Assembly (NCBI GenBank): GCA_015075305.1
Contig: JABTUS010000008.1
Span: forward strand, 186,001-250,000
DNA: 64,000 bases
Source: Opitutaceae bacterium
GTDB taxonomy: Bacteria > Verrucomicrobiota > Verrucomicrobiia > Opitutales > Opitutaceae
Reading direction: 5' to 3'
The notes beneath the pieces were generated by a model that did not search any database, was not told the origin of the DNA, and was given only the letters and a program-made list of their open reading frames with translations. Both the position numbers and the translations under genes were made by a program. Shown here piece by piece: positions 1-64,000 of this stretch. Position 1 is the stretch's first letter, and each line of letters starts with the position of its first letter.

Positions 1-401
1 GTCACCAGGACCGCCGCATCATCCCTGCCGGTGAAGGGGAATGCTCCGACGGCATTGAAGGCGGCGGCGATCGCAGCGGCTTCTCCACCCGGAACCGTCC
101 AGCCCGCGTTCTCAAGAAACTTTGTCCCGCTGTTGTCGTAGAGTTCGAGCTTTGGCCTGGGAAGCGTGGCCTCCAGTCCGAACTGGGAGAGGCTGGGGCC
201 GGCCGCGCGGATGAGCACCTGCTTTGCAGGGCCCTCCCCGACCACAAATCCGGCCACGATGGACCGCGGACCAGTGCCGGCGTGCGCGCGGGAGGAGAGA
301 TTTCCGAGACGGTCGGGGTGGGGCGCCGCCGATGCACTCCAGACGAATGCCATCAGCATGAGGGCCGGTAGGTGTGGAATGGATACGCGATTCCCTTTCA
401 T
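1..401 (-). CDS. Secreted protein with NLSTRA-type repeat domain (N-terminal part only)
   Basis: The frame opens at the ATG at 399-401 and runs off the left edge, so only about 133 N-terminal residues are seen. Residues 1-28 (MKGNRVSIPHLPALMLMAFV...) form a Sec signal peptide ending near SAAPHP. What follows (GNLSSRAHAGTG, then VAGFVVGEGPAKQVLIRAAG, then GPSLSQFGLE) matches the repeat that is very common in large secreted Verrucomicrobia proteins of the NLSTRA...GFVV...LIRAVGP type. The domain is usually found near the ends of cell-surface or autotransporter-like proteins, and its function is unknown. The rest of the protein lies outside the window. The family assignment is by motif memory and the function is open. 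Confidence 0.75.
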   Translation of the reverse strand, partial: MKGNRVSIPHLPALMLMAFVWSASAAPHPDRLGNLSSRAHAGTGPRSIVAGFVVGEGPAKQVLIRAAGPSLSQFGLEATLPRPKLELYDNSGTKFLENAGWTVPGGEAAAIAAAFNAVGAFPFTGRDDAAVLV

Positions 402-733
402 GCATCGATGACTGATTCACACCCGTGTCCAAGGGGAGCTCGAAACGGCCGGAGCCGGTCAAAAAAGGATTAAAGCGCGCGCATCCCCGCGCCGTTTTTG
501 ATAATTCGAAAACAATTCCGGCGATCGAAAACAGCGGTCGCGGAGCCTGCGGGATTTCGCCCGATCTCCTGGGGAGTTGCGCGGCGAAATCCGTGCCGTT
601 GAGAGGTCGCGGCTGGAGGAAAGACCGGCAAATGCTGGATTGACTCACGCGTGCGGATCTGGCTCCGGCCGCCCGACACGCGCGAAACTTTTTCCTGTCG
701 CGGACCGGTGGTCCCGGGTAGCGTTGCCTTCGC
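402..733. other. Intergenic region between divergent genes
   Basis: About 330 bases separate the divergent repeat-domain protein and the aminotransferase. Short open frames occur here, but none has a ribosome binding site, a coding-like composition or a recognisable product. The stretch should hold promoters in both directions. I see no convincing -10/-35 pair, hairpin terminator or RNA gene. Confidence 0.5.
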
Positions 734-2071
734 ATGGTGCCCGTCATTCCGCCAAGTTCATACATTCCGAAGCCATACCGCGGCTCTTCCGCGGAGGAGG
801 TGCTTGCCCTGCGGAAACAGTATCTGAACCCGGTGATCTTCCATTACTACCGGAAGCCGCTCATGATCGTTGAAGGACGCGCGCAGTGGCTGTTTGATGA
901 AACCGGTCGGAGGTATCTGGATGGTTTTGGCGGGATTGTGACCGTGGGTCTGGGGCACTGCCATCCGGAGGTTGTGGCGGCGGCCAACCTGCAGAACGGG
1001 ATGATTTCCCATACGACGTCCATCTATCTGAATCCGGAGCCGGCCCTGTATGCGAAGGAGCTGGCCGCGAAACTGCCGGGCGAGCTCAAGGTGGTCTACT
1101 TTGTCAACTCGGGCTCGGAGGCCAACGATCTGGCCATGCTTATGGCGAGAGCCTTCACCGGCAACTATGACATGATCGCCTTGAGGAACGGCTATCATGG
1201 CGGCACGACCGGCACCATGGGACTCACCTCCCACAGCACCTGGAAGTACAATGTGCCCCACAATTTCGGGGTGCAGCATGCGCAGGCGCCGGACACCTAT
1301 CGCGGTCCCTTTGGCGGAGATGATCCCGAGGCAGGGAGAAAGTATGCGGCGGACGTGGAGTCGCTCATTCAATTTGGAACCTCGGGTCGCATCGCCGGCT
1401 TCATCGCCGAGTCCGTTCAGGGCGTTGCGGGTGCGGTGGTCTATCCGGACGGATACCTGCGGCATGCCTTTGCGCATGCGAGAGCCGCCGGAGGCGTCTG
1501 CATTTGTGACGAGGTGCAGACCGGGTTCGGCCGCACGGGATCGCATTACTGGGGTTTTGAAACCCAGGGCGTGCTGCCCGACATCGTGACGATGGCCAAG
1601 GGCATCGGCAACGGCCACCCTCTTGCCGCGGTCGTGACCACGCCGCGCATTTCCGAGGCGATGCTTTCGCGCACGCATTTCAACACCTTTGGAGGCAATC
1701 CGGTTTCCTGCGCGATAGGACGGGCCGTGCTTCGGGTGATCGACAGGGAGGAGCTGCAGAAGAACAGCCTTGAGGTGGGGGCTCACTTGAAGGCCGGGCT
1801 GGAGGGACTGGCTGCACGGCACTCCCTCATTGGAGAGGTTCGGGGACTCGGTCTTTTGCTCGGAGTGGAGCTGGTGAAGGATCGAAAGTCAAAGGAGCCG
1901 GCAAAGGAGGCGTGCGCGGCCGTCTTCGAGAGGGCGCGCGAGCTCGGGCTCCTGATCGGCAAGGGAGGCCTTTGGGGCAACACGCTTCGCATCACTCCGC
2001 CGCTGTGCATCACGCGCGCCGATGCGGATTTCATCGTGGCGGTTCTGGATGAGGCGCTGCGCGCCGCGTAG
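734..2071 (+). CDS. Class III PLP aminotransferase, alanine-glyoxylate aminotransferase 2-like
   Basis: The 445-residue protein is a fold-type I, PLP-dependent class III aminotransferase. Visible hallmarks are FVNSGSEANDLAMLMAR (cofactor phosphate region), a YHGGTTGTMG segment, ICDEVQTGFGRTG with the Asp that contacts the PLP ring nitrogen, and MAKGIGNGHPLAAV with the PLP lysine. The opening (PVIFHYYRKPLMIVEGRAQW) resembles AGXT2/ornithine-type enzymes that use glyoxylate or pyruvate as amino acceptor. The ATG at 734 gives the usual family length; no strong Shine-Dalgarno is seen. rsgA follows after about 35 bases. Class III is very likely; the exact substrate pair (alanine/glyoxylate, beta-alanine, or another omega-amino acid) is not settled by sequence. 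Confidence 0.88.
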   Translation: MVPVIPPSSYIPKPYRGSSAEEVLALRKQYLNPVIFHYYRKPLMIVEGRAQWLFDETGRRYLDGFGGIVTVGLGHCHPEVVAAANLQNGMISHTTSIYLNPEPALYAKELAAKLPGELKVVYFVNSGSEANDLAMLMARAFTGNYDMIALRNGYHGGTTGTMGLTSHSTWKYNVPHNFGVQHAQAPDTYRGPFGGDDPEAGRKYAADVESLIQFGTSGRIAGFIAESVQGVAGAVVYPDGYLRHAFAHARAAGGVCICDEVQTGFGRTGSHYWGFETQGVLPDIVTMAKGIGNGHPLAAVVTTPRISEAMLSRTHFNTFGGNPVSCAIGRAVLRVIDREELQKNSLEVGAHLKAGLEGLAARHSLIGEVRGLGLLLGVELVKDRKSKEPAKEACAAVFERARELGLLIGKGGLWGNTLRITPPLCITRADADFIVAVLDEALRAA

Positions 2072-2105
2072 TCGGGCGGACGCGATGCCGGAGAAGGATG
2101 CCGCG

Positions 2106-3188
2106 ATGAGCCTCTCGGACTTTGGATGGACAGACGCGCTCGCCGGTGTGTTCGCCCCGCACTCGCCTGCGGGGATGGAGCCGGCCCGCGTGGTCTGCGA
2201 GCTGAGGAGGAACTTCTATGCCGTGCAGCTCGATTCCGGCGAGATGCTGGGTGAATGCGGCGGCGGATTTTTCCATCTGGCGCGCACGCCCGGGCAGTTT
2301 CCCGCAATCGGCGACTGGGTTGGAGTGACGCGCCGCCCGGATGGCTCGAGGGTCGACATTCGCGTGGTGCTTCCGCGGCGCACAAAGTTGTCCCGCCGCG
2401 CGGCCGGAACGGAGGAGCAGGAGCAGATCGTGGCGGCGAATGTGGACACCGTGTTCGTGGTCTGCGGTCTCGACAACAACTTCAACCTGCGCCGGATCCA
2501 GCGTTTCGTCGTGGCGGTGCGGGAAGGCGGGGCGGAGCCGGTGGTGCTGCTCAACAAGAGTGACCTCGCCGACGATGCGGAAGCCCTGCGGGAAGCGGTG
2601 GCGGAGGCGGCTCCCGGAGTGACGATCCACCTGACGAGCGCGGAGACGCGCAGGGGACTGAAGGCATTGCAGGAGCGCCATGTCCTGCGCGGGCGCACTC
2701 TCGCGTTTGTCGGTTCGTCCGGGACCGGAAAGTCGAGCCTGGTGAATGCCCTGCTTCGGGAGGATGCGCTGCCGGTTGGTGAAGTGAGGGAGGGCGACAG
2801 CAAGGGGCGTCACACGACGACGCGGCGTGAACTTGTGCTGACGCGTTCGGGCGCCCTGCTGATCGACACCCCCGGACTGCGGGAACTGCAGTTTTGGGAT
2901 GCCGATGCGGCGGTAGGGGAGTCGTTCGCCGACATTGTCGACCGGGCGCTCCACTGCCGCTTCACCAACTGCCGGCATGAGAACGAGAAAGGCTGTGCTG
3001 TGCGCGAGGCGATCGCTTCTGGGGAGCTGTCAGAGGATCGGTTGGTTGCCTACCGCAAACTCAAGGACGAGACGGAAGCGCGCGCTCGCGTCCATCGAAG
3101 GCCGTCCGCCCTGGCCAGCAAGCCGGGGTGGCGTCAGCGGGAGGATGGGGCGAAGCCATTCCGGTACCGTCACCAGGAAGAGGATTGA
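2106..3188 (+). CDS. rsgA: Ribosome small-subunit-dependent GTPase RsgA
   Basis: This 360-residue circularly permuted GTPase acts in late 30S subunit assembly. The G motifs come in the permuted order typical of the family: NKSDL (G4), TSA (G5), then GSSGTGKSSLVNAL (G1) and DTPGLRELQ (G3). An N-terminal OB-fold precedes them, and a C-terminal zinc knuckle (CRFTNCRHENEKGC) supplies the Cys/His ligands. The ATG at 2106 was chosen because GGAGAAGG lies about 8 bases upstream; an in-frame ATG at 2085 is an alternative. It follows the aminotransferase closely and may be co-transcribed. Length and motifs are complete, so it should be functional. Confidence 0.93.
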   Translation: MSLSDFGWTDALAGVFAPHSPAGMEPARVVCELRRNFYAVQLDSGEMLGECGGGFFHLARTPGQFPAIGDWVGVTRRPDGSRVDIRVVLPRRTKLSRRAAGTEEQEQIVAANVDTVFVVCGLDNNFNLRRIQRFVVAVREGGAEPVVLLNKSDLADDAEALREAVAEAAPGVTIHLTSAETRRGLKALQERHVLRGRTLAFVGSSGTGKSSLVNALLREDALPVGEVREGDSKGRHTTTRRELVLTRSGALLIDTPGLRELQFWDADAAVGESFADIVDRALHCRFTNCRHENEKGCAVREAIASGELSEDRLVAYRKLKDETEARARVHRRPSALASKPGWRQREDGAKPFRYRHQEED

Positions 3189-3241
3189 GCGGTTCGAATT
3201 GCGCAATCCCACACTGGATTTCACGCGGGGGCGTCGCCTGC

Positions 3242-4567
3242 CTAGAGCCTCGACTCCGCTGCGATTCTTGCGAGTCCTGCGTTGATCTCCGATTCCGGGA
3301 TCCAGCGTCCGCGGACCATCACGCCGGCTGGATTGCGGAGGTGGGCGAGGTCGGCGAGAGGGTTCTCCTTCAGCAGCACGAGGTCGGCGCGGTGGCCGGC
3401 GGCGACAAGGCCGAAAGTGTCCGCTTTCTTCAGGAAATCGCCGACATTCGCGGTGGCGGTTTGCAGGACCTGAAATGGCGTGAGGCCGCAGGCCTCCATC
3501 GCCTTCATCTCACGGTGAATTGAAAAGCCGGGAACGCTGAACTGCTGCGGGGAGTCGGTTCCAAAAACGATGTGAACGCCGCCATTGTGCAGGGCGCGCA
3601 GCAGGATTTTCCGGTTGTCGGCGGTCCGGCGGGCTTTCTCCCTGTCGAACGTGAAGGCACCCTGCCGCCTTTCGTAGTTCGACGTCCAGCGGTGGACCTC
3701 GGCGGCCGGCATGTATTTAAGTTCTGGATACGCACTCATCGTCTCAAGGGAGGCCGATCCCAGGATTGTCTCCCAGAGGACCATGGTCGGGACAACCCAG
3801 GCGCCGGCCTCGCGGGTGAGCTTCACGATCTCCTGGAGCCGGGCGGGGTCAATCGGAGCCTTTTCGGCATGCAGGTGTTCGATGTAACCGTCCAGGTGGT
3901 CGATGGATTCCTGACCCATTTCCAGTGCGTGCTGCAGGCCGACGTCGACGGGGACGTGCCCGGCAAACCGGATCCCCAGCGAATCAGCCGTTGCGGCCAT
4001 GGCGTCGTAGGCGGCGCGCGTCAGACCCGGGTGAACCTTGAGCAGGTCCCATCCCTCCGCCTTCTGTTCGCGCACCCGCTGCCCGGCCTGCGCGGGCGAG
4101 TGCACGGTTGTGCCGGAGAAACTGGGGCCCGCAAGGTGGAGCGTGGGTCCAAGGAGTCTGCCGGTCTTCACACGGTAGCGAAGCTCGAGTTGACCGGGCC
4201 ATCCCAGCATGCCCCGCACGGTGGTCACGCCGTTGGCCAGAAAGAGAAAATAGGTGTTCTCAATGTAGGACTCGGAGGAACCTGCTGGCGGATTGTGGCC
4301 GTGCATCTCCCCGAGTCCGGGAATCAGATACTTGCCGGCGGCATTGATGATGCGCGCCCCGTCGGGGATCGCGGTTTCCGCCATGGGACCCACGGCGGTG
4401 ATTCGATCTCCGACAACAACGACGCTTTGGTGCGGCAGAACCGTGTCACGGTCCATCGGGATCACGCTGGCATTGACGAACGCAATGGCCTCGTCCGCAC
4501 TGGCCAAGTTCGGGAGGACGAGACACGGCAGGGAGAGCAGAACGAATCGAAGACAATGGAGTTTCAT
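3242..4567 (-). CDS. Exported metal-dependent amidohydrolase
   Basis: The 441-residue protein begins with a Sec signal peptide (MKLHCLRFVLLSLPCLVLPN, cleaved near LASADE). The amidohydrolase superfamily fold is indicated by the metal-binding GEMHGHN after the N-terminal beta-sandwich, a WDLLKVHPG segment (candidate bridging lysine), FAGHVP and IDHLDGY histidines, FGTDSP with the catalytic aspartate, and the C-terminal GHRADLVLLKENPL. This pattern fits the imidazolonepropionase/Xaa-Pro dipeptidase-like branch that hydrolyses cyclic amides or dipeptides in the periplasm. It is divergent from the next gene, about 125 bases away. The start at 4567 is preferred over an upstream in-frame one because it opens directly on the signal peptide. 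The substrate is unknown. Confidence 0.85.
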   Translation of the reverse strand: MKLHCLRFVLLSLPCLVLPNLASADEAIAFVNASVIPMDRDTVLPHQSVVVVGDRITAVGPMAETAIPDGARIINAAGKYLIPGLGEMHGHNPPAGSSESYIENTYFLFLANGVTTVRGMLGWPGQLELRYRVKTGRLLGPTLHLAGPSFSGTTVHSPAQAGQRVREQKAEGWDLLKVHPGLTRAAYDAMAATADSLGIRFAGHVPVDVGLQHALEMGQESIDHLDGYIEHLHAEKAPIDPARLQEIVKLTREAGAWVVPTMVLWETILGSASLETMSAYPELKYMPAAEVHRWTSNYERRQGAFTFDREKARRTADNRKILLRALHNGGVHIVFGTDSPQQFSVPGFSIHREMKAMEACGLTPFQVLQTATANVGDFLKKADTFGLVAAGHRADLVLLKENPLADLAHLRNPAGVMVRGRWIPESEINAGLARIAAESRL

Positions 4568-4693
4568 GGGGTGGCGCTGTCTCCATCGGGGAGACAGCCG
4601 CAGGGTCGCACGTCCGGCACCGCACGACAAGCATGGTGTGGAGCCGTCGGAAGCGGACGCGATTGCGTTTCTCGCTCGGGCTGGTACGAAGGC

Positions 4694-6490
4694 ATGATGA
4701 ATCCCCTCACCCTGACAAGGCCCTCCGCAAGGCGTCCCGCTTCAGTGTTTCTCGCCGTCTGTCTGACCGCGGCAGTTTCCCCGTGCGCCCGCCCCGCTGC
4801 GGATGAGTATCCCGCGCATCCCGACTCGCAAGTGCAGGCGGGGGTTCCGGTCGGGGATCTGATCAAGTTCACCCTCGAGCAATCGAGAATTTTTCCCGGC
4901 ACGTCGCGCGAAGTGACCGTGTATGTGCCGAAGCAGTACAATCCGGACAAGCGGGCCTGCGTCTATGTCAACCAGGACGGCGTGCAGTGGGACGCGCCCG
5001 TGGTGTTCGACAATCTCATCGCGCGAGGCGAGCTGCCGGTGATCATCGGCGTCTTCGTGCGTCCGGGCGTGGTCAAGCCGCTTTCGAATGCGACCGTGCC
5101 TCGATTCAATCGCAGCTTTGAATATGACGGACTCGGAGATGCGTATGCCCGCCACCTGCTGGACGAGGTATTCCCCGCGGTGGAGGAGAGGTCCGCTCCA
5201 GATGGACGTCCCATACGCCTGTCGAAGTCTGGAAATGACCGCGCCATAGGGGGCAGCAGCAGTGGTGCGATAGCGGCGTTCACCGCCGCGTGGGAGCGAC
5301 CCGATGCGTTCACGCGCGTCTTCAGCTCCGTGGGCACGTACGTCGGCCTGCGCGGGGGCGACCGCTATGCGACGCTTGTGCGGAAAACTGAACCAAAGCC
5401 GATTCGGATCTACATGGTGGATGGCTCGAATGATCTGAACATCTATGGGGGCGACTGGTGGATGGCGAACCAGACGCTTGAGCGGGCGCTCATGTTTTCC
5501 GGGTACGACGTTTCGCATGTCTGGGGTGAAGGCGGGCACAACAGGAAGTTCGGGACATACCTGTTTCCCGATGCGATACGCTGGCTGTGGCGGAACTGGC
5601 CGGAGCCCGTCCGACCTGCGGGACCGACGAAGAATGCCGTGCTCCAGGAAATCCTGATCCCAGGTGAGGACTGGCACCTTGTTGGGGAGGGCTTCAAGTG
5701 GGCGGAGGGCCCTGCGGTTGACGCGAAAGGGCGGGTGTTTTTCACGGACATCCCCTCGAGTCGGATCTACCGCATCACGACGGAGGGAAAACCGGAGGTT
5801 TTTGTCGAGAAGTCGCGGAGGGCGGCGGGCCAGCATTTTGGAAACGACGGGCGGCTCTATGTCGTGTGCAGGGACGACAAGCAGATAGTCGCCTACGATG
5901 CCGGCGGACGTTCCGAGGTGGTGGCGTCGGACATACTCGGCAATGATCTGGTGGTGGCGCACAATGGAAACATCTACGTTTCCGTGCCACCGGTGACGGA
6001 CAAGGAATCCAGCCAGGTGATTCTCATCCGGCCGGACGGGAGCAAGCAGGTGGTCGACAAGGGCGTGCGGTCTGCCAATGGGATCACACTTTCGCCGGAT
6101 CAGTCGTTTCTCTATGTGAATGACTTCCGTTCCCACTGGGTCTACAGTTTTCAGGTACAGCCCGATGGGACCCTCGCTTCAGGGCAGAGGTACTGCTGGC
6201 TGCATGTGCCGGACACCGAGGACCAGAGTTTTGCCGACGGCATTCGTTGTGATCGCGAGGGGCGGATCTACGTGGCGACGCGCATGGGCATTCAGATTTG
6301 CGATCAGGCGGGACGGGTGAACGCGATCCTTCCCACACCGAATGGCAGGCTTTCTCACCTGGTTTTTGGCGGCGAAGGGTTCAACATTCTCTACGCCACC
6401 TGCGGGGACAAAGTCTACCGTCGCAAGGTCAACACCCAGGGTGCGAACGCCTGGGCTGCTCCCGTCAAGCCTCCGCCTCCCCGCCTGTAG
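4694..6490 (+). CDS. Exported esterase - SMP-30/gluconolactonase fusion protein
   Basis: The 598-residue product has a signal peptide (about residues 1-36), then an alpha/beta-hydrolase of the enterochelin-esterase (Fes/YieL-like) type at about residues 55-300. That part contains the nucleophile motif GGSSSG near residue 189, an Asp in VDGSNDLN, and His in EGGHN. A second domain, residues 320-585, is a six-bladed SMP-30/gluconolactonase propeller (EGPAVDAKGRVFFTDIPSSR, ANGITLSPDQ, FADGIRCDREGRIYVAT). Such fusions occur in planctomycetes and verrucomicrobia, where ester or lactone bonds of plant polysaccharides are likely targets. The open frame extends far upstream antisense to the amidohydrolase; the ATG at 4694 is the real start because it opens on the signal peptide. 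The exact substrate is not known. Confidence 0.87.
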   Translation: MMNPLTLTRPSARRPASVFLAVCLTAAVSPCARPAADEYPAHPDSQVQAGVPVGDLIKFTLEQSRIFPGTSREVTVYVPKQYNPDKRACVYVNQDGVQWDAPVVFDNLIARGELPVIIGVFVRPGVVKPLSNATVPRFNRSFEYDGLGDAYARHLLDEVFPAVEERSAPDGRPIRLSKSGNDRAIGGSSSGAIAAFTAAWERPDAFTRVFSSVGTYVGLRGGDRYATLVRKTEPKPIRIYMVDGSNDLNIYGGDWWMANQTLERALMFSGYDVSHVWGEGGHNRKFGTYLFPDAIRWLWRNWPEPVRPAGPTKNAVLQEILIPGEDWHLVGEGFKWAEGPAVDAKGRVFFTDIPSSRIYRITTEGKPEVFVEKSRRAAGQHFGNDGRLYVVCRDDKQIVAYDAGGRSEVVASDILGNDLVVAHNGNIYVSVPPVTDKESSQVILIRPDGSKQVVDKGVRSANGITLSPDQSFLYVNDFRSHWVYSFQVQPDGTLASGQRYCWLHVPDTEDQSFADGIRCDREGRIYVATRMGIQICDQAGRVNAILPTPNGRLSHLVFGGEGFNILYATCGDKVYRRKVNTQGANAWAAPVKPPPPRL

Positions 6491-6616
6491 TCGCAGAGCG
6501 CCATCGCTCAGGGGAATCGATGCCGCCTGACTTGCTGGCGCCGGCCTGATGCCAGGTTTCGACGCGGAAACCCGTTGACGGGAATGGGTGAGCGCGGGCA
6601 TTTCGGAGGATTCACG

Positions 6617-7765
6617 ATGGAAACAAAGCTGCCGGCACTCTTTCAGGATACATTCGGACGCCGTCCCGACGTGGTCACGCGGGCGCCTGGTCGCATCGAG
6701 TTCATCGGGAATCACACCGACTACAACGGAGGCACGGTGCTTGGCGCGGCGATTGATCGCGGTGTCTGGGTTGCGGTCGCGAAACGATCGGATGCGACGC
6801 GAAGATTCTTCAGCGCGCTGGGTGGCGGAATCACCACGCTGCCAGCCACCGGACTACCCCGGCAGGGTGGCCAGTCGGGATGGGTCAATTATCCGCTGGG
6901 CGTGCTTGCCGCGATGCCGGAGTTTGGGTTGCGTGCACCCGAGGGGTTTGATCTTGCCGTGATCTCGGATCTGCCGACCGGCGCGGGCCTGTCGAGCAGT
7001 GCTGCCCTGGAACTGGCGTCCGCCCTGGCATTCCTCGCGGTCACGGGCCAGGAGGTTCCAACGGAGCAACTGGTGAGGATTGGGCGCCACGCGGAGAATC
7101 ATTTTGTCGGCGTGCCCTGTGGAATCCTGGATCAGGGTGTTTCCGGATTTGGACGCGAGGACGCACTGGTTTTTATAGACTGCCGTGTCCCGCGTTTCGA
7201 CACGGTGCCATTGCCGGGTTCCGCGCATTTCTGGGTGTTCAACACCCACACCAGGCACGCGCTGGTGGATGGGCTTTATGCGGAGCGCCACCGCGAATGC
7301 ATGGCCGCGGCCAGGGCGCTGGGAGTCGGGCAACTTGCGGAGATTTCGCGTCGAGATCTCATCGCAAGGGAATCTTCGCTGGACCCCTTGATTTTCCGGC
7401 GCGCGCGCCATGTGGTTGAGGAAATTGAGCGCGTCGGAGAGACTGTCGCTGCTCTGCGCCGCGCGGATCTTGCCGGTGTTGGAAAACTCCTCAAGGCATC
7501 GCATGCGAGTTCACGGCTGCTTTTTGAAAACAGCACGCCGGAGCTGGACTTCCTTGTGGATGACTTGTCTCGTCGCGGATCAGTCCATGGAGCCCGCCTG
7601 ACCGGTGGCGGTTTCGGCGGTGCGGTCATGGCTCTCGCCTCTGAGGAGTTCGGGGAAAATGATGCGAGGCAGGTTGTTGCGGACTATGCTGATGCGTTCG
7701 GCGCCAAACCGGACCACCTCCATCTGAAGACCGGTCCGGGCGCCCGGGTGGTAACGCGAGGTTGA
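6617..7765 (+). CDS. galK: Galactokinase
   Basis: The 382-residue GHMP kinase phosphorylates galactose at C1 in the Leloir pathway. The galactokinase signature GRIEFIGNHTDYNGG is near the N terminus, the ATP-binding LPTGAGLSSSAALE loop follows, and the C-terminal TGGGFGGAVMAL motif is intact. A strong GGAGGA lies 6 bases before the ATG at 6617, which decides the start. No other galactose genes are adjacent. Other GHMP sugar kinases (for example N-acetylgalactosamine kinase) share the motifs, but galactokinase is the best reading. Confidence 0.87.
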   Translation: METKLPALFQDTFGRRPDVVTRAPGRIEFIGNHTDYNGGTVLGAAIDRGVWVAVAKRSDATRRFFSALGGGITTLPATGLPRQGGQSGWVNYPLGVLAAMPEFGLRAPEGFDLAVISDLPTGAGLSSSAALELASALAFLAVTGQEVPTEQLVRIGRHAENHFVGVPCGILDQGVSGFGREDALVFIDCRVPRFDTVPLPGSAHFWVFNTHTRHALVDGLYAERHRECMAAARALGVGQLAEISRRDLIARESSLDPLIFRRARHVVEEIERVGETVAALRRADLAGVGKLLKASHASSRLLFENSTPELDFLVDDLSRRGSVHGARLTGGGFGGAVMALASEEFGENDARQVVADYADAFGAKPDHLHLKTGPGARVVTRG

Positions 7766-7863
7766 CGCGCTTTTAGCAATTTCCCCGTGGCTGCGTCCTG
7801 TTGCACCCCGCCGTCGCCCGTGCGCGTCTGAGGGAGAGGTTAATTCGCCGGGAGAGTGTGCCG

Positions 7864-8739
7864 ATGTGTGGCCTATCCATGCCTTTGATCGACCAGCCGC
7901 CGGCGCCTGAGCTCCTTGTGAGGGAGCTCGATGACCTTCCGCCGACGCCGCGCGTGCTGCAGTCCCTTCAACGGATGATTGCGGATCCGGACGCCATGCT
8001 GGTGGACATGGGGGACATGGTGGCGCTCGAGCCCGGCCTGTCGGCCCGGGTCGTGCGCATTGCCAACAGCGCGGTCTTTCGCCGGGGCGCGAAGGTCGAC
8101 AACATTCTGGAGGCCATTCAGCGCGTCGGCCTGTCCGGTATCCACGAACTGGTTACGTTTGCCGTGGGATCGCAGATGGTTGGCAGGCCGCTGGGCACCT
8201 ACAAGCTCGATGCGCAGTCCCTCTGGGCGCGCGCCGTCACCTGTGCTCTTGCCGCGGCGGGAATCGGCGAGAAGAGTGATGTCGACCGGGTTTCAGCCTA
8301 TTCGGCCGGTCTCATGCATGGTCTCGGCCTGGTGGTGATTGATCGCTATGCCGTGCGTCAGACACCCGCCCGCCACATCGAGACCGCGGGCTATCCGCTT
8401 GACACGGCTGCGGCGGAGAGAACCTGGCTCGGCTACTCTCATGCGGAGGCGGGAGCGGCGCTCCTTGAGATGTGGGGATTTTCCGCGGATGTCTGCAATG
8501 CCGTGCGCTTTCAGCTCGAACCTGAGAAGTGTCCCGAGGAGCACCGCGTGCTGTGCATGACGATCGCCATTGCGCGCTGGGCGCGTTCGTGTCTCTGCAT
8601 GCATTCGGCGGATGTGCCGGATCAACCGTCAGGCGCCTGGCTGGCGGCGACCGGGATGAAGGCGACCGACCTCGAGGAGTGGCTGAAGGGGTTGCGCAAG
8701 CAGAGTCAGCTCGCCTGCAGCGAACTGAGATTGTACTAG
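7864..8739 (+). CDS. HDOD-domain signalling protein
   Basis: The 291-residue protein carries one HDOD domain at about residues 20-220, recognisable from LPPTPRVLQSLQRMIADPDA, LEPGLSARVVRIANSAVF and AIQRVGLSGIHELVTFAV. HDOD domains are HD-like folds that have usually lost phosphodiesterase activity and act in bacterial signalling. No GGDEF, EAL or receiver domain is fused to it. Several starts are possible; the ATG at 7864 has a GGGAG about 9 bases upstream. It is about 100 bases after galK, with no evident functional link. Confidence 0.8.
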   Translation: MCGLSMPLIDQPPAPELLVRELDDLPPTPRVLQSLQRMIADPDAMLVDMGDMVALEPGLSARVVRIANSAVFRRGAKVDNILEAIQRVGLSGIHELVTFAVGSQMVGRPLGTYKLDAQSLWARAVTCALAAAGIGEKSDVDRVSAYSAGLMHGLGLVVIDRYAVRQTPARHIETAGYPLDTAAAERTWLGYSHAEAGAALLEMWGFSADVCNAVRFQLEPEKCPEEHRVLCMTIAIARWARSCLCMHSADVPDQPSGAWLAATGMKATDLEEWLKGLRKQSQLACSELRLY

Positions 8740-8871
8740 CCGCTGGTCGGCGGCCCGGGTCGGCGCGGCGTTGCGCCGCAGACGACTCAGGAAAATTGCC
8801 GGCGCACTCGACATGCGGGCGAACTGCGCATTGACTGACTCACTCTCCGGGCCTTGGTGCCGCCTCTCCCC

Positions 8872-9804
8872 ATGATACTCAAGAACTGCCTCGTTGTATT
8901 GACGCTTGTTTTGGGAACAACGCTCGCGGCTGCTGACCGCAAGCTTGTCATGATCGCCGGCCCGGCGAGTCATCCGCCGCTGATGCACGAGTTCAAGGCG
9001 GGATCAATGCTGCTGCAGAAGCGCCTGCAGGGGTTTCCCGGTCTCAAGACCGTGCTTGTGACGAACGGCTGGCCTGTGAAGGTTGTCGATGGACGGACGG
9101 TTGATGACAATGCGGTGTTTGAAGGAGCCGATGCCGTGTTCATCTACGCCGACGGCGGTCCCCGGCACATTGCGCTGCAGAATGACCGGCTCGACGTGCT
9201 GAAGAAACTGGTCTCAGCGGGTGTGAGCCTTGGATTTGCGCATTTTGCCGTGGAAGTTCCGGCGGACCGTGGCGGTCCGGAATGGAAGCAGTGGATTGGC
9301 GGCTATTATGAAACGGGTTTTTCCTGCAATCCGATCTGGGAGGCCGACTACACCTCGCTGCCCCGCCATCCCATCACGCGCGGGGTAAAACCGTTCAAGA
9401 CGACAGATGAATGGTATTTCAACATACGATTTCGCGACGGGAAAGCGGGGGTGAAGGATATTCTTGTGGCCACGCCTTCCGATGCGACGCGGGATGGTCC
9501 CTATGTTTCGCCGAAGGGGCCGTATGCGCACATCCAGGCTGAGAAGGGTCGCCGGGAGACAATGATGTGGGCGGTGGAGCGCCCGGATGGCGGACGCGGG
9601 TTTGGCTTCACCGGCGGGCACTTCCACCTGAACTGGCAGAATGACGATCAGCGCCGTCTCATGCTCAACGCGCTTGTCTGGCTCGCGAAGCTTGAGGTTC
9701 CTGCGGGCGGCGTTAACTCGGCTCCGGTGTCGGATGAGGAGGCCCACCAGAATCTCGATGCGAAGCCGGTGCGCAGGAAAGCGGAGCCGGCCGCCGCCAA
9801 GTGA
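8872..9804 (+). CDS. Exported ThuA-like domain protein
   Basis: The 310-residue product has a signal peptide (MILKNCLVVLTLVLGTTLAA, cleaved near ADRK) followed by a ThuA/trehalose-utilisation-like, class I glutamine-amidotransferase-type fold (LVMIAGPASHPPLMHEF, GADAVFIYADGG, GVSLGFAHFAVEV, GFGFTGGHFHLNW). ThuA-like proteins in verrucomicrobia and planctomycetes are often encoded near secreted Gfo/Idh oxidoreductases, and one lies about 1 kb away here on the other strand. The C-terminal 40 residues are low complexity. The ATG at 8872 begins the signal peptide; an upstream TTG in frame was set aside. The enzymatic role is unknown. Confidence 0.82.
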   Translation: MILKNCLVVLTLVLGTTLAAADRKLVMIAGPASHPPLMHEFKAGSMLLQKRLQGFPGLKTVLVTNGWPVKVVDGRTVDDNAVFEGADAVFIYADGGPRHIALQNDRLDVLKKLVSAGVSLGFAHFAVEVPADRGGPEWKQWIGGYYETGFSCNPIWEADYTSLPRHPITRGVKPFKTTDEWYFNIRFRDGKAGVKDILVATPSDATRDGPYVSPKGPYAHIQAEKGRRETMMWAVERPDGGRGFGFTGGHFHLNWQNDDQRRLMLNALVWLAKLEVPAGGVNSAPVSDEEAHQNLDAKPVRRKAEPAAAK

Positions 9805-9867
9805 GAGGGGAACCGGTTAGGGTGGCTTCCGCGGAACGGCCGGATTGTGGGGAAGCCAGTTCGCCTG

Positions 9868-10743
9868 TTATCTGAGCGATTTGATTAGCTCCTCGTTGAG
9901 GCGGATGTATTCCCCGCGGATCGGTCCCTTGGCCTTGCGCGCGCCTTCCAGTGATTTTTCCGCCGCTGCAATCGCGCCGGCCTTGTCCCCCTTTTTCGCA
10001 AGGATGCGGGCCTTGTGATACGAGTAGTAGAAAATTTCAGGCTTGGCGGCGATCGCTGCATCGATCCAGGTGACCGCCTTGTCCAGGTCCAGATTGTTGT
10101 CCAGATTGAAGAGGGCCGCTTGAGCGTAGGGCTTCTTGTCTGAGTTCGACGCCATGACCGCCTCAATTCGCGGCAGGAGCATGCCCTTCACGTCCACTTC
10201 GACGCTCACCGGCACGCGAACCCGTTCCCACGTGAAGAAGAGGGTGGCGGCGCCGTCACGATTTTCAGATATTCCAATGGCGAAGGTTTCGACGGGTGCC
10301 GCTGTTTTTTCGGGCCGGGCCTGGATGCGGACGACATCATTCTTTGCGTCGTAGGTGTAGGCGCCCCAGGCGGAGGAGTCCTTGTGGATGATGACGGTCC
10401 AGGATGCCTCGCCGGGAATCGTGTAAAGCTCGTAGGCGCCGGCCTCGACCGGAGTCCCGTTGAGTTTCAGGGGAGTGCTGAACTTTATCTTCGTCGCCTG
10501 GTTGGCGCCGGTGCGCCAGACCTCGTTGTAGGGAACGAGACCGCCGAAGATGGTGCGTCCCCGCATGCTGGGGCGGGAGTAGATCACCTCGATGTCGGTG
10601 ATGCCCACGGTCTGCTTGAACGAGGCGGCCGGGCTTGCGGCGGGGAATTCGATCCTCGCGGGAGCCTGTGCGGAAACGGCTGCGGCAAGGAGCGCCGTTC
10701 CGATGAGGGTGGTGGTCAGGAAACGTGTTGTGCGGAGGATCAT
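9868..10743 (-). CDS. Exported DUF2911 protein
   Basis: The 291-residue protein has a clear signal peptide (MILRTTRFLTTTLIGTALLA...SAQA). The first half matches the DUF2911 family found in Bacteroidetes and Verrucomicrobia (IEVIYSRPSMRGRTIFGGL, VPYNEVWRTGANQAT, YELYTIPGEASWTVIIHKD). The C-terminal 100 residues are helical and resemble a tetratricopeptide-like tail (AVTWIDAAIAAKPEIFYYSYH...GDKAGAIAAAEKSL). No function is established for the family. It is convergent with the ThuA-like gene and is followed on its 5' side by a terminator belonging to the next minus-strand gene. Confidence 0.85.
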   Translation of the reverse strand: MILRTTRFLTTTLIGTALLAAAVSAQAPARIEFPAASPAASFKQTVGITDIEVIYSRPSMRGRTIFGGLVPYNEVWRTGANQATKIKFSTPLKLNGTPVEAGAYELYTIPGEASWTVIIHKDSSAWGAYTYDAKNDVVRIQARPEKTAAPVETFAIGISENRDGAATLFFTWERVRVPVSVEVDVKGMLLPRIEAVMASNSDKKPYAQAALFNLDNNLDLDKAVTWIDAAIAAKPEIFYYSYHKARILAKKGDKAGAIAAAEKSLEGARKAKGPIRGEYIRLNEELIKSLR

Positions 10744-10792
10744 GGTGGGAGGCTTGGGAGCCGGGATTGGATTGGAATTGGGCGGTCAGTGC

Positions 10793-10820
10793 AAAAAAAA
10801 GTCCCGCGGGTGCGGGACTT
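10793..10820 (-). terminator. Intrinsic terminator of the Gfo/Idh/MocA gene
   Basis: On the minus strand the sequence AAGTCCCGCACCCGCGGGAC folds into a 7-bp GC-rich stem (GTCCCGC/GCGGGAC, 10801-10818) followed at once by eight T residues. This is a textbook rho-independent terminator about 20 bases past the stop of the oxidoreductase gene that ends at 10841. Confidence 0.9.
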
Positions 10821-10840
10821 CGACGGCGGGTGGAGTCCGC

Positions 10841-12385
10841 TCAGGTTGCGGCCACGCTGTGCGACTGGTATTCCGGGATGGTGAAGCCCTTTCGGCCGGT
10901 GCGCTTCATGAGGAGCGAGGAGTTCGCCTTGTCGGACAGGACTTTGTTTGCGCCGGCAAAGCGCTCCGTCGCATTGTCGATTTCCAGAAGGGGGCCGCTG
11001 ACGATCTTTGCGGTGTCGATCTTGACCCCGTTTGCAATCAGGTGCTCGACCACGCGGCCGTGGACTTCCATGAGGCTGGGGCTCGCCTTGATTGCGGCGA
11101 CGAGTTCGGCGTCCGACTTCTCGGCGCCAACCAGATACGAGATGTTCGCGAGATGGCAGAGATTGGTCGACGTGTGGGAGTTCTCGATGCGACCGTGCAG
11201 GTCGGACTGCTTTCGAGAGCGCATTGCTTCGACGAAATTCAGCCGGTGCTCCTTCAGACCGCCGTCCTGGTACTGCTCGATCCTCTTGTTGTCGTTGTCG
11301 TAAATCCCGCAGGTGCCGCTGTCTGAAATCTGGACATGGCCGCCCTCGCAGTGGATGACGACGCCCACGCGGGTTCCGCGGTAGGCATCCATGGCCTTCA
11401 TTCCCGACTTCATGGGCAGACCCCGAACCTCGAAAACGAGCGGCGCCTTCCTGTAGTTGAAAATGGATACTTCCGTATTCGGGGTTTCGGCATCGTCCAC
11501 GTAGCCGAAGCGGCCGCCGAAGGTCATCACGGACGGGGGGAGCCCTTCCTCGCCGAGGAACCAGCGCGCGACGTCCATCTGGTGGATGCCCTGGTTGGAA
11601 ATGTCGCCGCCGCCGTAATTCCAGAACCAGTGCCAGTCGTAGTGAACGGTGCCGTTCTTGGGGCTGTTGCGGTGGGGGGGGATGAGAGCGGCGGGTCCGG
11701 TCCAGAGATTGTAGTCGATGCTTTCGGGAACGGGCTGGGGTCCGGAATGCAGGCCGATGCTCTCGCGGGCCTTGTAGCAGAGACCCCGCGCGAGCTGGAT
11801 TCTGCCGAGTTTTCCCGAGCGCACGTATTCGATCGCGCGGGGAATATCAAGTGACGATCTGTTCTGGGTGCCCGCCTGTACGATCCGATTGCCGAACTTG
11901 TGCGCGGCCTCGACCGCCTGCCGGCCCTCCCAGATGTTGTGGGACATGGGCTTCTCGACGTACACGTCCTTGCCGGCTTCGAGCGCCCAGATCGTCATGA
12001 GCGAGTGCCAGTGGTTGGGCGTGGCGATGACAACCGCGTCAATGTCCCTGCTCTCAAGCAGCTTCCTGTAATCGCGATAGGCCTTGACCTTCAATTTGGC
12101 GGCTTTCTCGGTTTCCTCGACACGTTTCGCGAGCACGTCGCCATCAGCGTCGCACAGTGCGACGATGCGCGTGCCCGGCATCGAGCCCGGATAGTAGGTC
12201 TTGATGTGGCCGTTGCCCTGGCTGCGGATGCCGACGATCGCCATGCGGATGTCGCCATTGGCACTGCCGGGGCTGGCAATTGCGGCGCTGCCCTCGCCGT
12301 AGAGGCGGGATGATTTCCCCAGCAGGGCGGCACCGCTGCCGAGAAGGGAGGCTTTGAGAAAGTCTTTGCGTGACCAGGATTTCAT
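10841..12385 (-). CDS. Tat-exported Gfo/Idh/MocA family oxidoreductase
   Basis: The 514-residue protein opens with a Tat-like signal (SRKDFLKASLLGSGAALLG). After it comes a Rossmann fold (MAIVGIRSQGNGHIKTYY, ALCDADGD), the NHWHSLMTIWALEAGKDVYV segment, and the family's EKP motif with the catalytic lysine. The long C-terminal domain contains FWNYGGGDISNQGIHQMDVA, typical of the secreted planctomycete/verrucomicrobial branch. These enzymes bind NAD(P) tightly and oxidise or epimerise sugars or sugar-like compounds; the exact substrate is unknown. A strong intrinsic terminator follows. No operon partner is evident. Confidence 0.88.
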   Translation of the reverse strand: MKSWSRKDFLKASLLGSGAALLGKSSRLYGEGSAAIASPGSANGDIRMAIVGIRSQGNGHIKTYYPGSMPGTRIVALCDADGDVLAKRVEETEKAAKLKVKAYRDYRKLLESRDIDAVVIATPNHWHSLMTIWALEAGKDVYVEKPMSHNIWEGRQAVEAAHKFGNRIVQAGTQNRSSLDIPRAIEYVRSGKLGRIQLARGLCYKARESIGLHSGPQPVPESIDYNLWTGPAALIPPHRNSPKNGTVHYDWHWFWNYGGGDISNQGIHQMDVARWFLGEEGLPPSVMTFGGRFGYVDDAETPNTEVSIFNYRKAPLVFEVRGLPMKSGMKAMDAYRGTRVGVVIHCEGGHVQISDSGTCGIYDNDNKRIEQYQDGGLKEHRLNFVEAMRSRKQSDLHGRIENSHTSTNLCHLANISYLVGAEKSDAELVAAIKASPSLMEVHGRVVEHLIANGVKIDTAKIVSGPLLEIDNATERFAGANKVLSDKANSSLLMKRTGRKGFTIPEYQSHSVAAT

Positions 12386-12679
12386 GGGTGGGATGTGCGG
12401 ATTGTGAAGGGAGGCCGGCGGCAGGGAGCGGAATGAACCGCGGATACGGGCCGGGGATCTTGGGGAAAAGGATATGCTGCCTCAATTTCTATCCAGAATT
12501 ACCGTTGCCGCAATGAAATTGGCGGAGTTGTGTGTGATCGTTCACCAAGCTGCCGGCTATCCGCGTTTGAACAGGAGTTTGGCGCAGGATTTCCGCCGCC
12601 AGACGCACCATCTGGTCCCCGCAGGGGCGCTTGCAGGATTCTGGAGTTGAAATTTCCGTGTGATTGCACGACAGATGCC

Positions 12680-13873
12680 ATGACCATGTGGCGTGAGTTC
12701 GTGGAATTCGCCGAGAAACGGCATGAGCCATTCAGTGCAATCTGCGCTCGTTTCGGCATCAGCCGGAAGACGGGCTACAAGTGGCTGAATCGATTTCGGG
12801 TCAAGGGCGAGGCGGGTCTGGTGGAACAGAGCCGGCGTCCAAAAAATCTGCCGCGCAAGACACCGGAGGCGGTCGAGGAACTGGCGATTGCGCTGCGCGC
12901 GGAAAATCCGGACTGGAGTGCGGTTCGCATCTGCTCGGAGATGGAGGCGCGAGGCATCGCTCCCGTGCCTGCGCCCAGCACTGTCGACCTCATACTCCGG
13001 CGACGCAGGGAGGTTGTCGCGCAGCAGATCGCCGAGTCAGGCGCGCATTCCGACGCCGTTCGGTATGAACCGAACTTTCGGTGGCGGCTACAGTTGCATG
13101 CTGAAATCCGCATTGCTGGTTCGGGATCCATGGTGCCCGCGTGGGTTGAGGATGAGGTGAGTCGTTTTGTCGTTGGCGCCTTTCTGATTCCGCCTGTTCG
13201 CAAGGAGGAGAATCTGCGCGCCGGAGTGGAGTCGCTCATGCGCCGCCATGGCATGCCGTGGCGGATGGCGCTGGCGTCCCCGCGTGAGCACACACCGTTC
13301 ACCGTCTGGTTGATGCGCCTCGGCATAGGGGTGGATTTTTGCGATGTGCAGCCGGCGAACCTGAGCCGGGAACAAAGCCAGCTCATGGCGCGGCTCGCCG
13401 ACATGCCTGCCTACCAGAGGCCGGCGGTCGAGCGGCAGATGCGCCTGGATCCAATGAGCGGGCTGAGCGGGAAGCGGTATGCGAACGAGAAGGCGGTGCT
13501 CAATGCCCTCGAACAGGCGCGCACCCGGCACAATTTTGGCCAAACTCAGGAGTCCCTGCAGTTGAGGGCGCCCATCTCCCTTTATCGTCCCAGCCTGCGG
13601 GAAGTGCCGGATGAATTTGCGGAATTTGCCTACTCCGCGGATGCCGAGACCAGGGTGGTTTCGGAGAAGGGAATCTTCACGTTCCAGCGGAAGCTCGTCC
13701 ACGTGGGCCGGGTTTTTTCCGGGCTGGAGGTGGAGATAAAACCGCTGTGCGGTGAAAATCGGTTCGTCGTGGTCCTTGGCACGCAAGCTTTGGGACAGGT
13801 AGATCTCTCTGCGGTTGAGATGGATGACACGACATCGGTTCCGCTTGCAAACTTCGCATTGCCGGATCGCTGA
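12680..13873 (+). CDS. IS481-type transposase homologue with eroded active site (candidate domesticated regulator)
   Basis: The 397-residue intact frame has a helix-turn-helix at residues 18-40 (ICARFGISRKTGYKWLNRFR), the linker GLVEQSRRPKNLPRKTP, and a second HTH-like segment (PDWSAVRICSEMEARGI), all as in IS481 transposases. The integrase-core region is collinear, but the catalytic residues are missing: WxxDF is replaced by WRLQL (135-139), the DNG-PF motif by SPREHTPF (200-207), and the NG-ER-H motif by PANLSREQSQLMARL (225-239). The C-terminal beta-barrel is preserved (residues 325-376). No inverted repeats flank it. It lies about 250 bases upstream of, and on the same strand as, a TonB receptor gene set, so a DNA-binding regulatory role is possible. 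The ATG at 12680 matches the family N terminus. Inactivity as a transposase is inferred. Confidence 0.72.
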   Translation: MTMWREFVEFAEKRHEPFSAICARFGISRKTGYKWLNRFRVKGEAGLVEQSRRPKNLPRKTPEAVEELAIALRAENPDWSAVRICSEMEARGIAPVPAPSTVDLILRRRREVVAQQIAESGAHSDAVRYEPNFRWRLQLHAEIRIAGSGSMVPAWVEDEVSRFVVGAFLIPPVRKEENLRAGVESLMRRHGMPWRMALASPREHTPFTVWLMRLGIGVDFCDVQPANLSREQSQLMARLADMPAYQRPAVERQMRLDPMSGLSGKRYANEKAVLNALEQARTRHNFGQTQESLQLRAPISLYRPSLREVPDEFAEFAYSADAETRVVSEKGIFTFQRKLVHVGRVFSGLEVEIKPLCGENRFVVVLGTQALGQVDLSAVEMDDTTSVPLANFALPDR

Positions 13874-13976
13874 CGCCCCTTGGATCCCGGTTAGGCGGTG
13901 AATGCAGGGGCATGTTTTGGTTAACCCAAGTGTAACCCATCTATTTATTGAATCGTTTCCATAACACTACTTTTTC

Positions 13977-13994
13977 AACGAATTAGAATTCGTT
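13977..13994. promoter_or_regulatory. Perfect palindrome in AT-rich leader of the TonB-receptor gene set
   Basis: AACGAATT-AG-AATTCGTT is a perfect 8-bp inverted repeat with a 2-base spacer, sitting in an AT-rich stretch (about 13920-14035) unlike the surrounding GC-rich DNA. It lies about 136 bases before the receptor start. The symmetry and position suit an operator for a dimeric regulator. The -10-like TATTTTATAT downstream is suggestive only. No known regulator family is identified from the motif. Confidence 0.45.
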
Positions 13995-14129
13995 AATAAG
14001 CTGTGTTGTAGTATTTTATATCAAGTTCCAGGGTGGCACGTCAAATTTGAAGCTTGGGTTGACATGGGAAGAATTTCCGGTCTTAAGGGAATCTGCTCAG
14101 TCACACAGAACCTCAACCCCGTATTCTCC

Positions 14130-16931
14130 ATGACCGCTGTCGGACGCTGTCGGATATTCGTTTCCCTGCTTGGCTTTTTTTCACTGGCTGCGGTGTTGTC
14201 CGCGGCCTCGATCGCCGGACGCGTTCGCGATTCCGGAACCAATTCCTACATTCTCGGTGCGTCCGTTACGCTTCGCGAACTGGCTCGCACGACAACAACA
14301 ACGGCATCCGGCGAGTTCAGTTTCAGCAATGTTCCGGCTGGAACCTACACCCTGGAGGTATCTTCGCTCGGGTTCGACACGTTGACCAAGGCGATCGATG
14401 TGACTGAAGCCGCGATGGCGCCGGTGGAGGTTGCCATCAAGTCCGATGTTCTGGAACTCGGGCGTTTCGTGGTTGAAGGCACCCGGGAGGGGCAGGCCCG
14501 CGCGCTTCAGCAGAAGCGAAGCGCCAACAACATCCTCGATGCGATCTCGGCTGACGCTGTCGGCAAGTTTCCCGATGGCAATGCAGCCGAGGCGCTGCGG
14601 CGCGTGCCCGGCGTTTCCGTGGAGATCGACCAGGATGAGGGGCGCTACATCGTGCTGCGTGGCATCGATTCCGCGTTGAACACGGTGACGCTCAACAATC
14701 AGCTGATCGGCACGCCGTCGGAGCAGGGAAATCGCGGCATCGCCCTCGACTCCGTGCCCGCAGATTTGATATCGCGCCTGGAGGTTGTGAAGGCGGTTAC
14801 GCCCGACATGGATGGGAGCGCCATTGGCGGCTCCGTTAATATTGTCACACAGAGCGCATTCGATCGACCCGAGGGCTTCTTCTTCGGAAGCGTCGGTGGC
14901 TTTTACGACACCTTCAGCGGGAAAACCACGCCGAATGGGAGCTTCAGTTATGGTCGCACCCTGGGCGCGGATCGGAAATGGGGTGTGGTGCTCGCGGCCA
15001 GCTATTCATTGAAGCAGTTCAAGTCGCAGACCGTGAATACTGGGGGGTGGGCTACAACGACCGGAGGCCTTTTCGTCCCGAGCCAGCAGCAGAGTTACGA
15101 CTACGATGTGGAACGTGAGCGAATCGGCACGAATGTCGCGTTGCAGTTCCGGCCGAAGGCCGGCCACGAACTCGCGCTCAGGATCAATCACAATGAGTTC
15201 ACTGACAACGAGGGCCGGCAGAGCGTGCTTTATGAATTCCGTCGTGGAACGACGACCAATGAGACTGCGGCGGGTGGAGCCAACTCCCAGGGACGTGCAA
15301 GCCGCCAGTTCCGCGATTATCATCAGACGGGAACCATCGACGCCGTCTCCCTCGAGGGAAAACATTCGGTTGGCACCGATGGACAGCTCAGTTGGCAGGT
15401 CGGGACGAGCAAGGGTGAGCGCGATGTCCCCACACGGGTTGACTGGGAATATCGCTCCGGCAGCACGACCGCACTTGCCAACACGATCGATCGCACGGGC
15501 GAGATCCTGGTGATCAAACCCAATACCGACGCCTACTACAACCCGGCGACCTTTCCCTTCCGGCGCGTTCGTTTCCGCTCGGACGATGAATCGGAGAAAG
15601 TCTCCACCGGTCAGATTGACTACAAGCGTGATGCGCAGTTCGCCGGACGCCCGGGATTCTGGAAGGTGGGAGTCAAGGCGACCACACGGGACAAGAGCGA
15701 CGATCGAACCAATCGTAACTTCAATGCGGCCTCGCCTGCCTTCACACTCGCGGACTCGGGCCTGTCGCTGCCGGAGGTGTCAGACTATTTTGATGGACTG
15801 TTCCGGTTTGGTCCCCGGTTGAACCTTGAAGGCAACCAAGCCTACTATGCCGCCAATCCAACCCGCTTCGTGGCGGATTCGGCGTCCAGCCTCGCGGATT
15901 CATCCGCAAGTGATTTTGACGGATCGGAGGATGTGTGGGCGGGCTATGCAATGGCCAGCATCGATCTCAATCCGAAGACAACGGTCCTGGGTGGCATACG
16001 CTACGAAGGAACGGACAGCAGCTACGGTGCGAATGAACGTAGGCCGGACGGGACCTATCGTTGGGTGACGGGCGGGCGTTCGTATGGAAATTTCATGCCG
16101 GGTCTGCACTTCAACTGGCGTCCGTCCAACAAGTGGGTGTTGCGCGCCGCATGGACGAACACGATCAGCCGCCCCAGGTACACCGACCTTGCACCGCGTC
16201 GCGTCATCGACGCCATTGCCGATGCAACCGGGGGGACGTTCACCGGTTCAATCAGCAGTGGAAACCCTGAACTGAAACCGTATGAAGCGATGAACTTCGA
16301 TGTATCGCTTGAGTACTACCTCAGCAACTCGGGCATCGCCTCCGTGGGTGTTTTTCACAAGACAATCGACAACCCGGTCTTCACGCGCCAGGTCTTCCAG
16401 TCGAATGTCACCCTGGAGGGAATCAACTTCAGCAGCGTGACGACCACGGAGCCGCAGAATGCGGACAGCGGAAAAATCACGGGGCTCGAGCTCAATTACC
16501 AGCAGTTCTTCAAGTTTCTCCCTTCGCCTTTTGACGGGTTCGGCATCAACTTCAATTTTACGCTGACCGACTCGTCGGCGAAACTGTTCACCCGCACTCA
16601 GGAGCTGCCGTTCTTCAAGCAGTCCGACCGGATTGCCAACATCGCCTTGTTCTACGAGAAGTATGGCTGGGAGGCGCGAGTAGCCTTGTCCTACAGTTCG
16701 GACTTTCTCGACGAAGTTGGCGGAGATGCGGCGAGCGATCTCTACATCCGCGGCCGCCAGCCCTTGGACGCAAAGATCAGCTATCGCATCAATTCGAAGT
16801 TCAAGGTATTTGGGGAGTTCCTCAATCTGAACGAAGAGCCGCTGGTCACCTACATCGGCAAACGCAGCCAGGATTTTGACCATGAAATCTACCAGTGGAA
16901 GGCTCGCTTTGGCGTGAACTTCAACTTCTGA
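14130..16931 (+). CDS. TonB-dependent receptor with carboxypeptidase-like N-terminal domain
   Basis: The 933-residue outer-membrane protein has a signal peptide (CRIFVSLLGFFSLAAVLSAA) and a carboxypeptidase-regulatory-like beta domain at about residues 28-105 (IAGRVRDSGTNSYILGASVT). The plug follows (AISADAVGKFPDGNAAEALR, then RVPGVSVE and VLRGIDSALNTVTLNNQLIG), and then a 22-strand barrel ending in the usual aromatic FGVNFNF. The plug style (KFPDGNAAEALRRVPGVS) is typical of receptors for carbohydrates or their derivatives. ATG 14130 directly precedes the signal peptide; 14064 is an in-frame alternative. Its TGA overlaps the ATG of the next gene, so the two are translationally coupled. The ligand is unknown; the downstream genes suggest a small hydroxyacid or its phosphorylated precursor. 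Confidence 0.88.
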   Translation: MTAVGRCRIFVSLLGFFSLAAVLSAASIAGRVRDSGTNSYILGASVTLRELARTTTTTASGEFSFSNVPAGTYTLEVSSLGFDTLTKAIDVTEAAMAPVEVAIKSDVLELGRFVVEGTREGQARALQQKRSANNILDAISADAVGKFPDGNAAEALRRVPGVSVEIDQDEGRYIVLRGIDSALNTVTLNNQLIGTPSEQGNRGIALDSVPADLISRLEVVKAVTPDMDGSAIGGSVNIVTQSAFDRPEGFFFGSVGGFYDTFSGKTTPNGSFSYGRTLGADRKWGVVLAASYSLKQFKSQTVNTGGWATTTGGLFVPSQQQSYDYDVERERIGTNVALQFRPKAGHELALRINHNEFTDNEGRQSVLYEFRRGTTTNETAAGGANSQGRASRQFRDYHQTGTIDAVSLEGKHSVGTDGQLSWQVGTSKGERDVPTRVDWEYRSGSTTALANTIDRTGEILVIKPNTDAYYNPATFPFRRVRFRSDDESEKVSTGQIDYKRDAQFAGRPGFWKVGVKATTRDKSDDRTNRNFNAASPAFTLADSGLSLPEVSDYFDGLFRFGPRLNLEGNQAYYAANPTRFVADSASSLADSSASDFDGSEDVWAGYAMASIDLNPKTTVLGGIRYEGTDSSYGANERRPDGTYRWVTGGRSYGNFMPGLHFNWRPSNKWVLRAAWTNTISRPRYTDLAPRRVIDAIADATGGTFTGSISSGNPELKPYEAMNFDVSLEYYLSNSGIASVGVFHKTIDNPVFTRQVFQSNVTLEGINFSSVTTTEPQNADSGKITGLELNYQQFFKFLPSPFDGFGINFNFTLTDSSAKLFTRTQELPFFKQSDRIANIALFYEKYGWEARVALSYSSDFLDEVGGDAASDLYIRGRQPLDAKISYRINSKFKVFGEFLNLNEEPLVTYIGKRSQDFDHEIYQWKARFGVNFNF

Positions 16932-17959
16932 TGCGGCATATGAAGATGCATCGCTGGTTTCGTGGTTGGTTGGGATGCCTGAGCCTGCTTGCGCATGCAG
17001 GCGCACTCTGGGCGGTGCCGCCCGAACCGGTCGATGGAGGCGTCACCTTTGTGGTCGTCCCCGACAGCCAGAAGTATGTCTGGAAACGGCCCGAGCTGTA
17101 CACGCTGCAGACGGGTTGGGTCGCCGCGAATGTCGCCAAGTACAACCTCGTGCGCCTCCTTCATGTGGGGGATGTAACCCAGCACAACAACCGCGAGGAA
17201 TGGCTGGCCGCCCGTCGCGCCCATCGTGTCTATGACGGACTCCTTCCGGCGATCTACGCATCGGGCAACCATGATATCGGGCTGAATGGCAAGTCGACGG
17301 ATCGCGAATCACTCTTTTCCGAGATGATTCCGATCTCCGTGTACCGTGCGCAGGGTGGATTTGGCGGAGTCTATGACAAGGAGCCAGGCCGCAGCGAGAA
17401 CAGCTGGCACCTCTTCGAGGCGGCGGGAAGAAAGTGGCTCGTGCTCGCGCTGGAATTTGGTCCGCGAGACGACGTGCTGCGCTGGGCCAATGAGGTGGTG
17501 CAGAGTCACCCGAAGCACTCCGCAGTGCTGATCACTCACGCCTACCTGCGAGCGGATGGCACGCGGTTCGACCGACAGGTTTCGACCCCTGGCCAAAAGC
17601 GGCCGAACAAGGGATTCGATCACTACCTGCAACTGAGCAAGTCCGCGGCGGGCTTCAACGACGGCGCAGACATGTGGGACAAACTGGTTTCCCGCCATGC
17701 CAACTTTGTTCTCGTGCTGAGCGGCCACGTTTGTACGAGCGCGCATCTCGTCAGCACGGGCATAAAGGGCAACATCGTTCACCAGGTGCTCGTTGACTAC
17801 CAGGATGCGGAGCAGGGCGGCAATGGATGGCTGCGCCTGCTTCAGATGCTGCCCGATGGGCGCACGGTGCGCGTCCGCGACTACACGCCGCTGCTGGATC
17901 AGACATCGACCGATCCCGCCTGCACGTTTGAATTTCAGCTCGCTCCGCCAATGCCGTAG
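16931..17959 (+). CDS. Exported calcineurin-like metallophosphatase
   Basis: The 342-residue protein has a signal peptide (residues 1-27, ending HAGALWAVPP) and the metallophosphoesterase motifs in order: VVPDSQKY, HVGDVTQHNN, GNHDIG, ITHAYL and SGHVCTSAHL, which place the two-metal site. It should act in the periplasm on phosphomonoesters or diesters. The start codon shares one base with the receptor stop (TGATG). Together with the PAP2 gene further down, it gives this gene set two exported phosphatases, which suggests the imported compound is phosphorylated. The substrate itself is not predicted by sequence. Confidence 0.86.
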   Translation: MRHMKMHRWFRGWLGCLSLLAHAGALWAVPPEPVDGGVTFVVVPDSQKYVWKRPELYTLQTGWVAANVAKYNLVRLLHVGDVTQHNNREEWLAARRAHRVYDGLLPAIYASGNHDIGLNGKSTDRESLFSEMIPISVYRAQGGFGGVYDKEPGRSENSWHLFEAAGRKWLVLALEFGPRDDVLRWANEVVQSHPKHSAVLITHAYLRADGTRFDRQVSTPGQKRPNKGFDHYLQLSKSAAGFNDGADMWDKLVSRHANFVLVLSGHVCTSAHLVSTGIKGNIVHQVLVDYQDAEQGGNGWLRLLQMLPDGRTVRVRDYTPLLDQTSTDPACTFEFQLAPPMP

Positions 17960-18042
17960 AGCGGAGGCATCATGACTCATGGCCGGGGAGATGATGAGCC
18001 CTGGCGAAGGCGGCGCATCGGACCGCGCTGCATCAATCTCCA

Positions 18043-19674
18043 ATGACCTGGATACAGAACTACACTCCGCTGCTTGACAGCCTGGTGGCATCGACGCTGG
18101 TGGCGCTTGCACCAGTGGTTATCCTGCTGGGACTGCTGGCATTCTGCCATGTGCGCGCGCACTGGGCGGCGCTTTCGGGACTCCTTGCCGTGCTGATCGC
18201 CGCCCTGTTCATTTATCACATGCCGGTCGAGATGGCGGTCGCCGCATCGATCTATGGGGCGCTCTATGGCATTCTCCCAATCGGCTGGATCGTGCTCAAT
18301 GTTGTTTTTCTCTACGACATCACGGTCAAGACGGGGCAGTTCGAGATTCTCAAGGAGTCCATCACGCACCTGTCCGCGGATCGCCGCATCCAGGCACTGC
18401 TCATCGCCTTCAGCTTCGGTGCCTTCATCGAGGGAGCCGCGGGTTTCGGTGCGCCGGTGGCGATCTCCGCGGCGATGCTGATCGGCATTGGATTTCATCC
18501 GCTGCTTGCGGCATCGCTCGCCCTCATGGGCAACACCGCGCCGGTCGCCTTCGGCTCGCTCGGCACGCCGATCATCGCCCTCGCCGAAGTCACGGGACTT
18601 CCCCTCCAGCAGCTCAGTGCCATGACGGGACGCCAGCTCCCGCTTTTCAGCTTCCTTGTGCCGTTCTGGCTTGTGGCGGCGATGGCGGGATGGCGCTCCA
18701 TGCTCCAGATCTGGCCGGCCTGCTTCGTTGGCGGCGCGACGTTCGGCCTGCTCCAATACTTCGTCAGCAACCACCACGGTCCCTGGCTCGTGGACACCGC
18801 GAGTGCGCTGGCGTCGATGGGGTCCATTCTTCTGCTCCTTCGGTTCTGGAAACCGAAGACAATCTGGCGGTTTGCCGGCGAATCGGATGCCGTCTCAACA
18901 GGGACCGCGCGACCGTCGTCGGGAGCCCTGTTTCGCGCGTGGTCGCCCTGGATCATTCTGACAGTGGTTGTATTCGTGTGGGCACTACCGGTGACCAAGG
19001 CGTTTCTCAACCACCTTTGGATGGTCAAGATCGATGTGCCGTATCTGCACAATGCCGTGCTGAAGGCCCCGCCGCTGACCCTCGAGCCCAAGCCTGAGAG
19101 CGCTGTCTACACGTTCAACCTACTTTCCGCAACCGGCACCGCCCCCTTCCTCGCGGCGATCCTTTCGGGGCTCTGTCTCGGTGTCGGTCTGACAAGGCTG
19201 TTCGGCATCTATGTCAGGACCATCTGGCGCGTGCGCTGGTCGCTCCTGACGATTTCGGGAATGCTTTCGCTGGCCTTCACGTCCCGCTACGCGGGACTGG
19301 ACTCCACGCTTGGACTCGCGTTTGCGAGCACCGGAGTGCTGTTTCCATTCTTTTCGCCCCTGCTTGGATGGATGGGGGTCGCGCTGACGGGAAGCGACAC
19401 CGCGTCAAACGTGCTTTTTGGCAACCTGCAGCAGATCACGGCGGGGCAGGTCGGCATCTCGCCGGTCCTTGCCGCAGCGGCCAACAGCACGGGTGGTGTC
19501 ATGGGAAAGATGATTGACGCGCAAAGCATCGTCGTCGCAGGCGTCGCCACGGGACAGCAGGGCGGGGAGGGGGTTATTCTTCGCAAGGTATTCTGGCACA
19601 GCCTTGCGCTCGCGGTTCTCGTGGGAGTCTATGTCCTCGTCCAGGCCTACGTCTTTCCCGGCATGGTCCCCTGA
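18043..19674 (+). CDS. L-lactate/glycolate permease family transporter (LldP-type)
   Basis: The 543-residue integral membrane protein matches the lactate permease family in length and motifs: [40 protein letters not shown], and the C-terminal [14 protein letters not shown] and [13 protein letters not shown]. About 13 hydrophobic segments are visible. Family members (LldP, GlcA) import L- and D-lactate and glycolate with protons. It starts 83 bases after the phosphatase stop. Given the glycerate kinase and hydroxyacid dehydrogenase downstream, glycolate or glycerate is a plausible substrate here, by inference only. Confidence 0.9.
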
Positions 19675-19803
19675 TTTATCCGTTGCCACGCGCGGGGTTC
19701 GTCAGGATTTTCAAGCGGATACAACGGACGGCGCGCCAGACATCGGTCGAGGCTGCCCTCGGTCGCGCAGCAATGCAGCGCCTCAAAGCCATCCCAACAC
19801 GCC

Positions 19804-21201
19804 GTGACAGCGTCCCTGCCTTCCGCCACTTCGCCCAATGGCCTATTCCTGTTTGCCGCGCTGCTGGGCGGGGTTGCCTTCATCGTGTTTTCCACAACGA
19901 AGCTGAAGCTGCATCCCTTTCTCGCTTTGATCGTGGCCGCCTATGGGATGGGACTCTGTGGCGGGTTGAATTCCATTCAGACTGCAGCTGTGTTGACCGA
20001 GGGTGTCGGGCAGACTGTCGGGCACATTGGCATTGTCATTGCCTGCGGCAGCATCATCGGCGTTGTGCTCGAGAAGAGCGGTGGCGCCATGGTCCTTGCG
20101 AGCACGCTCGTGCGCTGGATCGGTGAGGCCCGCTCCGTGCTGGCGATGTCCGTGACGGGCGCGCTGGTCTCGATTCCGGTTTTTTGCGACTCGGGTTTCG
20201 TCATCCTGTCGCCGCTGGCCCGTTCGCTAGCGCGCAAAACGGGCCAGTCGCTCGCAGCCTTCGCGGTGGCCTTGAGCATGGGCCTCTACGCGACCCACTG
20301 CCTGGTCCCGCCGACGCCCGGCCCCCTTGCGACCGCGGGGCAGTTGCGCGCGGACATCGGCGCGGTCATGCTGCTGGGATTGCTCGTGTCCATCCCTGTG
20401 GTCGTGGTCACCTATGCCTATGCGCAGTTCGTGGGCCGCCGGATTGTGATCGACCCGGTTCCCAGTGGACTGGCTAGCGTCGATGCACCTGAAAGCATCG
20501 ATGAGCCGCCACGGGAGAATCGAATGGGATCGATGAGCGCGTTTGCTCCGATTCTGCTTCCGATCGTGCTGATCGCCTGTGAATCAATTGCCGCGCTGCC
20601 TTCACACCCGCTGGGAGAGGGATGGCTTCGAACCGGGATTGGGTTTCTGGGCAATGCAGAAACGGCGCTTGTCCTGGGTGTGTTTCTGGCCGCCTGGATC
20701 GTGAGAGGCCAGGGGCGCTCCGCATTTGGCAACTGGTGCGGCGAGGGACTTCGCGACGCCGGAACGATCGTCTTGATTGTGGCCGCGGGGGGCGCACTTG
20801 GTTTGGTTCTCAGGCGAACGGCAATGACCGAGGTGGTCGGAGAGGGTCTGGCCGCGCTGGACCTCGGGCACTTCAACATACTCCTGCCCTTTCTTGTCGC
20901 CGCGGGTTTGAAGATTTCAATCGGCTCGTCGACCATGTCGATGATCACAACCGCCTCGCTTGTCTCCCATCTGCTGCCGGCGCTGGGACTCGCATCCGGA
21001 TTTGGCCCCGTGCTCGCCACCCTGTCCATCGCCTGCGGCGCGATGGTGGTGTCGCATGTGAACGACGCCTATTTCTGGGTCATCACCCAGATGACCGGCA
21101 TGTCTCTTCCTCAAGGCTATCGATTGATTTCAGCTCCGTCGATCATCGCCGGACTCACCGGGATTGTGGCCGTGGTGCTGCTCAGCCTGTTCCTCCTTTA
21201 A
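19804..21201 (+). CDS. GntP-family permease
   Basis: The 465-residue transporter has the GntP pattern: a GVGQTVGHIGIVIACGSIIG segment, VVLEKSGGA, then PVFCDSGFVILSPLARSLAR, and HCLVPPTPGPLATA. It is strongly hydrophobic with about 12 membrane segments. Known members carry gluconate, idonate, D-glycerate-like or other sugar acids. A GTG at 19804 is the start that gives the family N terminus. It is 129 bases after the LldP-type gene and 3 bases before the PAP2 gene, so co-transcription is very likely. Two different organic-acid permeases in one gene set suggests two related acids are taken up. Confidence 0.88.
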   Translation: MTASLPSATSPNGLFLFAALLGGVAFIVFSTTKLKLHPFLALIVAAYGMGLCGGLNSIQTAAVLTEGVGQTVGHIGIVIACGSIIGVVLEKSGGAMVLASTLVRWIGEARSVLAMSVTGALVSIPVFCDSGFVILSPLARSLARKTGQSLAAFAVALSMGLYATHCLVPPTPGPLATAGQLRADIGAVMLLGLLVSIPVVVVTYAYAQFVGRRIVIDPVPSGLASVDAPESIDEPPRENRMGSMSAFAPILLPIVLIACESIAALPSHPLGEGWLRTGIGFLGNAETALVLGVFLAAWIVRGQGRSAFGNWCGEGLRDAGTIVLIVAAGGALGLVLRRTAMTEVVGEGLAALDLGHFNILLPFLVAAGLKISIGSSTMSMITTASLVSHLLPALGLASGFGPVLATLSIACGAMVVSHVNDAYFWVITQMTGMSLPQGYRLISAPSIIAGLTGIVAVVLLSLFLL

Positions 21202-21204
21202 TCC

Positions 21205-21930
21205 ATGATTACACGCCCCCTCCTCACGCTACTATGCTTCACGGCTGGACTTGCCTCCGCGGTTCAGGCGTATCCCGAACCGGGAAAATTCATCCGCACG
21301 GATGAACTGGATGTCACGACGGTGATTCCCGCGGCGCCGGCTGACAATTCGCTGGCGACCGCGGCCGACATCGAGACGGTGTACCAGGTTCAGAAGCGGC
21401 GGACGCCGGAGATGATCGCCCTCGCGGAGTATTTTGCAGAGGACACCGTGTTTCAGTACGATGCGGTGATCGGCCCATGGTTCACCGCGGCCAACCTTCT
21501 GCGCACTGCGGAGTTTTTTCTCCAGATCGATTCCGATCGCTACGCAATCAGCAGCAAGGGCAAGCAGGTCTGGCAGCGTCCCAGGCCTCCGCTGCTCGAT
21601 GCGCGCATCAAGGCCTGCGTGCATCTGCCGAAATCCGGATCCTATCCGAGCGGGCACTCGACGCAGGCGTTCCTGTGGGCCGGACTGCTGGCGGAAATAT
21701 TTCCCGAGCACCGCGCCGCTCTGCGCGAGCGTGCGGAGCTTGTGGCGTGGTCGCGCGTGATTGGAGGCGTGCACTATCCGACCGACATTACAGCCGGAAG
21801 AATTCTCGGAGACCGCCTGGCCGCGGAGTTCCTGAAGCGACCGGCCGTGAGGGAGGCTCTGGTTGTTGTCGAGGCCGAGGTGAGAGGTGCAGCCGCAAAG
21901 GCGAACGAATCGGCCCTGGCGACACCATGA
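21205..21930 (+). CDS. Exported PAP2 / class A acid phosphatase
   Basis: The 241-residue protein has a signal peptide (MITRPLLTLLCFTAGLASAV) and the complete tripartite phosphatase signature: KGKQVWQRP (K-x6-RP), YPSGHS (PSGH), and SRVIGGVHYPTD (SR-x5-H-x3-D). This is the soluble periplasmic class A acid phosphatase type, not a membrane PAP2. Only 3 bases separate it from the GntP-type gene, and its TGA overlaps the ATG of the glycerate kinase gene (ATGA), so coupling is strong. It should release phosphate from organic monophosphates in the periplasm. Confidence 0.9.
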   Translation: MITRPLLTLLCFTAGLASAVQAYPEPGKFIRTDELDVTTVIPAAPADNSLATAADIETVYQVQKRRTPEMIALAEYFAEDTVFQYDAVIGPWFTAANLLRTAEFFLQIDSDRYAISSKGKQVWQRPRPPLLDARIKACVHLPKSGSYPSGHSTQAFLWAGLLAEIFPEHRAALRERAELVAWSRVIGGVHYPTDITAGRILGDRLAAEFLKRPAVREALVVVEAEVRGAAAKANESALATP

Positions 21931-23102
21931 CCCGCGTTCTGCTGGCGTTCGACAAGTTCAAGGACTCGATCTCGGCCCAGGAGGCGTGCGAGGCCGCAGC
22001 AGCCGCGCTGCACGCAGTGCGTCCCGAGTGGACAGTGACGCATGCGCCGCTGGCGGATGGCGGCGAGGGCTTCGCGGAAATTCTGACGCGGTCGGCTGGC
22101 GGGCGCTTGATATCCGAGCAGGTGACAGACCCGCGGGGGAATTCGCTGCGCACTGAGTTTGGCTTGGTTGCGGTTGGCGCGATTCCTGAAGCTGCGCGGA
22201 ATCTGTTGCGGATTCCAACAGGTGCTGCGCGGCCTGGAGAAATTGCGATCGTTGAAATGGCCCGAGCCAGTGGACTGGCGCTGCTGCCGGATTCGCAGCG
22301 CGATCCCTGGCTGACGACATCGCGAGGCACCGGGGAATTGATGCTCGCGGCGGCGCGTCGGGGCGCGGTGGGCATTCTTCTCGGCGTTGGTGGAAGTGCC
22401 ACCAATGATCTCGGGCTCGGCGCGCTGGCGCGACTTGGATTCGAGTGCCGCGCCGGGGATGGCAGCGCCATTGACCCGCCGGTTCCGGCGCGATGGAAGG
22501 ACCTTGCCACCATCACGGGCACGGTGATGCGGGACCTGCCTCCGGTGTTCATTGCCTGCGATGTCACGAATCCGCTGCTTGGCGAACGAGGTGCGGCGGC
22601 GGTCTATGGTTTTCAGAAGGGGCTGCGGAAGGAGGATCTGCCTGCGATGGAGAAGGAAAGTGAACGCATCGCACGCCTGCTTTGCGCGCATGTGGGCAGG
22701 ACTCCAGACCTGATGTCTGCTCCCGGAGCCGGCGCGGCGGGAGGAATCGCCTTCGGACTCATGGCCGGGGTGGGGGCGAGGCTGCTGCCGGGATTTGATC
22801 TTGTTTCAGCCTGGCTCGATCTGGAGGCGAAGGTGAAGGCTGCTGATATTGTCATCACCGGTGAAGGTCGATTTGACGAGAGTTCGCTCGAAGGCAAGGG
22901 CCCGGGTGCGGTTGCCGCGCGCGCCCTGCAGTTTGGGAAAACCGTGCACGTGTTTGCGGGCCAGATCGCTGCGGCGGAGCGCGCCCGGCTGAATCTTCAC
23001 GCCATTACGCCGCTGGGTGTGCCCTTGCCGGATGCACTGCGGGATGGCGGGCGGAATCTGGGATCATCTGTTCGCGGGATTTTTTCGCGTGCCGGCGGTT
23101 GA
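21927..23102 (+). CDS. Glycerate kinase (GlxK/GarK type)
   Basis: The 391-residue protein matches glycerate kinase family 1: MTRVLLAFDKFKDSISAQEA at the start, PLADGGEGFAEIL, GTGELMLAAARRGAVGILLG with GGSATNDLG, PGAGAAGGIAFGL, and ITGEGRFDESSLEGKGP. Enzymes of this family phosphorylate D-glycerate to 2-phosphoglycerate, feeding glycolysis. The ATG overlaps the stop of the phosphatase gene. With the dehydrogenase next door it forms the classic hydroxypyruvate to glycerate to phosphoglycerate route. Confidence 0.92.
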   Translation: MTRVLLAFDKFKDSISAQEACEAAAAALHAVRPEWTVTHAPLADGGEGFAEILTRSAGGRLISEQVTDPRGNSLRTEFGLVAVGAIPEAARNLLRIPTGAARPGEIAIVEMARASGLALLPDSQRDPWLTTSRGTGELMLAAARRGAVGILLGVGGSATNDLGLGALARLGFECRAGDGSAIDPPVPARWKDLATITGTVMRDLPPVFIACDVTNPLLGERGAAAVYGFQKGLRKEDLPAMEKESERIARLLCAHVGRTPDLMSAPGAGAAGGIAFGLMAGVGARLLPGFDLVSAWLDLEAKVKAADIVITGEGRFDESSLEGKGPGAVAARALQFGKTVHVFAGQIAAAERARLNLHAITPLGVPLPDALRDGGRNLGSSVRGIFSRAGG

Positions 23103-23211
23103 TGAATGCCCAGGTTTCGGGAGCGGCCAGTCAGGACTGGCGTGGTGGGACGGAATGTTTCTGCGGCTGGCGATGCATTGACCCCGGAGGAGGAAGCGGC
23201 ATTTTCGGGAC

Positions 23212-24153
23212 ATGACCCGTTTGCCTCACCTGGTGGTTCTCGATGGCCATACGCTGAATCCCGGCGACCTTTCCTGGTCGGATCTGGAGGCAGCGGCCCA
23301 TTGTGTCATTCATCCGCGCACGCCTTCGTCCGAGATCATTGCGAGAAGCCGCGAGGCGGAGATTCTCCTGACCAACAAGACGCCGCTCAGCGCCGAAACG
23401 ATCGCGGCGTGTCAGCGGCTGCGCTATATTGGAGTGATGGCGACCGGCTTCAACATTGTGGACACGGTCGCGGCGCGCGCGCGGGGAATTCCGGTGACCA
23501 ATGTGCCTGCGTACAGCACCGGGTCCGTCGCCGAGCACACCTTCGCCCTCCTGCTGGAGCTCGCCCGGGGTGTCGGACGCCATGCCGCGGGTGTGCGCGA
23601 CGGGCGCTGGGCTTCGGCGCAGGATTTCTGCTACTGGGAGACGCCGCAGATCGAACTGGAGGGCCTCGTGCTCGGCCTTGTCGGAGGCGGACGCATCGGC
23701 CAGGCCGTTGCGCGCGTGGGTCGCGGCTTCGGCATGGACGTGCGCATCGCCTCGAGTCGCGGAGGACGTGCGGAGCTTGAAGCGGTGTTGCGCGCGTCCG
23801 ATGTCGTCAGCCTGCACTGTCCGCTGACTCCTGCCACGAAGCATCTCATCGACGCCACCACGCTGGGCTGGATGAAGCCGAACGCTTTTCTTGTGAATAC
23901 AAGCCGAGGTCCGCTGATCGACGAGACGGCGCTTGCCGAAGCCCTAAATGCCGGGCGCATTGCCGGCGCCGCGCTGGATGTCCTTTCCGCAGAGCCCCCG
24001 CCCGCCGGCCACCCCCTGTTTTCAGCGCGCAATTGTTTGATTACGCCCCACATCGCCTGGACCACAACCGCGGCGCGCAGGCGACTGCTGCGCACGGTGG
24101 CTGAGAACGTCAGGGCGTTTCTCTCCGGCCGTCCGCAGAACATTGTGAATTGA
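23212..24153 (+). CDS. D-2-hydroxyacid dehydrogenase (glycerate dehydrogenase/hydroxypyruvate reductase-like)
   Basis: The 313-residue NAD(P)-dependent enzyme shows VMATGFNIVDTVAARARGI in the substrate domain, the dinucleotide loop LGLVGGGRIGQAVARVGRGF, NTSRGPLIDETALAEAL with the conserved Arg, DVLSAEPPP with the Glu, and TPHIAW with the catalytic His. The overall pattern is closest to glycerate dehydrogenase (HprA). It starts 109 bases after the glycerate kinase gene, and it completes a hydroxypyruvate/glycerate module. The ATG at 23212 fits the family; the purine-rich stretch about 20 bases upstream is too far to be a good ribosome site. Confidence 0.88.
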   Translation: MTRLPHLVVLDGHTLNPGDLSWSDLEAAAHCVIHPRTPSSEIIARSREAEILLTNKTPLSAETIAACQRLRYIGVMATGFNIVDTVAARARGIPVTNVPAYSTGSVAEHTFALLLELARGVGRHAAGVRDGRWASAQDFCYWETPQIELEGLVLGLVGGGRIGQAVARVGRGFGMDVRIASSRGGRAELEAVLRASDVVSLHCPLTPATKHLIDATTLGWMKPNAFLVNTSRGPLIDETALAEALNAGRIAGAALDVLSAEPPPAGHPLFSARNCLITPHIAWTTTAARRRLLRTVAENVRAFLSGRPQNIVN

Positions 24154-24281
24154 GTGTGTGAGGCCGGTAACCTTCCCGTATTAGAAACAGCAAGGTCCCT
24201 GATGCATTGGGCTTCCCGCTCGTGGTGTCCATCCTGCTGCAGCAGCTCCGATCTGTCAGGTGTTCGTTTTCTTGATTTGGT

Positions 24282-24345
24282 CTTGCCGTAAGGACTGACC
24301 CCTTATGGGCTCCCTTGCCGTAAGGACTGACCCCTTATGGGCTCC
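24282..24345. repeat. Tandem duplication of a 32-bp unit
   Basis: Two identical 32-bp copies (24282-24313 and 24314-24345), each beginning CTTGCCGTAAGGACTGACCC, lie head to tail. They mark the junction between the metabolic genes and the degenerate mobile DNA downstream, and they truncate the 5' side of the toxin-like frame. On the other strand each contains AAGGGGTCA, also the core of the inverted ends of the MITE-like element at 48591-52433, so both may derive from insertion-element ends. Confidence 0.7.
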
Positions 24346-24582
24346 CCTGGACTAGATGCTGCGACGGGAGGTCGCGTGATTTACAACGGCACCACAGGTG
24401 AACACGAGCGACAGCACACATACCAAGGGCAACTACTCGGGCCCCTTTATTTGCCGTCGAACATGTTGGGCATGGCAGCCGGTATGATCTTTAACGGCGA
24501 TCATCATGGCCCCGCGAATTGGAACGAAAGAGGGCCTCAATCAACCACGCCCACTCCATGGAATTTTGGCCCCTACCCGTGA
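24337..24582 (+). CDS. Orphan Rhs-type C-terminal tip with HExxH motif (fragment)
   Basis: The 81-residue frame follows an in-frame TGA inside the tandem repeat, so it is a cut-off C terminus. It contains TTGEHERQHTYQGQLLGPLY, in which HERQH is an HExxH zincin motif followed by the GQLLGPLYLPS segment often seen at the ends of Rhs/YD-repeat proteins, and it ends NERGPQSTTPTPWNFGPYP. The real domain probably begins after the repeat (LDAATGGRVIYNG). Its TGA overlaps the ATG of the next gene. Composition is less GC-rich than the flanks. As it stands it lacks the Rhs shell and a secretion signal, so it is probably silent or a reservoir tip. The toxin role is inferred. Confidence 0.5.
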   Translation: MGSPGLDAATGGRVIYNGTTGEHERQHTYQGQLLGPLYLPSNMLGMAAGMIFNGDHHGPANWNERGPQSTTPTPWNFGPYP

Positions 24583-24965
24583 TGTTCAAACGAGCCATCA
24601 TTATTTTGTGCCTGTTTGCTGCGAGCTGCTCAAAACAGGTTGTGGTGGTGATCCACAATCAAACTGCGCGGACGATTCACCTTCGCGCTGACAAGGAGTA
24701 TTTGATTCGCCCGGGCGAATCGGCGAATACGAAGCCACCACTCGATCAAATAATCACAATAAGAAGCGACGGCGGAGAGGCCGTCCGCTATCGGGTGATT
24801 TTTCCAAGCCCTCACGCTACCTATGTCAGGAAGGAGAGTGTGAGGATTATCTTGGAGCTAGCATTGCTGGATGACAATCGGCTGTATGCGTTGCCGGCCA
24901 ACCAAGTGACCGCGAAAAGTTCCGATGAACAGCCGGTTGGTTTCCCGCTATCACCGGTTCAGTGA
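24582..24965 (+). CDS. Small lipoprotein, candidate immunity partner
   Basis: The 127-residue protein begins MFKRAIIILCLFAASCSKQV, a lipoprotein signal with the lipobox AASC, so it should be anchored in a membrane after processing. The rest is a beta-rich domain (VVVVIHNQTARTIHLRADKE, then RYRVIF and SVRIILELALLDDN) that I do not recognise. The ATG shares a base with the stop of the Rhs-tip frame (TGATG), the arrangement typical of toxin-immunity pairs. DNA here is clearly less GC-rich than the chromosome. The gene appears intact. The immunity function is inferred from position only. Confidence 0.6.
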   Translation: MFKRAIIILCLFAASCSKQVVVVIHNQTARTIHLRADKEYLIRPGESANTKPPLDQIITIRSDGGEAVRYRVIFPSPHATYVRKESVRIILELALLDDNRLYALPANQVTAKSSDEQPVGFPLSPVQ

Positions 24966-25110
24966 TCCTGCGGCACACGTCGCGCCAGCAAGCTGTCACG
25001 CCGTCTGCTGTCCTCCTCCGCGATGAGCTGTCGCTGCGCTTGGCTCACCCTCCGCAAGCTCCGGGCTTCGTCGCTGCGTGCGGTAAGAGTCATTCCCACG
25101 GGGGTAGAGT

Positions 25111-25189
25111 GGGCAGAAGCTGACCGAAAAGAGTCGGCCAGCTTCCGCCCCTCATCAAACCGGACGTGCGGATTTGCCGCATCCGGCTT
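25111..25189 (-). ncRNA. Group II intron 3' end: domains V and VI
   Basis: On the minus strand 25189-25157 reads AAGCCGGATGCGGCAAATCC followed by GCACGTCCGGTTT: the domain V hairpin with the catalytic AGC and a GCAA-like tetraloop region. Directly after it, 25150-25111 folds into a long domain VI stem (GGGCGGAAGCTGGCCGA against TCGGTCAGCTTCTGCCC). The intron's 3' splice junction should lie just beyond, near 25085-25105. The 5' domains I-III are absent from the window, so the ribozyme is dead. Confidence 0.85.
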
Positions 25190-25211
25190 TCCGGGAACAT
25201 ACGTCGCAAAG

Positions 25212-25590
25212 CTATCGGCGCCATGCACAGGTGAGCGGCAGTGACCAGAGTTGATATTGTCCGACCAGCCGCGCGTCGGTGAAGAAACTGAACAGGCCAT
25301 GCTTGCAGTCATACTTCCGCCAGAGCCACCGTCGCACGCGATTTCGCAGCCAGAGTTGCTGGCTGCCAAACACATGGGTGGAGTGTCCGTAATGGTAGTA
25401 GTTGGACCAACCTTGGGTGATCTGATTCACCCGTCTGATCACCTCGGCGCAGCTACGATGTTTCGTCCAGTGATTGAGTTCATCACGGACGGCATCGCGC
25501 AGATGCTGCCTGGCTTTCGGGCTGGGTTCCACATGCACGAAGTAGTTGCCCGTGCGCGGACTGCGTCGCCATGCGAAATGGTATGATCCG
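25212..25590 (-). pseudogene. Group II intron reverse transcriptase/maturase, C-terminal remnant
   Basis: The frame reads in from GSYHFAWRRSPRTGNYFVHV and continues with the maturase (GIIM) domain: INQ-type segment VNQITQGWSNYYHYGHST, then LWLRNRVRRWLWRKYDCKHG. This is the X/thumb region of intron-encoded proteins. All reverse-transcriptase motifs (including YADD) are missing because the frame is interrupted at about 25591 by the end of an IS481-family element. It sits directly upstream of intron domain V, as expected for an ORF in domain IV. About 125 residues remain; it is non-functional. Confidence 0.85.
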
Positions 25591-25639
25591 GGGACATAGG
25601 TAACAAACTGTCCGGGGACATGGGTTACACTTTCAGGCT

Positions 25640-26669
25640 ATGGCCTGGAACGAAGAAACCCTCATGGAACAGAAGCATCGGTTTGTCAGTCTCGCGGCCA
25701 CGGGCCGCTTCACGTTTACCGAATTGTGCGCGGACTTTCACGTCAGTCGGAAGACCGGCCACAAGTGGTGGAAGCGTTACCGTCGGGAAGGCACCGCGGG
25801 ATTGCGCGAGCGCAGCCGCCGTCCGCAAGGATGCTCGCACCAGACCGCTGGGCAGATCCAGGGCTGATCGTGCGGTTGCGCCGCAGGCACCGGACGTCAG
25901 GGGCCGAAGAAGCTGCGCAAACTGTTGCGCCGCGACCGGGCATCCGGCGGCCGCCGGCATGCAGCACCATAGCAGCGATCCTGCGGCGTCACGGCTTGAG
26001 TCAGCGTCCGCGACGCAAGCCGGGCCTCTACGGTGCCGCGCCGTGCACTGACGACACCGACGCATCCGAACCATGTCTGGACGGTGGACTTCAAAGGTTG
26101 GTTCACTCTGGGCAGCGGGCAGCGCTGCGATCCCCTGACGGTGTGTGATCTGTTCAGCCGCTACTATCTGGCCTGCCGAGCCCAACCCAATCAGCAGTTT
26201 GCCGGAACACTGCGGACCTTCCGCAAGATCATGCGCTTGCGCGGGTTGCCCGAGATCATCCGGTGGACAACGGCACGCCCTTCGCCTCTCTTGCCTTGGG
26301 CCCGGCTCTCCGCCCTGAGCGTGTGGTGGATCAACCGAGCATCGTCGTCGAGTTCATCCAACCGGCTTCACCGCAACAAAACGGTTCTCACGAACGCGCT
26401 CACCGCGATCTGAAGGCCGAGGCCACGCAAACCGCCGTCCCCAACCCTGGTCCGCCCAGCAGCGGCGATTTGATCGCTGGCAGCACCTGCGAAACCATGT
26501 CCGGCCACATGAAGCGCTGGGCATGCTCTGCCCGGCTCAAATCTACCGTCGCAGTCCCCGCCGCCTGCGCGAGAACGACACCGCGGTGCGCTACCCGAAG
26601 GACTGGCTGGTGCGGCGCGTTTCCGCAACAGGCAAGCTGTATGGCATGACACCACGACGCTCTTGGTGA
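25640..26669 (+). pseudogene. IS481-family transposase, frameshifted
   Basis: The N-terminal HTH part (DFHVSRKTGHKWWKRYRREG, LRERSRRPQ) is in one frame and stops at 25867. The integrase core continues in others: VWTVDFKGWF with the first catalytic Asp near 26080, DNGTPF with the second Asp near 26263, and PQQNGSHERAHRDLKAEA with the Glu near 26370-26410. A fourth segment (FDRWQHLRNHVRPHEALGML, then YPKDWLVRRVSATGKLYG) runs to a stop at 26669. At least three frameshifts separate these pieces, so the gene is dead, although the DDE residues are all still visible. Confidence 0.85.
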
Positions 26670-26759
26670 AATCTTCGCTCATTGCCGGGTGGCGTTGCGC
26701 AAGGATTCCACCGGCCGCACCGAGCTGCACTTTGCCGCGTACATCTCGGTTACCTCGTC

Positions 26760-26815
26760 TTTGATCCGGCAGCGCGATTCCGGCCTGCGGCCTGCCATCG
26801 CGCTGCCGGATCAAA
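26760..26815. repeat. Large hairpin with perfect 18-bp arms
   Basis: TTTGATCCGGCAGCGCGA at 26760-26777 is exactly complementary to 26798-26815, with a 20-base loop rich in GGCC. It lies inside the decayed IS481 copy near its right end. No T-run follows on the plus strand, so it is not a standard terminator. It may be a small palindromic element inserted in the IS, or part of the IS itself. Confidence 0.7.
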
Positions 26816-26926
26816 AACCTCTCGCCAAATCACACACAAAAACTAAACAAAAAGTGTAACCTATGTCCCCGGACAAAGTGTAACCCATGTCCGAATCAAA
26901 CCAATGCTCCAAGAGGAGCTCAGCCA

Positions 26927-26951
26927 AAGGGGTCAAACCTCACTTTTCGCA
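26927..26951 (+). repeat. Solo copy of the MITE-like inverted end
   Basis: Twenty-five bases starting AAGGGGTCAAACCTCACTTT are identical to the right inverted end of the element at 48591-52433. The 20 bases before it (GCTCCAAG...TCAG) also resemble the element's interior. No left end is present, so this is a fragment. Confidence 0.75.
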
Positions 26952-27020
26952 CTATTCAATCCCAAGTAGGCATTCCGATGGGGTCACCGTTAACAATTGT
27001 TGTATTTGAGATAGCCATGA

Positions 27021-27250
27021 ATGCTCCAAGAGGGCTCCGGTCACGCGCACTTTGGTGAAGCCACAAACCGCCAAATTGCCTTCAATGGACGTGGAAAATT
27101 GACCGCCGGCATCGGCTACCTCGGCTCGAATGTGACGAGCCAGGCCGCGCCCTTACCGGGTCGCCGCCATGCATACGCCTACGATTCCATCGGCAACCGG
27201 CAGTGGTCCAATAGCACCGGTGTCAGCGGGCTGAGTGACGAAGCAAATTC
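27021..27250 (+). pseudogene. Rhs/YD-repeat core remnant
   Basis: The open frame contains NRQIAFNGRGKLTAGIGYLG and then PGRRHAYAYDSIGNRQWSNS, a YD-repeat signature (YAYDSIGNR). About 50 residues of Rhs core are recognisable at 27100-27230; the frame then runs into a palindrome-rich repeat. There is no signal, no complete shell and no tip attached. It lies downstream of the orphan tip, the reverse of the order in an intact Rhs gene, so the locus has been rearranged or several Rhs pieces were left behind. Confidence 0.65.
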
Positions 27251-27256
27251 GAGAGA

Positions 27257-27436
27257 ATTAGGCCGCCCCTTCAGGGCTCTCTGTTCTTGGTTCAACCGTG
27301 AAGCCATGGCGTTGCCATGGGCTGGGGATATGGCGCCACTTTGGGACTCCCGATTCCGACTCAGTCACTCACTTCGAACCCATCGCTTCCCCATCGGCAG
27401 GGGTTGTATCGCCCCGTTGGGGCTGAGGCATGCTTG
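27257..27436. repeat. Palindrome-rich repeat segment
   Basis: Three short hairpins occur in sequence: GCCC-CTTCA-GGGC at 27265-27277, CCATGGC-GTT-GCCATGG at 27304-27320, and GCCCC-GTT-GGGGC near 27411-27423. Similar stacked palindromes, read through as spurious protein, occur as interspersed repeats in several bacterial phyla. No coding or RNA function is assigned. Confidence 0.5.
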
Positions 27437-27645
27437 TACAGCTTGAGATCATATCGTGCGATGCTGAGGTGGGTTCAACCGCCGGGCCAACAGTCTGTTC
27501 ATCCACTGGCGCCGAAGATCACATCACACCACCACCGATTTCATCGCCGCCATGGCTGAGAACCATGACCAACGCGCCGTTTCCGCCGCCACCTGCCGCC
27601 ACTTCTCTTCGCGATTACGCGCTGCTCGGAGCTCGTGAAATGGTC
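27437..27645. other. No recognisable gene
   Basis: About 200 bases between the repeat segment and the end of sorB. Open frames here are short, overlap other frames and show no recognisable product. The stretch could hold the terminator of the sorAB genes, but I see no clear hairpin with a T-run. Confidence 0.4.
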
Positions 27646-28017
27646 CTACTTGCTTGCATCACGTGCGGCTTGGGGGCTTGTCTGACTCGCCTCTGGCGGA
27701 CGTTCGTTGCCATAGGTGCGCGTGAGGTAGTCCACAAGGGGCTCGATCATCGGGTCGGGGATGGGAGCACCGAAGACCTTCTGCATCTTCACGACCGTCG
27801 CCTGCCAGTAGGCGCGGGGCGACGTCGTGGGCTGGTACTTGACGTACTCCATCGAGTGGCAGGTCAGGCACATCGCATTGACCAGGGCGTAGCCGGGAAG
27901 GTCCGATGTCCGGTAAACTTCAGTTTCCGGCGGCAGCGTGATTTCGCGTGGCTTATCCGCAGCGGCCAGGTCGCCGATCGTCGCAATGACTGCAAGGAGC
28001 GCGACGCTGAGTTTCAT
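27646..28017 (-). CDS. sorB: Sulfite dehydrogenase cytochrome c subunit (SorB-like)
   Basis: The 123-residue protein has a signal peptide (MKLSVALLAVIATIGDLAAA) and a single heme-binding site CLTCH, with a methionine-containing segment (VVKMQKVFGAPIPDPM) likely giving the sixth ligand. It would take electrons from SorA in the periplasm. Its ATG overlaps the SorA stop by four bases (ATGA), which fixes the start and shows tight coupling. Length matches SorB of the sulfite:cytochrome c oxidoreductase. Confidence 0.85.
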   Translation of the reverse strand: MKLSVALLAVIATIGDLAAADKPREITLPPETEVYRTSDLPGYALVNAMCLTCHSMEYVKYQPTTSPRAYWQATVVKMQKVFGAPIPDPMIEPLVDYLTRTYGNERPPEASQTSPQAARDASK

Positions 28018-29246
28018 GTGGCGAGAATGTTGACGGTTTCGACGACGTTGCGCATGTAGCCCGCAGGGTTCCAGCCGGCGACGAGCGGCTGGATTTCGCC
28101 GGCACTGTTGCTCGCGCGCGACATCAGAACGTGCCTTCCCCGCCCGGGGGCGAATGTAGCTTTCCATTCACGAAAGGCGAATCGCCCCAGGCTGGCTCCC
28201 AGGTGCGCTTCGCTCCAGGAACGACCGCCATCGGAGGAAAACTCCACGGCGCGAATGCCGCGGCCGCTGTCGAAAGCGATGCCTCGGACGGTGGTTTCAT
28301 GTCCAGCCGGGACCGTGGCGTTGTCGGCGAGACTGGTTATGAACGAGCGTATGGTGAACCGGCTGATCGGGATCGTGGACTGCGGCGCCGAACCGGGTTC
28401 GATGTTCGCACCGGGTGTATCTGGGATGCGATAGGCCGACTTCATCCAGAAGCCCTCGTATACGGATTTCAGCACCTCTATGCGATTAACATGCTTCACC
28501 CAGTACGTGCCATAGTATCCGGGCACGATGAGCCGAAGGGGATAGCCGTTCAGCATGGGGAGCTCCTCACCGTTCATGCCCCAGGCCAGCATCACTTCTC
28601 CATCGCGGGCATGGTCGATGTCGAGCGCCTTGACAAAGTCGGGGGTAGTGTCGATCGGGCCGCGATCGAGTCCGTCAAAGGAAACCTGGCGCGCGCCCGC
28701 CTGCACGCCCGCGGCATCCAGCACGGCGCGCAGGGGAACGCCCGTCCATCGGGCGCAGCCCATGGCGCCGTTTCCGAGCTGCCCACCGTTGACGCGCGGG
28801 GTGAAGAACCCGCGGCTGTTGCCGGAGCACTGGTTCACGGCCACCAGATCGACGGACTTCGCGATCCGCTTCAACTCGTCGAGCCGAAGTTCAAGGGGCG
28901 TGCTGACTGCGCCGGCAACACTCAGGCGAAAACTCGCGGGATCGACCCGCGTCGGAATGTCGCTCAGATGATAGCGGACGAAAAACGCATCATTCGGTGT
29001 GAGCAGGCTCTCGTTGAAGATGGAGAACGGAGTCTCCAGCTGCGGTGGTCGGGTCGAGAGAACGAGCAGTGGTCGTTTCCCCGGGAACTTCACCAACTCG
29101 CGCACGCCATTGGCAAACGGAAGCTCCGCGGTCTCCGCCCCGCTCAGGCGGCTGAGTCCGCCCGCCAGACCACTGCCTGCTGCAAGGAGTCCGAGTCCTT
29201 TGAGGAATTCGCGGCGATTGGATGAATTGGGCTTAAACGGATTCAT
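28014..29246 (-). CDS. sorA: Sulfite dehydrogenase molybdopterin subunit (SorA-like)
   Basis: The 410-residue protein opens with a Tat signal (NRREFLKGLGLLAAGSGLAG), consistent with export of a folded molybdoenzyme. It belongs to the sulfite oxidase family: VAVNQCSGNSRGFFTPRVNG contains the molybdenum-ligand Cys, and GYPLRLIVPGYYGTYWVKHV is the typical pterin/substrate region. The dimerisation domain follows (residues 290-400). Paired with the cytochrome subunit it should oxidise sulfite to sulfate in the periplasm and pass electrons to cytochrome c. The pair is convergent with the degenerate region to the left. Confidence 0.88.
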   Translation of the reverse strand: MNPFKPNSSNRREFLKGLGLLAAGSGLAGGLSRLSGAETAELPFANGVRELVKFPGKRPLLVLSTRPPQLETPFSIFNESLLTPNDAFFVRYHLSDIPTRVDPASFRLSVAGAVSTPLELRLDELKRIAKSVDLVAVNQCSGNSRGFFTPRVNGGQLGNGAMGCARWTGVPLRAVLDAAGVQAGARQVSFDGLDRGPIDTTPDFVKALDIDHARDGEVMLAWGMNGEELPMLNGYPLRLIVPGYYGTYWVKHVNRIEVLKSVYEGFWMKSAYRIPDTPGANIEPGSAPQSTIPISRFTIRSFITSLADNATVPAGHETTVRGIAFDSGRGIRAVEFSSDGGRSWSEAHLGASLGRFAFREWKATFAPGRGRHVLMSRASNSAGEIQPLVAGWNPAGYMRNVVETVNILAT

Positions 29247-29315
29247 CGGAATGAGGGTGGGGCGACTGCGCGCCGCTCCGTATACCTTGAGAGAAAGCCC
29301 GGCTTCGTTCCAGTC

Positions 29316-29864
29316 CTATTTTGCCTTCGACCGGGCGCGAGTTGCCGCCGAACGCGCCACGACCCAGTCGATGACCTGCCGGTCATTGTCGCCCGCGCGC
29401 CAGATGAGGCTCAGGAATTCCTGCGGATGAATGTCATGGGACGTGAAGAAACCACGGTCTCCGCCGCAACTGTACATCAGCGATGCCGGCAGTTCGCCGC
29501 GCAGCTTGGCGCGCGCCTTGGGAATGATGCGCGGCAGCCATTCGATCCCCTGCGCCGCCGCTGACTTTGGCGGCAGGCTCGCGGCGTCCAGCACATGCCT
29601 GCTCGGGATGCCCTCCTGCACGTTGAGGAAATAGTCGCGGCGGATGAGCTCGATTCCCAGCGCGATGTCGTAGCCGGGTTCTCCATCCCCGACATCGTCC
29701 TCCGCGTAGTCGTACAGGTGTTGTGCGGTCAGGCCATTGGACTTCAACCATGCCTCCTCATCGGGCAGGAAATAGGATCCTGATCCCCGGCGGCCGTCGC
29801 GATAAAGTGAAACGGCCTTGTCGTAGAGTTCGCGAAAGCGTCTGGCGAAGGTGTAGTGAATCAT
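29316..29864 (-). CDS. DUF5069 domain protein
   Basis: The 182-residue soluble protein matches DUF5069 by its WLPRIIPKARAKLRGELPAS segment, followed by CGGDRGFFTSHDIHPQEFLS and VIDWV. It has no signal peptide or membrane segment. The family is common in verrucomicrobia and has no assigned function. It lies between sorA and rnr on the same strand with 70-base gaps, with no evident functional link. Confidence 0.8.
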   Translation of the reverse strand: MIHYTFARRFRELYDKAVSLYRDGRRGSGSYFLPDEEAWLKSNGLTAQHLYDYAEDDVGDGEPGYDIALGIELIRRDYFLNVQEGIPSRHVLDAASLPPKSAAAQGIEWLPRIIPKARAKLRGELPASLMYSCGGDRGFFTSHDIHPQEFLSLIWRAGDNDRQVIDWVVARSAATRARSKAK

Positions 29865-29936
29865 GGATGGGCAAATGGATTCACTCTTCGCAGAATGGCC
29901 AGCAGGGAGGCGAGAATTGTTCCTGCGCCCCGGACA

Positions 29937-32228
29937 TCAGACGGGCTTGAAATCGATCTGGCGCTTGAATCTATCGACTGCCGATACAACGACCTCGAGT
30001 TTGCCGCCGATGGTCAGCCTGCGTTTGTGGCGCCGGCCGATCAGCGCGCCGCCGTCGGGGGTGACGCCATAGACGTCGTCGCTGAAGGCGTTGAGCGAAA
30101 CAAAACCGAAGGTCATGGACTCGGTCAGCTCCACAAAGAGCCCCTGCCCGCGGACGTCGGTGATGACCGCCTTGAAGATGGTCTTGTCCTTCTTGAGCAG
30201 TTCGCGCTCGAAGAACTCCGCCAGCTTGATCTTCTGCGACTCGCGCTCCGCCTCCTGGGAGTTCGTTTCGGTGAGACTGAGGTGTTCGCCCAGGCTCTCC
30301 ATCTGAGCCGCGGAATAGGCCGCTTTCGAACGCCCGGCCGCGCCGCCACTGTGGCGGGGCAGCAGGTTTTCGAACACGCGGTGCACGACGAGATCGGAGT
30401 AGCGGCGGATCGGAGAGGTGAAGTGCGTGTAGTCCGGCTTGTTCAGCCCGTAGTGCCCGTCCGGAGAGGCGCGGTACACGGCCTTCTTGAGGCTGCGCAG
30501 GACCTGGGTGCGCAGCGTGTAGCCTTGGGGATGAGAACGAAGTGTCTCCAGCAGCTTCACGAGTTCGCTGCGTCTTGTCAGATCGCCGGTCTTGATCTGG
30601 AAGATGGCGAGCTGGTCCCGCAGTTCCGAAAGCTTGTCGTCATCGGGCTTGTCATGGACGCGGTAGAGCGAGGCCAGGTGACGCCCCCGGGTGGCATGCG
30701 CCACGGCCTCGTTGGCGGCGAGCATGAACTCCTCGATGAGCTGGTGGCTCTCGTCGTGCTCGATCCGCTCGATGCGGTCCGCGTAGCCGGCCTCGTCGAC
30801 GAAGATCTTGGTCTCGGGCATGTCGAGATCGAGCGAGCCCGCGGCCATGCGCGCCTCGCGCAGGCGTTTCGCGATGCCCCAGAGCGTGCGGATCCACGAC
30901 TGCAATTCGGAAAGCTCGCGGTCCTTCAGGGAGTTGAGCGCGCGTCCCGTCGATCCGGTCTGATGGCGCGCGGGCAGGGGAAGGCCGCGAATCCGGTCGA
31001 GGTCGTCGGTGAACAGAAAGGCGTAGGCCTGCCTGTACGTCAGGCGCTTGCGGCTGCGAATGACGGTGTTGGCGAAACGCGTTTCCTTGATTCTTCCCTG
31101 GCGGTCAAATGTCAGGAAAACCGCCTTGCAGAGGCGGTCCTGCGCCTCGACGAGCGAGCAGAGGCCGTTCGAGAGTTTCTCGGGCAGCATTGGCACGACC
31201 GTGCCGACCAGGTAGGTGGAGTTGCCGCGGCGCTGCGCCTCGCGGTCGAGCGCCGTGCCGCTGCGCACGTAGGCGGAGACGTCCGCAATGTGAATGCCCA
31301 CGCGGGTCTCTCCGTGTGCGCGCGGCTCGATGCTGAGGGCGTCGTCGAAGTCCTTTGCGTCATCGGGATCGATGGTGAACACCGGTTTCTGGCGGTAGTC
31401 CTCGCGGCCTTCGATTTCGGCCGGGGCGACCGCGTCCGGCAGGGCGGCGACCTCCTTCAGAACGGCCTCAGGAAAATTCGGATCGAGTTCGAACTTGCGA
31501 TAGACGCCGAGAAGCTCGGCGCGCGGCTCGAAGGTTTTGCCCAGACGCTCAACCACCTCGCCCTCCGGGGCCTTGTGCCGCACGGTCCAGGGCTTGAGCC
31601 GGACCACCACCTTGTCCCCCACCGCCGGCACCGGCCTTGTCCGGCCCTGGGCCGGATCGGGCACGGAGATTTCATGAACGAACCGGGGGTCGTCGGGCGC
31701 GACGTAATAGGCGGTGCGAATCTTGCGCAGTTCGCCGACGATGGTGTCGCGCGCCCGCTCGACGACGGAAAGCACGCGACCCCGCTGTTCGCGTTCGCCG
31801 CCGAAGACGCCCTTGCCTCGGATCTTTCCGCCGCCGGAGCGGGCCAGGACCTGGACTTCCACCCGGTCGCCGTGCATGGCGACGCCGGTGTCTTCGGCCG
31901 GTATGAAAATTAGGTCGGGGGCTGGTCCGCCCTGGTTGATTTTCCGATCAGGCGTGACGAGTGCGTGTCCGCCCTGGCGGAAACTGATGCGACCCACGAG
32001 AGCGCCCCGCGAGGCGGCGCGCGAGGTTGCGCGCGGAGCCGCGAGGGCGATGCGGTCGCCCTTGACGCGGTCGATCCTGCCCGCGGACGAGAGCAGGCGG
32101 ATCTCGTGCGCCAGCGCCCCGCGCATTTTCCTGTCGACGCCGAGTGCGCGGGCGATGCCGGCGTCGTCGAGCGGTTTGTAGTCTTCCCTGTGGAGGAGTT
32201 CGATCAGCCGTTCATTCAGCTTCTTCAT
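29937..32228 (-). CDS. rnr: Ribonuclease R
   Basis: The 763-residue 3'-5' exoribonuclease has an N-terminal winged-helix region (residues 1-65), cold-shock domains, the RNB catalytic domain with TIDPDDAKDFDDALSIEP carrying the metal-binding aspartates (about residues 275-295), the YTHFTSPIRRYSDLVVHR motif near residue 600, and a C-terminal S1 domain. It degrades structured RNA. Its ATG shares one base with the TGA of the M16 peptidase gene upstream (TGATG), so the two are translationally coupled. The gene is complete. Confidence 0.93.
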   Translation of the reverse strand: MKKLNERLIELLHREDYKPLDDAGIARALGVDRKMRGALAHEIRLLSSAGRIDRVKGDRIALAAPRATSRAASRGALVGRISFRQGGHALVTPDRKINQGGPAPDLIFIPAEDTGVAMHGDRVEVQVLARSGGGKIRGKGVFGGEREQRGRVLSVVERARDTIVGELRKIRTAYYVAPDDPRFVHEISVPDPAQGRTRPVPAVGDKVVVRLKPWTVRHKAPEGEVVERLGKTFEPRAELLGVYRKFELDPNFPEAVLKEVAALPDAVAPAEIEGREDYRQKPVFTIDPDDAKDFDDALSIEPRAHGETRVGIHIADVSAYVRSGTALDREAQRRGNSTYLVGTVVPMLPEKLSNGLCSLVEAQDRLCKAVFLTFDRQGRIKETRFANTVIRSRKRLTYRQAYAFLFTDDLDRIRGLPLPARHQTGSTGRALNSLKDRELSELQSWIRTLWGIAKRLREARMAAGSLDLDMPETKIFVDEAGYADRIERIEHDESHQLIEEFMLAANEAVAHATRGRHLASLYRVHDKPDDDKLSELRDQLAIFQIKTGDLTRRSELVKLLETLRSHPQGYTLRTQVLRSLKKAVYRASPDGHYGLNKPDYTHFTSPIRRYSDLVVHRVFENLLPRHSGGAAGRSKAAYSAAQMESLGEHLSLTETNSQEAERESQKIKLAEFFERELLKKDKTIFKAVITDVRGQGLFVELTESMTFGFVSLNAFSDDVYGVTPDGGALIGRRHKRRLTIGGKLEVVVSAVDRFKRQIDFKPV

Positions 32229-35095
32229 CAGTTCTGTTTTTCTGCCGCCGGGGCCGGAGCCTTGGCGGCAGGCAGAATCAGCGCGTGAGAGATCCGCTCT
32301 GGCGAGAAATATCGTTGGGCCAGGGCATTTATCTCAGCGACGGTGATGGAAGCGTAGTCGGCCTCCCGGCTCCGCGCCCAATCCAGAACCTCGGGCCGCT
32401 CCTGGGCGCGGGACAGCACGCTGTTGAGCCAGTAGTTGTTCGTCCGGGCGCTTTCGCGAATGCTCGTCAGCGTGGGCAGCTTGGATCGCTCGAGTTCATC
32501 CGCTGTCGCCCCGTCCTCTTGGAGGGAGGCGGAAATGGCGCGGATTGCACCGGCTATCCTGTCTGCCATCGCGGGGTCTATGTCGACCGAGGAGGCGATG
32601 TATCCGTAGCCGGGAAGGATGTCGCTCGAGAAGCTCCGCGTCGAAGGACTGTAGGTTCCCCCCATGTCCTCGCGCAGCTTCAGCCGCAGGCGGTCCTCCA
32701 GGACGTTGGAGAGCATGCCGAGCCTGCGACCGACATGCACGTCGAGGCTGTCCGTCGTCGGCCAGTAGAACATCGCGAGCCCCTTTGGGATCTGCGAATC
32801 GATCATGAAGGTCCGGTCAAAGGGAGTGGCGGGGAACTTGACGTGCGTGAGGGAGGAGATGTCGGGCCTTGGTTCGCGCTCGGGCAGTGCGCCGAGTGTC
32901 TGGCTGATTGCCGTCAGCGTGGCGTCGATGTCGATGTCGCCGACAATGGAAAACTCGATCGCGCCACGGGTGAGCTGCGGCGTCATCCAGGCCTTCACCT
33001 CGTCAAGCGTGCGCGACATCAGGACGTCGCGCGGAGGCAGGCCGAACCGCGGATCGCCGCCGGCGAGAAGACTGGCGATGTCAGTCGACAGCGGGCCGTT
33101 GGAGGTGTGTTTGAACCCGAGGTACATCTGGTCGAAATTCTTGCGCGCGAGGCGGAGCGATTCCGGGCGGTAGCCGGGATCTGTCAGCTTTGCGGTGAGC
33201 AACTGCAGCGTGAGCAGGAGATCGCGCGGGGTCGTCGAGCCGCCGAATCCGATGTGATCCTGGCCCATGCGCAGGCCTACGCTGACGTTCCTGCCGGAAA
33301 GGATGCGCTGGAGGTCGTCGGTGCTGTGGCGCCCGAGGCCGCCCGCGTCGAAGGTGGCGTTCGCCAGGGCGACGAGGCCGCGCTCGCCGACGGGTTCCGA
33401 AAGCGCGCCGATGCCGACGCGCGCGAAGAGGTGGATGCGTCCGGCCTCGTAGGGTGTCTTCTTGAGATTGACCCGAACGCCGTTCGCAAACGTCGCCTGT
33501 GTGATGTCAAGGTCGTCGATGTGCGTGCGTGACTCGATTTTTCCGGCCGGGCCGAAATCGGTGTAGCTCCATGCGACGGTGGACTCGCCAGCGGGTGCGG
33601 CGACCTCGGTGGCCACGGATTTCCGGTAGGTGCTGGTGATGGCGGCCTCGGAGTCGGGGATTGTGGCGTTGCCGCTGACAAAGACGAAGCGGTGATCACT
33701 CTTCCATGCATCGCGCAACGCCTGCAGGCATTGTTCGGGTGTGATCTTCTCCAGTGCGGGCTTGGTGATTTCGAGATCGGTCTTTGGGTGGGAGGAAACA
33801 TTCTTGTACAGGATGTTGTTGGCGATTTCCCCGGCGATGGACGGGGAGCGGCGGGTGGAGGCGGACTTTACGGCCTGTTCCAGGTTGTTGATGAAACTGG
33901 CGCGGACCTCGTCGAGTTCGCCTTGATTGAATCCGTACTGGAGCGCGCGGCGGAGCTCCTGTTCGCCGACAGCGAGCGCGGCCTGCCACTGGTCGGCCTT
34001 GGCGGTGAGGTCGAGCGTCGCCTCGCGCAGGAAGTCGAACTGCTCAAAGACGCCGGTGCTGGCGCTCAGGAACGCGGCATTCTCCTTTTTCGAAAGAATG
34101 TTGAAGCGGCGGTTGATCATGGCGCTCGCCAGTGAGCGCGGCAGGTTCTTTGTGCGGTTGAAAACCGTGTCGGGTTCGTGGGAGTAGGGAAAGAGGCTGC
34201 TGATGCTGATCGACGTGCTCGGCGCCTCGGGCTCGGCATGGAAATGGGCGTGAATGCCGGGTGTCGTGACGATCCTGCCCAGGTCCGGTTTCGGCTCCGC
34301 CGGTGCTCGTGCGGACATGGGGGAGAAGGTGGAGATGATCTGCTTTTCGACGGCGGCGACATCGAAATCGCCGACGGCGACGACCGAGATGAGTTCAGGC
34401 CGGTACCACGCGTTGTAGAACTCAACGAACTCGCTGCGAGGCGCCTTCTCAATGACCTCGACCAGGCCGATGGGAAGCCGCTTGGGGAAGAGCGTTGAGC
34501 CGAGCATCTGTTCGAATTGGGCGACGAAGGTGCGGAAGCCCACGCTGTCTCGGGCGCGTTTTTCGCTGAGAATGATGCCGCGCTCGCGGTCGATTTCCGC
34601 GGTCTGCAGGAGAAGGCCGCTGGCGTAGTCGGAGAAGACGCGGAGACCCTCGGCGATGGTGGTGTCGTGGGTGTCGGCAAGCTCGAGCAGGTAGAGTGTG
34701 CGGTCGAACGAGGTCGAGGCGTTGGTGTCGCCGCCGAAGTTCATGCCCATGCGCTGGAAGAACTCGATGAGTGTTCCCGGGGGGTAGTGGGTGCTGCCGT
34801 TGAAGGCCATGTGCTCGAGGAAGTGGGCGACGCCGCGTTGCGGTTCGGTTTCATTGAGCGAGCCGGCTTCAACCAGAAGACGCAGGGATGCGCGTCCCTT
34901 GGGCTCGGCGTTTGCGGCGATCGCGTAGCGAAGACCGTTGGGGAGCTTGCCGAAACGGATCGCAGGGTCGGGTTTGATGTCGCTGCTTTCGAAGGCGAAC
35001 GCAGTCGTTTCAGAGCGGCTGTAGGGCGCAAGGAGCGCGAGCGCCGAGAGCAGTACAAGGGGTGCTCGTTTCAGAAAGGACAAACGAAGTGTCAT
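32228..35095 (-). CDS. Exported M16-family zinc metalloprotease, two-domain
   Basis: The 955-residue protein has a signal peptide (SFLKRAPLVLLSALALLAPY) and an active M16 N-terminal domain with the inverted zinc motif HFLEHMAFNGS (HxxEH) near residue 80 and the downstream Glu in the AEIDRERGIILSE segment. A second, inactive-type M16 half follows (from about residue 480). This is the pitrilysin/insulinase-like architecture of periplasmic peptidases. The start was set at 35095, where the signal peptide begins. It precedes rnr with overlapping stop and start codons. It is divergent from the ECF sigma gene. Confidence 0.9.
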   Translation of the reverse strand: MTLRLSFLKRAPLVLLSALALLAPYSRSETTAFAFESSDIKPDPAIRFGKLPNGLRYAIAANAEPKGRASLRLLVEAGSLNETEPQRGVAHFLEHMAFNGSTHYPPGTLIEFFQRMGMNFGGDTNASTSFDRTLYLLELADTHDTTIAEGLRVFSDYASGLLLQTAEIDRERGIILSEKRARDSVGFRTFVAQFEQMLGSTLFPKRLPIGLVEVIEKAPRSEFVEFYNAWYRPELISVVAVGDFDVAAVEKQIISTFSPMSARAPAEPKPDLGRIVTTPGIHAHFHAEPEAPSTSISISSLFPYSHEPDTVFNRTKNLPRSLASAMINRRFNILSKKENAAFLSASTGVFEQFDFLREATLDLTAKADQWQAALAVGEQELRRALQYGFNQGELDEVRASFINNLEQAVKSASTRRSPSIAGEIANNILYKNVSSHPKTDLEITKPALEKITPEQCLQALRDAWKSDHRFVFVSGNATIPDSEAAITSTYRKSVATEVAAPAGESTVAWSYTDFGPAGKIESRTHIDDLDITQATFANGVRVNLKKTPYEAGRIHLFARVGIGALSEPVGERGLVALANATFDAGGLGRHSTDDLQRILSGRNVSVGLRMGQDHIGFGGSTTPRDLLLTLQLLTAKLTDPGYRPESLRLARKNFDQMYLGFKHTSNGPLSTDIASLLAGGDPRFGLPPRDVLMSRTLDEVKAWMTPQLTRGAIEFSIVGDIDIDATLTAISQTLGALPEREPRPDISSLTHVKFPATPFDRTFMIDSQIPKGLAMFYWPTTDSLDVHVGRRLGMLSNVLEDRLRLKLREDMGGTYSPSTRSFSSDILPGYGYIASSVDIDPAMADRIAGAIRAISASLQEDGATADELERSKLPTLTSIRESARTNNYWLNSVLSRAQERPEVLDWARSREADYASITVAEINALAQRYFSPERISHALILPAAKAPAPAAEKQN

Positions 35096-35253
35096 GTCCA
35101 ATGAAGCAGAGGAAGCGGACGAGCGGTCAACGGGATAGGGTTCGCCGGTGGCGATTGGTCCGAAAGGACCAAGGGCAATGCATGTGCACCATGGGACTTG
35201 GCGCGCGGGGTCGGCGGGTTCTCCCTTAGACGAACAAGCCGCGGAATGCACCT

Positions 35254-35289
35254 ACATGCCTGTAATTTTTATACAGGGGGCTTGCATGT
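35254..35289. promoter_or_regulatory. Nested inverted repeat upstream of the ECF sigma gene
   Basis: The outer arms ACATGC (35254) and GCATGT (35284) enclose the inner arms CCTGTA (35259) and TACAGG (35272), around an AT-only centre. It lies about 40 bases before the sigma-factor start, in the divergent promoter region with the M16 gene. It could be an operator or a leader hairpin. A further GCATGTG occurs near 35180. Confidence 0.4.
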
Positions 35290-35326
35290 GAACGGCTTGG
35301 AACCAAGGTGGGGCTGAAGTTGAACC

Positions 35327-35917
35327 ATGAGCACCGACTCATCTTCGAACCCCGTCGAAATTGAGGTCCCGGCCGGCGCAGGCTTCCTAGGAGAAGACCA
35401 GCGGTGGTTTGCTCAGAAAATTCTCCCTCACGCGGGCCAGCTGCGAGCGTACCTCCGGAACACGTTTCCCGGGGTTCGCGACGTCGATGACATCATGCAG
35501 GAGTCGTACCTGCGCGTCTGGCGGACGCGCGGCGACCAGTCGATACAATCACCAAAGGCATTCCTTTTCCGGGTCGCGCGCAACCTTGCGCTCGACATCC
35601 TGCGGCGCGGGCGGCGGTCGCCGGTGGAGACCAAGGAAACCCTTGCCGATCTGCCCGTGCTCGACCGCGCCCGCAATGGCGTGGAGCAACTGGGTGACAG
35701 CGAGCAACTGGGTCACCTGGCGGAGGCCGTTGCGAGCCTTTCACCGCGGAGCCGTGAACTGATCGTGCTCTGCCAGATTCAGGGCCTGACCCACCGGGAG
35801 GCCGCGCTTCGACTGGGACTCTCACTCAAGACGGTGGATGAGCACATCCTCCGCGGACTTCGACGCCTGGGCCAGGAACTGCGCAGGCGCGGCTTCAACG
35901 GTTTGAACGGATCATGA
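35327..35917 (+). CDS. ECF RNA polymerase sigma factor (FecI-like)
   Basis: The 196-residue protein has sigma region 2 (AYLRNTFPGVRDVDDIMQES, YLRVW, AFLFRVARNLALDILRR) and region 4 (LSPRSRELIVLCQIQGLTHR, EAALRLGLSLKTVDEHILRG), without regions 1 or 3. That is the ECF pattern, and the FecR gene overlapping its end by four bases (ATGA) identifies the FecI-like group. It should direct transcription of the adjacent receptor and fructan genes when the surface signal is received. Confidence 0.9.
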   Translation: MSTDSSSNPVEIEVPAGAGFLGEDQRWFAQKILPHAGQLRAYLRNTFPGVRDVDDIMQESYLRVWRTRGDQSIQSPKAFLFRVARNLALDILRRGRRSPVETKETLADLPVLDRARNGVEQLGDSEQLGHLAEAVASLSPRSRELIVLCQIQGLTHREAALRLGLSLKTVDEHILRGLRRLGQELRRRGFNGLNGS

Positions 35918-36807
35918 AAACACCGCATCGCAACGACACCCATTCCGATTCCGAGGCCGCCCGCGAGGCGCTCGCCTGGGCGGTCAGGCGGGGTGATGGC
36001 GAGTCATTGGTGGGCATGATCGACCGCAGCACGCGCCGGAGGCGCCGCCGCCGCACGGCGATTCTCGGCGCTGCGCTGTTGTTGCTCGTGGCGGCGGGAG
36101 CATTCACATGGCGCACGACACCGACCGGGCCTGCCTCTGCGCCGGCGGCCGCTTCGCCAGCTTCGATTGTTTCTCGCGGGCCAGGCGTCCGCGTGCTGGA
36201 GGACGGCACGCGCGTGGAATTCGCGGATGGCGCGCAGTTCCGCACGGAGTTCACGGGTGCTTTCAGGAAAGTAACGCTCGAGAAAGGGCTGGCTTTCTTC
36301 CAAGTCGTCCACGACACGTCGCGGCCGTTTGTCGTGAAGGCCGACGGCATCGACGTGCGCGCGGTGGGAACGGCGTTCGCCGTGGATGTGCGCTCGATCC
36401 GCGTCGACGTGATTGTCTCGGAAGGGCGCGTTGCGGTCGGGAACTCCAGGCTTCCGGATCGCTCCGGCGCTTCCGACATCATGGTTGGCGCCCGCGAGCG
36501 CGTGAGCATCGATCGCGCATCCGCGCAGGCTGGGTCCGTTCAGGAGCTTTCGAATGAATCGCTCGCATCCGAACTCGCCTGGCGCGTGCCGCTCCTTGAG
36601 TTCAGCGGCACACCGCTCGCGGATGCGATTCCGATGTTCAACGCCCATTCGCGCGTGCGATTGATCCTGTCTCCCGAACTGGGGGAACTGCAGATGAGCG
36701 GAGTGCTGCGGGCCGACAACACCGGCGCGCTGCTGCGGCTGCTTCACGATGAATTTGGCGTGGAGGCGATTCAACGCGCCGGGGACGAGCTGCTGCTTCG
36801 CCGCTAG
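35914..36807 (+). CDS. FecR-type anti-sigma/transmembrane sensor
   Basis: The 297-residue protein has a cytoplasmic N-terminal part (residues 1-47, ending in an Arg-rich RRRRRRR-like stretch), one transmembrane helix (ILGAALLLLVAAGAFTW), and a periplasmic FecR domain (VLEDGTRVEFADGAQFRTEF, ARERVSI). The C-terminal 70 residues (ADAIPMFNAHSRVRLILSPE) resemble the short STN-like domain that contacts the receptor. It overlaps the sigma gene by four bases and is followed by a receptor with a matching N-terminal signalling domain. It relays ligand binding from the outer membrane to the sigma factor. Confidence 0.9.
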   Translation: MKTPHRNDTHSDSEAAREALAWAVRRGDGESLVGMIDRSTRRRRRRRTAILGAALLLLVAAGAFTWRTTPTGPASAPAAASPASIVSRGPGVRVLEDGTRVEFADGAQFRTEFTGAFRKVTLEKGLAFFQVVHDTSRPFVVKADGIDVRAVGTAFAVDVRSIRVDVIVSEGRVAVGNSRLPDRSGASDIMVGARERVSIDRASAQAGSVQELSNESLASELAWRVPLLEFSGTPLADAIPMFNAHSRVRLILSPELGELQMSGVLRADNTGALLRLLHDEFGVEAIQRAGDELLLRR

Positions 36808-36930
36808 CCCGGCGATGTTTGTGGCAGGGATGGTGGCGCGGGATCGCCTGCCGGAGCAGAATTGGAGTCGATCGAAAAATTCCAATGCGTGTGTAGGTGC
36901 GATGACGTGCGTCGTCGTCTGACTCTCTGT

Positions 36931-39402
36931 ATGAAATCGCCCCAACTTCCGTTTCTTCGCACTTTGCGCGCCGTCCTGGTTTCCATAGCGGCGGCCGCCG
37001 TGTGCATCGCGCAGACCGGTGAGAAGAGCCGTTCTGAAAAATCATTCGACATTCCCGCCCAGCCCGCGGCGCGTGCGCTCAGGATCTTCGCCACGCAGGC
37101 GGGCGTCGAGGTCGTCTTCGGCACCTCTGCGACGAACTCCGTCCGATCGCGCGAGCTCAAGGGCTCCTATCAACCCAGTGAGGCGATCCGCCGCCTGCTG
37201 GATGGCACGGGGCTGAGCGCGGTTCAGGATGAAAAAACCGGAGCCTTCACGGTTTCACGGGACCCGGAGCCGCCGAAATCGGCACCGCGCGGCGCGGACC
37301 GGCCTGACCGCGTCGTTCCGGCGACGAGCCCCGCAAACGCCAGCAGCGCCAATGAGCGCGGCGAGGAAACGATCACGCTCACGGCCTTCGAGGTGACCTC
37401 GACGATGGGGAGGGGATACACGTCCAGCAATGCGGCGACGGGGTTCAAGACCAATGAGGTGCTCCTGAAGATTCCCCAGGCGGTGTCCGTGGTGACGCGC
37501 GATTTCATGGACGACATCGGATCGGTCCAGACGACGGACATCATGGCCTTCATAGGAGTCGGAAATTTTTTTCGCGGTGACTCCTTCTCGATACGCGGCA
37601 CCCGGATCGCGTACGCCCTCGTCGACGAGATGCCGGAGAACGGCTATGTCGACAATGTCTTTGTCGATTCCATCACCGTCATTCGCGGTCCCGCGGCCAC
37701 CCTTTACATGAACGCCTCGCTGGGTGGCCTCATCCTGAAGACCTCGAAGGCTCCGCTGCCCGTTGCCCGCCAATCGGCGCGATTCAAGGTTGACGACACC
37801 GGATTCTACCGGGGCGAGATCGACAGCACCGGCCCGATCGGCAGCCTCGGCGACGTCAAGTTCTATTACCGCCTGGTCGGCGCCTATCAGGGGGGCGACA
37901 GCTACTTCAAGAATTCGATCGACCACCGGAAGGCCATTCACCCGACACTGGATCTCGTCTGGAACAAGACCAAGGTGCGTTTTGCGCTTGAATACCAGGA
38001 TGTCCTCCTGACTCCCAACGCCAACAATATCGTGACGCCAACCGGGGAACTCTACACGGGAGCGGGCCGCGACGAGGCGTACTTCGCCCCCGGCACGATG
38101 CAGACCACTCTCCGGCGCAACATCAAGATGTTCGTTTTTCAGAAGCTAGCCGACGAATGGGACTTGAAGCTTTCAGCGAATCGTCTGGCTGTGCGAACAC
38201 TCGCGGGCATCGCCTTCCCCTCGGGTGGTGTGAACTGGCCGGCGCAGACAATGACGTTCACCGCCCGCCGCAACAACTCCATTGCGGATTACGACAGCAT
38301 CCTTCTCGACGTCAACGGCCGGTACAAGCTCGGCTCCTTTTCACAGCAGAGCACACTTGGCTTGAGCTACGACAGGGAGATAAGTGAAGGTCGTTTCTGG
38401 GGCTCGGCGGCATTCGGCAGGGTTACCGTTCCGATCAACAACCCCCAGATGGATCTGATGCATGTGCCGCGCGCGGAGGACTATGTCGCGCCAGCCAATC
38501 CTGGGGGCATAGGCACAACCTATCGCGGCAACGCCTACTTTCAACAGGTGATGGACCTCATCCCTGAGCGTCTGTCCCTCGTGGGAGGAGTGACCTATAG
38601 CAAGGTCAAGTCGAACAACGTTGCCAACAGCGTCACGCGGCCGCCGGCAACCACGACAGAGGGATCAGACATCATCCATCGGTACGGCATAACGTACAAC
38701 ATCACCAAGGATCTGATCGCGTATGCGATGGAATCGACGACCTTCGCTCCGCAGAGCAACCGCGACATCAATCTCAATGTGCTTCCCGTGGTTGTGGGGA
38801 CGGGTCGCGAGGTGGGTTTGAAGACCGCATTCTTCGAGGGGCGCCTGTCCTCGACGCTGGCGGTGTTTGACATGAAGCTCACCAACCAGTCCTTTTTCGC
38901 AGGTGTGCGGCCGGACGGCATCAGCTACTTCGCGCCAATTGGCACGACCTCTCAGAAGGGCTTCGATATGGATGTCACCTACTCGACCGGGAAAGGCACC
39001 CAGCTTATCGCCACGGCGTTCCGTGGAAAGGTGCGCGATCAGGCGAACAACCCCGTTCCAAATTCCACGCGGCAGACGATCAGCTTCTTCGGCAGGCACG
39101 CGTTTCAGGATGGACCGCTCCGCGGTTTCACCATCGGCGGCGGATATTCGCGCATCAGCGGGCGGACGGTCAGCACGTCGAACTACGTCACCGGCCTGAC
39201 TCCCCAGCCGCCGCTCATCTATCTGAAGCCCGGCAACAATGTCAGCGCATTCGTTGCGTATCAGTTCAACCGCAATCTTTCCGCCCGCGCCAACGTGGAG
39301 AACGTGCTCGACGAGGCGTATGCTTCGGGAGCCCAGACCGCCTATTTCGTCGACCCAAGCCCGCCACGCACCGTGTCGCTGACCGTTGACTACAGGTTCT
39401 GA
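36931..39402 (+). CDS. TonB-dependent transducer receptor with STN domain
   Basis: The 823-residue receptor has a signal peptide (FLRTLRAVLVSIAAAAVCIA) and then an STN signalling domain at residues 34-90 (SFDIPAQPAARALRIFATQA), which marks it as a FecA-type transducer. Plug motifs follow (IPQAVSVVTRDFMDDI, FSIRGTRIAYALVDEM, VIRGPAATLY) and then the barrel, ending VSLTVDYRF. It is 120 bases after fecR and 17 bases before the GH32 gene, so it likely imports the fructan breakdown products or oligosaccharides and reports them to FecR. The ATG at 36931 opens on the signal peptide. Confidence 0.9.
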   Translation: MKSPQLPFLRTLRAVLVSIAAAAVCIAQTGEKSRSEKSFDIPAQPAARALRIFATQAGVEVVFGTSATNSVRSRELKGSYQPSEAIRRLLDGTGLSAVQDEKTGAFTVSRDPEPPKSAPRGADRPDRVVPATSPANASSANERGEETITLTAFEVTSTMGRGYTSSNAATGFKTNEVLLKIPQAVSVVTRDFMDDIGSVQTTDIMAFIGVGNFFRGDSFSIRGTRIAYALVDEMPENGYVDNVFVDSITVIRGPAATLYMNASLGGLILKTSKAPLPVARQSARFKVDDTGFYRGEIDSTGPIGSLGDVKFYYRLVGAYQGGDSYFKNSIDHRKAIHPTLDLVWNKTKVRFALEYQDVLLTPNANNIVTPTGELYTGAGRDEAYFAPGTMQTTLRRNIKMFVFQKLADEWDLKLSANRLAVRTLAGIAFPSGGVNWPAQTMTFTARRNNSIADYDSILLDVNGRYKLGSFSQQSTLGLSYDREISEGRFWGSAAFGRVTVPINNPQMDLMHVPRAEDYVAPANPGGIGTTYRGNAYFQQVMDLIPERLSLVGGVTYSKVKSNNVANSVTRPPATTTEGSDIIHRYGITYNITKDLIAYAMESTTFAPQSNRDINLNVLPVVVGTGREVGLKTAFFEGRLSSTLAVFDMKLTNQSFFAGVRPDGISYFAPIGTTSQKGFDMDVTYSTGKGTQLIATAFRGKVRDQANNPVPNSTRQTISFFGRHAFQDGPLRGFTIGGGYSRISGRTVSTSNYVTGLTPQPPLIYLKPGNNVSAFVAYQFNRNLSARANVENVLDEAYASGAQTAYFVDPSPPRTVSLTVDYRF

Positions 39403-39419
39403 CGTCACATTCTGTGCGC

Positions 39420-41273
39420 ATGGATTCGCCGAAATTTGCCGCGACAGGGCGGTGTGCCGGCTCACGCTGGATCCATGTTGCGGCGATTCTTTCGGTTCTG
39501 GTCGGTTTTGGAGGGATCGCCTGCGTTGCACAGGAGTCGGGTGCGCCCGCGGATGCAAGGCCCTTGGAGCGCGGGACTGTCCTGCAGCACCGTTACCTCA
39601 ACATTCCCGTAAGAACAGATGCTCCCCGGCGGACAATCTCGCTGCTGGTTGACGGCGAGATCGTTCGGGCGTTTGAGGTGGAATTGGCGGACGGGCCGCC
39701 GGATTTCTGGGCCTTTCTGGAGATCGGCGAATGGAAAGGCCGCAGCGCCATCCTGCGCCTGGATCCCGCTGGCGTGCTTTCCTCACCGGAGGCACAGTCA
39801 GCATCCCGAAGCTGGCCGCTCACTTCGGACGCCCTCAACCAGGTGCGATTCTCGGACGAAATCGAGGAGAGCGCCTCGCTCTACCGAGAGCCGTGGCGCC
39901 CGCAGTTTCACTTCACCACCAAACGAGGCTGGCTGAACGATCCGAACGGACCGATTTACGCGTACGGCGAGTATCATCTCTTCTACCAGCTGCAGCCGTA
40001 CAGCCTGAAATCGTTCAACGGCGACAAAGCCTGGGGCCACGCGGTCAGCCGCGACTTCGTGCACTGGACTGAGCTGCCCGTCGCCCTTCATCCCGATCGA
40101 ACGGGCGGCGTCTGGTCGGGTTCGTCGGTGATCGACACGAAGAACCTGCTGGGACTGCAGACGGGCCCGGAGCCGCCGATGCTGCTTTTCTACACGGCCA
40201 CGGGACGGTCCGCCATGAATCCCAAGGCGCCCGCACCGACGGATTTTGTGCAGGCAATTGCCTTCAGCAACGATCGCGGGCTCACCTGGACGCGCTATGC
40301 GCACAATCCGATTCTGGCCAACGTCTCGCCGCAGAACCGGGATCCGCAGGTGTTCTGGCACGAGCCGTCCCGAAGGTGGGTCATGCTGTTGTATGTTGGC
40401 ACTCCCTATTCCAACCCCGGCAACCACTACCAGGCGCGCATCTTCACGTCGGACAATCTCCGCGACTGGACCTATCGGAGCGCCATCGACGGGCTTTTCG
40501 ACTGTCCGGCATTGTTTGAGGTGCCGATCGAGGGCAGTCCGTCCGAAACGCGCTGGATCGCCCACAGCGCCAGCATGAAATATCGCGTGGGCCGTTTTGA
40601 CGGGGAGACGTTCGTCCCGGAGACCGACTTCATCGCCTCGCATCAAGGCCGGGTGGGAGAATCGGCGTATGCGCCTCTGATTTTTCGAAACACGAACCAG
40701 AGCCGCCCGGTTCAGATCGGATGGCTGGCCGATCTGAGGTTCAGCGGCAGCCGCCAGGCCATGACATTTCCGTGCGAGCTTGTGCTGCGCCGAACATCCG
40801 AGGGTCTGCGCCTCCGATGGAGTCCCGTTGCCGCTCTCGAGAATCTTCACGGCGCAAGGTCGGGCTGGCGTGGCGTGCGTCTGGACCCGGCGCGCGTATC
40901 GCCGATCCGGACGCGGGGGCGCTACCTCGACCTGCAGGCGCAGCTTCGGCTGGATTCCGATGCGGAATGCGAAATTTCGGTGCGCGGGCGATCGCTCACC
41001 GTGCATGCGGCGTCGCAACAAATCACGTTCGGCGACTATTCGCTGCCGATCGCGATGAAAGATGGACGCGTGCAATTGAGACTGCTGGTGGACGAGACTT
41101 CGTGGGAGATATTCGCTGAAGATGGACTCGTCTACCTGCCGTTGGTAGTAGCGATGGCTCCTCTGGACCAGAACGTGTCGGTGACTGCGCGAGGCGGCGC
41201 AGTTCAGGTGGATTCGTTGGACGTTTTCGAGGTCAAGTCGATCTGGCCGACTGCAAAAGGCGCAGCTCGATGA
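39420..41273 (+). CDS. GH32 fructan hydrolase (levanase/inulinase-like)
   Basis: The 617-residue exported enzyme has a signal peptide or membrane anchor (residues 17-40, IHVAAILSVLVGFGGIACVA), a DUF4980-like beta domain (about residues 50-130), the five-bladed GH32 propeller and a C-terminal beta-sandwich. Catalytic landmarks are WLNDPNG near residue 172 (nucleophile Asp), NRDPQVFWHE (transition-state stabilising Asp) and FDCPALFEVP, where DCP stands in place of the usual ECP acid/base motif. It should cleave beta-fructosidic bonds in levan, inulin or sucrose. ATG 39420 was preferred to an upstream GTG. The next gene overlaps by four bases. Confidence 0.9.
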   Translation: MDSPKFAATGRCAGSRWIHVAAILSVLVGFGGIACVAQESGAPADARPLERGTVLQHRYLNIPVRTDAPRRTISLLVDGEIVRAFEVELADGPPDFWAFLEIGEWKGRSAILRLDPAGVLSSPEAQSASRSWPLTSDALNQVRFSDEIEESASLYREPWRPQFHFTTKRGWLNDPNGPIYAYGEYHLFYQLQPYSLKSFNGDKAWGHAVSRDFVHWTELPVALHPDRTGGVWSGSSVIDTKNLLGLQTGPEPPMLLFYTATGRSAMNPKAPAPTDFVQAIAFSNDRGLTWTRYAHNPILANVSPQNRDPQVFWHEPSRRWVMLLYVGTPYSNPGNHYQARIFTSDNLRDWTYRSAIDGLFDCPALFEVPIEGSPSETRWIAHSASMKYRVGRFDGETFVPETDFIASHQGRVGESAYAPLIFRNTNQSRPVQIGWLADLRFSGSRQAMTFPCELVLRRTSEGLRLRWSPVAALENLHGARSGWRGVRLDPARVSPIRTRGRYLDLQAQLRLDSDAECEISVRGRSLTVHAASQQITFGDYSLPIAMKDGRVQLRLLVDETSWEIFAEDGLVYLPLVVAMAPLDQNVSVTARGGAVQVDSLDVFEVKSIWPTAKGAAR

Positions 41274-43924
41274 AATCGTGGTTCATGTTCGAGTCGATCT
41301 CGACAGCGGCAATTCGCGGTGCCGGCTTTCGACGGTTCCATGCCGCCATACTGGCAGTGTGCCTCGCCGGCATTTGCCGGGCATCGAGCCCCGACCCGGA
41401 GGTGCTGGTGGATGATCCTCGTGTGCGAGTGACATTCAGCCCGCCGAGCGAGATCATCCATGATGGGCTCCAACCTTTTCTCACGATCACAAGGACGGGG
41501 GCGCTCATCGTGCAGTCGCAGCTGTCCGCAAAATCCTTCCCGAGCTCGCGCATGGCCTATCACAGCCTGCTGGCTACATCAATTTCCCGGGATGGAGGCG
41601 CCACCTGGCAGAGCATCCCGTTGAAACCGGGTGACAACGGCCTGAACATGGAGGGAGGCGCCGTGCAACTGCGCGACGGTACAATCCTGGCGCTGGACAC
41701 GTTTGTGACGCCTGGACCGCGGGCGGGCACCGGCGTCGGCCAGCTCTATGTTTCCCATGATGACTGGCGGACGCTCGAAGGACCCATTGAAGTTTCTTTC
41801 GATCTGCCGGGAATAGATTACAGCAGGTCATCCGATGACAGCGGAAAAGTTCACGCTGCGGCGCGCTTGCACCGCCGCATCCTGGAGCTTCCCAACGGGG
41901 ACCTCCTCACCACACTTTACGGCTGGTTCGATGGCGATGACGAACCTGCCGCTTACATGCCGACCATGAAGCGGTCGAGAGTCGTGCTGCTGAGGTCGAG
42001 GGATCGCGGGCGACATTGGACACTGGCGTCCACCATCGCCTCGGGCCGGAAGGTCGGCACCGAAGGCTACAATGAGCCTGTTATCGCAAGGATCAGCAGC
42101 GGTCCGAACAGCGGCCGCCTGATCTGTCAGATGCGAACCGGGCGTGAGCAGCGGGAGGCGGTGTCGGACGATGACGGTCGCAGTTGGAGCGAGCCGCGCA
42201 CGCGGGTCTATGCGGATCTTGATGTCTATCGCACCGAAAAATGGAGGGACATGTTTTTGGGGGTCAAGGACAGGAGCGGTCGCGAAATCGTGGGCAATCC
42301 GGTGGAGATGATTGGCGCGGTGGTGGATCCTGACTTGATCGAATTGCGCAGCGGGCTGCTGGTGGCGTCGTTTGGAGTTCGCGTGCCACCGCGCGCGTGC
42401 TGGCCGAGGGCGGAGCATCCCTGGAACGGAAACTATCTGGCCGTCAGCCTGGATCACGGGGAGACCTGGAGCCACGTCGTTCGGATGACCAGCGGAATTC
42501 TGACGACACAATACACGGCGATCGGCGAAATGCCCGGAGAGAACCAGATTTATTTTGCGTACGATCTTGGTGACTGGAACAGCGGTCGCGGGCGATCCAC
42601 ATTTGGACGACGGCTCACCATCCACATCCACGGATCGGTGGCCGGGCCGCCCCCCGGCACGCCGCTCGCGGTCAAGGCGGCGGCGGGAAATGCCTTTGAT
42701 ACGCTGATGCATCAGCTCGTTGCGTCGAGCGATCTAGGGACCAACTATGTACTGGATTCACTCAAGGGACGCGCGCGCCGGGAAGTGCCGCTTCAAATCC
42801 AGACGGTCCTTTCAGATCCGTCCCATTGCGGGCCGCGCGAACACGGGTGGGCTGTCGACGGCGGAAATGTCGATGCCTATACGCACGCGACGGCGCGCCG
42901 GATTCCGGTGCCGGGTAATCGCTCGGTTCTGGCCAAGCTGAGTTTTCGAAGCACACAGGAAGGGGTTTTGGCGGGAGAACACGGGCTTGTGGAATTGCGT
43001 CTGTGTCGGGGGACAACCTCTGAAAACCTGCCCCTCCGCATTCGCATTGAGAACGGCGCATTCTACATCCTGGGACTGAATGGCGAGGAGGTTCTGGCCG
43101 GCAGCCGGCTGATGCCGGTGTTCACCATGCAGAAAGGCGCCGCCTACACCGTGAAGGTGCTCCTTTTCGAAAAGGGAATATACGCGCGTTTGAGCGGCGG
43201 GGACATTCCAGGACTCGGTCTGGATCTCGTCATCCCGGATCGCTACCGTTTCATTCCCGGCTTGCCGGGATTCGGGCTGGCGGCGAATCCCCGCGCTGAG
43301 GGCGGGGATCTGGCGGTTTTTGACTGGTCCGTTTCGCCGGTCGGTCCTTCAGGCCCGTGCCTCCTCGCGGCGATCGGTGATTCGATCACGGCAGGCTTGG
43401 ATCGCGATCCCGAGGCGGAGAGCTACGTCTACCTCGTCACCCGTGCGCTGGGTCAGACACGGGTGCTGAACGTGGGCAGCGGGGGATCGACGACGACGCT
43501 GGATGCGGCGCGTTTTCCGTACGAGGTGGCTCCGTTCAAGCCGTCTCTCGTGTGGATTGAAGGGGGCACCAACGACATCGCCGCAGGTCTGTCGGCCGAA
43601 AGGATATTCTCCAATCTTGAGCGGGAGGCGGCCCTGATTGACTGGGGAGGGCAGGCTGTGTTCTCGACCGTGCCCCCACGCACGCTTCCGAACGAGGCGC
43701 AATACGTCGAACTTGAACGTCTCAACGAGCTGATCCGCTCGAGCGGCAGACCCTTCGTCGATCGGCACCGCATTGTCTGCGATCCCTCGAACCCCAGGCA
43801 GATTGCCCCCGCATACCGCATGCCTGATGGCATTCATCTGACGCCGGCCGCCGCCGTACTCATCGCCGATTCGGCGACTCGCATCATGCGCGCAGCCCTC
43901 GAATCCGGACCCGCTGCGCGATAA
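41270..43924 (+). CDS. Exported two-domain enzyme: sialidase-fold propeller plus SGNH hydrolase
   Basis: The 884-residue protein has a signal peptide near residues 20-38 (FHAAILAVCLAGICRASS), then a six-bladed sialidase/BNR-like propeller at about residues 40-460 with repeated Asp-box-like turns (SRDGGATWQSI, SRDRGRHWTLA, SDDDGRSWSEP, SLDHGETWSHV). A beta-sandwich linker follows, and a C-terminal SGNH/GDSL hydrolase at residues 690-884 shows GDSITAG, GGTNDIA and DGIHLTP, covering the Ser, Gly-Asn and Asp-His blocks. It overlaps the GH32 gene (ATGA), so it belongs to the same locus. It could de-esterify and trim a substituted polysaccharide. Sialic-acid specificity is not implied; the function of the propeller is open. 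Confidence 0.82.
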   Translation: MKSWFMFESISTAAIRGAGFRRFHAAILAVCLAGICRASSPDPEVLVDDPRVRVTFSPPSEIIHDGLQPFLTITRTGALIVQSQLSAKSFPSSRMAYHSLLATSISRDGGATWQSIPLKPGDNGLNMEGGAVQLRDGTILALDTFVTPGPRAGTGVGQLYVSHDDWRTLEGPIEVSFDLPGIDYSRSSDDSGKVHAAARLHRRILELPNGDLLTTLYGWFDGDDEPAAYMPTMKRSRVVLLRSRDRGRHWTLASTIASGRKVGTEGYNEPVIARISSGPNSGRLICQMRTGREQREAVSDDDGRSWSEPRTRVYADLDVYRTEKWRDMFLGVKDRSGREIVGNPVEMIGAVVDPDLIELRSGLLVASFGVRVPPRACWPRAEHPWNGNYLAVSLDHGETWSHVVRMTSGILTTQYTAIGEMPGENQIYFAYDLGDWNSGRGRSTFGRRLTIHIHGSVAGPPPGTPLAVKAAAGNAFDTLMHQLVASSDLGTNYVLDSLKGRARREVPLQIQTVLSDPSHCGPREHGWAVDGGNVDAYTHATARRIPVPGNRSVLAKLSFRSTQEGVLAGEHGLVELRLCRGTTSENLPLRIRIENGAFYILGLNGEEVLAGSRLMPVFTMQKGAAYTVKVLLFEKGIYARLSGGDIPGLGLDLVIPDRYRFIPGLPGFGLAANPRAEGGDLAVFDWSVSPVGPSGPCLLAAIGDSITAGLDRDPEAESYVYLVTRALGQTRVLNVGSGGSTTTLDAARFPYEVAPFKPSLVWIEGGTNDIAAGLSAERIFSNLEREAALIDWGGQAVFSTVPPRTLPNEAQYVELERLNELIRSSGRPFVDRHRIVCDPSNPRQIAPAYRMPDGIHLTPAAAVLIADSATRIMRAALESGPAAR

Positions 43925-43949
43925 GGAATTTCTCACGCCGAACGATCCC

Positions 43950-45332
43950 ATGTTTCATCAAACTAATCCCAAGGACAATCCAGCGGCATACGCCGATTCG
44001 TCCGAAAAGTTGACCGCACCTCTGGTTGTGGCGGTAATGGCTGGCGCCCTCGGAGGACTCCTCTTCGGGTTCGACACAGCTGTCATATCCGGAGCCCAGA
44101 CTGACCTCGTTGCACTCTTCAAGCTCACCGCTTTTGAGCAGGGCTTCATGACAGCGTCGGCCTTGATTGGTGCAGTCATCGGATCGCTGGCTGCTGCGAA
44201 GCCCGGCGATCTGTGGGGGCGCCGCGAGTCGCTCAAGGTTGCCGCCGCATTCTATCTTATCTGCGCCATCGGCTGTGCCATGGCTGAGTCGCTGTGGATG
44301 CTGGTTTTGTGCCGGACACTCGGAGGTATCGCAGTCGGTGCATCGTCCGTTCTCACTCCCTTGTATCTGGCGGAGATTTCACCAACGCGCTGGCGCGGGC
44401 GGCTCGTCGCCTGCTTTCAGGTTAACATCGTTGTGGGAGTCCTTGTCGCGTACCTTTCGAATTTCGCAATCGGCCGCATGGGCCTTGAGGCCGCTGAATG
44501 GCGCTGGAAGCTCGGCGCACAGGCATTCCCCTCGCTGCTCTTCTTTGTCATGCTTTTCGTCATCCCCGAAAGCCCCCGCTGGCTGGTTCTGAGGAGGAGG
44601 ACGCAGGAGGCGGCTGCCGCGCTGAAGCGCCTGGGAATCTCGCAGATTCAGGCGAGGATCGAATCGTTCGCCAATTCGATTGGCAGTGAAACATCCTCGG
44701 CCCCGCTCTTCACCAGAAAGCTCAGAAAGCCCGTCATTCTCGCGATCCTGATCGCAGCGTTCAATCAGCTCGGCGGCATCAATGCCCTTTGGTACTATGC
44801 CGATGCGATCTTCGCGGCGGCCGGATTCGGGCGGGATTCGAGTGCCAAGCAGGCCGCCATCCTCGGCGTGGTCAATCTGCTCTCAACCCTCTTTGGCATG
44901 GCCGTGATCGATCGGGTGGGGCGGCGGCCGCTCCTGCTTTGGGGAGCGCTCGGATGCGGACTGAGCCTCGCGGGCGCGTCCTGGATCATCGGCAGCGGCC
45001 AGCATGCCGGATGGCTCGTCGGATTCTTCGGCCTCTTTGTCATCTGTCATGCCTTCGGGCAGGGTGCGGTCATCTGGGTTTTCATCAGCGAGATATTTCC
45101 GACAGCGGTCCGCGGCAAGGGCCAGACCCTGGGCAGTTTCGTCCATTGGTTCATGGCCATGCTGATATCGTGGCTCTTCCCGCTTTTTGCAAAAGAAGCG
45201 GGCCAGCCCGGTGCGGGCTTGCCGTTTGCCTTTTTTGCCGGGGCGATGGTCGTGCAGATTGTCGTGATCGCCAAATATTTTCCGGAGACCAAGCAGATCG
45301 CCCTGGAAGACATGAGCGCAGCGCTCCGTTGA
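43950..45332 (+). CDS. Sugar-porter family MFS transporter
   Basis: The 460-residue membrane protein has 12 predicted helices and sugar-porter signatures: GGLLFGFDTAVISGAQ in helix 1, GDLWGRRESL between helices 2 and 3, PESPRWL after helix 6, FNQLGGINALWYYA in helix 7, DRVGRRPLLLWG and the C-terminal FPETKQ. Family members are proton symporters or facilitators for hexoses or pentoses. Only 25 bases separate it from the sialidase/SGNH gene, so it is probably the inner-membrane importer of fructose or glucose released by the GH32 enzyme. Confidence 0.9.
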   Translation: MFHQTNPKDNPAAYADSSEKLTAPLVVAVMAGALGGLLFGFDTAVISGAQTDLVALFKLTAFEQGFMTASALIGAVIGSLAAAKPGDLWGRRESLKVAAAFYLICAIGCAMAESLWMLVLCRTLGGIAVGASSVLTPLYLAEISPTRWRGRLVACFQVNIVVGVLVAYLSNFAIGRMGLEAAEWRWKLGAQAFPSLLFFVMLFVIPESPRWLVLRRRTQEAAAALKRLGISQIQARIESFANSIGSETSSAPLFTRKLRKPVILAILIAAFNQLGGINALWYYADAIFAAAGFGRDSSAKQAAILGVVNLLSTLFGMAVIDRVGRRPLLLWGALGCGLSLAGASWIIGSGQHAGWLVGFFGLFVICHAFGQGAVIWVFISEIFPTAVRGKGQTLGSFVHWFMAMLISWLFPLFAKEAGQPGAGLPFAFFAGAMVVQIVVIAKYFPETKQIALEDMSAALR

Positions 45333-45539
45333 GGCGGCAGGAATGGAGCGCAACGAACCTTCGCGGGGCCGTCTGCTGCCGGACCATCGCGTCGCCCCGG
45401 GATGCATGGAATTGAGTTCTTGGGTGATGGGTTTCTCGCATCCGCGGCCTCATTTTCGTGATTGAGCACCGTTCGAATTCCTCCGCGGGCTGACTTCCCT
45501 GTTGCGCTTTTGCGGCCGGGCACGTGATCTCCCGGTGCT

Positions 45540-47030
45540 ATGGCGTATGACTGGCTTAAGGGAGTTGCTGACGACTATGACGTGATCGTCATAGGCAGCG
45601 GTCTGGGCGGGCTCACGGGTGCGAATGTGCTCGCGAAGGCGGGGCATCGGGTGCTGCTGCTGGAGCATCACTACCAGTTCGGCGGGCTGGCGACCTGGTT
45701 CACGCGCAAGGGGGGACACATCTTCGACATTTCACTGCATGGGTTTCCCAGCGGAATGATCAAGTCCTGCCGCAAGTACTGGACGAAGGAGATCGCGGAC
45801 TCGATCGTGCAGTTGAAGGACATCCGGTTCGTCAATCCGCAGATGGATGTGTGGACGACCTTCACCAGGGACGACTACAGTCGTGTGCTCATCGAGCAGT
45901 TTGGTCTGAGCCGCGAGGTTGTGGAGCGGTTCTACGACCACCTTCGGTCGCTGAACTACTACGACAACAATACCGAGACGACGCGCGAATTGTTTGAGCG
46001 GTTCTTTCCCGGGCGGGATGACGTTCACCGGCTGCTGATGGAGCCGATCGCGTATGCCAACGGCTCGACTCTGGATGATCCCGCGATCACGTACGGAATT
46101 GTCTTTTCGAACTTCATGGGGGCGGGAGTCTACACCTTCCGGGGCGGATCGGATCTGCTGATCGGAAAGATGATCGCCGAGTTGAAGCGGAACGGCGTGG
46201 AGTGCAGGAAACGCGTGCTCGTCGACCGCATCCATGTGGAGGATCGCGATGGAAGGAAGGTTGCCGCGGGGATTGTCAGCAAGAGCGGGCGGGTTATCCG
46301 CGCTCGGGCGGTTCTGTCCAACGCCAACATCAAGAACACAATCTTTCGGCTGGCAGGGGAGGATAATTTTCCTGCGGACTATGTCGAAGCAGCCCGTGCG
46401 GTTCGCATCAACACATCTTCCTGCCAGGTGTACTTCGGCGTCAGGAAGGGCGAGTCGATTCCCCACATCGGCGACCTTGTGTTCACGTCGCGTGCGGCGA
46501 AGTTCTGCAGTGACGAGCTCACGGACTTCCGGACGACGAGCCGCACCTTTTCCGTGTACTATCCCGACACTCGCCCAGGGTCGGAACGATACACCGTCGT
46601 GGCATCCTTGAACGGGAGATACCCGGACTGGCAGGCCTTGTCGGAGGACGAGTATGAGGCCCACAAGCGGCGGCTGATCGAGGAGTCGCTCGCCGCGCTG
46701 GAGGAGTTCATTCCCGGTGTGAGGGAGAAGATCGACTGGATGGAGGCGGCCACGCCGCGAACGATCGAACGCTACACTACCCACATGAGCGGGACCTCGT
46801 TTGGCACGAAGTTCGAGGGATTGAAGGTGTCGATGGACCTGCCCGAAAAACTGCCCGGGCTGTTTCACGCGGGCAGCGTGGGCATCATCATGTCGGGGTG
46901 GCTGGGAACGATCAACTACGGCGTGATCACGGCGAATCGCATCGACAAGCACCTCTTTGCGCTCGGCAGGGGAAAGCGGGGTTCCGCCTCCGGGATGTCC
47001 AGTCCGGCGGATGCGAGCCCGGGGGCATGA
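45540..47030 (+). CDS. FAD-dependent phytoene desaturase/retinol saturase-like oxidoreductase
   Basis: The 496-residue flavoprotein begins with a dinucleotide-binding motif [20 protein letters not shown] and [11 protein letters not shown], then carries a CrtI-like body ([20 protein letters not shown], with [14 protein letters not shown]) and the C-terminal FAD motif [20 protein letters not shown]. Enzymes of this type desaturate or saturate carotenoid-like polyenes. No carotenoid gene is adjacent. It starts about 200 bases after the transporter, outside the fructan locus. The substrate is not known. Confidence 0.83.
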
Positions 47031-47143
47031 ACAAACCCGCGTCGCGGCGCAGGGCGCGAGGCGGGTTTGGCAGAACTATTGCTCGCGCCGTCCGGTGGGA
47101 AACTCCCTGACGGAGGCGGCGGAGATTTCGGTCGTGCGGAAAC

Positions 47144-47584
47144 TCAGTCGGGCTTCTTGAACTCCTTGTGCCCCTTCTTCTGCAGGTCGCCGAGCTTGGC
47201 AACGAGCGCCGCGGCATCCGCGTTCTTGTTGCCCTTGAGTGCTGCTTCAATCGGTTCAATGTTGGCAATGAATTCGCGCATCTTCTTGTGATAGGCGGCG
47301 ACAAAGGCCTCGCGCTTGTCGGCGGGCTGGTCGTCCGCGAGCGCCGGTGCGAGAGTCAGCGCATGCTCGGCGGCTGTGCGGATGGATTTGACCAGTTCGA
47401 GGGAGTTTTCGTTGTGGGACGGATCCTTCACCTGGCGCCGCAGCTTCTTGTAGGCGTGACTCAGGTCCTCCATCGTCTTGCCCAGTTCAGTTGTGGGTTT
47501 ATCATCCTTTGCGGAAGCATTTTGGGCGCGAACACCGGGAGCAATGACCGCGCAGATCATGAGGGCTAGCAGCAGTTTTTTCAT
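47144..47584 (-). CDS. Periplasmic cytochrome b562-like protein
   Basis: The 146-residue protein has a signal peptide (MKKLLLALMICAVIAPGVRA) and then a four-helix bundle sequence resembling cytochrome b562: LGKTMEDLSHAYKKLRRQVK with a candidate axial Met near the N terminus, and LQKKGHKEFKK with a candidate axial His near the C terminus. It lacks a CxxCH site, so any heme would be non-covalent. It is convergent with the FAD oxidoreductase gene. An electron-transfer or metal/heme stress role is possible. Confidence 0.75.
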   Translation of the reverse strand: MKKLLLALMICAVIAPGVRAQNASAKDDKPTTELGKTMEDLSHAYKKLRRQVKDPSHNENSLELVKSIRTAAEHALTLAPALADDQPADKREAFVAAYHKKMREFIANIEPIEAALKGNKNADAAALVAKLGDLQKKGHKEFKKPD

Positions 47585-48590
47585 GCAAGGCAAGTCGGGC
47601 AGGGGAAGAAAGGCAGGGCAAATCAATTCCCGAGCCGCTCCGGTCGGGCAGTTGTGGGAGCCGCTCGGATCATGGCGGGGCTTGAATCTCAATGCCGTTC
47701 AGCGCTCGCGATCGTCGCTTTCCCCGCTTGCAAGAAAGAATCGAGGGGCGCGCTTCGTCGTGCCCAGGGGACGGGTGCCGCAAGACGCCGCCGGCTCAAT
47801 TCCCCCTCAGCATCGCACAATGTGATCTCAATTGTCGATGTACCCGATTACTGCTTGTTTTACCGAGTGAAATTCCCATCACAGGTGCGGTGACACTCCG
47901 GCAGCGGAGCGGCCTGGCTCGTCACATTCGTGCCGAGTTAACCGATGCCCGCGATCAATGCCCCGCGTCCATTGCTGGCAAATTGGCGGTTTGTAGCGTC
48001 GCCATAGTCCGCATAGGCGGTGCCCGCCTCGTGTGCTTTCAGTTTTCTTGGTCACCGCAAAGGTTGGGGGCCGGCCCCGAGGGAATGACTCGTTCGCGCT
48101 GGATCAACATTCCGCGCCTATCACTCCCCCGATGGCGGCATTTGGACACAGCTGGGGCAGCCCGCAACCATCCCGATGAATGAAGCCGCCTGCGTGGGTC
48201 TTGCGGGCTGTTCCATCGTCAACTCGCCATTCCTCTTCAAGTCCACTTTCGAAAGCGTGTATGTGAAGTAGTGGTCCCGGGGAAATTTGCATCGACAGGG
48301 TGAATGCTTGCGGGATCTCTCCATGGGGCGTATGGAGGAGGGCGCGCCGTTGCACCCGAGGATGGGCGTGAAGTTTGTCGCCGGACCATCTCAACCCGGG
48401 CATGTCGAGGTTCGAGTCAGGCCGTCGATGCGCGCGGCCGCGGCAGGCGGTTCCATTTCCCGTTTGGAATCATGTGTCGCCGAATTCACCATGGCACCAA
48501 GCGCAATCGCGCCTTCCTGCCGGTCATCGCGTGCCGAGACACATTGATGCGAATGATGATGTGTGCCACCATGGTCCCCAGATTGAAGCA
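47585..48590. other. One kilobase without a supported gene
   Basis: Several overlapping open frames of 60-160 residues occur on both strands, but none shows a recognisable family, ribosome site or consistent codon bias. A 30-residue minus-strand frame at 48121-48216 (ending GMVAGCPSCVQMPPSGE) looks faintly protein-like but is too short to support. The stretch may be a gene remnant eroded next to the mobile elements. Confidence 0.4.
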
Positions 48591-48678
48591 AATGCGAAAA
48601 GTGAGGTTTGACCCCTTCGGCTTGAGAGAACCTTTTGACGGGGTTGAGACGCCCGTTTTTGGGGCTCCAAGTCAGAAG

Positions 48679-48689
48679 GGGTCAAACCT
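48679..48689 (+). repeat. 11-bp target duplication GGGTCAAACCT, copy 1 of 3
   Basis: The same 11 bases occur at 48679-48689, 50544-50554 and 52410-52420, exactly abutting the ends of both IS4-family copies. The length is in the normal range for IS4-group target duplications. The middle copy is shared by the two elements. Confidence 0.88.
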
Positions 48690-48698
48690 GAATGGCGC

Positions 48699-49094
48699 TT
48701 AGATAAGGCGTAAAACTTTTTTGTTGAGAGGTTTGCGGCGGACTGGATCCGGGAAGCGAGCGCGCATGATTTGACGGGATAGCCTGTACATTTCCGCGAG
48801 GATTTTTTTGAGACGGCGGTGTTCGGCAATGGCTTGATCAAACCAGTCGGCCTGTTCCTCTGACAATGCGAGGCTGACTGTCTTTGCGTTCACTTTTGTT
48901 GACCAGGTGAAACGATTTCCAGGCCGGCCCGGGGGGCGTCGGTAAACTGAACCTTGGCTGAGGGGACCCAGGCTTGCGAGTTCGGCCCGAAGCTGGGCGT
49001 AGCGTTGTTCCAGTCTGTCAATCGAGGGCATCGAGGAATTGTTGGCGATCGAGGGGAACAAAGTCAACACAGGACTGTCGATATACGGCCACAT
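48699..49094 (-). CDS. Small IS-encoded accessory protein, copy 1
   Basis: The 131-residue basic protein is encoded in the IS, divergent from the transposase. Its middle (LGPLSQGSVYRRPPGRPGNR, then FTWSTKVNAKTVSLALSEEQ) resembles the DUF6788 family found as passengers in insertion sequences of verrucomicrobia and other phyla. The full-length start (49094) has AGGGAG about 8 bases upstream and its ATG is interlocked with the transposase ATG (CATG). A shorter start at 49031 is possible. Being preserved in both copies suggests a role in transposition or its control. The function is unknown. Confidence 0.65.
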   Translation of the reverse strand: MWPYIDSPVLTLFPSIANNSSMPSIDRLEQRYAQLRAELASLGPLSQGSVYRRPPGRPGNRFTWSTKVNAKTVSLALSEEQADWFDQAIAEHRRLKKILAEMYRLSRQIMRARFPDPVRRKPLNKKVLRLI

Positions 49095-50481
49095 GCAAAC
49101 GACTCCCTATTTCCCCTCCATGCGGGCGCTCTGCGCCCCTTTGGGCTCCTGCCTCCGGCAGGCCGCCAGTTCAGCCGGTGACCTGGGCGGCCTGTCCGCT
49201 CTGTTCGGATCCTTTTTCCCAGGTCTGCTTGTTTCCTCTGAAAAAGGCCCGGGCAGCCGCAGGCGTCAGTTCGGAAGAGTGGACATCTTCTGGGCCTTTC
49301 TCGCCCAGGTGCTCAGGCGCGGTGATTCATGCCGGGCCGCCTTGATTCGCCTTCAGGCCGCCATGGTGGCGCGAGGCGCCGCCCGGCCTTCCGACAACAC
49401 CAGCGCCTACTGCCAGGCTCGCCAGTCCCTTGATCTCTCTTGGCTTCAGTCGCTGTTCGCATCAGTCAACCGATGGTTCACTCCCCGCACTCCCGGCGAC
49501 TGGCTCGGACGCACCGTGCGCATCATGGACGGGTCCTGTTTCTCGATGCCTGATTCAGCCGAAAACGCCCGCCAGTTTGACTATCCCGGATGCCAGAAGA
49601 AAGGCTGCGGCTTTCCTCTCGGAAAGTTTGTCGGGTTGTTCTGCCTTCACAGCGGTCACCTGATCACTTTCGCCTACGCAACATGGAAGACCCATGAGCT
49701 CACGCTGGCCAGAATGATCACCCACCATCTCAAGCCCGGGAATGTCCTCCTGGCCGACCGCCTCTACTGCGGCTATGAGTTTCTCTCCGAGCTGCTGCGC
49801 AGAAGGGTCGACTTCGTCATCCGCCTTCATGGTTCTCGCAAGACCATTCGCAACGGCTGCGGCAGCTGGTGCGAAACCTTCAAGCGCGGACCGAAATCCA
49901 AGGGAGTTTCCCTCGAGCGCCTCCAGCGCATGCCCGGTCAGATCACCGTGCGCCTTGTCCGCTTCAAAGCACCCTGTCGCGGATACCGCACACAAACCAT
50001 GACAATCGCCACCTCCCTGTTGGATCGCTCTGCGTTTCCCGATCACGCCATCGCGGCATTGTACATGCAGCGCTGGCACATCGAATTGCACTACCGCCAG
50101 ATCAAGACCAATCTCGGACTGGATGTTCTTCGCGGGCTTTCCCCCGCCACAGTCGAGCGGGAGCTTTGGATGCACGCCATCGCCTACAATCTGATCCGCG
50201 CACTCATGCTCAAGGGCGCATTGACCGGCCAGATTCCCGTGGCGCGCCTCAGTTTCAAGGGCACCCTCGATCTTCTCATGAGCTGGGCGCCACTTGCGAC
50301 ACGCAAGCGACTCCTGCGTCATTTGAAGCAGGAACTGATTGATCGCATCATCTTCGATCTCGTCCCCTTCCGCCCCGGTCGCTCCGAACCACGGGCAAAA
50401 AAGCGCCGACCGAAAAACTACCAGTTCCTCACCAAACCTCGTCACATCTTCCGCGTATCTGCTTCTCGTGCCCTCAAATAA
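49093..50481 (+). CDS. IS4-family transposase, copy 1
   Basis: The 462-residue DDE transposase shows VRIMDGSCFSMPD (first Asp), LLADRLYCGYEF (second Asp) and YMQRWHIELHYRQIK, which fits the IS4 signature Y-x2-R-x3-E-x6-K exactly and provides the Glu. An N-terminal DNA-binding region and the YNLIRALMLKGA C-terminal segment are present. No frameshift is seen, so it looks active. The ATG at 49093 was chosen; an upstream TTG at 49039 would add 18 residues. Confidence 0.92.
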   Translation: MQTTPYFPSMRALCAPLGSCLRQAASSAGDLGGLSALFGSFFPGLLVSSEKGPGSRRRQFGRVDIFWAFLAQVLRRGDSCRAALIRLQAAMVARGAARPSDNTSAYCQARQSLDLSWLQSLFASVNRWFTPRTPGDWLGRTVRIMDGSCFSMPDSAENARQFDYPGCQKKGCGFPLGKFVGLFCLHSGHLITFAYATWKTHELTLARMITHHLKPGNVLLADRLYCGYEFLSELLRRRVDFVIRLHGSRKTIRNGCGSWCETFKRGPKSKGVSLERLQRMPGQITVRLVRFKAPCRGYRTQTMTIATSLLDRSAFPDHAIAALYMQRWHIELHYRQIKTNLGLDVLRGLSPATVERELWMHAIAYNLIRALMLKGALTGQIPVARLSFKGTLDLLMSWAPLATRKRLLRHLKQELIDRIIFDLVPFRPGRSEPRAKKRRPKNYQFLTKPRHIFRVSASRALK

Positions 50482-50543
50482 TGCTTCCCTTCTCGCAACC
50501 ATCACTGGATCGCTCCCCCTCGGGGCTTAACTTAGCGCCATTC

Positions 50544-50554
50544 GGGTCAAACCT
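50544..50554 (+). repeat. 11-bp target duplication shared between the two IS copies
   Basis: GGGTCAAACCT stands alone between the right end of copy 1 and the left end of copy 2. A third copy is at 52410-52420. A single shared duplication means the second element entered the existing target copy, or the pair arose by recombination through the repeat. Confidence 0.88.
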
Positions 50555-50563
50555 GAATGGCGC

Positions 50564-50959
50564 TTAGATAAGGCGTAAAACTTTTTTGTTGAGAGGCTTG
50601 CGGCGGACTGGATCCGGGAAGCGAGCCCGCATGATTTGACGGGATAATCTGTACATTTCCGCGAGGATTTTCTTGAGGCGGCGGTGTTCGGCAATGGCTT
50701 GATCAAACCAGTCGGCCTGTTCCTCGGACAGTGCGAGGCTGACTGTCTTTGCGTTCACTTTTGTTGACCAAGTGAAACGATTTCCAGGCCGGCCCGGGGG
50801 GCGTCGGTAAACTGAACCTTGGCTGAGCGGACCCAGGCTTGCGAGTTCGGCCCGAAGCTGGGCGTAGCGTTGTTCCAGTCTGTCAATCGAGGGCATCGAG
50901 GAATTGTTGGCGATCGAGGGGAACAAAGTCAACACAGGGCTGTCTATATACGGCCACAT
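50564..50959 (-). CDS. Small IS-encoded accessory protein, copy 2
   Basis: The 131-residue protein is identical in sequence to the copy-1 protein although the DNA differs at several sites, so the differences I can see are silent. That pattern points to selection on the protein within the element family. Start and ribosome-site arguments are as for copy 1. Confidence 0.65.
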   Translation of the reverse strand: MWPYIDSPVLTLFPSIANNSSMPSIDRLEQRYAQLRAELASLGPLSQGSVYRRPPGRPGNRFTWSTKVNAKTVSLALSEEQADWFDQAIAEHRRLKKILAEMYRLSRQIMRARFPDPVRRKPLNKKVLRLI

Positions 50960-52346
50960 GCAAACGACTCCCTATTTCCCCTCCATGCGGGCGCTCTGCG
51001 CCCCTTTGGGCTCCTGCCTCCGGCAGGCCGCCAGTTCAGCCGGTGACCTGGGCGGCCTGTCCGCTCTGTTCGGGTCCTTTTTCCCAGGTCTGCTTGTCGC
51101 CTCTGAAAAAGGCCCGGGCAGCCGCAGGCGTCAGTTCGGAAGAGTGGACATCTTCTGGGCCTTTCTTGCCCAGGTGCTCAGGCGCGGTGATTCATGCCGG
51201 GCCGCCTTGATTCGCCTTCAGGCCGCCATGGTGGCGCGAGGCGCCGCCCGGCCTTCCGACAACACCAGCGCCTACTGCCAGGCTCGCCAGTCCCTTGATC
51301 TCTCTTGGCTTCAGTCGCTGTTCGCATCAGTCAACCGATGGTTCACTCCCCGCACTCCCGGCGATTGGCTCGGACGCACCGTGCGCATCATGGACGGCTC
51401 CTGTTTCTCGATGCCTGATTCAGCCGAAAACGCCCGCCAGTTTGACTATCCCGGATGCCAGAAGAAAGGCTGCGGCTTTCCTCTCGGAAAGTTTGTCGGG
51501 TTGTTCTGCCTTCACAGCGGTCACCTGATCACTTTCGCCTACGCAACATGGAAGACCCATGAGCTTACGCTGGCCAGAATGATCACGCACCATCTCAAGC
51601 CCGGGAATGTCCTCCTGGCCGACCGCCTCTACTGCGGCTATGAGTTTCTCTCCGAGCTCCTGCGCAGAAGGGTCGACTTCGTCATCCGCCTTCATGGTTC
51701 TCGCAAGACCATTCGCAACGGCTGCGGCAGCTGGTGCGAAACCTTCAAGCGCGGACCGAAATCCAAGGGAGTTTCCCTCGAGCGACTCCAGCGCATGCCC
51801 GGTCAGATCACCGTGCGCCTTGTCCGCTTCAAGGCGCCCTGTCGCGGATACCGCACACAAACCATGACAATCGCCACCTCCCTGTTGGATCGCTCTGCGT
51901 TTCCCGATCACGCCATCGCGGCATTGTACATGCAGCGCTGGCACATCGAATTGCACTACCGCCAGATCAAGACCAATCTCGGACTGGATGTTCTTCGCGG
52001 GCTTTCCCCCGCCACAGTCGAGCGGGAGCTTTGGATGCACGCCATCGCCTACAATCTGATCCGCGCACTCATGCTCAAGGGCGCATTGACCGGCCAGATT
52101 CCCGTGGCGCGCCTCAGTTTCAAGGGCACCCTCGATCTTCTCATGAGCTGGGCGCCACTTGCGACACGCAAGCGACTCCTGCGTCATTTGAAGCAGGAAC
52201 TGATTGATCGCATCATCTCCGATCTCGTCCCATTCCGCCCCGGTCGCTCCGAACCACGGGCAAAAAAGCGCCGACCGAAAAACTACCAGTTCCTCACCAA
52301 ACCTCGTCACATCTTCCGCGTATCTGCCTCTCGTGCCCTCAAATAA
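50958..52346 (+). CDS. IS4-family transposase, copy 2
   Basis: The 462-residue transposase differs from copy 1 at only a few residues (for example FPGLLVAS for FPGLLVSS and DRIISDL for DRIIFDL). All DDE and Y-R-E-K residues are intact. The gene is open and probably functional. Confidence 0.92.
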   Translation: MQTTPYFPSMRALCAPLGSCLRQAASSAGDLGGLSALFGSFFPGLLVASEKGPGSRRRQFGRVDIFWAFLAQVLRRGDSCRAALIRLQAAMVARGAARPSDNTSAYCQARQSLDLSWLQSLFASVNRWFTPRTPGDWLGRTVRIMDGSCFSMPDSAENARQFDYPGCQKKGCGFPLGKFVGLFCLHSGHLITFAYATWKTHELTLARMITHHLKPGNVLLADRLYCGYEFLSELLRRRVDFVIRLHGSRKTIRNGCGSWCETFKRGPKSKGVSLERLQRMPGQITVRLVRFKAPCRGYRTQTMTIATSLLDRSAFPDHAIAALYMQRWHIELHYRQIKTNLGLDVLRGLSPATVERELWMHAIAYNLIRALMLKGALTGQIPVARLSFKGTLDLLMSWAPLATRKRLLRHLKQELIDRIISDLVPFRPGRSEPRAKKRRPKNYQFLTKPRHIFRVSASRALK

Positions 52347-52412
52347 TGCACGCCTTCTCGCAACCATCACTGGATCGGCTCCCCCTCGGGGCTTATCTTA
52401 GCGCCATTCGGG

Positions 52413-53456
52413 TCAAACCTCACTTTTCGCATTCGCGTGCGACGGGAGGATGCCTTCAACCCGGGGATCCTGCGCCGGTCCTCCGGGGGATGTTTGTGCC
52501 GTCGGGAGGCGTCCGAAGCTTGCGGGGGAATCAATCATCCTGACTGCGGCAACGAGCGCCAGCGCGGAAAGGCAGTGCCAGAGCGCATGGGCCTGGACTG
52601 GCGATGCGGGGTCGCACAGGAATCCGCCCGGGCGGTCGCCGATCTGAAAGACAATGGCTGCGCCGAACGCCGAGAGTGATGCGACGCATCCCAGAACGGC
52701 CCCACGGGTGCGCCGGCGAAAGCCAGTGATGAGGAGGGCCGCGATGATTGATGCGGCAGATGCAACGATGATGACGTCGAGCGCCAGCGGCTTTGTCCCG
52801 GCGACCGTCACGTTCCTCGCAGCCGCTCCCGCCGTCGCAAGAGCCAGTGTCAGGATTCCCATGGCCATCCCGTGTCTGTCAGTCCGGGCACCAAACCGCG
52901 GGAACATCGAACCCATCGCATGAAGGGTGGCGGAGAGAAGGACCCAGTACATGCCCCCGACATCGAGATGCCGCAGGGTGCGCGATGCGGATGCGTGGTA
53001 GAGAAAGCTGCCAATGCCCACGCCGATGAGGGCGATGCCGATCAACCGGACGGTGCGGCTCGAAACCACGGAGCAAAGGAGGAGGGATCCGCCTGCGAGA
53101 TAGGCGATGTTCGACCAGGCGTTCTGCGGTTCCCGGATGAGGTGTGACATTGCCTCGGCCGAATGCACCGCCTTGCGATTTACCATGAGCTGGGTTCGAT
53201 CCAGTGCCTCGCCCTGGCGCGGCGGCGCCTCGGGAACAGGCCAATGTTCAGGAGTGGCGACGATTGCGAGCACCCCGATCAAAAGGATGATTGCGGCAAG
53301 TGTCGTTGGGAATCCCGTTCGCATCAGACGCTGGGAAATGGGAGTCACTTGTGTGGATCGCGTGTCGCCGGTTTTCTGCGGAGGGATTGAAACCATTGGG
53401 GCGGTTCGCGTTGCGCTATTGCGCAAGGCTGGACGATTTTCAAGTGGATTTGTCAT
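52413..53456 (-). CDS. Ceramidase-like (CREST family) membrane protein
   Basis: The 347-residue protein has about seven hydrophobic segments and CREST/alkaline-ceramidase-like motifs: REPQNAWSNIAYLAGG, then GIGSFLYHASASRTLRHLDV with Ser, His and Asp, and QAHALWHCLSALAL with two His near the C terminus. Family members are membrane amidases or lipid-modifying hydrolases with a zinc site. The last residues, NAKSEV and the stop, are encoded by the inverted end of the MITE-like element, so the original C terminus was replaced. The start is uncertain; 53456 was chosen because it leaves a normal gap to the divergent dprA gene, and 53324 is an alternative just before the first helix. Confidence 0.68.
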   Translation of the reverse strand: MTNPLENRPALRNSATRTAPMVSIPPQKTGDTRSTQVTPISQRLMRTGFPTTLAAIILLIGVLAIVATPEHWPVPEAPPRQGEALDRTQLMVNRKAVHSAEAMSHLIREPQNAWSNIAYLAGGSLLLCSVVSSRTVRLIGIALIGVGIGSFLYHASASRTLRHLDVGGMYWVLLSATLHAMGSMFPRFGARTDRHGMAMGILTLALATAGAAARNVTVAGTKPLALDVIIVASAASIIAALLITGFRRRTRGAVLGCVASLSAFGAAIVFQIGDRPGGFLCDPASPVQAHALWHCLSALALVAAVRMIDSPASFGRLPTAQTSPGGPAQDPRVEGILPSHANAKSEV

Positions 53457-53544
53457 GGCTGACATCAGTAGTTGGGTTGCCCATCCGGGGCCGGGGTTGC
53501 CCCAGACTTGGGGTAAAATTGGCGGCGACAGGGGAGGGGGCGCG

Positions 53545-54702
53545 ATGCATGAGGTGGGCATGTCGACTTCGGAACCTCCCTCACATTTTCAATCCCTCCT
53601 CATTCTGAACGCGCTTTCAGAGGTGGGGCCGGTGACGACCAATCGGTTGCTGGCCGAGTTTGGCGGGGATGCCTGCCAGATTCTTTCAGCGGGATTGGAA
53701 CGCCTGATGAGCGTTCGCGGGGTTGGCGACATCAAGGCCCGTTCCGTTGCAGGGTGGCGGGAGGCGTTTGACCTCGAAAAGGAGGAATCGCGGATGGCGG
53801 CGGCCGGGGTCGGATTCCTCACGGCTTCGCATGCCGGCTATCCGCCGCTCTTGAAGGAGATTCACGACCCGCCCATCGGACTCTATCACAAAGGCACCTA
53901 CGCGCCGGACAGGCCATGCGTTGCGATTGTGGGCTCCAGGCGCACGACGCTGTACGGCCAGACTGTAGCTGCAAAGCTCGGAGCGGACCTGGCCGGCGCG
54001 GGATTCTGCGTTGTCAGCGGGCTTGCCCGCGGCATTGACACCGCCGCGCACGAGGGGGCGCTTTCGGCCGGGGGAAAAACGGTGGCGGTGCTGGGTCATG
54101 GCATCGACAGCGTCTACCCCCCCGAGAACCTCCCGCTGTTTCGACGCATCGCCCAGGATGGCGCGCTTCTCACGGAGTTTCCCTTTGCGCGCCGGGCGGA
54201 TCGTCAGACATTCGCCATGCGAAATCGCATCGTTTCAGGGATGAGCGTGGCATTGATCGTTGTTGAGAGCGACATCGACGGCGGATCCATGATCACTGCG
54301 AAGTTTGCGGGCGATCAAGGCCGTCTGGTGTTCGCCGTGCCGGGACGAATCGATCAGGCGTCCAGCGCGGGCTGTCATCAATTGATCCGCGATGGCGCCG
54401 CGCTCCTGACCAGCGTTGATGATCTGCTCTCGGAGTTGAGTTATCTCGACGGGCTCAGACCGACTGCAATCATGCCCAATGCGAGTCGCCATGAGTGTCT
54501 GGCACCTCCACAGGATCTTTCCCGGGAAGAACACCTGCTGCTCTCCTGCTTCAAGGGCGGATCGATTCTATCGATCGATGCCCTTTGCTCCCTGTCAGGA
54601 CTGCCGCTGCCGGTAGTTTCTGTCGGCTTGATGCGCCTGGAGCTCAAACGGATGGTGGCAAAACGTGTTGATGGAGCCTTCGAGGCAAGAACCACGCCTT
54701 GA
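53545..54702 (+). CDS. dprA: DNA-processing protein DprA
   Basis: The 385-residue protein has an N-terminal helix-hairpin-like segment (VGPVTTNRLLAEFG), the Rossmann-like DprA core with VAIVGSRRTTLYG, VVSGLARGIDTAAHEGAL, VAVLGHGIDSVYPPEN, MRNRIVSGMS and VFAVPGRID, and a C-terminal winged-helix (LSREEHLLLSCFKGGSILSI). It loads RecA on incoming single-stranded DNA in natural transformation. GGGGAGGGGG at 53531-53540 sets the start at 53545. The gene is complete. Confidence 0.93.
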   Translation: MHEVGMSTSEPPSHFQSLLILNALSEVGPVTTNRLLAEFGGDACQILSAGLERLMSVRGVGDIKARSVAGWREAFDLEKEESRMAAAGVGFLTASHAGYPPLLKEIHDPPIGLYHKGTYAPDRPCVAIVGSRRTTLYGQTVAAKLGADLAGAGFCVVSGLARGIDTAAHEGALSAGGKTVAVLGHGIDSVYPPENLPLFRRIAQDGALLTEFPFARRADRQTFAMRNRIVSGMSVALIVVESDIDGGSMITAKFAGDQGRLVFAVPGRIDQASSAGCHQLIRDGAALLTSVDDLLSELSYLDGLRPTAIMPNASRHECLAPPQDLSREEHLLLSCFKGGSILSIDALCSLSGLPLPVVSVGLMRLELKRMVAKRVDGAFEARTTP

Positions 54703-54771
54703 GCAGGGCCGGTGGTGCCGGACTCAAAATGAGATCTGGCACCCGCTGAAGAAGCGAATCAGTCTTCAAGG

Positions 54772-56877
54772 ATGCCCCCCAATCAATTCGCCCTGCTTGC
54801 GCTGACCCTGGCGGTGACGTCCGCCGCAACGCCCTTGAACGCGGCCCGGCGTGCCATCACGCACGAGGACGTCTGGTTGATGAAGCGGGTTGGGAGTCCC
54901 GTGCTCAGTCCGGATGGCCGGTGGGTGGTCTTTCAGATGGTGGAGCCCGCCTATGACTCCAAGGACCAGACGAGCGATCTCTGGATTGTGCCCTCGGACG
55001 GCTCGCAGGAGCCGCGCCCCTTGACCCGGACAAAGGGCGGCGAATCCGGCGCCAGTTGGAGTCCCGACGGCCGGCGGCTGGCGTTCTCAGCGAAGCGCGA
55101 CGCGGATGAGGCGCAGCAGATTTATGTTCTCGATCTTTCCGGAGGAGAGGCTGAACGGGTGACCTCGCTCTCGACGGGTGCCCGGATGCCACGCTGGAGT
55201 CCGGATGGTTCAAGGCTGCTGTTCACGAGCGAGGTTTATCCGGGGACCATCGATGATGCTGCAAATCAGAAGGAGGCGAAGCGGGAGAAGGCGCGGAAAT
55301 GGAACGCCCATGTTTACGAAGGCTTTCCGATTCGGTACTGGGACAAGTGGCTCGACCGGAAGCAGGCGCATCTTTTTGTGCAGGCGGCAAAGGCCGGTGC
55401 GGTTCCCCGGGACCTGCTTGCAGGCACACAATTGGTGGCGGAGGCTGGGTTTGCCGGCAGGGAGACTGAATCGGGCGAGGAGATCGCCGCGGTCTGGACA
55501 CCGGACGGCAGGCAGATCGTTTTTGCCGCGAGAACGGATCGGGACAAGGCGGCCTATCAGACGGTGCCAACGCATTTGTTCGCTGTCGACGCCGATGGCG
55601 GGGAACCGCGGAAGCTGACACCCGGCGCCGACAGCTACGGCACGCCTTCCTTCCGGCCGGATGGGCGCGCGATGCTGGCGGAGTTCACTCCCGGTGGTGA
55701 TGGGCGCGTTTATCACCACAGTCGCATTGCGAGCTTTCCCTGGCCCTTCGATGCGTCGCAGCGCAAGGTGCTCACTGCGGCTTTGGACTTGTCCGTTGGC
55801 GGATTTTCGACGAGCGCGGACAGCCGCGCGATTTATTTCACGGCTGAGGACGCGGAGCAGATCAAGCTGTATTCAGTCGGTGCAGCCGGCGGCAAAGTTT
55901 CCCCCATTGAAATCGAGGGGACGGGGGTGTTTTCAGGGATTGCGATCAGGCGCGGTGTCATCGTAGCGAATCGGGAAAGCGCCCTTGCGCCGGCCGAGGT
56001 CGGCGTCATTGATCCGGGGAGAAGAACCTGGACGCCACTGACGCGATTCAACGATTCGAGGCTGGCGCAACTCGACCTTTCGGCGCTGGAGTCGTTTCGA
56101 TTCAAGAGTTCGAAGGGGCGCGAAATTCACAGCATGATTGTCAAACCGGCAGCCTTTGATCCGGGGAGGAAATATCCGCTGTTTGTGCTGCTTCACGGGG
56201 GGCCGGCACCGCAGTTCAAGGATGCCTGGGGAACACGGTGGAACTATCACCTTCTGGCTGCGCCGGGGTATGTCCTGCTGCTTACCAACTATTCCGGATC
56301 GCGCGGGTATTCGGAGGCCTTCGGCCAGGCCATTCAAGGGGATCCGCTGCGTGGGCCCGCCGATGAAATCAATCAGGCCGCGGACGAGGCCATTCGACGA
56401 TATGCCTTCATCGATGGTTCGCGGCAGGTGGCCGGTGGCGCCAGTTATGGCGGGCATCTCGCTCACTGGCTTCAGGCGACAACGACCCGGTACAAGGCGC
56501 TGGTTGCGCACGCGGGACTCGCGAATCTTGAGAGCCAGTGGGCGACGAGCGACGGCATCTTTCACCGGGAGGTTGCGATGGGCGGCCCGGTTTGGGAGCA
56601 GGGGAGCGTCTGGCGCGAGCAGAACCCGGTGCGCCTGGCGGGGAATCATGACAAGGGCGCCGGCTGGGTGACTCCCATGCTGCTGAGCGTCGGCGAGCGC
56701 GACTATCGCGTGCCGTTCAACAACACGATCGAGTCATGGAGTTTTCACCAGCGACTGCGAATACCGAGCAAGCTGATCGTTTTTCCGGAGGAGAATCACT
56801 GGATTCTCCGTGGCGAGAACAGTCGCTACTGGTATTCAGAGGTTCATGCGTGGCTTGCCAGGTGGCTCGGGCAATAG
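54772..56877 (+). CDS. Exported S9-family prolyl oligopeptidase/acylaminoacyl-peptidase-like
   Basis: The 701-residue protein has a signal peptide (FALLALTLAVTSAATPLNAA), an N-terminal WD40-like propeller (LSPDGRWVVFQMVEPA, WSPDGRRLAFSA, WTPDGRQIVFAA) and a C-terminal alpha/beta-hydrolase. The catalytic triad is visible as GGASYGGH (Ser), GERDYRVPF (Asp) and PEENHW (His). The nucleophile elbow has GASYGG rather than the usual GGSYGG. It should hydrolyse short peptides in the periplasm. It starts 70 bases after dprA without obvious linkage. Confidence 0.9.
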   Translation: MPPNQFALLALTLAVTSAATPLNAARRAITHEDVWLMKRVGSPVLSPDGRWVVFQMVEPAYDSKDQTSDLWIVPSDGSQEPRPLTRTKGGESGASWSPDGRRLAFSAKRDADEAQQIYVLDLSGGEAERVTSLSTGARMPRWSPDGSRLLFTSEVYPGTIDDAANQKEAKREKARKWNAHVYEGFPIRYWDKWLDRKQAHLFVQAAKAGAVPRDLLAGTQLVAEAGFAGRETESGEEIAAVWTPDGRQIVFAARTDRDKAAYQTVPTHLFAVDADGGEPRKLTPGADSYGTPSFRPDGRAMLAEFTPGGDGRVYHHSRIASFPWPFDASQRKVLTAALDLSVGGFSTSADSRAIYFTAEDAEQIKLYSVGAAGGKVSPIEIEGTGVFSGIAIRRGVIVANRESALAPAEVGVIDPGRRTWTPLTRFNDSRLAQLDLSALESFRFKSSKGREIHSMIVKPAAFDPGRKYPLFVLLHGGPAPQFKDAWGTRWNYHLLAAPGYVLLLTNYSGSRGYSEAFGQAIQGDPLRGPADEINQAADEAIRRYAFIDGSRQVAGGASYGGHLAHWLQATTTRYKALVAHAGLANLESQWATSDGIFHREVAMGGPVWEQGSVWREQNPVRLAGNHDKGAGWVTPMLLSVGERDYRVPFNNTIESWSFHQRLRIPSKLIVFPEENHWILRGENSRYWYSEVHAWLARWLGQ

Positions 56878-56926
56878 CCTCGATTCGCCCGGGCTCAACA
56901 ATTACGGGCGGCGCCGCGCACGGCTT

Positions 56927-57517
56927 TCAGAATCCGCGCTTCTGGAGCTGCACGCTGAGTTCCTGCATGAACGCCTGGGCTTCCTCGGGTTTGGGACGAT
57001 AGCCGGGCTTGCTGACCTCCGTGAATCCCGGGCGTCCATAGTTGTCGACAATCCATTTTGCGGTGACTCCGTCGCTGAAAGTCACCGAGCCGCTGGCCAG
57101 TGCACCGGGGTTCAGGGTGACCTTGTCCACGTCAACGATCACGCCGCTTGCGCCGTCTGATGGCGGAGCATCGGCTTCGTCCATGGTGTCGCCCTCGGCA
57201 TCCTCCATCGCATCCGCACCGGCCGAAGGCTCATCCATGACAGTCTGGTCGTCATCGCCGCCCGCCGGATTTGCCGCCGGGCGTGACCTTGTCTTTTCCG
57301 CGTTCGAAGGGGGCGGGACCTTGGAAACATCCGTGGATTCCGCCTTCGACGGCGGGTCCTTGAGATTCAGGTTCAGGTCGTCCACCAGAAAACGCACATC
57401 CATGTAGGTCATTGTGACCGAGAACTGCTCGCGGAGCTTTTTTTGGACGGCAGACAGGTTGTCACCTGCGGCAATCCAGGTGGCGACCGTTTCCTTTTGT
57501 TCAGGCGTAAGCGTCAT
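56927..57517 (-). CDS. Hypothetical protein with acidic linker
   Basis: The 196-residue soluble protein has an N-terminal helical region (MTLTPEQKETVATWIAAGDN, then LSAVQKKLREQFSVTMTYMD) that looks like a small DNA- or protein-binding domain, a disordered acidic linker (residues 60-125), and a C-terminal part ending KPGYRPKPEEAQAFMQELSV that looks structured. I do not recognise a named family. The gap to dnaA is about 160 bases. A conserved lineage-specific gene is likely, since the frame is long, intact and has a consistent codon pattern. Confidence 0.7.
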   Translation of the reverse strand: MTLTPEQKETVATWIAAGDNLSAVQKKLREQFSVTMTYMDVRFLVDDLNLNLKDPPSKAESTDVSKVPPPSNAEKTRSRPAANPAGGDDDQTVMDEPSAGADAMEDAEGDTMDEADAPPSDGASGVIVDVDKVTLNPGALASGSVTFSDGVTAKWIVDNYGRPGFTEVSKPGYRPKPEEAQAFMQELSVQLQKRGF

Positions 57518-57678
57518 GATGGGATGATTGGGAGGGAGAGTGCTTGTGAAGGATGTGAGTTGACGGCAGCACGCGATTCACGCGCCCATGCGTTTTGAAC
57601 GTGCGGCAGACAGGCTATACACGCGGTCTGCGATTCCACAAGCCGTGAAAGGCAGGGGGAGAGGGACTGCAGCCGCGG

Positions 57679-59076
57679 TCAGCGGGAGAGCTGGGCCTTG
57701 AGGAACTCCACGCTGCCGCGCACGGAGGAGTCCTGCTCCATCATGATGTCCACGGCCTTGCAGGCGTGGATGACGGTGCCGTGATCTCGACCCCCGAAGG
57801 CGTCGCCGATTTCCTGCAGGGAAAGCTTGGTGAGCGTGCGTGCAAGGTACATGGCGATCTGGCGGGGAATCGCGATGTTGTTGGGCCGGCGTTTGCTCGT
57901 CATGTCGCCCATTCGAAGCTGATAGTGTTCCGTGACCTTCTTCTGGATCACCTCCACCGTGAGCTGGTGCTGGGCCTGCTCCATGAGCACGTCCTTCAGC
58001 AGTTCCTCCGTCGTGGCGAGCGTTATGGGGCGCCCCGTGAGCCCGGAATAGCTGGCGACCTTGATCAAGGCTCCCTCAAGGCGGCGGATGTTCCTTGAAA
58101 TGTGCTGCGCGATGAAACTGAGCACTTCCGCGGGAGCGTCGAAGCGCAGTGCCGCGGCCTTGGTGCGAAGGATGGCGAACCGGGTTTCGTAGTCGGGAGC
58201 CTGGATGTCCGCGGGAAGGCCCCATTCAAATCGCGACACCAGCCGGGCTTCGAGCTTGGCGATTTCCGAAGCCCGCCGGTCGCTGGAAAGGACGATCTGC
58301 TTTCCCGATTCGAAGAGCTCGTTGAATGTGTGGAAAAACTCCTCCTGTATGCGCTCCTTTTCCGCGAGGAACTGGACATCATCGATCAGGAGGATGTCCA
58401 CGCTGCGATAGCGCTGACGGAACCTGGTCAGGGCGTTTTCCTGAAGGCCCTGGATGAATTCGTTGGTGAACTTTTCGGTTGAGAGATAGGCGACCCGGGC
58501 TTCGGGATTGTTCTTCAGGATCGTATGCCCGATGGCGTGCATCAGGTGGGTCTTGCCGAGACCCGTGTCGCCGTAGAGAAACAGCGGGTTGTAGGCCTGC
58601 GCAGGTGCCTGGGCCACGGCGAGCGACGCCGCGTGGGCCATCTGGTTGTTGTTTCCGACGACAAACGTCTCAAAGGTGTTTCGCTGATTGAGGGTGCCGC
58701 AGGAGGATCCGTGGTTGTTTCGTTCGTCGAAACGAGGCGACCGGCGGTGGCCGTGGTTTCGCGCCTTGGGTGCGGGTTGTGCGTCCCCCAGACCGGCGGA
58801 ATGTGGAAGCGTCGGGGCACCCTCGGATTTCCTCAATCTCACCGTGATCATCCGGCCCGCTGTCAGGCGCAGGCGTTGAGTGATGAGGTCCAGGTAATTG
58901 TCCTGGATCCAAAAGGCCGCAAAATCCGTTGGGACGCCAAGAGTCAGTGAATCATCGCTGGATTCAATGCAGCTTATTGGCTCGAACCACAGCTTGTAGA
59001 CGTCTTCCGGAAAAAGCCCGCGAATGTCATTCTTGGCGGATTCCCAAAGGGAGGGAGACGTTGAAACTGAGGACAT
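57679..59076 (-). CDS. dnaA: Chromosomal replication initiator DnaA
   Basis: The 465-residue protein has an N-terminal domain I (WESAKNDIRGLFPEDVYKLW), a variable linker, the AAA+ domain III with Walker A GDTGLGKTH and Walker B LLIDDVQFL, and the C-terminal DNA-binding domain IV with DHGTVIHACKAV (the DnaA signature). It opens the replication origin by binding DnaA boxes. No dnaN or other origin genes are adjacent; ispG lies upstream on the same strand. Box-like sites occur in its upstream region. Confidence 0.95.
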   Translation of the reverse strand: MSSVSTSPSLWESAKNDIRGLFPEDVYKLWFEPISCIESSDDSLTLGVPTDFAAFWIQDNYLDLITQRLRLTAGRMITVRLRKSEGAPTLPHSAGLGDAQPAPKARNHGHRRSPRFDERNNHGSSCGTLNQRNTFETFVVGNNNQMAHAASLAVAQAPAQAYNPLFLYGDTGLGKTHLMHAIGHTILKNNPEARVAYLSTEKFTNEFIQGLQENALTRFRQRYRSVDILLIDDVQFLAEKERIQEEFFHTFNELFESGKQIVLSSDRRASEIAKLEARLVSRFEWGLPADIQAPDYETRFAILRTKAAALRFDAPAEVLSFIAQHISRNIRRLEGALIKVASYSGLTGRPITLATTEELLKDVLMEQAQHQLTVEVIQKKVTEHYQLRMGDMTSKRRPNNIAIPRQIAMYLARTLTKLSLQEIGDAFGGRDHGTVIHACKAVDIMMEQDSSVRGSVEFLKAQLSR

Positions 59077-59096
59077 GGAAGAGTCAGGAGGGGAGA

Positions 59097-59393
59097 TTAT
59101 TCACACCCTTTGGTAATCGGGCGCTTGAGAGAGGGAGAAGAGAGGGAAACGTTGAGTCGGGCGATAACAATTCGCGTGCGGCCGGGTGCAGCGGCCCGTC
59201 AATCAGGATGGTGTAAATTAATGGTATGCAGATCGTTGAAATGTCATGTGCCGAGGATCATTGAAAGGATGTCGATGTGATCGTTGCGAGCCATGCGGGT
59301 GGAAGCAAAAGGGAAGTTCGCTATAACGTTGAACAAAAAGAGCCTTTCAAGAGCAACTTTCTCCCAAGTTATTCACCAGAAAAATGCGGATAA
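59097..59393. promoter_or_regulatory. Cluster of DnaA-box-like sites upstream of dnaA (possible origin or autoregulatory region)
   Basis: Three near-matches to TTATCCACA are seen: TTATTCACA at 59097-59105, TTATTCACC at 59369-59377, and TTATCCGCA on the minus strand at 59385-59393. They lie in the 447-base non-coding gap between dnaA and ispG, which is less GC-rich than its flanks. Three one- or two-mismatch sites could arise by chance, so this is a candidate only. Confidence 0.4.
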
Positions 59394-59523
59394 GTTTTCC
59401 GGTTTTTTTTGGTTGCCAAGAAATCGCCCGCTGCCCCGCCCGTCGAAGGCTGTCCGCCCCACGTAGTCGAAATCCTGCTACACGGGCCTGTTTCCCCTCC
59501 AGGACGATGAAGTTGCGCCGTTG

Positions 59524-61626
<2,103 letters not shown>

Positions 61627-61673
61627 GCCGGCACTTTCCACGCTGGGCCCGGAAATGTCCAACGACGATTGCG

Positions 61674-63116
61674 TCACCTGTCCGGCGCAGGCGATGGAGC
61701 CGGTGAGGGGCTTGCCGCGGGCGGGGCCGCGGGATGGGCATCGCGCGCCCAGCGGCGAACGTCAAAGAAGCTGACGTAGATGATCATGCTGAACAGCAGC
61801 ACGACAAAGACGCTCTGCGTGGTTGCGATGAAGTTTGCGGGAAGGGAGCGTCCGCGAAGCTTCGCGATGGTCGCAAAAAGCATGTGCCCGCCGTCGAGAA
61901 CGGGAATCGGCAGGAGGTTGAACACCGCCAGGTTGATGTTCACGAGGATCGTGAACCAAAGGACCAGCCGGATGTCCGCCTGCGCGGCCATGTGGAAGAC
62001 GCGGATTATTCCGACGGGGCCGCTCAGCTTTGAGATCCCGATGTCGCTGCGGGGATTCACGAGGCTTGCGAGCGTCTGCCAGGTCTTGTCCAGGTGGGAG
62101 GCGAACTGCTTGAAGGGCGTTTCGTACACAAGCCTGCTTTCGAAGGCAAAAGTGAGGCCGATGTCAGCCGGGTCCTTCGCCTTTTCCGCGCCCCGGGCCG
62201 GCAGCGTGAGGGCGAGCGGCTGTCCGTCCCGCAGAATGCTGACCGCCACCGTCCGGTCCCTGTGGCTGCCGAGGTACTCCCCGTAGGCCTGAAGACTCAG
62301 GGTGGGAGTTGTATCCAGGGAAAGGATACGATCCTTCGGGCGCAGGCCGATGCGCGAGGCTTCGGAGCCGGCGTCCACCGAATGTACGACGAGGTCGTAG
62401 GCGGGGGCGATGCCGACCTTTCTCATCTTTTCGTCGCCGGCGAGCAGGGGATAGACCGTGAGATCGAGGAGTTTCCCATTGCGTTCGACGGTGAAGACGG
62501 CCTTGCGCCGCCCATCGGCCGCACGCTGCGTTCCGGTCACGAGCGTTTGCAGGAGGTCCTGCCAGTCCTCGAGCCTGCGACCGTCGATGGCCCTGACGAC
62601 ATCGCCCACCTGAAGGCCGGCCTCCCGCGCCGGGCTGGTGACGGGCGTGTGGTCGGGCAGTTCAATCTGTGCCGCGACATAGCCGATCCGGGTGGTCGCC
62701 TGATCGCTGCTCACCGGCTGTCCGATCATCCAGAGGATGATGGCAAGGCAGAAGGCAAAGAGGATGTTGAAGAACGCCCCGGCTGCGGCGACGATCATCT
62801 TGTCCGCGTAGCCGGCGGGTGGCAGCGCGTCCGCCCCGGGTGAGGCAGCTCCCTCGAGGCCCTTGAGGTCAGCCAGTTGTGGAAGAGCCACGTATCCTCC
62901 CAGCGGGAGCCAGGAGACGCGGTAATCGACGCCATCCCTGCCTTTCCAGCCAAACATTTTCGGGCCGAAGCCGATGGAGAACCGCTCGATGTGCATGCCC
63001 CTGCGGCGCGCGGCGAGGAAATGCCCCAGCTCATGGACGAAGATGGATCCGCCGAAGAAAAGAACGATCAGAAAAACCGCCCAAAGGTTGGAAAGGAGGA
63101 TGGTGAGGAGGTCCAT
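61674..63116 (-). CDS. rseP: Site-2 protease RseP (M50 family)
   Basis: The 480-residue membrane metalloprotease has the zinc motif HELGH at about residues 29-33 in the first transmembrane helix, two PDZ-type regions (GDVVRAIDGRRLEDWQDLLQ and LRPKDRILSLDTTPTLSLQA), and the third zinc ligand in NLLPIPVLDGGHM near residue 405. It cleaves anti-sigma factors or signal peptide remnants in the membrane. It lies between dxr and ispG, a gene order seen in many bacteria. The C-terminal 20 residues are Pro/Ala rich. Confidence 0.92.
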   Translation of the reverse strand: MDLLTILLSNLWAVFLIVLFFGGSIFVHELGHFLAARRRGMHIERFSIGFGPKMFGWKGRDGVDYRVSWLPLGGYVALPQLADLKGLEGAASPGADALPPAGYADKMIVAAAGAFFNILFAFCLAIILWMIGQPVSSDQATTRIGYVAAQIELPDHTPVTSPAREAGLQVGDVVRAIDGRRLEDWQDLLQTLVTGTQRAADGRRKAVFTVERNGKLLDLTVYPLLAGDEKMRKVGIAPAYDLVVHSVDAGSEASRIGLRPKDRILSLDTTPTLSLQAYGEYLGSHRDRTVAVSILRDGQPLALTLPARGAEKAKDPADIGLTFAFESRLVYETPFKQFASHLDKTWQTLASLVNPRSDIGISKLSGPVGIIRVFHMAAQADIRLVLWFTILVNINLAVFNLLPIPVLDGGHMLFATIAKLRGRSLPANFIATTQSVFVVLLFSMIIYVSFFDVRRWARDAHPAAPPAASPSPAPSPAPDR

Positions 63117-63161
63117 TTATGGTGTTTGGAGGGAATTTGGATTTCGATCGATCTTATGGAT

Positions 63162-64000
63162 TCAGGTTCCAGAAGGGTGAATGAGCCGGGGCCCGGCGGC
63201 GTCTTGACAGCGATCCGTCGCGACCCGGCGGGCCACGGCATCGACAGCGAGAACGGACGACAGATCCGACGGTTCGAAGGAACTCACGGTCTGGAGAGTA
63301 TGATCGACAACCTCGGAAATCGCAAGAAAGCCGAGTTTGCGCGCCAGGAACGCCTCGACGGCGACTTCGTTGGCCGCATTGAAGATCGCCGGCGCGACCC
63401 CTCCGGCAGCCATCGTCTGGCGTGCGAGGCGATAGAGGGGGAAGCGGGTTTCATCGACGGGTTTGAAATCCAGCGAGAGGCATTGCTGCAGATCAAGCGG
63501 ACGGTCGACGCCCGCCTCCGTAAGATCGGGGAGCAGCGCGCGCTGAATCGGGAAGGTCATCGATGGCGGGCTGAGCTGCGCGAGCATGACTCCGTCGACG
63601 AATTCAACCAGGCAGTGCACGATGCTCTGGTCATGAATGACGGCCGAACACTGCTGCGGCTTCAAATCAAAGAGCCACTGGGCCTCGATCAGTTCGAGCC
63701 CCTTGTTTGCGAGTGTGGCTGAATCGACGGTGATCTTGGGCCCCATTGACCAGTTCGGATGCTTGAGCGCGTCCTCCCGGGTGACCCGTGCCAGATTTTC
63801 CAGCGGGAGATTGCGAAAGGCGCCGCCGCTGGCCGTCAGAATGACCCGGGCGACCGCCGACCTGCCGTGTCCGGCCAGGCACTGGGCGACCGCAGCATGT
63901 TCACTGTCAACCGGGAGCAGCCGCGCGCCGGATTTCCGGGCGGCGTCCATCACAAACCGTCCGGCAAGAACCAGAATTTCCTTTGAAGCGAGTGCGAGGT
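63162..64000 (-). CDS. dxr: 1-Deoxy-D-xylulose 5-phosphate reductoisomerase (C-terminal part)
   Basis: The frame reads in from the right edge with LALASKEILVLAGRFVMDAA, so the N-terminal NADPH-binding domain is outside the window. Visible features are VDSEHAAVAQCLAG (metal-binding Asp and Glu), LTASGGAFRNLP, HPNWSMGPKITVDSATLANK with GLELIEA, HDQSIVHCLVEFVDG, and AANEVAVEAFL. This is the catalytic and C-terminal helical domain of Dxr, the first committed enzyme of the MEP pathway. About 280 residues are seen. It is 45 bases before rseP and probably co-transcribed. Confidence 0.95.
   Translation of the reverse strand, partial: LALASKEILVLAGRFVMDAARKSGARLLPVDSEHAAVAQCLAGHGRSAVARVILTASGGAFRNLPLENLARVTREDALKHPNWSMGPKITVDSATLANKGLELIEAQWLFDLKPQQCSAVIHDQSIVHCLVEFVDGVMLAQLSPPSMTFPIQRALLPDLTEAGVDRPLDLQQCLSLDFKPVDETRFPLYRLARQTMAAGGVAPAIFNAANEVAVEAFLARKLGFLAISEVVDHTLQTVSSFEPSDLSSVLAVDAVARRVATDRCQDAAGPRLIHPSGT

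Follow-up and report, generated by a model that had tools for sequence, protein, structure and literature searches.

At 12680-13873 on the forward strand of the window (the whole 64,000-nucleotide stretch of Opitutaceae DNA that was analysed), an uninterrupted frame of 397 codons encodes a homologue of IS481 transposases, followed on the same strand by a TonB-dependent receptor gene (14130-16931; Pfam TonB_dep_Rec_b-barrel, Plug and CarboxypepD_reg), which we propose as its regulatory target. A check of open frames confirmed the frame as initially annotated, and alignment of homologues, which begin at the equivalent of M12686, placed its best start at 12686, giving a protein of 395 aa (12686-13873, +). 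Between the two genes lie two short features of the same strand: TGTAACCNATCT (TGTAACCCATCT; 13931-13942), a retained transposon-end site and proposed operator, and TTGACATGGGAAGAA (14059-14073), a second conserved island with a -35-like appearance. At its longest, the receptor frame extends back to 14064, within this second island; a conserved signal-peptide-like start at 14130 makes 14130 the more likely beginning of the receptor.

The relationship of the 395-aa protein to IS481 transposases extends over nearly its entire length. NCBIfam IS481 (NF033577) matched residues 6-194 with a score of 102.8 bits, short of the model's cut-off of 224, and Pfam identified helix-turn-helix domains and the IS481 leucine zipper (LZ_Tnp_IS481), with no match to the rve integrase core in the protein. 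Profile-profile alignment against 66 live relatives, i.e. those retaining the D,D,E triad, covered residues 4-377 (E 1.7e-71), as expected of homology to a whole transposase. Together with an AlphaFold model (mean pLDDT 87, pTM 0.65), this alignment bore out the earlier description of a retained helix-turn-helix, linker, RNase H-like core and C-terminal barrel. The best Foldseek match of the model was IstA of IS21, at low whole-chain TM-scores (about 0.3), and its core (about residues 125-301) resembled retroviral integrases, e.g. 3dlr (Z 13.6, 2.6 Å, 131 residues). The helix-turn-helix (residues about 16-45; 12731-12820, +; model helices at 16-22 and 27-45) is marked by invariant or near-invariant columns over an alignment of 34 rows, in which its recognition-helix region, SRKTGYKW, is common to dead (triad-less) and live members. 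Elsewhere in the window, the IS481 copy near 25592-26892, previously noted as broken, appears as short frames of 87 and 137 aa.

The family was searched across 252 genomes (E ≤ 1e-20, at most seven candidates scored per genome). Of 80 loci with relatives, 68 were kept, near-copies and some others being left out, and seven of these belonged to the triad-less clade, leaving 61 live loci. The 66 live relatives were these 61 minus L067 (109 aa) and L100 (765 aa), plus seven relatives from the homologue search. Eight further intact homologues of the triad-less gene were found in Opitutaceae, at 33-71% identity to it: five in the same genus (G008, G007, G005, G002 and G001, from nine other genomes of the genus) and one in each of three other genera of the family (G089, G175 and G028). 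Named records place seven of the eight in Opitutaceae or Verrucomicrobiota. All nine triad-less proteins formed one group in a tree of 75 rows (support 100/99), with G028 on a long branch. Among 387 genomes drawn evenly from the phylum, only our own genome (G000) and G028 were recovered at E ≤ 1e-60; members known from genomes outside the draw could not reappear there, so this sampling can miss rare cases.

The D,D,E triad that defines an IS481 insertion sequence was filled at all three alignment columns in 66/66 other relatives vs 0/9 members of the clade, the third residue being debatable. The initial annotation had held all three catalytic residues to be lost, and for the two aspartates this stands. 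The first is replaced by Q136 in WRLQL (numbering from 12686), and across the nine members its column holds Q, R or C except in G028, which is gapped there. Alignments and model alike show our protein to lack the DNG loop that should follow strand β4; of the nine clade rows, five have this loop deleted and four have it replaced. The third acid is less clear. In our model, helix 228-239 carries no acid at 231-236, whereas helix 223-241 of the live control, L070, contains E230, and the residue is also lost in one alignment; two other alignments, however, pair E249-R250 with the live 'ER', and by eye the E249 position is E or D in seven of nine clade rows. Stray acids lie close to the second column in L048 (D) and close to the third in G028 (E), with the full set in no clade member. 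Loss of all three acidic residues is therefore not certain, but the catalytic triad is not intact whichever alignment of the third acid holds, and the structural model contained no intact acidic triad at the expected places.

The dead gene is under purifying selection. Among pairs of clade members, G007 and G005 were the least saturated and gave a dN/dS of 0.08-0.09 at a dS of 0.36-0.39, and the six of ten pairs computable by NG86 ranged from 0.08 to 0.13, not near the value of 1 that the initial annotation had named, along with a lack of orthologues in related genomes, as contrary to a new function. When the gene was divided into four parts, every part was constrained wherever the estimate was defined (one of 24 was undefined), and the helix-turn-helix part had the lowest dN/dS in 6/6 pairs; the C-terminal part was likewise conserved. 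Corresponding values for the neighbours were 0.056-0.079 (oxidoreductase) and 0.038-0.056 (receptor), so that the dead gene evolves somewhat faster than the genes around it.

Conservation of the position beside a TonB-receptor gene, raised as a question in the initial annotation, was evident across the clade: one receptor subfamily lies 3' of the dead gene on the same strand in 9/9 genomes. It adjoins the dead gene in eight of them (our own genome, G005, G008, G002, G089 and G175, with G007 and G001 cut by a contig end), and in G028 a single ORF of 289 codons intervenes. A tenth linked locus, in G058 (L159, 8928-14150), has both dead gene and receptor broken, which may reflect decay or assembly error (the genome is 69% complete); we set aside this apparent co-decay as evidence, as the assembly may carry errors. 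The genes 5' of the dead gene differ: in five genus members they encode a Gfo/Idh oxidoreductase and a DUF2911 protein, whereas G089 and G175 have a glycerol-3-phosphate dehydrogenase gene there. G176 (L195, 5572-6805) offers a natural counterpart to the latter order, with a glycerol-3-phosphate dehydrogenase gene followed by the receptor and no dead gene.

Most receptors of the subfamily occur without the dead gene. A clade profile run over all stop-to-stop frames recovered the nine intact genes and the pieces in G058, and found nothing better than E 0.1 at 20 unlinked receptor loci chosen at about 44% identity or more; at one of these, G123, absence is uninformative (388 bp upstream), and G068 has 1,237 bp upstream. 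Two receptor matches were left uncounted: G117:C51, which is split, and, of the tandem pair in G175:C42, the second receptor. Linked receptors occupy four places on the receptor tree, pointing either to an old link with repeated loss or to several gains. Behind the receptor in the window (16895-21930) are a weak calcineurin-like phosphoesterase match (under the cut-off), an L-lactate permease, a GntP permease and a PAP2 phosphatase, which may together form a cluster for taking up organic acids or their phosphates.

The DNA that separates the dead gene from the receptor contains a sequence characteristic of the ends of live IS481 relatives. TGTAACCNATCT was present in 8/8 aligned clade spacers, 53-91 nt past the stop codon, and the variant TGTTACCGATGT in G028 and G058. 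Live relatives carry TGTNACCNAT[CG] in right-end orientation at 49/61 loci and its complement at the left end at 53/61 (some being cut by contig ends), and 72 of 74 spacings between neighbouring live end copies were 23-25 bp. A matrix built from 176 live sites only, with no clade sequence in training, and scanned for its best score in the 400 bp before the receptor match, returned 8.9 to 21.2 in 10/10 linked loci vs -13.9 to 2.6 in 20/20 unlinked loci. The low-scoring set includes G001b and G175b, additional receptors from two genomes in which the dead gene is present; at two mismatches, a match to the site occurs in the unlinked G016. In G028 the site lies 14 nt beyond the intervening ORF, near the receptor, and G058 is laid out likewise, indicating that the site keeps company with the receptor and not with the transposase 3' end.

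The site is rare elsewhere. Six genus genomes with the dead gene contain the exact sequence one to three times each, and of four genus genomes without it, G009 has one exact site and three have none; looser TGTWACCNATST matches numbered one in G089, two in G175, seven in G028 and 14 in G058. Our own genome has two exact matches besides 13931-13942, one of which resembles, by eye, a lone IS481 left end. No left-end pattern occurred within 400 bp 5' of the dead gene in nine of ten linked loci; the exception was G058, where a bare GGTTACA precedes the gene by 70 bp. The earlier report of no terminal inverted repeats is thus correct in that the paired repeats of an IS481 element are missing, but one site of the right-end type has been kept. 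A palindrome at 13977-13994, previously put forward as the binding site, did not hold up: it had no counterpart within six mismatches in seven of eight other linked loci (G089 had exactly six). Judged from sequence, the conserved transposon-end motif at 13931-13942 is the better candidate for a DNA site. The locus has the layout of a local transcription factor, with a conserved predicted operator at the neighbouring gene that is rare elsewhere and that the protein would bind.

The second island, TTGACATGGGAAGAA, was found in 8/10 linked and 0/20 unlinked loci at up to three mismatches, and is missing in G028 and G058. Allowing four mismatches, it begins 100-139 nt after the start of the end site in 8/8 loci (128 nt in five). 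It is unique in our own genome at zero mismatches, with three more occurrences at two mismatches vs one for the control, and by eye no good -10 follows it. We also rejected the idea that the island is an end site in inverted orientation: GACATGGG is common to it and to live ends, but it scored about -6 to -9 against the matrix, no better than background.

Homology, triad loss across a single clade, purifying selection, linkage and an end site conserved beside the receptor together support our main reading, to which we assign a probability of roughly 0.7, that an IS481 transposase became, by co-option, a local regulator of the receptor gene, with an end of its own element serving as operator. 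In our reconstruction, an ancestor within Opitutaceae would have acquired an IS481-family element by insertion upstream of a TonB-dependent receptor gene; the transposase would then have lost catalysis while keeping its fold and end-recognising helix-turn-helix, and one end site, TGTAACCNATCT, would have stayed as operator. With catalysis gone, binding of the protein to the 13931-13942 site, 5' of the receptor, would set receptor transcription; we infer both the DNA binding and its effect, which may be activation or repression in response to some signal. Because the recognition-helix region is common to dead and live members and the kept site is that of live ends, the simplest account is that the protein would still bind it. 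Simple blocking is argued against by the distance of about 120 bp between the site and the -35-like island, which is unusual for a simple repressor. The new DNA-binding role predicted in the initial annotation gains support from orthologues, low dN/dS, conserved linkage and a specific candidate site. The broader proposition, that a bacterial DDE transposase and one of its own transposon ends were recruited jointly to serve an outer-membrane receptor as a ready-made regulator and operator, and that the pair has been retained while Opitutaceae diverged deeply, we regard as probable, if with less assurance. Counting against co-option are the somewhat faster evolution of the dead gene relative to its neighbours, the scatter of linked receptors over four places in the tree, the many receptors without the gene, the length of the interval between site and island, the absence of the island from G028 and G058, and the match in G016.

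A dominant-negative guard, in which the dead protein would sit on live IS481 ends and keep those elements from moving, with proximity to the receptor incidental, would be an unlikely explanation of these data. The retained site is indeed that found at the ends of live elements (the other exact match in G005 falls at the end of one, L028) and our own genome holds IS481 relatives such as L029. G002 and G007, however, have no other relative at E ≤ 1e-3 when queried with our own protein, yet keep both gene and site, and a guard leaves unexplained the receptor linkage in 9/9 genomes and the site staying with the receptor. We consider it improbable that the protein has a role away from DNA, such as that of a structural partner, with the end site conserved for another factor; conservation of the C-terminal part and a second island without a known binder would fit such a role, but the most constrained part of the gene in all six pairs is the helix-turn-helix, and the site is that found at the ends of elements from the family to which the protein belongs. 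Slow decay of a pseudogene hitch-hiking beside the receptor is hard to credit, since the broken genes of G058 and the many receptors lacking the gene, which would favour it, are set against possible assembly errors in the former and nine intact frames down to 33% identity with dN/dS near 0.1. Equally far-fetched is an active transposase with its acidic residues shifted elsewhere, for although the live 'ER' has a possible counterpart in E249-R250 and D156 is invariant, D156 is also invariant in live members beside their own triad, the first aspartate and DNG loop are gone or replaced, nine of ten loci have no left-end pattern, and the gene occupies the same location in all nine genomes.

Transposase-derived regulators are well described in eukaryotes, bacterial insertion sequences are mostly viewed as parasites or promoter donors, and the binding site of TldR proteins is not known to be a transposon end. 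Co-option of an IS481 transposase with its end, as favoured here, is consistent with orthologues at a fixed locus, purifying selection and lost catalysis, the features of a domesticated transposase; on the features that sequence can address, the gene would be classed as a transposase-derived host gene and not as a mobile element, for which triad and paired ends are lacking. It shares with IS481 transposases (NF033577; LZ_Tnp_IS481) the helix-turn-helix, linker, RNase H-like core, C-terminal barrel and end-site motif, but, unlike IS481 elements, it lacks the D,D,E triad, paired ends and mobility and sits at a fixed locus. The IS21 transposase IstA (PDB 8b4h, 8q4d) is its best match by Foldseek and by PDB profile, yet is an active end-cleaving enzyme at about 14% identity. 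TldR, which descends from TnpB, is likewise a regulator, of bacteria or phages, derived from a transposon protein, but is RNA-guided and not DDE (PMC13418256). A PIF/Harbinger-derived protein, for which a retained DNA-binding preference and action on genes close by have been proposed, is eukaryotic and from another transposase family (PMC11893794). The titles and abstract openings of the matches listed included no report of an IS481-derived regulator or a transposase-receptor pairing. If our reading is true, an insertion sequence would have been turned into a transcription-factor circuit in which protein and binding site are both traceable to one element family, with intact relatives available for comparison, and the occurrence of genomes with and without the pair would allow the path from transposase to regulator to be tested at a single small locus.

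Several further DNA features were recorded. A second end copy at +23 in genus loci (TGTATCCATC in G005 and G007, by eye) was not among the top matrix hits and is not claimed; in G089 only, a further, weaker end copy (score 5.4) precedes the site by 22 bp. The interval separating the dead gene from the divergent Gfo/Idh gene in the window carries GTGATCGTTCAC (12534-12545), an imperfect palindrome with a central CG, which we take to be LacI-type in appearance, and by eye a similar sequence, GTGAGCGTTCAC, occurs in G008, G007, G005 and G002. Elsewhere in our genome, L221 (near 9011; G000:C4:113010) has a lone IS481-like left end, GAGATGGGTTACAC...GACATGGG, with no evident transposase frame beside it, and L220 (near 10057; G000:C2:316056) has a TGTAACCTATCT site exactly where an unrelated 220-codon ORF begins, either by chance or as a second target.
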